Assembly (NCBI RefSeq): GCF_026151205.1
Contig: NC_087081.1
Span: forward strand, 1,423,386-1,462,885
Source: Bolinopsis microptera
Lineage: Eukaryota; Ctenophora; Tentaculata; Lobata; Bolinopsidae
Length of the DNA stretch: 39,500 nt
Reading direction: 5' to 3'
This document shows positions 1 through 39,500 of this stretch, piece after piece. The translations under genes and the position numbers were made by a program. The notes beneath the pieces are model-generated. The model made no database searches, had not been told where the DNA came from, and saw only the letters and a program-made list of their open reading frames with translations. How positions within the stretch are numbered: the stretch's first letter is position 1; each line of letters begins with the position of its first letter.

Positions 1-566
1 TGTTTATATATCGAAAACTTAAATCTTTGGTATTATTAATTATACTGGTTGATTCGTGTCGGTGTAGTGTTAATGAGTCTCAAGACTTGATGTTTCTTTC
101 GTTCAAATTTCTGATTGTTTCTGAATAGACTCAGTGAAGACAGATTCTAATCGAAATAAATAGCTGAATAACGTATCGAAATTTCTACGTGATATTCATA
201 TTCTGAAATAGTGTTAATTCAATAATCAATTATAAGTATAACGATCAAGATTCACAGAAAAAATTTGACGACGAAATTTATTTCAAACAAAATAGTTATC
301 CACTGTAAAATATATATATTTTTTAATTAATTTTAAATTTCAAACTCGTTGACAACCAAAAATTTAAAAATCGTAATTTTGATGGTAGAAAAAGTTTAAA
401 CCAAAAAGGTTGTCTTTTCATAAAAATTTATTTGGCATTAGGAGAGGGACAATCCGAAAGGAAAATTCGCATTAAAATCAGTGGCAAAACGTGCATGTGT
501 GCCGTAATCAAACGTGTCTATGTAAAATCCGGATTGGAGTATTATTTATGAGTTGCATTGTTGTAA
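1..566. other. Upstream non-coding sequence
   Basis: AT-rich sequence with no reading frame I can support and no recognisable RNA gene. It probably belongs to the 5' flank or a 5' UTR intron of the transporter that starts at 1236. I see nothing else in it. Confidence 0.4.
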
Positions 567-842
567 TGTATTCTGTGTAAAATTATCTTTATCCCGGTTG
601 TTGCGACAAGTGAAAATGCTCTTATTAGGGAAAGGAGTTTACTCGACGTTTCAATGTAACTACATCGTATTCATGATCTCAAATTATTTGTTATATAGTA
701 GTGTTGAAAGTATTAAAACAAATAATTTGAGATCATGAATACGATGTAGTTACATTGAAACGTCGAGTAAACTCCTTTCCCTAATAAGAGCATTTTCACT
801 TGTCGCAACAACCGGGATAAAGATAATTTTACACAGAATACA
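567..842. repeat. Perfect 126-bp inverted repeat with 24-base loop
   Basis: The arms are 567-692 and 717-842. I compared them base by base as reverse complements and found no mismatch. The loop is 693-716. A transcript from either strand would form a 126-bp perfect duplex. This could be a recent inverted duplication, a foldback element, a source of hairpin siRNA, or an assembly or library artefact. It lies about 390 bp upstream of the first coding exon of the MFS transporter. A short open frame across the left arm (553-738) is only a consequence of the sequence and is not called as a gene. Confidence 0.9.
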
Positions 843-1235
843 ATCATGTCTGTGCTTGCTCAATGCTCGCGCACGTGCATTATTATGATGTCATGTTGCT
901 ACGCAACGACGCAGTAACATTTTGCTGAAATAACGCTATTGTTATATCGTTAACTTTGCATTCCTCTGACGTTAATTATAAAAAATCTAAAGCTTAAATC
1001 AAAGTTTAAAAAATGCTATAATAGCTACATATCTTTTTTTCTGAAACCTTGCTAAAAACTGCAAGTTTTCTACTCTATTTGCAAGCTGAAATTGTTCACA
1101 TCGAAGGGTCAGTTTTGGTAAACTTTTTGTGTTTTTATGCCGATTCCGGGGACATTTTGTAGAGTTAAAAATATAGTAATATTGCCGATTGTTATTATAA
1201 TTAAAGATTAAGTAAACCAAAAATTTCTTTCCTAG
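843..1235. other. 5' flank or 5' UTR intron of the transporter
   Basis: No coding exon is visible. The last bases before the ATG at 1236 read TTTCTTTCCTAG, a good 3' splice site, so the coding sequence may begin just after a 5' UTR intron. The upstream UTR exon was not located. A short palindrome (GTTGC-TAC-GCAAC) is present near 895-907. Confidence 0.4.
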
Positions 1236-4200
1236 ATGTCCGACTCAGATCTTTTCGCGCGACTGGAATCTGCGGATGGAGATTCACCCTCGAACTCGCA
1301 AGAAGGAGATGAGTCGCGATCGATTCCAGACAGCGGCATCTCAATTAATGAAAAACCACAGCTTTATAAACAGCTTTATGATGAAGATGCGGACGTTAAA
1401 CTGGACCGTGGCACGAAAGGAGGCAAGCGTCAAGTATATGATAGTAATGGGTGCATCATTGGTATGTTTTTCAATAACTATTTTTCATGACTATTTACCA
1501 ATGAAAATATATATTTATGGTCATATACCCAGATCCCGATGGCACTGTCGCGGCACTCTCGTGGCACTTTCATTATGAAGGTATAATGATTGTCTTATGC
1601 TTTTGAAAGAACATGATTAAAAGTTGGCACTATGCCTCCATACTGCCATACTGCCGCCATAATGCCGCGACAGTGCCGCCATAGTGCCACGAGAGTGCCA
1701 CGTGAGTGCCATGAGAGTGCCACGAGAGTGCCACGAGAGTGCCACGTGAGTGCCACGAGAGTGCCACGAGAGTGCCACGAGAGTGCCACGAGAGTGCCAC
1801 GAGAGTGCCACGAGAGAACCACGAGAGTGCCACGAGAGTGCCACGAGAGAACCACGAGAGTGCCACGAGAGTGCCACGAGAGTGCCACGAGAGTGCCACG
1901 AGAGTGCCACGAGAGTGCCGTCGGCCGGATCGGGATTCGAATGTATGACAACATTTATATATTATACTCATTGGAAGGCAGATGCTCAGCTTCACGAAGC
2001 TGAAAGAGACTTGGTGTGTGAGTCAGTGCGAGGTATGGTGCAACCTCTTACCTCTTAGTAGAGCGGGAATTGGTTTCGGTGATTGGAAGAAGCCCTGGGA
2101 GAAGATGTCAGAAAAGGAGCAGCAGAGGGAGGTGTTGGATAGGGTTAAGGAGAACATCAGGAAGGAAAGAGAGGTGCAGTTGGGTACGTTGGAGATGCAG
2201 TCCAGGTGGGGTAATTGGAGAGAGTTGGTGACAAGGACTGACATGAGCTGGCACACGCTCTTCAAGTATGGGGACTCATTAATCGGTTTTCTGCTTAGTG
2301 CTGTGTATGGCACGCTTGTTACACCAGCTTTAGCATCCAAGTGGAGCGAGGATGAGGATGGGATGTGCAAGCTGTGTGGTGACAAGTTGGGAACTGTGCC
2401 GCATATCCTGGCTGGTTGTCCTGTGGCACTAAGTCAAGGGAGATACCGATGGCGCCACGATAAGGTGCTTAAACAAATAGCAGACCAGGTTAAATTCCAT
2501 TGTGAGCGGAGAGTCAACAAGAGGAAGAGTTCTTGTGTCACTCGGAAAGCCATTGAGTTTGTCCCAGCAGGAGGGAGGTTTAAGGAGGTGAAGAGGTCGA
2601 AAGTCAGTGAGTTTGGGATTCTGAGTGGGGCCACTGATTGGATAGTATTAGCAGACCTGGATAAGCAGCTGAAATTCCCGTCGGATATAGCAACGACCAG
2701 ATTAAGACCAGATTTGGTTCTTTTCTCGAAAGCTTCCAAGAGAGTAATCTGGTGGGAGCTTACAGTACCGTCGGAAGAGAGAATAGCTGCATCCCATGAG
2801 CTGAAGCTTGATCGGTATAACAGTCTACAAGCGGAAATACAAGCTAATGGGTGGTCATGTTTCAGCTTTGCTGTTGAGGTTGGTGCTAGAGGTGTGGTCG
2901 CAGCAAGTTTGGAGTGTGCATCAAGGAAGATTGGTCTGACTGGGAGAGCCCTCAAGAAGTTGGTCAGAGACTGTGGGAAGGATGCAGCCCATTGTTCAAG
3001 ATGGATTTATCTGCTGTCTAGGAAAAGAGAGTGGGAGATGAGAGCTGTTTGAGCTTTATGACTTCACCTAACAGCCAGAGGTACCATAAGCTAACTCGTC
3101 GTAAATCGCGAGCTCTAGCAGGTATCCTCGGGTGATTGTCAGATCAGATGGTGGTCCAAGAGAGACTGCTGGGGCACCTGACAGAAAACCGTATCGCAAT
3201 GAAAGCCCCGAAACGGTGTCAGGTTTGTGACTGAAGATTCTGATCAAGCTCAGGGTTGAGTCTACACAGTGTCGCCACTTGCCGATGCCATTTGATGCGA
3301 GAAGACACTGATGTAAGTGGGAAGTTATGTCTAAGAAACAGCGTGTGGTTCGGGTGCCGGTTGAACGCATGTAAAAGGGAGGGTATATCCGTATTTCGCT
3401 GCTAGTGATGCAGTCCTTGGCCCGGTAGCTAAGGCTTCCCCGTTTCTCGCTCATTTGTGCTCCGATGGGCTTGTGACCTCTGAGGGGGTCAAGTGCAGGA
3501 TGAGGGACATGGCCGACCAGGAGAATGTTGTTTTTGGGAGATAGAGTAGGGTTGATTTGGTGTTGTGCCTTCGCAGTTTAACTGTATCTTTACTCTATCA
3601 TGTTTAACTGTTTAAAGCCACAGGGAAAATATTGACAAAGCTGAAAAAATGATTATTATTATAACTTATTGATTAATTACATAATAGTGACAATTATGGT
3701 CACAGGTTTTTTAAAAATTAACAAGTTGAGGCAGTTATCCTTTTTCCATTTCAGGATCCAAACTTCCAAAACGATATCGAATGATGATGTTGATGTTCGC
3801 TTGTCTTGGAAATTTCGTAGTCATCATCTCCAGGCTTTATCCATCAGGGTTCTACCTGGATTTCATCTTGACAGAGGATTTGAGCACCACGCTAGGTAAG
3901 AATTTGCGAATGAACTCATTTATTCTACATTTAAAAAAACTTTTTAGCAAATTTTTAACGATGATATTTTGCATTTTTAGAACGCTACGTGAAATGTGAA
4001 CGTGGATATCTTAAATCAAAATGCTTTAAGCATTTTCAATTATAACTAATAATATTGGTACAGCTGCTTCAAATATTTCTCATCGCAGGAACAATATCTA
4101 TATCAATCATGTTAGTTACATCTGCAATGAGCCCTCTCGTCAACTATTGTCTTCCAAAATCCATCAAAAAATCCTCTCTGTCCATTCGGTGCCTTGTCCT

Positions 4201-5643
4201 GTGCTTTGTCAACGCTCTCTGTATAGCTCTGATGTCCTTGGTGGATGTAACCTTACAGCATGATCCTACTGGAAATACAGCCTTCGCGACTATATTTGTC
4301 CTAAGAGGAGTCCAGGGCATCGTTGTTGGCTTGCTTTACATTTTAGTCCAGGTATGAATACTAAATTACCAAAAACAAACTTATACATAATATATATCTT
4401 ACGAGACATATTTATACTCGACAAAATTCCGGTGACCTAAATGATTTGATTTTGATTTTGGGAATGAAAATATAGGATTTTTTGCCGAAAACCAACTCAT
4501 TTCGTACCTCAAGTTAAATCATGGTATTTGGGGATTTTTTCATTTCTTTATTTTACAAAAATAAAACTCAATATTTGGGGCTGGGTAAACGAAGGGCCTG
4601 TTGTGCTTATTTTTACAAAGATACAATACACGTATGACCGATTAAGTTAATGTTAAAACATTACAAATTTTTAACGATACGGAATGTAAATTGATAATGA
4701 TGACGACAAATTTCAGGGTGAAATTGTGGATTTATACTTCAAGGACGACAACATGCCAATCATACTGATTAGCGCTTTCCTACAAATCGGAGCTATTCTC
4801 TCTGCCATCCTCAGTGCTGAGCTCTTCGTCTATGGAGGTTGGGTCTTTGTCGGTCTGGTCATAGCTTGCTTCAACTTTTTCCCCGTGATGCTTCTGCCAG
4901 CCGTGAGAACAGTGCACAATGATACAAATATCAAAAAAAATCACGGCCAAGGCGTTAAAAGGGAACTGTTAGCCCAAAATTCGGTTGAAAGTTGTATCAT
5001 CTCGGAGAGAAGCAATCGATTTGAAACGGTTACAAGTAGGACCCGGAAGGTGGCATTCTACATTCCAGATTTGATGGTGTTCTTCAACAATCTGGTTTGT
5101 GACCTGATTGCATATGCCCTTCCAGCCAGAATCGTACTTTACAGTCAGATCCCTTTGAGCACCGCAGTGCCTTTGTTTCAAACTGGAAACCTGTGCTCAC
5201 TTTTCGCTGCTTTAACCTTTAGTTACTTAGCAAGTAGGAATAAAAAGTTTGACGTTATTGGATTAATGACAATAGCAAATATCATGTATTATTTCGGTTC
5301 AATCGTGGCATTTGCTTCTACAACGACTACTATGCAGTTCTTAGATTTCCCCTATCAGTTGCTTATAGGCTTAGTCTTTATGGGGATAGGTGAAGCAGGC
5401 CATTTGAACCTCTGCATCTTAAGCAAGTTTGCCCTCTACGATAAGTGGAATATGAGAAAAACTGGCCTGGGTAAAAGATCTACCATATTAAACAACGTGG
5501 CACTTAGCTTGTCTTCTGCCGCAGGAACTGCCATATCTGGATACTCATTAACCGAGGAAAGTGAAATCCCTACTGTGTCAACTCTGATAGGACTTGGTGT
5601 TTGCCTCACTGCCGTATCTTTGTTCTGTAAGCATGTGAAGTAG
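1236..5643 (+). CDS. MFS-type membrane transporter, four coding exons
   Basis: Exons are 1236-1461, 3755-3895, 4089-4351 and 4717-5643. All have GT-AG introns and consistent phases (1, 1, 0), giving 518 residues. Residues 1-75 are an acidic, Ser-rich, probably cytosolic N-terminus. From about residue 84 (KRYRMMMLMF) come roughly twelve hydrophobic segments. A hydrophilic loop in the middle (exon 4, about residues 275-320) matches the central loop of MFS carriers. Basic patches after TM2 (LPKSIKK) and in the second half (YLASRNKKF) sit where the MFS signature loops lie. Length and layout fit the family. The substrate is unknown; an SLC18-like or SLC17-like relation is only a guess. The first intron is 2.3 kb and full of repeats. 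A possible AATAAA lies at 6311. The next gene is convergent. Confidence 0.8.
1507..1963. repeat. 11-bp minisatellite inside terminal inverted repeats
   Basis: About 26 units of 11 bp (TGCCACGAGAG type) run from about 1632 to 1920. The left end is degenerate (TGCCGCCATAA, TGCCGCGACAG) and the rest is nearly uniform. The flanks are imperfect inverted copies of each other. The left flank (about 1507-1567) reads ATATATTTATGG, then GATCCCGAT, then GGCACTCTCGTGGCAC. The right flank (about 1903-1963) is its reverse complement with changes. This suggests a small non-autonomous TIR element whose interior became a minisatellite. The several open frames across it on both strands are repeat artefacts. 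It lies in intron 1 of the MFS gene. Confidence 0.75.
1965..3052 (+). pseudogene. C-terminal remnant of an RLE-class (R2-like) non-LTR retrotransposon
   Basis: The main open frame (1982-3052) encodes the end of a non-LTR retrotransposon polyprotein. It has a zinc knuckle CX2CX8HX4C (residues 129-146 from 1982) followed by a restriction-like endonuclease core R-P-D-X14-E (residues 242-259, then LTVPSEE). That order is known for R2, NeSL and related elements. The stretch ALSQGRYRWRHDKVL between them is typical of animal members. Homology appears to begin in another frame (WKADAQLHEAERDLV, from about 1971) and continues in the main frame at SRAGIGFGDW. A frameshift therefore lies near 2045-2060. 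The reverse transcriptase core is missing, so this is a 5'-truncated dead copy. It is nested in MFS intron 1 in the gene's orientation. Confidence 0.85.
3053..3754 (+). other. Probable 3' tail of the retroelement and end of MFS intron 1
   Basis: About 550 bases after the retroelement stop are GC-richer than the intron around them and have no credible ORF. They are most likely its 3' UTR, ending somewhere near 3600. The remainder is ordinary AT-rich intron leading to the acceptor TTTCAG at 3754. No poly(A) tail or clear target duplication was found. Confidence 0.4.
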
Positions 5644-6373
5644 ACTATGGTGTCTAGTACATTGAGTTGAGGCACCGGAGAAGTGAAAGATGTGTTGAGT
5701 AAAGATGAATTTGACAGTACAGTCGAAGTCAGAAGAGATATGGAACTTTGATGAGGTATCAGAGAACGACGAAGATGAAGCTGTCCACAAAAACAATTAT
5801 CAGCATTTTGGATGTAGTAGTGTTTCTTTGCTGTTAACGTTTTGTTTCGAATATTATAACTACTTCTTGTAACAAAATGATTCACGGAGTTTAATTTGGA
5901 TTTCATGAAAACTTAAAGTTCACGAAAAGCTTGAATTACATTATAACCTTAAAATTCTAACGCGAAAATTCTATTCTACCCAGAGTCTGCACATGAGTGA
6001 TACATATTAATTAATTGTTATTTGCTAAACTAATATATCACACCATTAGTAACTGAAACAAGAATTTACCACACAGATATCCGCGATCTTTAACCAAACA
6101 GAAAGGGAAGCAGCTTTGTCAATCCTGGATTTACGGTGATTTCGAAATCTCTCAACGCGCGTGCGGGCTTTCAGATCATGTGATCTCTCTGACCAAAACT
6201 TTATGATATCTGACCAAATAATATGTCCTCGCTGCTTGCAGTATTCACTATTTATGCTCATCATTGTCATCCCTCTGTCTCACTATAACAGAAATCCAGA
6301 CATATATGTAAATAAATAACCTATTTCAATTTGTGTCTTAGCAATTTAGCAAAATCGTCAAAATTTGTAATGA
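5644..6373. other. Intergenic region between convergent genes
   Basis: It holds the 3' flanks of the MFS gene (+) and the innexin (-). AATAAA at 6311-6316 could serve the MFS transcript, although it is 668 bases past the stop. Antisense frames here (5436-5906, 6046-6270) have no recognisable features. Nothing else is seen. Confidence 0.4.
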
Positions 6374-9300
6374 TCAAACCGGAACACTTTTAGTTACTTT
6401 GAGGTGCTGTTTGTTTTTTTCATCCACTAAATCCTTACTCAGTTTTATCATAAGTTGCTCGAAAATCCGCGGGTTAATGTTTTTAGCGATCAGATGAAGA
6501 TATGTCCTGCCTGTAGTCCCACAGTTAAAGTAAATGTACTTGAGTTTGCTGTCGCCCTTAAGAAAGCAACTTTGTATAAATCGCTGGTATCCACCGTCTA
6601 CAAAGCAGTGGGTGGAGACGGAGAAGAAGAGGGAGAAAGTGTTGGAGAAGATGCAAAGGACGAGAGCGAACCAGAATATGAGAAAGAGATATTGGTTCAT
6701 GACGTTTGGAGCCAGCACACACATTCCTTGCTCCTCTTCCATGCCTGAAAGGATTCACGATGACATCTATTTATTTTAATGTCAGAATCAAATGCCAGGA
6801 AAAATGTAACTAAAAGTCTTAATATCAGTTTGGATTATTTTAAACCGAAATGCTTTATAAAATATTACTATTCTCAACTCATCGGATCACAAATTCAAAC
6901 ATTTTCCGTCCTCACCTGAAGGGCCCCATCTTTTGATTTCACATGCCACCATTTTTGGGAACAGCCGGTCCCGTACAAAACTAGTGTAGTTGGAATTCTG
7001 CAATATATTCGACCTTTATAATCGCAAGTGATATTGAGGTTGTTATTTCTGAAGCGAGTTTCCAAAATTTGAAACACCATTAATAGATACTAACCGCACC
7101 ATTACTCGGACTAAAAACTATAAGAATGACCATCACCTTGTCTAGGGAAGCAAACCATTCGGTCCCGTATGTGAGATAGCTTCCTGATTCGAACATAGTA
7201 TGAGTGAAGTACATTGTCGCCAGGCTCACTGAAATAGTGTTTAAAATTACCAGATTGTCACCATGGCCGGTTCCGTGAACTCGTTGTGATAATTTTTCTA
7301 CATCGATTTTTGCAACGTTTAATCATATTTTGGTATAACAAAGCGACTCACCACCGAGGTAGAAAATCTTTGTGAGGAAAATTAGAAAAAACATCCGGTG
7401 ACTTTGTGTAACTTTAGCGTACGTTGTTTTCTCTTGAATGAAAATGTTAAGTTTGATAGCCAACCACCGAGATACTTTGTTTATTTGATCTTTAGTAACT
7501 TCGTCACCGTCAATCTGAAATTTGTATATGAAGACACTGTAAGTATTATGATAGATCAGCACGAATTACCTGCAGTGGATGTGGAATGTGGTGAGGTGAG
7601 GTGAAACATATAATCTCAACACCTCACATGTTTCTAGCGGAAAAGCTGCGGCCTATCCTTGTTATAAAATACGGTCTTTTATGGGGATAACATGGGGCCT
7701 TTTAATCCTATCAATATCTGAATATTGTTGCGGACTAATGAACAATACGGTGCCCTTAACAGTTAACTTGGTCGGGAATCATACTGCACAGAGAGATTGA
7801 TAATTCTATCCCTTCTTCATTCTTTAGTGATTATCGAATGATCAACAACTAATTTAAAATCGTATATTTTATAATATTGGTTGTTTCAATTTGATAATTT
7901 TGTGTGATTAGGTCATTCGACCACCGTTAGTATTAATAACTTTAAAGGTTATCTGAAAAGAAACATATTTCATAAGGGTCTTAAAAATATGATTCAGACA
8001 GGTAGGTTTTACAAATGTGCGGCACTGAGGCATACTGAGCTGGGTAGTACGTAAAAGCATGTCATTATGTATCACGATTCACGATGAATATTTGTCCTAA
8101 ATTAATTTCAAGAATCTTAATCATGATGTCACTTTCATAATTGATAATCGTACCCTTCTAATACCCTTTGCACGCGTGCAAATGATTCACAGCTTCAAAA
8201 AAGTACTAAACATCATTATGCAGAAATATTTAGGATGGGCGCTAATTACTTTTTGAATAACTTTGCAGTAGTACAGTATGACACTTACAGGAAGTCTGGA
8301 CGTGTCAGGCACGGTCTCATGAAAAACCTAACTTTAAAACCTAACTTTACCACATGTGTTAAAATATTATATTGAGGCCCTGAATGAATCGTAATCATCG
8401 ATAATCTTATCTGCGCTATAGAATTAGATAGGTAACAATTAATGATAACCTGAACACTGATTAATAATTATCCAAGTCATCAATTTTTTGACCGAGAACG
8501 GTGCCATGAAAATACAGCAAAATATCTCATTAATATCACCTACAGGATTATGAAGCATGGCTAGAATAGGTTTCAGTTCGTTTACTCCAAGTTGTTTGTA
8601 CACAATGTAAGGAGCAATGAAGGCTATTGAAATGACCCAGAAGTAGAACGGAACCCATTGGTACCACGTGTGGTGAACCCTGAAAGAAAATTATTTCAGA
8701 CAATGTTTTGATCAATTTTCCTAAACTTCCACAGTTGTAAAAACCCTCTAAAACCCCCCAAACGACATAATGATAAAGTATGAAGCAGCTAATATAAGCA
8801 CCTGGTTATAATAACATTAGTTACTTAGTGTAGTGATACCTGGTGGGAGCTAAGTATTCGTCAGCAGGGGGACACACAATCCGTCCTCCAGTTACAAGTC
8901 TCCGGGTCAGACAGGGTGGAGCGTTCTCCGGTATCAAACCTGTAGTGTTTATAGTGACCTAGTTGGTAACCTACCTTACTCGGGAATATTATAACCGGGA
9001 TAAAGTGGTGGGTTTTGGAAGATTCCGCCATATTTTTCCCGGTCAAAAATTTTACCAGTCATAAAAAAACCCGCCGACTCAGATTATGGGGTTCCAAGGG
9101 GGTGGTGATCATCATATTTTACCTGAAGTCTCATATGTGCTAGAGAAGACTTTTGAAGCAGTGGATGGAGGGCTGTAACTTTATTGGCGGTTGCTACCAT
9201 AATTTCGTTATAAAAATCACAATTTGGTTATAGAAATCAGATTTCAGGGTGGACCGTGATTCTCACTTCTCTTGCCCATGAATCAGTGAATCGTAGAGAT

Positions 9301-10728
9301 AAGAAGAAAACAATTTATATGTTATAGAAGAAAACAAAAATAATAATAATATATAATATATATTATAGTAATAATGTCTCTAAAGATTGATCGCTTCTCG
9401 TGTGCAGTGTGTAGACTAAAGAAAGAGGTAGTTTTTCCCGTTAAAGTAACTTGTGGCCACATCCCGCTAGAAGTGAGTAACCTGTGCCACTATTTCATGG
9501 TCAACGGTGGATTGATTACTGGAGCAGTTGAAGATGCAATTGCAAAGCCAAGACGTTCCCAAATACCAAGCGGTATGGTAACCTAGTTGGTAACCTAGTA
9601 ACCAAGTAACCTAGTAACCAAGTAACCAAGTAACCTAGTAACCAAGTAACCAAGTAACCAAGTAACCAAGTAACCAAGTAACCAAGTAACCAAGTAACCA
9701 AGTAACCAAGTAACCTAGTAACCAAGTAACCAAGTAACCAAGTAACCAAGTAACCAAGTAACCAAGTAACCTAGTAACCAAGTAACCGAGTAACCAAGTA
9801 ACCACGTTACCAAGTAACCAAGTAACCAAGTAACCAAGTAACCAAGTAATCAAGTAACCAAGTAACCAAGTAATCAAGTAACCAAGTAACCAAGTTGATA
9901 TTCTAGTTGCTAACTTGGTAAGTGACCTAGAGTTTGTAACATATACAGACTTTTCAGTAAAACGTGCAAAACAAATTATAACCAGTAACCTGGGTAAGGT
10001 AAAGTATTGTCCACGATGTCATAAGCTTCCTTTATGGTGTACAGTCCCTGGGTCCAGCAGTAATCCTCCGCAAAAGCAGCTGAGAACTTGGTGAGCCCGT
10101 CACACGCTATAATACCCCCTGTGTACTGACGGAACGTCACTGAAATTTACGTTTTAGCTCCGGACTCATTACTCAATTTTGTAGTTTCATAAGTAATAAT
10201 AGGATAATATTATGTTGTTACCTTTTTATCCGTGCTAGTTATTCAGGTTTTTGGGTACCGGGCCATCCTGGTTACCCTGCTTTGAGCTGTTCCCCTGGCT
10301 TATGCAAGTCTAGTTTACCCATATATATAGAGATATAGGATGATATATCTAACTTATGCAGGTCTAGTTTACCCATATATATAGAGATATAGGATGATAT
10401 ATCTAATTTTAAAGTAAGCCGGTTAGTGGTTAACTGAGAAGCTGCATGCCACGTGACTTACCGAACTTAATTTCGGTTCATCATAAATAATAATCAAAAA
10501 AAATTAATCAAAAAGGTAAAGTGGGTAAAGATGGCCAGAGGCCAAAAGGGCAAGCTGTAAGGTGAAGCTGTAAAGGCAAGTTGAATTGTGGTGAGACTAA
10601 CCGACAGTTCCAAATATGACACACAACAGGAACATGTAACATCTGTTGACCTGGTCCCATTTGTCATCAAGAACTATTTCTTTGAAAGGTGTTGCTCCCT
10701 TGAAGTTTGCTAGTATCTCCAATAACAT
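6374..10728 (-). CDS. inx: Innexin gap-junction protein, eight exons
   Basis: Exons in transcript order are 10728-10602, 10139-9990, 8939-8840, 8679-8544, 7514-7352, 7228-7137, 6997-6916 and 6744-6374. The phases agree at every junction and give 406 residues, normal for the family. The ATG at 10728 (MLLEILANFKG) is preceded in frame by a stop. TM1 is about residues 31-47 (YMFLLCVIFGTV then TFRQYTG). Extracellular loop 1 carries Cys in ACDG, DYCW, PPCL and IVCP. The family signature YQWVPF is at residues 132-137, opening TM2. TM3 (FFLIFLTKIFYLGVSLATM) follows a cytosolic loop. Loop 2 holds ACEIKRWGPSG and GMCVLAPN, and TM4 is NQYLFLIFWFALVL. Innexins form six-pass channel subunits that couple cells or act as hemichannels. 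One donor (after residue 171) is the less usual GTAGGT. Introns carry 8-bp arrays and duplications. Confidence 0.95.
9572..9895. repeat. 8-bp tandem array, TAACCAAG type
   Basis: About 40 units of 8 bp (TAACCAAG, with scattered TAACCTAG) lie in the innexin intron between 9990 and 8939. In the gene's sense direction the unit is GGTTACTT or GGTTACTA. The array starts about 95 bases past the exon donor GTTACTGG. It is related to the CTGGTAAC arrays elsewhere in the window. Frames of VTWLLGYL repeats are artefacts of an 8-bp period. Confidence 0.95.
10299..10406. repeat. 54-bp direct duplication in innexin intron 1
   Basis: Two tandem copies (10299-10352 and 10353-10406) differ by one base (TGCAAG versus TGCAGG). 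Each contains an AT-rich block, CCATATATATAGAGATATAG. It lies in the intron between exons 10728-10602 and 10139-9990. It appears to be a recent slippage duplication of no known function. Confidence 0.9.
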
Positions 10729-11356
10729 CTTCTACTCATCCTGGGACCAAGTGATGTTAAAATGCTGGTAACCTGGTAACCTGGTAACCTGGTAACCTGG
10801 TAACCTGGTAACCTGGTAACCTGGTAACCTGGTAACCTGGTAACCTGGTAACCTGGTAACCTGGTAACCTGGTAACCTGGTAACCTGGTAACCTTGAAGT
10901 TTGCTAGTATCTCCAATAACATCTTCTACTCATCCTGGGACCAAGTGATGTTAAAATGCTGGTAACCTGGTAACCTGGTAACCTGGTAACCTGGTAACCT
11001 GGTAACCTGGTAACCTGGTAACCTGGTAACCTGGTAACCTGGTAACCTTGAAGTTTGCTAGTATCTCCAATAACATCCTCTACTCATCCTGGGACCAAGT
11101 GATGTTAAAATGCTGGTAACCTAGTAACCTGGTAACCTGGTAACCTGGTAACCTGGTAACCTGGTAACCTGGTAACCTGGTAACCTGGTAACCTGGTAAC
11201 CTGGTAACCTGGTAACCTGGTAACCTGGTAACCTGGTAACCTGGTAACCTGGTAACCTGGTAACCTGGTAACCTGGTAACCTGGTAACCTGGTAACCTGG
11301 TAACCTTGAAGTTTGCTAGTATCTCCAATAACATCCTCTACTCATCCTGGGACCAA
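10699..11356. repeat. Composite repeat: innexin exon-1 start copies alternating with 8-bp arrays
   Basis: A 66-bp block covers the first 30 coding bases of innexin exon 1 plus 36 bases upstream. It occurs as the genuine copy (10699-10764), twice more intact (10893-10958, 11047-11112) and once partially (11305-11356). Between the copies are pure CTGGTAAC arrays at 10765-10892, 10959-11046 and 11113-11304. In sense orientation each extra copy reads ATG plus nine codons and then runs straight into GTTACCAG, so AAG|GTTACC mimics a splice donor. The outermost copy departs from the others after GGGACCAA. The displaced original upstream sequence seems to resume at about 11451 (GGACCAAGTGATG). Confidence 0.92.
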
Positions 11357-11658
11357 TGGTATGTTGTCATGGTAACTCCATACTCCAGACAGTTATATCA
11401 TTACAAACCACCTATATATAATATACCTATATAATAAATAATAGGTACGTGCCCGGACCAAGTGATGTTAAAATGCCGGTATGATCCTTGTAATATGATG
11501 TCTTAGATAAAGCAGCGTATCAGAAACCAGTTCATTTCTTAACAAAACAGCAGAGCAAGTATGTAAAAGACTAGTTCCAAAAGCTGTCATTCAATTTCAA
11601 TTATGTATATTGACGATCATTTTTAAAATCAAGAAATCTATGTTATTTTCTACCTTAC
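11357..11658. other. 5' flank of the innexin locus
   Basis: This contains the probable original promoter or 5' UTR sequence, displaced from the ATG by the composite repeat. A stretch resembling the 66-bp block's outer end resumes near 11451-11475. There is an AT-rich tract (CCTATATATAATATACC) near 11410. No clear TATA box or coding exon can be assigned. Confidence 0.35.
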
Positions 11659-11826
11659 CTGAGATTTCTGAGCCAAGGATCTAGCCCAAGGCTTGAAAAC
11701 AACAAAATATTCCAGATCAATTGCCAAAATAACTCCGATTATGTATTTTAAAACATAGAAAATGCAGACTCTATCATCTCTTGTGTCCGAGATCGCTGTG
11801 ATCCCAGAATAGATGCAGAAGGTGGA
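11659..11826 (-). CDS. Orphan exon encoding a hydrophobic segment
   Basis: On the minus strand an acceptor (CTCCATTTTTAG) precedes 56 open codons, which end at a donor (CAG|GTAAGG). The piece is exactly 168 bases, phase 0 to phase 0. It encodes STFCIYSGITAISD, then a charged turn (TRDDRVC), a membrane-like stretch (VLKYIIGVILAIDL) and a basic end (FKPWARSLAQKSQ). I do not recognise the family. Neighbouring minus-strand candidates are 12512-12430 (VCIIVFVSLKPLII, donor GTAAGTG) and a hydrophobic stretch near 12715-12620 (GLLIVILSMNLLPIA). I could not join them in phase. It may be part of a multi-pass membrane protein or a decayed paralogue. Confidence 0.45.
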
Positions 11827-13456
11827 CTAAAAATGGAGCATTGTGGAACTTACCAATGGCAGATGAAATATTTTATCACATGACAAGACATTTGCAGGGA
11901 TTATTAATTTAGTGATGGAACAATGCATTGTTTCCTCGCAAGCTTTGGAGGAAACATCTTTTATTTGCTTGCATACTGAAGACAGATATAAATATATGAT
12001 TACACTTTACTACAATAACCCTGAAGAACATCCACACTTTCTTATCCCAAATTGTACTTGATGGAAAAGTAGAAAATTGATAACGATATACAGTTGTAAG
12101 AAAGTTGTTGATTTGGTAATATGAAAGTTGAAATTGTTTACAAATTACTTTATAGCGATAGTCTATCAAGCTATCAGACACAAATTAGACTAAATAAAGA
12201 AAAGAATTTCTGAATAAAAATGGACAAGACTTTTCTGAATGAACGTGTACGATAAATTACCATATCGGCTTTAAGTGTCTGGCTTTGATTTTACGTTTTC
12301 ACCTAAAACCACAAAACCGTGGTAGTGCTAAAAACCGGAAAAATATAAAAAAAAGTTTATATTTTAATCATATTCTGAGCTATAACTATGAAACCATCAA
12401 ATTAGAGAATTGTTTATGTTTTCACTTACCGTTGGAACAACTTGAGAGCTCTATTTATAATCAAAGGTTTTAGCGACACAAAAACAATAATGCAGACAAA
12501 CAATTGTCTGGACTATGAAAACTGACAGAATGCACTATTTCTAAGCTAAGTTTACTCTTTGTCTGTCTGCATCATTTGCCCACGCATTTGGTAAGATTCC
12601 ATGAGAGAATTCCAAATCCTACAACCTACATCCAAAACATCGCCACATTAATGAATCCGCGATTGGCAGCAAATTCATACTCAGAATCACGATCAACAAT
12701 CCAATGTTCCTGCCTATAAAGCAAAATGTTTTGGTGAATATGGTCAAGTCAACAAATTCCAATATGAGGTAGATTCTAGTATAACTTAAGTTTTAGATTG
12801 AAGGTTTGATCAATAATAATAAAGCTGTTCCCACAGATACAGGCTCATGTAGAGGCGTAGTCACAGGCGTGGTCACAGTCAGGAACCGCTCTTATGAACA
12901 TAAGCAGTTTTGTTTGACTACGCAGTTAAACAAAAAATAAAACTCAGATTTTGGCTTAAGATGAGATAAAACAAATAAACATTATATCACAAATATTTAA
13001 TAGATCATCTCAGTATGTTATATTAGAAATGCAGTTTCATTTTACTACGTACAAATTTGACAAATGCCCAGGCTATATTCAAGTCCGCATCTTGCCCAAA
13101 TGATAGTTAATCAAAGCCACCAGCTCTTATTTGATGATCAATACTAAATTCGTCATTAGATGTTAATCCAATCTTTTTTATCATCATCGGAGATTTAGAT
13201 CTGAAGGGAGAGGAAGAAGACCATTTCACCGAACTTCAAAAGGGTTGATTGGTTGTGTCCTAAATTCGTAGACTAATGATTCCTCTGATCGTTGGGGAAT
13301 TTCCTGAAATCATTTTAGAATGATAGTAAAGTGGCTTTAGAAATTTTGATTCGTTGGTTTTAGTAAAATAGTTTGGCCCTTCTAATAAATCCAAATACTG
13401 GTGGAAGTAAAGTTCCAATTCCATTCAAAATGAAAATGTTAATTAAAACATTTCAG
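11827..13456. other. Mostly unassigned sequence with weak exon candidates
   Basis: There is no confident gene. On the minus strand, 12512-12430 is flanked by TTTTCATAG and GTAAGTG and encodes 27 mainly hydrophobic codons. A frame ending at 11909 (acceptor CTGTCTTCAG at about 11978) would continue it in phase and stop after about 22 codons. Signals are too weak for a gene model. Confidence 0.3.
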
Positions 13457-13589
13457 GGGGAAATGTTTTGGCTGCTACTCACATTGCTAGTATTTTTAGC
13501 ATTATTACTATCACATTTTCTAACAAACAGATTGTGTCCACTGTTCAACAGCTTATTTCCTTCGAGACTCTTTATCTGCTGCAGCAAAG
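13457..13589 (+). CDS. Possible single-TM exon
   Basis: On the plus strand the piece runs from the acceptor ACATTTCAG to the donor AAAG|GTGAAA. It encodes 44 codons with one strong membrane segment (MFWLLLTLLVFLALLLSHFL) followed by a Cys-containing basic tail (LFICCSK). A following acceptor at 13732 would close the frame at once (TAA at 13735). An in-phase upstream exon ending GAG|GTAGAT at about 12770 is possible. I recognise no family. The opposite strand here is the 3' flank of the PPxY gene, so this may be chance. Confidence 0.3.
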
Positions 13590-13666
13590 GTGAAAATCTT
13601 GTTTTCTTTACTTTCCCTCTTCGAGAATATTCCTGAAGAAATGAGCTAATCAAAATGTTTTAAGTT

Positions 13667-13672
13667 TTATTT
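13667..13672 (-). terminator. Candidate polyadenylation signal AATAAA for the PPxY gene
   Basis: AATAAA on the minus strand lies 132 bases after the TGA... frame end at 13805, a normal distance for a short 3' UTR. It is a motif match only. Confidence 0.4.
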
Positions 13673-13804
13673 CCAAAACTTTCGCTCAAAACTTGCGAAG
13701 ACAAAGTGACCATGATATTTTATATTCCAAAGGCTAAAGATCAATAAAACTAAAGATCGATGAAATGAAAGGATCAGTATTAATTTCATAGAATTTCAAT
13801 GGGA

Positions 13805-16800
13805 CTAAACTGGTTGTCCATCACTCGTCTCTGGAGGGGGATCAGAGGGAGAGGCTGCTGGGGGTTCTACTGGAGATTGGTCTTGTGAATTGTTAGGTTG
13901 GTTGTTAGGTTGGTTGTTAGGTTGGTTGTTAGGTTGGTTGTTAGGTTGGTTGTTAGGTTGGTTGTTAGGTTGGTTGTTAGGTTGGTTGTTAGGTGAACCG
14001 CTTTCTGGCCATTCTTCGTACTTTGGAGGAGGTTCACTTGGTGTTGGGGGTTTCTGAAACATGATAATTTGTACAGTACTTACCTCCGTTTGTTAGTTTG
14101 TTAAATGAGGAGGGTTAGATTCCTGTTACTAACCTGGTAACCCTGTATCCTGGTAACCTGGTAACCTTGCAACCTAGTAACCTTTTAACCTTGTAACTTT
14201 GTAACCTTGTAACCGTTTAACCTTGTAACCTTGTAACCTTGTAACCTTGTAACCTTGTAACCTTGTAACCTTGTAACCTTGTAACCTTGTAACCTTGTAA
14301 CTTTGTAACCTTGTAACCGTTTAACCTTGTAACCTTGTAACCTTGTAACCTTGTAACCTTGTAACCTTGTAACCTTGTAACCTTGTAACCTTGTAACCTT
14401 GTAACCTTGTAACCTTGTAACCTTGTAACCTTGTAACCTTGTAACCTTGTAACCTTGTAACCTTGTAACCTTGTAACCTTGTAACCTTGTAACCTTGTAA
14501 CCTTGTAACCTTGTAACCTTGTAACCTTGTAACCTTGTAACCTGGCAACCTTGTAACCTTGTGACCTTGTAACTTTGTAGCCAGGTAACCTTGTAACCTG
14601 GTAACCTGGTAACCTGGTGACCTTGTAATTTTGTAGCCAGGTAACCTTGTAACCTGGTAACCTGGTAACCTTGTAACCTTGTAACCTGGTAACCTTGTAA
14701 CCTGGTAACCTGGTAACCTGGTAACCTGGTAACCTGGTAACCTGGTAAACTGGTTACCTGATAACCTGGTTACCTGGTTACCTGGTAACCTGGTTACCTG
14801 GTAACCTGGTAACCTGGTAACCTGGTAACCTGGTAACCTGGTAACCTGGTAACCTGGTAACCTGTTAACCTGGTTACCTGTTAATATGGTAACCTGGTAA
14901 CCTGATAACCTGGTAACCTGATAACCTGGTAACCTGGTAACCTGGTAACCTGGCAACCTGGTAACCTGGTAACCTGGTAACCTGGTAACCTGGTAACATG
15001 GTAACCTGGTAACCTGGTAACCTGGTAACCTGGTTACCTGGTAACCTGGTTACCTGGTAACCTGGTAACCTGGTAACTTTGTAACCTGGTAACCTGGTAA
15101 CCTGGTAACGTACTAACCTGATACTGGTAGGTTGGAGGAACTATTGTTTGGTATAAAGGAGGATTGGGTTCCTGTTGTCGGTGTTGGGACAGCATTATCA
15201 TCTGAAATATGTTGGCTTTAATCAACAGGGCGATGTTTGATAAATTTCAGTTTGCAAAATTCGACTGATTTGTGCAGGATTAAACGTTTATGCAGGCCTA
15301 GGGACTAGGAGTTATAATTGATAATCAGCAGGCCTAGGGACTAGGAGTTATAATTGATAATCAGCAGGCCTAGGGACTAGGAGTTATAATTGATAATCAG
15401 CAGGCCTAGGGACTAGGAGTTATAATTGATAATCAGCAGGCCTAGGGACTAGGAGTTATAATTGATAATCAGCAGGCCTAGGGACTAGGAGTTATAATTG
15501 ATAATCAGCAGGCCTAGGGACTAGGAGTTATAATTGATAATCAGCAGGCCTAGGGACTAGGAGTTATAATTGATAATCAGCAGGCCTAGGGACTAGGAGT
15601 TATAATTGATAATCAGCAGGCCTAGGGACTAGGAGTTATAATTGATAATCAGCAGGCCTAGGGACTAGGAGTTATAATTGATAATCAGCAGGCCTAGGGA
15701 CTAGGAGTTATAATTGATAATCAGCAGGCCTAGGGACTAGGAGTTATAATTGATAATCAGCAGGCCTAGGGACTAGGAGTTATAATTGATAATCAGCAGG
15801 CCTAGGGACTAGGAGTTATAATTGATAATCAGCAGGCCTAGGGACTAGGAGTTATAATTGATAATCAGCAGGCCTAGGGACTAGGAGTTATAATTGATAA
15901 TCAGCAGGCCTAGGGACTAGGAGTTATAATTGATAATCAGCAGGCCTAGGGACTAGGAGTTATAATTGATAATCAGCAGGCCTAGGGACTAGGAGTTATA
16001 ATTGATAATCAGCAGGCCTAGGGACTAGGAGTTATAATTGATAATCAGCAGGCCTAGGGACTAGGAGTTATAATTGATAATCAGCAGGCCTAGGGACTAG
16101 GAGTTATAATTGATAATCAGCAGGCCTAGGGACTAGGAGTTATAATTGATAATCAGCAGGCCTAGGGACTAGGAGTTATAATTGATAATCAGCAGGCCTA
16201 GGGACTAGGAGTTATAATTGATAATCAGCAGGCCTAGGGACTAGGAGTTATAATTGATAATCAGCAGGCCTAGGGACTAGGAGTTATAATTGATAATCAG
16301 CAGGCCTAGGGACTAGGAGTTATAATTGATAATCAGCAGGCCTAGGGACTAGGAGTTATAATTGATAATCAGCAGGCCTAGGGACTAGGAGTTATAATTG
16401 ATAATCAGAAGTTGATTAAAACTATCACCACAAGGTATATGAACTCCTTGATTAGGTCTAATGCAACACTAATACAGGGTCTGAGTTCATAATACTGGGG
16501 CTGCATCACTCCTCCTCGTTACCTGGTAACCTGGTAACCAGGTTACCTGGTTACCAGGTTACCAGGTTACCAGGTTACCAGGATACCAGGTTACCTGGTT
16601 ACCTGGTAACCTGGTTACCCCAGCCCTACACTTACCTCATCCTGCCGGTATCTCTCATTGTACCAGTCGCTTAGCCGTCTGGCCTGTCTGAAATTATGGA
16701 CGGTAATTAACTTTAAGTGCATTGTGCAAAGTTGAAATGCTACTCTAAATTAAGTCATGCGATTATGGGGTAATCAAAATCTTAAAATTAAAATGTATTT

Positions 16801-19307
16801 TTGTTTTTTATGAAATCATAAATTCAGAATAGCTAGGGTAAATAAATAATGTTTGCCAAACTTATTTTTGCTGGTTTATGGATACAACCTTGTAACCTGG
16901 TAACCAGGTAACCAGGTAACCTGGTAACCTTGTAACCTGGTAACCAGGTTACCTGGTTATCTGGTAACCAGGTAACCAGGTAACCTGGTAACCTTGTAAC
17001 CTGGTAACCTGGTAACCTGGTTACCAGGTTACCTGGTTACCTGGTAACCAGGTTACCAGGTAACCTGGTAACCTTGTAACCTGGTAACCTGGTAACCTGG
17101 TAACCTGGTAACCTGGTTTATGGATACAACGTACCCGAAAATCCCCGTAATTATACTCCAGAAGTAAGCGATAACGGAAATGTTTAATATTATTAATAGA
17201 ATCAACCAGAACCAATATGAATCAACTTTCAAAAACATTATCCGCCATAAAAATAAGACTATCCCCATAAACTACATCAGTTAACAACACACCATTAACA
17301 TGAACCTTGCAGAGTACAAGTATGATGAAAAGTGGTTGAAACGTGTATAATTACTAGATGCCGTAAGATTCGAAGACAAGTAGTGAGTGATACTGCTATA
17401 TAGTGACTATATAGTGACATTAGCAGCTTAATTTTCTTTACACTAGCCTAGTGTAAGCTAAATTGTAAGCTAAATTGCTCTATGCTACATAAGTTACGTT
17501 TGCTCATGACTCATGAGTGTTAGAGGTAAATGGAGAGAAGCACTGGCACGAAACTCGTTCCAGACTCCATCTGAATCGAACTAGGCAGGCAGGCATATAT
17601 ATTATCCGAAACTTAGAATAACGTTATTTGTATTTTACTTTGTTTTTCAACAAAAAACAGACCTGCACCAGGCACCTGTTCCCCTCTCTTGACATACAAA
17701 TTAGTTTAATGTTACAAAATAATTGTCAAGCAGTTCAAAATTTGAGCTAATTCTTTGTCTCAAAACAACTGTGAGTCTACACGATCACAAATAAACCAAC
17801 AGATGCACAATGAACTTACTGCCTAGATACTGCCCTGACAACAGATACACAATGAACTTACTGCCTAGATACTGCCCTGACAACAGATACACAATAAACT
17901 TACTGCCTAGATACAGCCCTGACAACAGATACACAATAAACTTACTGCCTAGATACTGCCCTGACAACAGATACACAATGAACTTACTGCCTAGATACTG
18001 CCCTGACAACAGATACACAATGAACTTACTGCCTAGATACTGCCCTGACAACAGATACACAATAAACTTACTGCCTAGATACTGCCCTGACAACAGATAC
18101 ACAATGAACTTACTGCCTAGATACTGCCCTGACAACAGATACACAATGAACTAACTGCCTAGATACTGCCCTGACAACAGATGCACAATGAACCTACTCC
18201 TAGATACTGCCCTGACAACAGATACACAATGAACTTACTGCCTAGATACTGCCCTGACAACAGATACACAATGAACTTACTGCCTAGATACTGCCCTGAC
18301 AACAGATACACAATGAACTTACTGCCTAGATACTGCCCTGACAACAGATGCACAATGAACTTACTGCCTAGATACTGCCCTGACAACAGATACACAATGA
18401 ACTTACTGCCTAGATACTGCCCTGACAACAGATACACAATGAACTTACTGCCTAGATACTGCCCTGACAACAGATACACAATGAACTTACTGCCTAGATA
18501 CTGCCCTGACAACAGATGCACAATGAACTTACTGCCTAGATACTGCCCTGACAACAGATGCACAATGAACTTACTGCCTAGATACTGCCCTGACAACAGA
18601 TGCACAATGAACTTACTGCCTAGATACTGCCCTGACAACAGATACACAATGAACTTACTGCCTAGATACTGCCCTGACAACAGATGCACAATGAACTTAC
18701 TGCCTAGATACTGACCTGACAACAGATGCACAATGAACTTACTGCCTAGATACTGCCCTGACAACAGATACACAATGAACTTACTGCCTAGATACTGCCC
18801 TGACAACAGATACACAATGAACTTACTGCCTAGATACTGCCCTGACTTCTGGATCCTCAAATATAATGATGATGAACACCTGGTAACCTGGTAACCTGGT
18901 AACCTGATAACCTGATAACCTGGTAACCTGGTAACCTGGTAACCTGGTAACCTGGTAACCTGGTAACCTGGTAACCTGGTAACCTGGTAACCTGGTAACC
19001 TGGTAACCTGGTAACCTGGTAACCTGGTAACCTGGTAACCTGGTAACCTGGTAACCTGGTAACCTGGTAACCTGGTAACTTACTGCCTAGATACTGCCCT
19101 GACTTCTGGATCCTCAAATATAATGATGATGAACACGACTATGCAAGCGAAGCAAAAGAAAGTCAGCATCACCCACAACCACCAGTCAGTGTTAGAGTTC
19201 ATCTCCCCGCTCTCCATCCCACCAGCTCCTGGTGACATCTCTCCTCCTCCTCCTCCCATTTCTCCTCCTCCTCCCATTTCTCCTCCTCCTCCTACATCCC
19301 TCTCCAT
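13805..19307 (-). CDS. Single-pass membrane protein with cytosolic PPxY tail
   Basis: Exons are 19307-19084, 16687-16636, 15201-15118 and 14053-13805. The phases (2, 0, 0) agree and give 202 residues. Residues 1-40 are Gly/Glu/Met-rich (GGGGEM repeats) with no signal peptide. The membrane segment is 41-64 (DWWLWVMLTFF to FIIIIF). A charged juxtamembrane stretch (QARRLSDWYNERYRQDE) follows. Then come three PPxY motifs: PPLY (106-109), PPTY (114-117) and PPKY (129-132). The tail then has eight PNNQ repeats and a Pro/Ser/Glu-rich end. PPxY motifs bind WW domains of NEDD4-type ubiquitin ligases or YAP-like proteins. The layout recalls WBP1, VOPP1 or Shisa-like adaptors, but the family is not proven. 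The upstream exons at 24855-27829 may be alternative 5' exons. Every intron is packed with arrays. Confidence 0.75.
13889..13996 (-). repeat. Coding 12-bp repeat (PNNQ)8
   Basis: A 12-bp unit (GTTGGTTGTTAG on the plus strand) is repeated eight to nine times inside the last exon of the PPxY protein. It encodes PNNQ in frame. The near-perfect copies suggest recent slippage and probable length polymorphism. Confidence 0.9.
14131..15110. repeat. 8-bp arrays filling almost a whole intron
   Basis: This is a near-continuous 8-bp period. Units are mainly TTGTAACC at about 14161-14550 and CTGGTAAC at about 14550-15110, with inverted GGTTACCT interruptions around 14750-14890 and 15030-15055. The host intron (14054-15117) is 1,064 bp, and about 90% of it is this array. 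On the sense strand the array begins within about 8 bases of the donor CAG|GTTAGTACGTTACC. A long minus-strand frame (14321-14956, VTRLPGYQ or VTRLQGYK) is an artefact. Confidence 0.95.
15292..16408. repeat. 36-bp satellite, 31 near-identical copies
   Basis: The unit starts GCAGGCCTAGGGACTAGGAG and ends TTATAATTGATAATCA. It is 36 bp long, and 1,117 bp holds 31 copies with no difference that I could see. The array occupies most of the intron between exons 16687-16636 and 15201-15118. Each unit contains the palindrome AGGCCT and the near-palindrome CCTAGGGACTAGG. There are no spacers, so it is not a CRISPR array. It does not visibly derive from an exon. Confidence 0.97.
16518..17117. repeat. 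Mixed-orientation CTGGTAAC/GTTACCAG arrays
   Basis: Two clusters (16518-16618 and 16884-17117) contain the 8-bp motif in both orientations. This creates many perfect short palindromes such as GGTAACCTGGTTACC. Between them, 16636-16687 is exon 2 of the PPxY gene and the rest is plain intron. The short ORFs at 17021-17268 are artefacts. Confidence 0.9.
17118..17784. other. Intron sequence without features
   Basis: AT-rich intron of the PPxY gene. There are short local duplications (TATAGTGACTATATAGTGAC near 17399; AAGCTAAATTGTAAGCTAAA near 17455) and nothing codable. Confidence 0.4.
17800..18850. repeat. 42-bp array of about 25 copies derived from an exon end and its splice donor
   Basis: On the plus strand the unit begins CTGCCTAGATACTGCCCTGA and ends CAACAGATACACAATGAACTTA. 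On the sense (minus) strand each unit holds GTCAGGGCAGTATCTAGGCA followed by GTAAGTT. This matches the last coding bases and donor of the transmembrane exon at 19084. Variation is low (ATACAC versus ATGCAC; AATGAAC versus AATAAAC). Because 42 is a multiple of three, long frames stay open on both strands (18159-18860, 18181-18714). These are not in the exon's own frame, and I do not call them genes. Confidence 0.95.
18824..19136. repeat. Duplicated exon edge flanking an 8-bp array
   Basis: 56 bases spanning the end of the transmembrane exon and its donor (19081-19136) recur at 18824-18879. Between them, 18880-19080 is a pure CTGGTAAC array (about 25 units). The inner copy leads directly into the 42-bp array. 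The layout mirrors the innexin exon-1 repeat at 10699-11356. Confidence 0.93.
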
Positions 19308-21063
19308 TGTGCAAGAGTGTTGGCTTTTTTTCGGGTATTGATCAGCTCTTCTTGGAGGAGGAGGTTTTTATCTTTGAATCTCCTCATTTGTCATTGTCTC
19401 TGTTTCTATTAATTGGGAGATGATTTACATTTTTTTAAATATTGTAAGTTCGCGCAGTACATCTCTGTACTTTGGAGTCTGGACTTAAGTATATTAATTG
19501 TCGGATATGGCCTTTTTTATTATTTGGACTTTTGGAGTACGGCATGATGTGAAATATTAAGGTAATAAGCAGCAACTAATGTCCTAATGTCCCATCTTCA
19601 GGATAGAACTGCTTGTTTTCACAGAGCTGAAAGGCGTATTATACCGATAATTTTGGTACATCAAGTATAAATGGGACTCACAAATATGAAATATCCACTG
19701 AATCAACTTTTTAACAGAACAAAAGACTTTTCAAAACAATTTCAGTACGATTTTAACCTTTCACATGGAAGATGATTGGTTTAATCCAGGTGACTTCTTA
19801 CAGAGCAAAGATCGTAAAAATGCCCAAAAATAACAAGATAACAGTTTTAGGTTTCAAATAACCCAATTTACACATTAACACTTCAACAAAGTCAGAAAAA
19901 TGTCACACAAGAAACGCAGGAACATGTAAACAGAGCACAACAAAAGAAGAAAAAACAGAGAAAATCCTACATTTGTGTAAGCAAGATTATTATATACATT
20001 TACATGCACTTCAGCGTCCCATATCCATTTCTTAACTGAATTATTATATAAATATGTCATGCTACTTGTGAGAGAAGCTTGTCAGATTTTTATAAAAACC
20101 TTATCGGTTTATAGGATCCACACGTTTATTATAGTTCACAAGCAAATAACAAGCAGTAGGCACTAGCCTTATGTTACTCTAATCATGCGTATTAACTTTA
20201 TTCGTAAAATAAGTTTGTGCAGTGATTTCGAACATTTTCGCATATTTCTGCTCAAATTTTTGCCATTCACAATTCAAGATTGTCGATGTTTAATCAAATA
20301 CGAATTGTTCGTTTAATTTTATATGATTGTTGTTGTTTGTATTACTTCAGAATCCTGATTGAATCGAATATTGATACTACTTTAACTTTGGCTTTAAGTT
20401 CTTATTGAAAATGGAACGAGCAGATTTCGCTCCAAGTATATATCTGATCTTTGCATTTTTAAGCAATAAAAAGCAATAGAGCAAGCTATAAAAAGCGATC
20501 TAAACTTCCCAAACGCCTGAAATGTAAAATAAAACGGACTGAGAGAAAAGTAAATGTCACTTATGTTTTATTATTTGATATATTCTTCAAGTTCAAACGA
20601 AAGATGAAACCAACTTATATGTAACAGAAATCGAGCCATCAATGACTGAGCTTAATAAGGTCCGCACGTCTATATTTCGATTTGTACCATTTGAATTTTA
20701 ATATGTGAACAAATTGTACCTCGTACCTTTTGAAGGTGATAAATAGTTTTCTGGTAATGATTACTGATTAGGTAAGAACCAATATTTAAGGTAATAAAAA
20801 TAACAACATCTTAGCTCTGTACCCTGTACAAACGCAATTATTAACTTGAGGAACGAACAAAGGGGAGCCTCAAAATGAGCATAGGATACGATGTACCATA
20901 CTGCTGTAATGGCCCGTAAATACCCCTCAGGGGACACATCCCGACCAAGTGGATATATATTTCCACTCTTAGATATAATATATACTCTGTAATGGGGAGG
21001 AATACAATATAGCTAGTTAGTATTTAAGGGGTCTCCTGATCCATCATAAGAGACGCTGTAAAT
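19308..21063. other. Non-coding region upstream of the PPxY gene's TM exon
   Basis: This contains the probable promoter or 5' flank of the 19307 start if that exon is a true first exon. Otherwise it is intron. CT-rich tracts lie at 19230-19300 (coding GGA repeats) and on to about 19390. From 20000 to 20800 it is plain AT-rich sequence. 20850-21060 is somewhat GC-richer and borders the LINE remnant. No gene is supported. Confidence 0.4.
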
Positions 21064-21069
21064 GTGGTA

Positions 21070-22625
21070 CCAGAGTTGGCTGCAGAACCTGGCTATAATT
21101 GTTACTATAGTAATTGTTACTCCCATGTTACTATGATAGCAGATCGTGCCCGTAAAGTTGCCTATTGGGTTCTGAGCGCTTTTAGATCAAGAAACAAGAT
21201 CACTGTGCTGACCCTCTACAAGTCATTAGTCAGAAGCCATCTCGACTCTCGAGTACTGTTGTCCCCTCTGGAATTCAACTATGCAAGCTGATATCGCTGA
21301 GCTAGAGGGAGTACAACGTACATTTACCTCAAAAATACATGGTGTGCAACATCTGAACTATTGGCAGAGACTGAAGGCCTTAAATTGATGTCACTTCAAC
21401 GGAGGAGAGAACGTTACACAGCTAAAATCCGCTCCAGCAGCCACGACCTGATGATAGAACGAGGGCGTTACACGAAGGAGGCCGGAGTATGGCCAAGAGC
21501 ATGCAGATTCTGCTGCGATAGGGATCACGTTCTCGGCTTCGAATACCTTCCCTTCTTTGAAGGCACGATTATTGAAGACGAGGAACACTGCCTTACTGAG
21601 TGCCCCATGTACCACTCAGTACGATCTTCTCTCTCAGATGACCTCAAAGGGCTTTTACTTCTCAGGAACTACAAAGACATGATGAATTCAGCCCACATAG
21701 AAGAACTGGGCAAGTTTCTCAGCAGCTGTCATCGCATCAGAAATCCGAAAAAGACACCAACATCGTCTTCCACTTGATCTAACACATCCGGTAATGATTC
21801 CGAGTCACTGTCTTAAGGACATTCTAACTACCCCAGTGTCCCTTAAATGAGTGTTCGAACTGTTTTCATTCGGAGTTTCAGTTGCATAATTTACGCCCGT
21901 CTTTGAGTTTGTGTGTAATCTTTCTTGATAGTGTATTTTTGACTTTTGGAGTAACTTTGTGAATTTTATGAACCTCTCCTGCATAATTTATTACCTTATC
22001 GGTGCATTATCCACTTTTATCCGGTTAAATTATTATATTTGATCTTGTTTCTTTCTCGTACAGATTGTAGTGAAGTTAATTTTTTTACGTGTTTTGGGTC
22101 TTATTTATGATTTTTTTTATAATTATCTTATTTATTTCATTGATGTATTGTCACGACGGGTCCGTTAGTGTTCCCTCTGACTATTTAAGTTTAATTCCAG
22201 TTTAATTCCACTATCATTCATATGTGGAAGATCCTACACAAGAAGTGTCCTAATGATTCCGTTTACAAATACACTCCGATATGGCCAGAAAGCAGTAGTC
22301 ACTAGCTTGTCAACGTCCAGTTGCCAAAGGAATCAAACGATCTTTGACAGCTCATTTGCAGTGATGGGGCCTCGATTGTGGAACATCATTCCCGCAAACC
22401 TGAACCTTATCGAGGACCCCCTGGCCCCTACGCTTCAAGTCATTGTTGACAGAGTTTGTTACATCTATTACGGACGAACCTCCTGTTGCTGGATATTGTT
22501 GCCAGAACGGGAATTCGTTATTGAACTGGAGCGCAGAAAATACAGCAACTTCGCTGCACAGGTGGTCTGCCGTTCAGATGACCCGATAGAGGATCTATGA
22601 AGCAACCCCAAGTAAGTAAGTAATT
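21070..22625 (+). pseudogene. Decayed CR1/Jockey-like LINE, C-terminal part, interrupted
   Basis: The 5' piece (about 21070-21415) reads in shifting frames. It has SRNKITVLTLYKSLVRSHLD, then YCCPLWNSTMQADIAELEGV with TFTSKIHGVQHLNYWQRLKA, then KLMSLQRRRERYT. This is the classic end of a LINE reverse transcriptase. The 3' piece (about 22209-22618) continues it with IIHMWKILHKKCPNDS, RYGQKAVVTSLSTSSCQRNQ and FAVMGPRLWNIIPANLN. It ends near a short AAGTAAGTAAGTAA tail typical of such elements. At least three frameshifts make it dead. The missing middle is replaced by another element (21416-22208). Confidence 0.8.
21416..22208 (+). mobile_element. Foreign retroelement fragment inserted in the LINE
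   Basis: Right after RRRERYT the frame continues as KIRSSSHDLMIERGRYTKEA. A Cys/His cluster follows (CRFCC and EDEEHCLTECPMYHSVR), and the frame stops at 21777. A C-terminal zinc motif with EDEEHC-x3-CPxY is typical of a different family of non-LTR elements, not of the host LINE at this point. The remaining 430 bases are AT-rich and end in a short repeat (TTTAATTCCAG TTTAATTCCA). The host LINE resumes at 22209. This is therefore a nested insertion of about 790 bp. Confidence 0.6.
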
Positions 22626-22645
22626 ATTATAGACAGGTTCTGTTT

Positions 22646-22726
22646 ACACGTGATGCCTATATTTGGTAATATTGAGTAAACCTATTATATGTGTACTCAA
22701 TATTACCAAATATGGGCATCACGTGT
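22646..22726. repeat. 33-bp inverted repeat with 15-base loop
   Basis: The arms 22646-22678 and 22694-22726 are complementary except for one position that would pair as G-U in RNA. It begins ACACGTGATGCC and ends GGGCATCACGTGT. It lies just past the LINE tail. It could be a miniature foldback element or a pre-miRNA-like hairpin. Confidence 0.85.
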
Positions 22727-22739
22727 AATACTATACGGG

Positions 22740-24854
22740 GCGTACCCGTACTGCGTACAATACAGACTGGTTTATGATTTTATGTTGTCGCAAATATAGT
22801 TAAGTGGGCAGAATGTTAAGTGGTTTGTGAAATGCGCGTTTATCAGGGATTGTGCCGTGAGTACGTGCAATTGAAGCTAGTAACAACCGACAGAAAGTAA
22901 AATAGCACAATACTGTAAACTGGCAGTACAATGGTGTTGGTTTTCTTTATTGACATAAAGTGCAGCCTTGATAAACACGTATAACTACCTGCATACACAA
23001 TACAAATACTCAAGGCGCGGTGCAGCGTCTCCCTTATTTTTCTGTTATGAGACTTCTTGTGCAAATAAATCCTTGTGTTTGAACGAGGAGCAGCGAAATT
23101 ATGATTTGACAATGAACATTTTGTGCCTCCTTTTAATACACAAATAATAGTAATAAATCAGGATCATCTGTCATACACCGACGACTTTTTATGAGCTTAA
23201 TTTTTAGTGGTGGTAGTCAGTAAAAGCAAAACAGCGACAACTTAAATTGAATATTCTAAAATCACACCAAAAATTAAAAACAAAGTTGAGCTGTCAATAA
23301 AGTATAAACACTAGTTTTATAGCAAGGGAGTTGGCTTCTAAGTAAATTCCTGGAAGTGGTTATAGGTACTTTATAATTATAATGACTTGATTGACCACTA
23401 CCCAGACAATTATGCTCTGATCGATAAACTGTCGTCTTTTTATTTCCTGTTTCGCAGAAAGTTGTGATCACTGTTCTAATACGAATAAATTCGTTTGTTT
23501 TCGTGGAAAAATCTAAACTAGCGGTGCTGTATCCGGAAACAAATCTTTCAAACAAACCTTTCAGTAGTGATGGTAAGTTGTAGTTTAGTAGTTTTAGGGC
23601 ATGATTGAAGATTGGAAAACTATAAACTTTTAAGTGGCTCTATTACGACCATGGGACTACTATAAACAACTTGTGGCCCAATTTCGACTTTTCTTAGACA
23701 GGGTAGATTGGGAAAACAACTATAAACCTAATCAGTCTACCTAGTAAAGTTTGAAACTACAACTATACCCATAAATCGTCACTAAAAATATAGCGATCAC
23801 TTGAAAATCAAACAAGTTTTCAAACGCAGCTTTAGATTACTTGCTGCCTATCGACGCCAAATTTATCTTGTTCGTCCAATTAGGCTGATTGGGTGCCTAT
23901 AGTTTACTGTTTGGGAACTGGGTCCAATAGGATGAAGTCGTGGGTCACCCGACCCTGGTTCATATAAAGGTGATACTTAGCAAATTAGGGGAGTAGTGAG
24001 TACTGAGTACAGCTTAATGAGACTCCAAGAAATTAACAACAGCTTTCAATCTTGCTTTATTATAAAGTGGCCATCCGCCATAAACGATTTATTATAGCAT
24101 GCAGTTTTTACAGAGCGAGATTAATGTAAGATTAACGAAACGATATCTTTAAAGAAATCTGTTCGATTATGGATACATATTTTGTATGGTCTTCAATCTA
24201 AATGATCGAGAAATGTTTACTGGGGCTTTTATCCCTTTACCTAAATGTTACTGATGTTAATGTATTAATTCTGGTCATTAACACCTTATCAAATGAAGAA
24301 GACGCCCGATACTTGCATTGAAATTTCGGAATTAAGCTATTTTTGGGCCTTACTGTTTCTCCTCGTGATCAATACATGAACCTGAGAGCTTGAGAACTTA
24401 GTCACTTAGGATCAATGTGTTCAAACCTTATAGTCATATCAGAAAGCCGTAACTATATGGTTATAATGTTAGTTTGGCTGCAATTCTAGTTCCATCACTG
24501 AACAAAGGATGCTGCCAGTATAGACGTGGCGTGTTATCACTGATAGCATCATATTTTATTTTACTACTATAATACAAAAGAAGGTTATGTGCCGCTATAT
24601 ACTGCTTGGTAGGGGAACCATATTTATTCTGAAATGTGGCAATGATTTTGGGTTTTGATTGGTTATAATACTGGAAACTGATTGGTCACGGTTCAACTTC
24701 ACCTCCTCATTACTATCCAGATCTACTGAAGAGTGCAACAACAAAGCGTGAGCGTGCTTGATGTCTTGACTAAGACATTACCAGTTCAGCTTACGAGTAT
24801 GGTGGTTAAAGACAATAATGCGAATATGAAAACAGGAAGATATTTTTAAAATAC
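22740..24854. other. Intergenic or long intron, no supported gene
   Basis: I looked on the minus strand for PPxY-encoding exons that would complete the transmembrane exon at 24855-24951 and found none. Short frames at 22843-23112 and 23274-23555 carry no recognisable motif. The region may simply be intron if that exon splices to 16687. Confidence 0.4.
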
Positions 24855-27829
24855 CCATATCCAGGAGCACTCTCCTCAAAGCAGGAGGTTATTATGATGA
24901 TGATGAGGAGCAGGAACATCATCGCGAACAGAAACCATAACCACCAGTCACCTGCAAGGGTTATGCAACAGTTGTTGAAATATCCAATCGCAAAATTTTG
25001 ATGAACAACAAAGAAAAAAAAAGGAGTTCGGAGCGGTGTGCAAAATATCTAAATGTTTCACTAAAGTTTTGTAACACAGTTACACAAAAGAGATCATAAC
25101 AAAGAAACTGTCCTGGTGTACTGACCGGTAGCGTTGTAGGAGGCCTCCAGGTCAGTTTGAGCGTCACAGCACGTGACTGAATCTCCTTCAGTACAGCAGT
25201 TCTGCAGGTACACACCGTACAGGCAGGGTCATTTAACAAATCATTGCAGTCATTCAAACTTTAAAGGATGTTTGAGGGGAGGAATATGAGTGGCAAAACT
25301 CATATTTCTGACTAAGAGACACATAAATTAAATTACGAAGGAAAGTAGAAGAAAGCATTTATATTACTATATTAATAGTAATTGATTTATGTTGTAGAAC
25401 TGACCTTGTCAATGTCGCAGCATGTAGCAGATATGGTGTTAGAGCAACACGTCTCAGTAGAGCTACAGTACTCGGTGAACTTCTTCAGCATGAAGTAGAA
25501 GTTGGGCCCGCAACATGTTCCACCGGTGTTCACTACACACCCCAACCCTTCACAGCACTGCAGGGAACATTTTAAACTACTACACACCCCAACCCTTCAC
25601 AGCACTGTAGGGAACATTTTAAACTACTACACACCCCAACCCTTCACAGCACTGTAGGGAACATTTTAAACTACTACACACCCCAACCCTTCACAGCACT
25701 GTAGGGAACATTTTAAACTACTACACACCCCAACCCTTCACAGCACTGTAGGGAACATTTTAAACTACTACACACCCCAACCCTTCACAGCACTGTAGGG
25801 AACATTTTAAACTACTACACACCCCAACCCTTCACAGCACTGTAGGGAACATTTTAAACTACTACACACCCCAACCCTTCACAGCACTGTAGGGAACATT
25901 TTAAACTACTACACACCCCAACCCTTCACAGCACTGTAGGGAACATTTTAAACTACTACACACCCCAACCCTTCACAGCACTGTAGGGAACATTTTAAAC
26001 TACTACACACCCCAACCCTTCACAGCACTGTAGGGAACATTTTAAACTACTACACACCCCAACCCTTCACAGCACTGTAGGGAACATTTTAAACTACTAC
26101 ACACCCCAACCCTTCACAGCACTGTAGGGAACATTTTAAACTACTACACACCCCAACCCTTCACAGCACTGTAGGGAACATTTTAAACTACTACACACCC
26201 CAACCCTTCACAGCACTGTAGGGAACATTTTAAACTACTACACACCCCAACCCTTCACAGCACTGTAGGGAACATTTTAAACTACTACACACCCCAACCC
26301 TTCACAGCACTGTAGGGAACATTTTAAACTACTACACACCCCAACCCTTCACAGCACTGTAGGGAACATTTTAAACTACTACACACCCCAACCCTTCACA
26401 GCACTGTAGGGAACATTTTAAACTACTACACACCCCAACCCTTCACAGCACTGTAGGGAACATTTTAAACTACTACACACCCCAACCCTTCACAGCACTG
26501 TAGGGAACATTTTAAACTACTACACACCCCAACCCTTCACAGCACTGTAGGGAACATTTTAAACTACTACACACCCCAACCCTTCACAGCACTGTAGGGA
26601 ACATTTTAAACTACTACACACCCCAACCCTTCACAGCACTGTAGGGAACATTTTAAACTACTACACACCCCAACCCTTCACAGCACTGTAGGGAACATTT
26701 TAAACTACTACACACCCCAACCCTTCACAGCACTGTAGGGAACATTTTAAACTACTACACACCCCAACCCTTCACAGCACTGTAGGGAACATTTTAAACT
26801 ACTACACACCCCAACCCTTCACAGCACTGTAGGGAACATTTTAAACTACTACACACCCCAACCCTTCACAGCACTGTAGGGAACATTTTAAACTACTACA
26901 CACCCCAACCCTTCACAGCACTGTAGGGAACATTTTAAACTACTACACACCCCAACCCTTCACAGCACTGTAGGGAACATTTTAAACTACTACACACCCC
27001 AACCCTTCACAGCACTGTAGGGAACATTTTAAACTACTACACACCCCAACCCTTCACAGCACTGTAGGGAACATTTTAAACTACTACACACCCCCAACCC
27101 TTCACAGCACTGTAGGGAACATTTTAAACTACTACACACCCCAACCCTTCACAGCACTGTAGGGAACATTTTAAACTACTACACACCCCAACCCTTCACA
27201 GCACTGTAGGGAACATTTTAAACTACTACACACCCCAACCCTTCACAGCACTGTAGGGAACATTTTAAACTACTACACACCCCCAACCCTTCACAGCACT
27301 GTAGGGAACATTTTAAACTACTACACACCCCCAACCCTTCACAGCACTGTAGGGAACATTTTAAACTACTACACACCCCAACCCTTCACAGCACTGTAGG
27401 GAACATTTTAAACTACTACACACCCCAACCCTTCACAGCACTGTAGGGAACATTTTAAACTACCTACACACCCCAACCCTTCACAGCACTGTAGGGAACA
27501 TTTTAAACTTTTTCCTCAGATTTATGGTTATGGGTATGATCAAACGGAAAAGTTTCATGAGAGAATATTACTACATGTTCTACTTTCTACAAATTCAACC
27601 CCTTCAGGGCTGCCACAAATAGCGGCCAGAACGAGGAACGAGGATGCTGCAGTTTTTGAAATTACATTCTGTCATTCAAATTTCCGGATAATAAATATTC
27701 TGCAGAACAAAGAGAACAGCCCCTTCGAAATAAAAATATTAAATACTAAAGTACTAATACCTCCTCTGTAGCATGATCACAGATTTGCTGTCGACCATTT
27801 ACGGTATAGCATCCGCCATCATTGCTCAT
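24855..27829 (-). CDS. Cys-rich ectodomain and second TM exon (partial gene or alternative 5' exons)
   Basis: Four phase-consistent exons are seen: about 27829-27761 (5' edge uncertain), 25557-25405, 25201-25126 and 24951-24855. They encode DGGCYTVNGRQQICDHATEE, then CCEGLGCVVNTGGTCC, EYCSSTETCCSNTISATCC and NCCTEGDSVTCCDAQ, then NATGDWWLWFLFAMMFLLLIIIIITSCFEES. This is a Cys-pair-rich extracellular module directly followed by a membrane helix. The WBP1/VOPP1 and Shisa groups have a similar layout. The helix exon is a paralogue of the one at 19084-19307 (both DWWLW... then FE[D/E]). It also ends in phase 2, so it could splice to 16687 and gain the PPxY tail. No signal peptide exon was found upstream. 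Confidence 0.65.
25561..27508. repeat. 47-bp array of about 42 copies derived from a 3' splice site
   Basis: On the sense (minus) strand each unit reads TTTAAAATGTTCCCTACAG followed by TGCTGTGAAGGGTTGGGG and TGTGTAGTAG. That is the 3' splice site and the first 25 bases of exon 25557-25405. The genuine site differs by CTGCAG versus CTACAG. Copies are almost identical; three have an extra C (near 27085, 27280, 27325) and one has an extra C near 27462. The array fills most of the intron between 27761 and 25557. Read as extended exon, each copy would hit a stop 11 codons in (GTA GTA GTT TAA). Confidence 0.97.
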
Positions 27830-29460
27830 CAAAAACTGTCTGATAGACTTGGACCCTTTGCTTCTGCGATAGATGTTTTCATTGCGCAATAGATAATTAA
27901 TTAGTCTAAAGATCCGAGGTAAATGAACTGAAACCATCACAGTATCATATTCAGGAAAGGAACACCAGTACTATACAATTACAACAAGATAGTCGAATAA
28001 AACTTACATAAAATTACACTGCTTCTTTCTAAATTTCGAAATGAAGCAGTTTTATCTGAAATTCATCCATCAACTTGAAAGTTTCAAAGTATAAAATTGT
28101 ACAGCAATATAGCTTCTTAGCTTTAATAGCAAAATGTACATCATGAGTTGGATATACAAACTTAGAAAATCACGCGACGTATTTGTAAACCAAGTATCAC
28201 AAGTAAAATTACATAAATCCTTCTCTCACTGTCTCCCTTTCCTTGTCTCTGTTTCCCTGTCCCAGCTCCATCTCTAAAAATGTCGTGTCACTAAATAATG
28301 CTGTCACTGTAACATAGTATAGCGGACTCACTGCATTATGTGGTATTATACGGTGCGATCGCTAACTAACTAGGCCTAGGTCACTAGTGGTAACTAGCGG
28401 TCACTAGCGGTCACTAACTAGTGCGGTTATCTCCCTCTACATTATTCCTAGATCAGTAGATCTCAGCCCTGAGCCCTGGAAAAAGCGATTATTCATACGG
28501 TTCAATTAGCCAATAATGTTTATCTGGAACTGTTTGATTATGGTATTCTCCTGGATACAGTGCAGAAAACTCTAACTCGATAATAGACTGCTGCAGTCAA
28601 GGAGGTGGTCCGCAGGTTGCATGATGGCCGTGAAGATGCCCACTTCCCAAATTCATACAACGTATGACAACTCAAAGTTTGCACGTGCGAAAGGCCGTGA
28701 GAATTTTGCTCATTCGTGACTTCGAATAAATTTTGCTTTCCCACGACATTTTGATGGCATTATGTACTTATATATGAATTTAATGCCCATGTATGTATTA
28801 TACCCCTTTATTGTTTTCAGGCATTAAGACTCACCGAAATTAGTAGTTCAGCAGGCATATTTTAAGTTCAGAACATTTTTTTCAATGTCAAAGATGACAG
28901 GAATAAGAAATAGTTATGTGGAGGTTTTTAAGAAATTTGCACAAAATACGCGCCAGCATGTTATACGAAATTTGAACTTGAATGAGTAAAATTTCCATAT
29001 TCAGTCAGTTATCGACATACATGCCTACCTAAACACAAGGAAATTTTTTCAAAGGTAAAGTTACGAAATCGTTGAAATTACCTCTTTAATTAATGAAGTT
29101 ATGAGTTTACATTCCGGATTTGTAAATTATCCTGACATGATAATCAAAAAGAGATGATATTTGAGCAAAACCCATAATCATGGGTAGAGTGGACCGCAAC
29201 AGTGTCTCTCTCTCTCTCTCCCAAACAAAAAGAAATGATATTAATTTGAATAACCGTCCGGAAATGCAAATTGATACCGGGAATGAAATCGGTCGCTCGC
29301 TTTTCTCATTACTTAGAAAGTTCATCATTACTTAGAACTTTAGAATTCAAACTCATTTTAACGGCTCAGTTAGTAAAGATCCCAACATCCTCAGAGAGAT
29401 TTAAATTTCAAAAGTTTCCGAGCATTTATAAAGAATCTCGATGTTGTAGTTTAAAATTTG
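27830..29460. other. Upstream of the Cys-rich exons, no supported gene
   Basis: No convincing signal-peptide exon was found on the minus strand. A short tandem patch (CGGTCACTAG, 2-3 copies) lies near 28385-28425. A CT dinucleotide run lies at about 29202-29221. The remainder is AT-rich. Confidence 0.35.
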
Positions 29461-30542
29461 TGTACATTGCAGATATAATAGTGATTCACGTACTCTAGTT
29501 CGACAACTAAAGTTTGACAGAGTCGAACTTTAGTTGTCGAACTAGGATACGTGTCGACTGTCGAACTATAGTATTAGTACGTGTCAAATTAGAGTACGTG
29601 TCGACTGTCGAACTACCTTATCGGACTTTAGTTGAACAGACATTAATTGAACGCTGAAGGTACTATTATAGCGTTCATCTTAATGTCCGTTCAATTAAAG
29701 TCCGTCCGTTTAAACTTTAAGGTCCGTCCAAGTTAAAGTCTGTTGTCATTTTTCCAAAATTATTCCACTGCGAACTCATGTTTAGGATATGACAACTTTT
29801 TAATTTCAGTCAATCGTAATTTCTATCATCGGATTCGGACTAAACTATATCATCATGGATCAATGAAAAACGAGTTATTATACAATTTAAATATTCTAAA
29901 TATCACATTATGGCATAATCACTTTCTTAATCTTTGGCTTCATTGTTCACTTCTTCGGAGTTATTATTTATCTCCACATCTTGTAAGAGTTTACACTGAA
30001 ATGCAGGACCGAGGTGGTCAAATAAAAAAATTGTTTTCAAAAAGCAGGTATTACTGATATTATGATTCTTTAAGCATGGAATATTTAATGCACGATAACC
30101 CATTTGAGGAAGATAAGATTAAGATGACATGTGATATGATCATCAAATCTGGTCATATTACGTACCTATCAGTTGTTTTTACACAACTTTCATAATCATA
30201 GACACTACAGATATTTTGATATTTTTTACTGCTTAACAATTGCATTTCTTGCTCGTTGTATGAAAAATTAATTTATAAATTATCTGCTAACATTTTTTTT
30301 TAAAGATGAACAAATTTTGATTTTTGATGGTTTTGAATGCCTTCGAGCGTTCATTTTAATGTCCGTTCATAATTATGTCCGTTCATTTACTGTCCGGTCA
30401 AATAAGGTCCGATAAGGTATAGTTATAGTATTAGTACGACAGTACGTGTCGAACTAGCCACTAGGGTACGTGTCGACTGTCGAACTATATTATTATTATT
30501 AGTACGTGTCAAACTAGAGTATACGTGAATCAGCAATGTACA
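29461..30542. mobile_element. Non-autonomous TIR element, about 1.08 kb
   Basis: The left end starts TGTACATTGC and soon has GATTCACGTACTCTAGTT. The right end has ACTAGAGTATACGTGAATC and finishes GCAATGTACA, the inverted counterpart. Inside each end are repeated subterminal motifs (TACGTGTCGACTGTCGAACTA twice on the left and once or more on the right; GTCCGTTCA clusters). A 19-bp hairpin lies at 29496-29544. The internal frame 29743-30057 has no transposase features. No clear target duplication was seen. It fits a MITE-like DNA transposon. Confidence 0.75.
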
Positions 30543-30926
30543 AAAAATATAAACCTGGAGGCCCGGCCCTACGTGATCCTAAATTACAACATTGCTTTTA
30601 GCTAACATGACGTCGGCTCAGTTATCCACGTTCCCTCTCTAATCTCAAAAGTGTGAACTGGTGGAGCGTGCCGAGTACTTAATGTTATTACGACGCGTGC
30701 TGAAGATTAATATTCCTGGTGTTTAAAACTTTGTAAATTTTTGTACGTGACTATTGCTTGCCTGAAAGCCTGAAGGGCCGGCTAAAGCAGAGAGCTGATG
30801 TGTTACCATTGCCTGGTGAGTGGCACGCTGGTGCTACACTGTAATTCTTTGTAGAGTGCTGACAATTTCTCGTGATTTATATTCAATTATATTGCTATAC
30901 AACTTTGTAACCCTTTTTATAATTTT

Positions 30927-32351
30927 TGGCTGGTCTTGAAAGTGTATGCTCGACCTATACTGTACTACTGTAGATATTGGGAATATTTGTAAGTTTATGA
31001 CTTTGTGAATAGATTTTATTTTCCCGACGAGAACCAAGAAATTTATCACTTAGAATTAAAATACTCTTTAAAATAATATGTTAAGTGGTTCTTTTTGTCA
31101 GACCTTGATTTGGCTGGTCTTAAAAGTGTATGCGCGACCTATATAACTGTAGTACATTACCTTTTCAATATTTAGGCCAATGAGTCAATAAACCTGCACA
31201 TAGGCCAATACGCGATCTAAAGCTCATCAAGATATTACCAGCCATAAAATTATAAACTATAAAGATTATAATCCCATATCATGATAGTGGTTCACGTTGC
31301 TGATTTGGTGGTGTGGTAATCGTGCAGCCTACAAGCCTGCAATTCCAATGAGGTGCACTCATTTGACAAGCCTATATAAGCCTACAACATGTGGTGCTCA
31401 TTTGACAAGCCTATATAAGAGTATAACATGTGGTGCTCATTTGACAAGCCTATATAAGAGTATAACATGTGGTGCTCATTTGACAGCCAACAACCACACT
31501 CACATTGTTCTTCGCGTCATTTGATCGAGAGGAGAGCTGACTCATGGGGGTGATTGGGTCTGATTTGTTTGTTACGTCATGCAGCCCCAACACAAGCTTC
31601 ACTAATGAGATAATGATTAGATATAATGGGCTCACCCCCTTTTAGGCGTTAAAGTGGAACCAACTTTATAGCTTTGGTTCACATCACGTGCTTGACTCGT
31701 GCTTGTGGAAGCAGTAAAGTTTCTGGATATTCCCCTGCTTCTACAGTTGCTCATGTTTGTTCTAAAAATGGCTCCAGAGAAATCTGCATTATCTATTCAC
31801 ACCTCAGATTGACGTTTTACGACTGTTAACTTTATTTTCCCTTGATTCACTCTGAAAAGGAATTCGCCAAGTTTCATTCGCAGTTGCTGACCACGGCCCA
31901 TAGATAACTTTTAAACATTGATATTGAGCAGAAGGTTCACAGTTACTTCTCGCTAAATCCCGTTCGGCACGTGCCACAGCCGGATCTAAAGGTTTCCAAG
32001 TGACAGCTCATCGCGCGATCCCAGCTTCCACCCTGTCTTGGTGTCCTATTCCAGCTGTTTCAAGCCCGAAATTAGCGGAGATTCTTTGGAGTTCAGATCT
32101 AGGTCAGCTGCTCAGGTTGTGTGTCGTGTAAGGGTAAGAGAGGAAAAGCATGCCTCCCAACAATTAGGTCTTTTGTTTTCGAATGCACTGAAAATAGGTA
32201 TGTTCGATATTGGGAGTATTTGTAAGTTTATGACTCTATGAATAGATTTTATTTTCCCGACGAGAACCAAGAAACTTATCACTTAGAGTTAAAACACTCT
32301 TTAAAATAATATGTTAAGTGGTTCCTTTTTTGTCAGACCTTGTTTTGGCTG
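30927..32351. repeat. Dispersed direct repeats of a mobile or satellite unit
   Basis: A block of about 145 bp at 30973-31116 (GATATTGGGAATATTTGTAA onward) recurs at 32206-32351 with about 10 differences. A 33-bp piece at 30927-30959 recurs at 31111-31143. Between the large repeats lie the 39-bp tandem repeat and unassigned sequence. The arrangement could be degraded LTRs or an element with duplicated ends. No coding region links them. Confidence 0.7.
31362..31484. repeat. 39-bp tandem repeat, three copies plus a part
   Basis: The unit starts TTTGACAAGCCTATATAAG. Starts are at 31362, 31401 and 31440, with a truncated fourth at 31479. Each unit carries CTATATAAG, a TATA-box-like string. The function is unknown. 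Confidence 0.9.
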
Positions 32352-32461
32352 CAATAAATAACGTGTGAGCTGTGAAATCTACAGTAAAATAATCGCAAGG
32401 TTAATTTCATAAAACCTGACCATTTGTTTAATCGTGTAATTTAATGTTTTCCCGATTAACT

Positions 32462-32743
32462 GTTAATTAATTAGTGACACTAATTAAATGTTAATTAATT
32501 AGTGACACTAATCATAATTCAGGAAGTCCCCTCTATTCCCAAATCTATCACGTGCCTTGAAACCCTCAAAGAACACTCTATAATAATTGTAGTCACTTCC
32601 GGAAAACAATAACACGAGAATTAAAATATTTCTATATTTTATGTGAACTAAATGTGGATAAATTTCTTCCTCCCTACAGTGTCTACATAACAAACCCACC
32701 CTGATCGCGTCTCCCTACAGTGTCTACATAACAAACCCACCCT
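32462..32743. repeat. Two short duplications
   Basis: A 23-bp palindromic sequence (TTAATTAGTG A CACTAATTAA type) occurs at 32462-32484 and 32490-32512. A 33-bp sequence (CTCCCTACAGTGTCTACATA...) occurs at 32670-32702 and 32711-32743. No gene is associated with either. Confidence 0.85.
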
Positions 32744-35700
32744 CTCACGTCTCTATATAAAACAAATGTAAAACATTTCAGGCGTAGTTTAGCTCATAAC
32801 GTTCATTGCTGTGCGTAATCAAGTAAGAACCGCGCTGGTCAAAGTTCCTAATTTTAAAGCTTTCCAGCCCTCGCACACTTATTAGCTTTTATTGTTCGTG
32901 TGCAGCAGCAGCTCAGCCCGCGGCAGCTCAACTACTATAAAACTAGCAACATTTTTCCACATTTTTCCGACACTAAACTCCTAACTTCGACTTGCAAATT
33001 AACAAATTACATGTCTAACTATGGTGACTAACAGGGCAACACTCGAGACGAATAATAATATATTGATTAAAGCTGTTTCTTAATTGGTTGTTCACATTTT
33101 CCTTGAGTCTGAGCTGCGGTATAAGTGTTGGCGGGCTGCTAACAATAATCTGCTAGTTCCTGGCATGAAACTAGAGGTACAGTTGCTTGCTCTCTTGTTT
33201 TGAGTGAGAATTTTATTTAGTGAAAAGTGCAAGGATTTTGTAATCATCTTCCGTTAAAACTATTTATTATTGCGGGGTTACCATTTTACCATTTTACTCA
33301 TTCTACGCCGTTGAGTGACCTTGAGGGTTCAACTTTACCCCCGAAGCTTCAACAGCTGAATTGGTAGGGGGTTTGGTAGTCCAACTAAAGGTTACAACCT
33401 AACAGCTCTATAGCTGTGTCCGGCTGTCCGTCTAATACACCATGTCCTATAGGTACTACTTGTCGAGTGGTGGTTAACGCTGTTAAAAGCCGTGTTGATA
33501 TTTGGAACTGGGTATTTGCTGTGTTTGTTTCCCAATTGTGACCGTTATCCTAGCGGGTATTAGTGTGAAAATCGTAACGGTCTGTTTCAGGAAATATTGG
33601 CAGTGTACGGACCCTTTTTATCAGTGGGACATTTCATCGGCCCTTAAGTAGAGCTTCTTTGTTGGTGATGTTTGTCCCCTTATTAGGGGGCCCCCTATTA
33701 ACAACTTCTTGACGGTTGATGTCTTTAACATTGTTTGGGCCAGGAGCACTACATACGCATTTCTTTGTGGTATCAGTTCTGTAAGACTTAATTTCAAAAC
33801 CGGCTTAACCGTTTTACTCTTTTTACTGATCTCGTTTAACATGTTTTTGCATGTTTTGCATGTTTTATTTTATCAAAACTGTACCGCTATATCGTCATGC
33901 TTCAGCACCTGCCTGCTGAAGTAATACACTTAGATCATGTCAGGCGTGATAGAAATTCATAAACAGCGACATGATAGACATTAGTATGGGCATCTGATTT
34001 ATATTTGTCAGCGTCTTTTGTCTTCCTTAATGCCAGCGTATTTTTTCTTCCTTAATGTTAATGCTTGAAAAACTTTACAGTTTTTTGTTATTGAGCAATT
34101 AAAGAATGAATGGAGACGACAAATTGAGATTGGTACATTACAGGAAATATTAGGTTTATTTACTAATGATCAAGCTTTTGCATTGCAGATCAAAGAGTAA
34201 GGCATAGTTTTGTCAAAAACATTGCTGAATGTTTTGATCCGTTGGACCTGCAGGTTAATCAGCATTGATATATTGCAGAAGACTGTACCAACCTATTCAC
34301 TTCATAACTTGGTCCACGAAGGAACATCACGAACAATGATTTGGGAAATGATATCATAGACAGCATTAGTACTTTTGTAGTATGTATTACGATTTTTCAT
34401 CATCCGTGCCGAAAAATACTTTTCTCTTTTTCTAATTATTGAATTCTTATTCAATATTGTGTGCCTCTTATTTGATGTAAAACAGTTATCGACGATGGTC
34501 AGGTTTTGATTTAAAATCAAAATTGTGGCAACATTTCTTAACGTTTTGCATATTTTTAAAGCTTTTGATGCGCTTGGACGACCTCAAATGAAATCTGGAA
34601 GACGCTGTGGTTTTTTGATCCGTCATTTGGATCTATTTATAATTGAAACATGAACACTTTAATGACTCAATCACATCCGTTCTCCAAATTTCAGAGTTAA
34701 ATCCCTTCACCGCAATTTGTGACGTTTGGGTCAATTCACGACAATGACATTTCGTTTTTGCAGGCTGGAGTTTATAATTTCTGTAGTTGACACCAGGCTG
34801 AGATAATACATGACCTAGCCACGGTTATAGTAACAGGTTAGCGCCTAAAGCACTCCGGCAAAATTTATACCAAGGTTTCGCCAACTGGAATGATAGACAG
34901 CGTAGACGAAGCTTAAGAATTTTTAAGGTTTGAGTTTATATATTGAATTTTTCCCTGATTATTAATTCACCATGTTTTCACGCTTTTTAAAATATATTAT
35001 AGGTCTCCTGGGGTACAAATTCCTAAAATATCATATGTCAAACATATATCGATTGGTAATTTATCTTGCTGAAGTGCAGAAGCACAGCTGCCGGGTTCAT
35101 GACTCGCATGTTCCGTCACAAGGGTTTGCTTGTTTAAACTTAGTTTTTGGAGACGGTGCTAAATTTGATAAGTGTTGAATTTGATACCTGAAAAATGCGT
35201 TCAGGATTTTGTTTTTAAATGCAGTTTTGTTTGAGTTTCGCTGGCCGTGAATATAAATTTCACTTAATGTCTGCGCTCTGCGTGCATGATAATCTTATGT
35301 TAAATTATCAGTATCACAATATATGTTAAACTTAATGGTAGTCATTGGAACCAGTGGATGGCAATTGGGTTTGGTGAAAAAGGTTGCAGTGTCCATTAGT
35401 GTTCATTAGGGTCTATTAGTATTGGAGAATGTACGCTATGTATCTGTTCAATGGACACGGTGGACTTTCCCAATTGCGTATATTTAAGCATATTGCCTTA
35501 GCTGACAATTTGTCACAATATTCTCATGGACATAATCGATGCAATGGATATTCCATGTCCATTGTGCCCAATTTGAACAATGGTTGTCCAATATCCAATA
35601 TCCATAAAGTAGTTTATGTCCAACGGGTGCTCATGTGCTAATTCTAACAAGAATGTCATACTTGCTCTTCTTCCCGAGTGGTAAACGTTATATCTGTCCT

Positions 35701-38700
35701 CAAATGCCGGGTAGGAAACCCTTTCCCTCCTGCTAGCTCCTCTAAATCAGGACACCCAAATGCAGTAAATTATTAGCAACAGACCTGGTGAGTCTACAAG
35801 CTGTCGCTACCTGGCTCGAAGCAAACCGTAGATAGACAGGGACTAGCGAATAAGGTACATATTTGGAATTTCCATCGCATTCACATTCTTTGAGTAAGAC
35901 TAAAAAAGTACTGATTTAATCTATCAATATCGATGAATAGACCCATTGGCATTGTGCGCAATAAAACAGAGGTCGTCTGTAGTGTCCATTAGGAAAATCT
36001 ACAGCATCACCCAATAAACATATTTTACTTATTAAATGTAATGAACAGCTAATTTGATCCGATACAATTGTTTATCAGACAAATCGATCGTCCAATGATC
36101 CAACAAAAAAGACTCCTTGACAACTATTAATTTATTACAGCTTGTAATTGAAATCTATTTAATTTGTTACAAACTTGTCTCGTGATATTGATAAGATAAT
36201 GGACAAACAGCTTCATGTTTTAAAACTCACCATGTGGGAGAATCCACAATTTAATTAATCCGGCTCGAGCTGGTGCCGCAAACGGTGCTCCGAAACCTTA
36301 TCACTCGACCACTCTGCACTCGATTACTGCATGTATGCCTCTTCTCCTGAGCTGTTCCCATGACTTGCAGTAGTCAGTTAATACGGCACTAGCCGTCACA
36401 CTCAATCCCAACTATCATGAATTGCAATAGATTAACGATTAAGAGTTGTGATATTGCTCACATGATCACATGATCATGAGGATCTGCACTTTCAGCACTG
36501 AATTGACGCCAAAGCAATTCATTTTTATATTGTTTCCCATTATTACACTAAGTGCAGAGTAGTCAAACATATGCCGGAACAGTGAACGCTTTAAAAGGCA
36601 CTCTATCGATCATTTAACCGGCTTGATTACAGGGAACTCTATAACAGAGTAGCTATAAGTTTAAAACGGGAGCTACAACTATAAATAAGTTAATAATAAG
36701 ATCCCAGTGAGTCTTAATCAACACACGCCTGGCAGCCAGTTGGAGCCCTGTGGAGATTGCCAATATATTGACGTCCATCACATATGTTCCCTCCTATGAT
36801 TCGGTACACCGGTCACAGCACACGTGACACCCAACTATCCAATCACAGCGCAGCATTCTGCTCCGTGATCACCTAGGCAACCAACAGGGGGTCAGCTTTA
36901 CACCCCGTGACACCCGGATATACGTGTATCTGGACGGAGTTTTAAAACCGGTAACTGGTGCTGCGATCAATGCACGTCTAAATGCACGATTAGTGAACTT
37001 ATGGTATATTGATGTTCAACAGAGCTCCGCTCAGCGTGAATTCTAAGGGTTTCTCCTGCTCTGCCCACGATCCAAAGTGTGGTACCTTTACTAAACCCCA
37101 GTTTTGATAATCCCTCAATAGTTTGGTTTCAGCTGAACAACTCCAGCCTTCTTTTTAGAGGCTTGCAGTGTGTCCGTCTGGCTCCAGGACCCTGCTGGAG
37201 TTCGAGCTGGTTAGGGTTTCCAGTGTGACGTGCGGTGTCGTGTCACACTGCTCGCGCTCCGGGTTGTTGTTCCGTTGTTTAGGAGGAGCTTGCCGTGTGA
37301 TCACACCGAGTGAAACACTGGTCGTTAGTTTCCAGGGAGCCTGCCGCATACGTTTAGTTGCCAGGGAGCTCTTTAGCGTTAATGTTATTGTAGGACCTTG
37401 ACTATATGATTACCTTCGGTTGTGATTTTGGTTAAATTGCCTTGTTTTTATTTAAACCCCCCTTGTTAGTTTTATTTAGGTGAACTTCTGAATATTATAC
37501 TCCAGAGTCTTGCATCCTGACACGTTACCTTCTTGTACGGTTTTTCAGCAGCGTTTACGCAACTATAACTCGGCAAACGTTTAGGTAAGCAGAGTTGGTA
37601 ACGCCAGGTCGAGCTTTTATCCACACTGTTTTTATCCATTGCCTAGTTTTTGGGGGGTTGGCTGTTATCGGCATAATCGGTCCTTGTTCCCATAATTCGT
37701 TATATTTAGCAGTCGCTACAACATCCATTACGACAGCTCGAAACCTGCATGAATTTAAAGATGTTTGGCAGACCCGCCCTGCTGCTAAAGCGATACCAAT
37801 ACCAGTAGATACCAATACCAGTAGGCACAGTAAGGGCACTGTTCCCTGAACATGAAGACTAATTATCGAGCAGGGTAAGGGTAAATATTCTGAGACGGCT
37901 TGGCCAGGGCACTTCAGAGCTCCCGTTCCGATTTATCACAGCTGTCAGCAGACTGAACAGGCTCGTTTTCACAGCCTCCTCCCCCTCATTGGCTGAATCC
38001 GGGTCACCTGATCCAAGCTGGAGTCCCTGATTTGTTCAGAGAACAACTCGTGAGTGGGCTGGAGGGTTCTCATTGGGCCTGCCCTTAATTTCGTGTTGAA
38101 GGCCAGCTCGTTGGACACAATTCAGATTTTAATTTGTTTTACGAACTAGTTATTTTAGTGCGTTGTCTAAGTTTATACATTCGCTTGCCCTGCTTTCCCT
38201 TTGCCGACATGTAGACGTGTTAGGTTTTCGGTTGAAACATTTCTGCACTTTCGGGTTATATGTGACAGGCCGGTAAAAAACAGGTGAATATTTAAATTAG
38301 GTTGGTGGGTAACCAAGTAATTACCAGGTAATGAAGTAGACAAGTATAACCACCAAAGTGAACTGTTTGAGGTAACGCAGGTTATCAGGCAAATATAGGT
38401 AACCAGAAAACCAGGCAATCAGCTGTTGGTGGTTATCATAAAATTAATAAACATTGTATTCAATAATTTGTTTTCAGGACCCCTTACTACAGGCAAGGTG
38501 TACTAGACCATCAGGGACCAGGTAACAAGGTAACCATTAGGTATCTATTAGGTAACCATAAGGTCACCATGAGGTTAACCTAAGGTAACAATCAGGCGAC
38601 TACATCCAAAAATATCAAAACATAAATTTCAGCTACCACCATTTCGTTAACAGTTTATTGTTTTATATAGACATTGAAATTTATAATTTATGAAGTCGTA

Positions 38701-39338
38701 TTTTACCGGAGACTACGAAGCCTCATCTTGCTCAATTGAAACGCACACGCGTTCATCAACGTCAAACGCGGAAATTATTTTCAGCAGTTGTATTTATTAT
38801 TAAATTTGTTGATAACAAGGTCTTATTTATATGCATCAATGGGCATCCGGCATAGCTAAGAGTTGTTGAACATTTGGAAAGATCTTATTTGCTTTCTGAT
38901 GATGTTAAAACTTTTTTGGAGGAAATGGACGGGTAATATTGTTACAAACGGCTAAATCTAATTTACTTACGCATATAACCGTAAGCAACTTTTGATATCA
39001 TGAATTGTTTTTACTCATACTGGAAATTTTTAGGGATTTTGAAATTTGATTTAAATTGATCCGGTAATCAAATTGGAAAGCAAAATTTAATTAATATTGA
39101 TGATCAGTTTTCCGGTAACAACCTAAAGTTAAACTGAAATGTCGTACCTAATTGTAAACTATGATTGCCATTTCGTGCCGTATTTCCAGCTCTGCTCCGT
39201 CAACTGACATTTGACAACTTTCCTAACTCCGAATTTCCAATTTCAAAATCCATTCTTTCTTTTTTTAATGCATGATCTCATACTTAACTATTCCTGTCGT
39301 TCGTTCATGTCTAAATTGGAAATCCCCGAAAATCCAAA
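32744..39338. other. Long stretch without a supported gene
   Basis: All open frames are short (under 95 codons), lack recognisable motifs and have no convincing splice context. 36,700-38,100 is richer in GC than the rest and could be a promoter region or old transposon. A frame at 37595-37849 (+) and its antisense 37555-37839 (-) lie there but match nothing I know. 38304-38590 holds a degenerate GGTAACCA-type repeat related to the 8-bp arrays. Confidence 0.35.
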
Positions 39339-39449
39339 ATGGACCAGCTGCAATCTGTGCTCTCAACACCTACTTCAATAATTCATGTCTTGATCAGTTG
39401 TCTTGATCACATCTCCACACAACTACACAGGACAACATCTCCAGAGGAG
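39339..39449 (+). CDS. Possible first coding exon of a gene running off the window
   Basis: An ATG opens 37 codons (MDQLQSVLSTPTSIIHVLIS ... RTTSPEE) ending at GAG|GTAGGA, a plausible donor. The frame also stays open through the donor to the end of the window, so it could be exonic throughout. No domain is recognised. It is short enough to be chance. Confidence 0.3.
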
Positions 39450-39500
39450 GTAGGATATAATTATCGTAATAACCGTGTACCGAGGGGACAAGTGGAATTT

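Follow-up and report, generated by a model that had tools for sequence, protein, structure and literature searches.

Why would a putative ctenophore gene carry dozens of nearly identical copies of its own 3′ splice junction directly upstream of the exon that this junction opens? A preliminary description of a 39,500-nucleotide stretch of the Bolinopsis microptera genome (the window) reported about 42 tandem copies of a 47-bp unit, took the unit to be a 3′ splice junction with the first 25 bases of a Cys-rich exon, and offered two readings: a splicing sink or regulator, and neutral satellite growth that began at a splice site. Its observation of the array was borne out, and its interpretation in part. 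TRF placed the array at 25532–27509, on the minus strand (period 47, 42.0 copies, 99% matches, score 3913; total length 1,978 bp), which is far above chance. A census of the units between successive AGs showed that 37 of 41 full units were identical 47-mers, in agreement with the near-unchanged amplification originally proposed. Read on the minus strand, the unit is AGTTTAAAATGTTCCCTACAG followed by the 26 bases TGCTGTGAAGGGTTGGGGTGTGTAGT; it contains a weak branch-like motif (TTTAAA), a good pyrimidine tail leading to the intron end TGTTCCCTACAG with its AG, and 26 exon bases. The exon head common to the units is 26 bases long rather than 25.

The array held 42 minus-strand AGs, of which CCCTACAG accounted for 41 and CCCTGCAG for one, in the last copy; that is, there were 41 decoy acceptors and the putative real one. 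The single-base difference beside the AG that had been pointed out (CTGCAG in the last copy, CTACAG in the 41 others) is real. Variation among the units was otherwise slight: a G run carried an extra G in 3 of 41 units, and another extra G was found in 1 of 41, the 5′-most. Private variants were present in the first and last units, and three more occurred in units 4, 5 and 9 counted from the 5′ end. Across its 1978 nt, the sense strand contained 84 G runs at least three bases long, and RNA quadruplexes formed from these runs are conceivable.

Two simpler accounts of the array were rejected. A dispersed element was ruled out, as all 19 genome matches listed for the unit fell within the window array (in a search that skips very common words). 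A coding tandem repeat was ruled out as well: the six frames of 25562–27508 contained 25–58 stops each, no frame was open through the array, and the longest open stretch was 74 codons. As had been predicted, entry through any copy other than the last leads to an early stop: all 41 upstream copies hit a stop before the putative real exon, and this happened after 10 codons in five of the six window decoys for which details were listed.

A plausible minus-strand gene runs in the order 27927–27761, array, 25557–25405, 25201–25126, 24951–24806. The proposed upstream exon (27761–27927) is open in one frame, ends in phase 0 at the donor GTATTA, and has an unremarkable codon score (44.5% of random open stretches reach the same score). 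It would be followed by an intron of 2203 nt (25558–27760) with all 41 decoys inside it; 272 nt separate the donor from the first of these. The last copy, with CTGCAG, opens a Cys-rich exon (25405–25557) of 153 nt or 51 codons, which is followed by the donor GTCAGT; its codon score ranked among the best 7.5% when set against random open stretches, its donor at the 91st percentile and its acceptor tail at the 88th. After an intron of 203 nt comes a proposed exon at 25126–25201 (codon score in the top 4.4%; donor GTCAGT at the 62nd percentile), and after another of 174 nt a proposed last exon at 24806–24951, which contains a hydrophobic, transmembrane-like stretch and a stop (codon score unremarkable, 29.6%; acceptor at the 80th percentile in the first matrix described below).

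Splice sites were scored against introns of the same genome. An intronless actin was aligned to 15 actin or actin-like regions, which yielded 61 called introns; 36 of these reached a support of 20 or more on each side and ranged from 124 to 1914 nt (median 202.5). A first acceptor matrix, built from 35 introns with exon positions included, gave the window acceptor a 3rd-percentile rank, a score that 32% of random AGs also reached. Because actin exons share heads, exon positions were dropped from a second, tail-only matrix (34 introns with CAG or TAG ends, 32 after removal of near-identical tails). Here the used tail TGTTCCCTGCAG reached the 88th percentile (9.79, with CTGCAG) and the decoy tail the 69th (8.19, with CTACAG). 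Five acceptors preserve phase 0 and leave the frame open; of these, 25557 scored 9.79 and the remaining four fell below 0. All 32 reference introns outscored both the branch-like TTTAAA and the upstream GTATTA donor. On phase, open frame and tail score, the unit appears to span an exon–intron border, the donor and branch motif being weak.

No relatives of the window gene were found in Pfam, PDB or its own genome. Taken alone, it is probably a real gene; lacking a homologue, with a weak donor and branch motif and equivocal codon usage, it is the least certain host among the arrays described here. Elsewhere in the window, an open frame at 4690–5643 on the plus strand gave an MFS_1-like match below the curated cut-off (E 1.8e-6, 27.6 bits). 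A 367-codon open frame at 1949–3052, also on the plus strand, gave a weak zf-RVT match below cut-off (E 0.021) and may belong to a retroelement's tail. Visual inspection of the minus strand showed a long inverted repeat at about 22645–22727, perhaps a small transposon or hairpin.

Similar arrays occur in other genes of this genome. We searched it for tandem acceptor words and fetched 24 acceptor-like loci from among the matches listed, a sample that is biased because a branch motif, judged by eye, was part of the choice. At 4 of the 24, a family or structure match supports the exon that the last copy opens. A TSP_1 exon (L059, C2 near 1.0417 Mb; Pfam E 3.4e-15) is preceded by 3 acceptors 45 bp apart, and a PSI exon (L073, C3 near 14.329 Mb; Pfam E 4e-10) by 12 acceptors in 32-bp units, one interval measuring 27, where the exon bases common to the units number two. 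An OTUD7B/A20-like locus (L060/L068, C2 near 15.154 Mb) has 13 acceptors 53 bp apart; two hand-joined exons matched OTUD7B at E 1.8e-12, while the Pfam OTU match stood at E 0.26. An ABCA gene (L084/L079, C13 near 1.830 Mb) has 9 acceptors 47 bp apart, and its exon alone matched ABC_tran at 4.1e-7 and ABCA3 at 3.9e-15. Together with the tail score of 25557, these four arrays bear out the proposal that the unit resembles a 3′ splice junction amplified beside its own exon. As to the rest of the sample, L056 was covered by TRF, L061 and L062 lie in one array that was followed to a point short of its 3′ end, L070 and L071 were not counted among the exon-opening loci, six loci (L074–L078 and L080) were not tandem by the test used, and no convincing exon was found at the remaining acceptor-like loci of the 24. 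At L062 (C3:10523950-10525500), every unit of the 47-bp array contains TTTTCAG; the retrieved stretch covers 32.9 copies, and the array runs on past both of its ends.

At the ABCA locus, the exons flanking the array were joined, and the resulting peptide aligned to ABCA1 without interruption where the two meet (VAPG|ECFGLLG; E 1.1e-26). The last copy is therefore the true acceptor at this locus, and on this alignment the ABCA unit spans an exon–intron border beyond reasonable doubt. The intron would measure 104 nt via the first decoy and 480 nt via the true site. The used acceptor and the preceding decoy matched perfectly for 156 nt on the upstream side and 29 nt on the downstream side. In the final 25 bases of the intron, 6 of 8 ABCA decoys, 5 of 12 OTU decoys and 3 of 11 PSI decoys equalled the used site, versus 0 of 41 in the window and 0 of 2 in TSP_1, where one base differs. 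Decoys ran into a stop in 8 of 8 cases at ABCA, 10 of 12 at OTU and 10 of 11 at PSI, and in 0 of 2 at TSP_1, whose 45-bp unit keeps the frame.

Three donor arrays were also examined. One (L081; 54-bp spacing, about C1:428.6-430.9 kb) is preceded by a Sushi-like exon whose Pfam match falls below the curated cut-off (E 0.0024); another (L082) lies entirely within its array, and L083 was the third. Genome-wide, triples of the donor word GGTAAGT gave 6114 matches versus 66, 727 and 1623 for three permuted words, a 3.8- to 93-fold difference in match counts, which are driven by a few large arrays.

Could such arrays arise by chance? In a random sample of twenty 5-kb pieces from eight large contigs, TRF arrays covered 20,308 of 100,000 bases (20%). 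Five arrays in this sample had a period of 16–200 and at least 10 copies, which scales to about 13,000 in the genome (95% interval 4,300–31,000). With intron number assumed to be 40,000–120,000, the expectation by chance is 30–660 arrays that hold an acceptor; we concluded from this load and this expectation that chance seeding suffices. An excess of acceptor words in arrays was considered and rejected: TTTTCAG gave 1077 matches, more than one permuted word (195) and fewer than two others (1786 and 2816). A branch-plus-acceptor pattern gave 47 matches versus 9 for a single control, again as match counts driven by a few large arrays. The window itself contains other minisatellites: a very homogeneous 36-bp array at 15292–16408 (31.0 copies, 100% matches), a 42-bp array at 17797–18846 (25.0 copies by TRF), and related 8-bp-unit arrays of the TAACCTGG/GGTAACCA kind at 9590–9895, 10765–11306, 14130–15120, 16886–17117 and 18878–19079. 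A minus-strand open frame of 306 codons (18159–19079) covers part of the 42-bp array and the adjoining 8-bp array.

The window array is probably best explained as a mirage, that is, a minisatellite seeded by chance where a ctenophore gene has a 3′ splice junction, nearly neutral, with upstream copies that are mostly ignored. Neutral expansion was the better of the two readings first offered. The array would have grown to 42 copies within the intron via slippage or unequal exchange. The spliceosome would take the last copy, presumably because it alone precedes an exon body and donor. The upstream copies would do little beyond lengthening the intron; they would probably vary in number, and they could serve as raw material for aberrant or new exons.

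The name comes from amphioxus, where tandem duplications of intron–exon borders are called mirages (PMC3087553); the suggestion that there is no named element class of this kind is therefore mistaken (PMC3087553, PMC3902484). Amphioxus mirages are known in Adh3 and the globins BflGb6 and BflGb9 (PMC3087553, PMC3902484), to which PGBD5 and TnC have been added (PMC3902484), and BflGb6 units comprise the 3′ end of an intron and a 5′ part of the exon (PMC3087553, PMC3902484). By the same accounts, they are unstable in length (PMC3087553, PMC3902484), and RT-PCR found regular splicing undisturbed by them (PMC3087553). The intron-gain model set out there likewise involves a tandem duplication that carries splice signals (PMC3087553).

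Set against those descriptions, the window array has the sequence features of a mirage. Both are minisatellite-like tandem copies across an exon–intron border; many amphioxus copies retain AG or GT, and the window copies keep AG in 42 of 42; and in both the end units lie outside the homogenisation of the middle ones. By these features the window array is a predicted member of the mirage class. It differs in host phylum (a ctenophore rather than amphioxus), in copy number (42, versus 3 and 6 in two BflGb6 haplotypes) and in unit length (47 bp, versus 150–160 bp in BflGb6 and 10–72 bp in Adh3). Regular splicing and length instability, moreover, have been shown for amphioxus mirages, whereas the window array is known here from sequence alone. 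As in the intron-gain model, signal-bearing copies could become a new intron or exon, but the copies here sit within a pre-existing intron. Judging by its title, work on human IFI6/G1P3 concerns a minisatellite that likewise lies on a splice junction with many sites; those are donor sites, in contrast to the acceptors of the window array, and the closer analogue in this genome is the donor array before C1:430.9 kb (L081). The paper that named mirages reportedly appeared in 2002 and the IFI6 minisatellite paper in 1995.

The lack of relatives, the weak donor and branch motif, the 3rd-percentile score in the first matrix and the unremarkable codon scores of two of the four exons weigh against the mirage reading. 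They favour an intronic or intergenic minisatellite with no real exon starting at 25557, the open frame belonging to a dead gene or arising by chance. We consider this unlikely. The phases 0, 0 and 1 are consistent across the four exons, the two ordinary introns have typical lengths and high-scoring donors, and 10 Cys in 51 codons were matched or exceeded in 13 of 3085 random open stretches. Four proven arrays in the genome are, in addition, built in the same way.

If the exon is real, the array could still act as a sink or rheostat, in which splicing to the decoys scales with how many there are, the early-stop products are degraded, and copy number sets output; a truncated form that lacks the membrane stretch is possible within this scheme. 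All 41 window decoys reach a stop, and their tails score at the 69th percentile of real acceptors. They would also be transcribed first. Splicing to the first decoy would remove an intron of normal length, 272 nt, and splicing to the putative real site one of 2203 nt, so that decoys would be favoured under intron definition. None of the 74 decoys in the five arrays has lost its AG; this count is silent on selection because the units differ so little, with too few substitutions between them for selection to be revealed. Similar arrays stand in conserved genes, however, where decoys are identical to the used site, and amphioxus mirages leave splicing intact (PMC3087553). A sink is accordingly a doubtful explanation of the window array. 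We regard as rather improbable the broader claim that mirages are frequent in ctenophores and that their unstable arrays, with as many as 42 splice sites that hardly differ, are copy-number-tuned acceptor competitors; if it were true, array length would set the yield of functional mRNA, and output would vary between individuals or cells.

The identical decoys at ABCA, OTU and PSI rule out a local mark of the used site as a general rule. At ABCA, where used site and preceding decoy agree over 156 + 29 nt, local sequence cannot choose between them, and we infer that, if the gene makes protein, the choice is set further downstream or by position. The simplest established principle of this kind is exon definition, under which the acceptor beside an exon body and its donor wins. 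By analogy with ABCA, the same principle may operate at the window array. A local mark is possible in the window and in TSP_1, because there one base separates the used site from the decoys.

The copying might also have run the other way, with an intronic minisatellite first and its last unit taken into the exon; direction is not readable from one genome. By inspection, though, the Cys residues of the head seem to fit the spacing of neighbouring Cys, and the exon part of the ABCA unit encodes ECFGLLG, which is conserved in ABCA proteins, so that at ABCA the exon came first. For the window, we judge an array-first order of events highly improbable. An assembly artefact, to which the identity of 37 of 41 full units might point, is scarcely credible given the private variants in four units and in the last acceptor and the similar or larger arrays in the random genome sample.

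In the literature searched, largely titles and the beginnings of abstracts, we found no report of mirages outside lancelets, and a search that combined ctenophores and minisatellites returned papers on other subjects by title. Measured against the amphioxus papers, the ctenophore host and the recurrence across genes are new, and the copies exceed those of the globin mirages. In line with such a host, a glutamate receptor from this genome had three entries for ML032222a iGluR, a protein of the ctenophore Mnemiopsis, as its best PDB matches. The presence of mirages in conserved genes of this ctenophore suggests that they go with an extreme load of minisatellites and are no peculiarity of chordates. 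Such arrays would be natural experiments on splice-site choice, in which the parts played by local sequence, transcription order and the downstream exon may be told apart.
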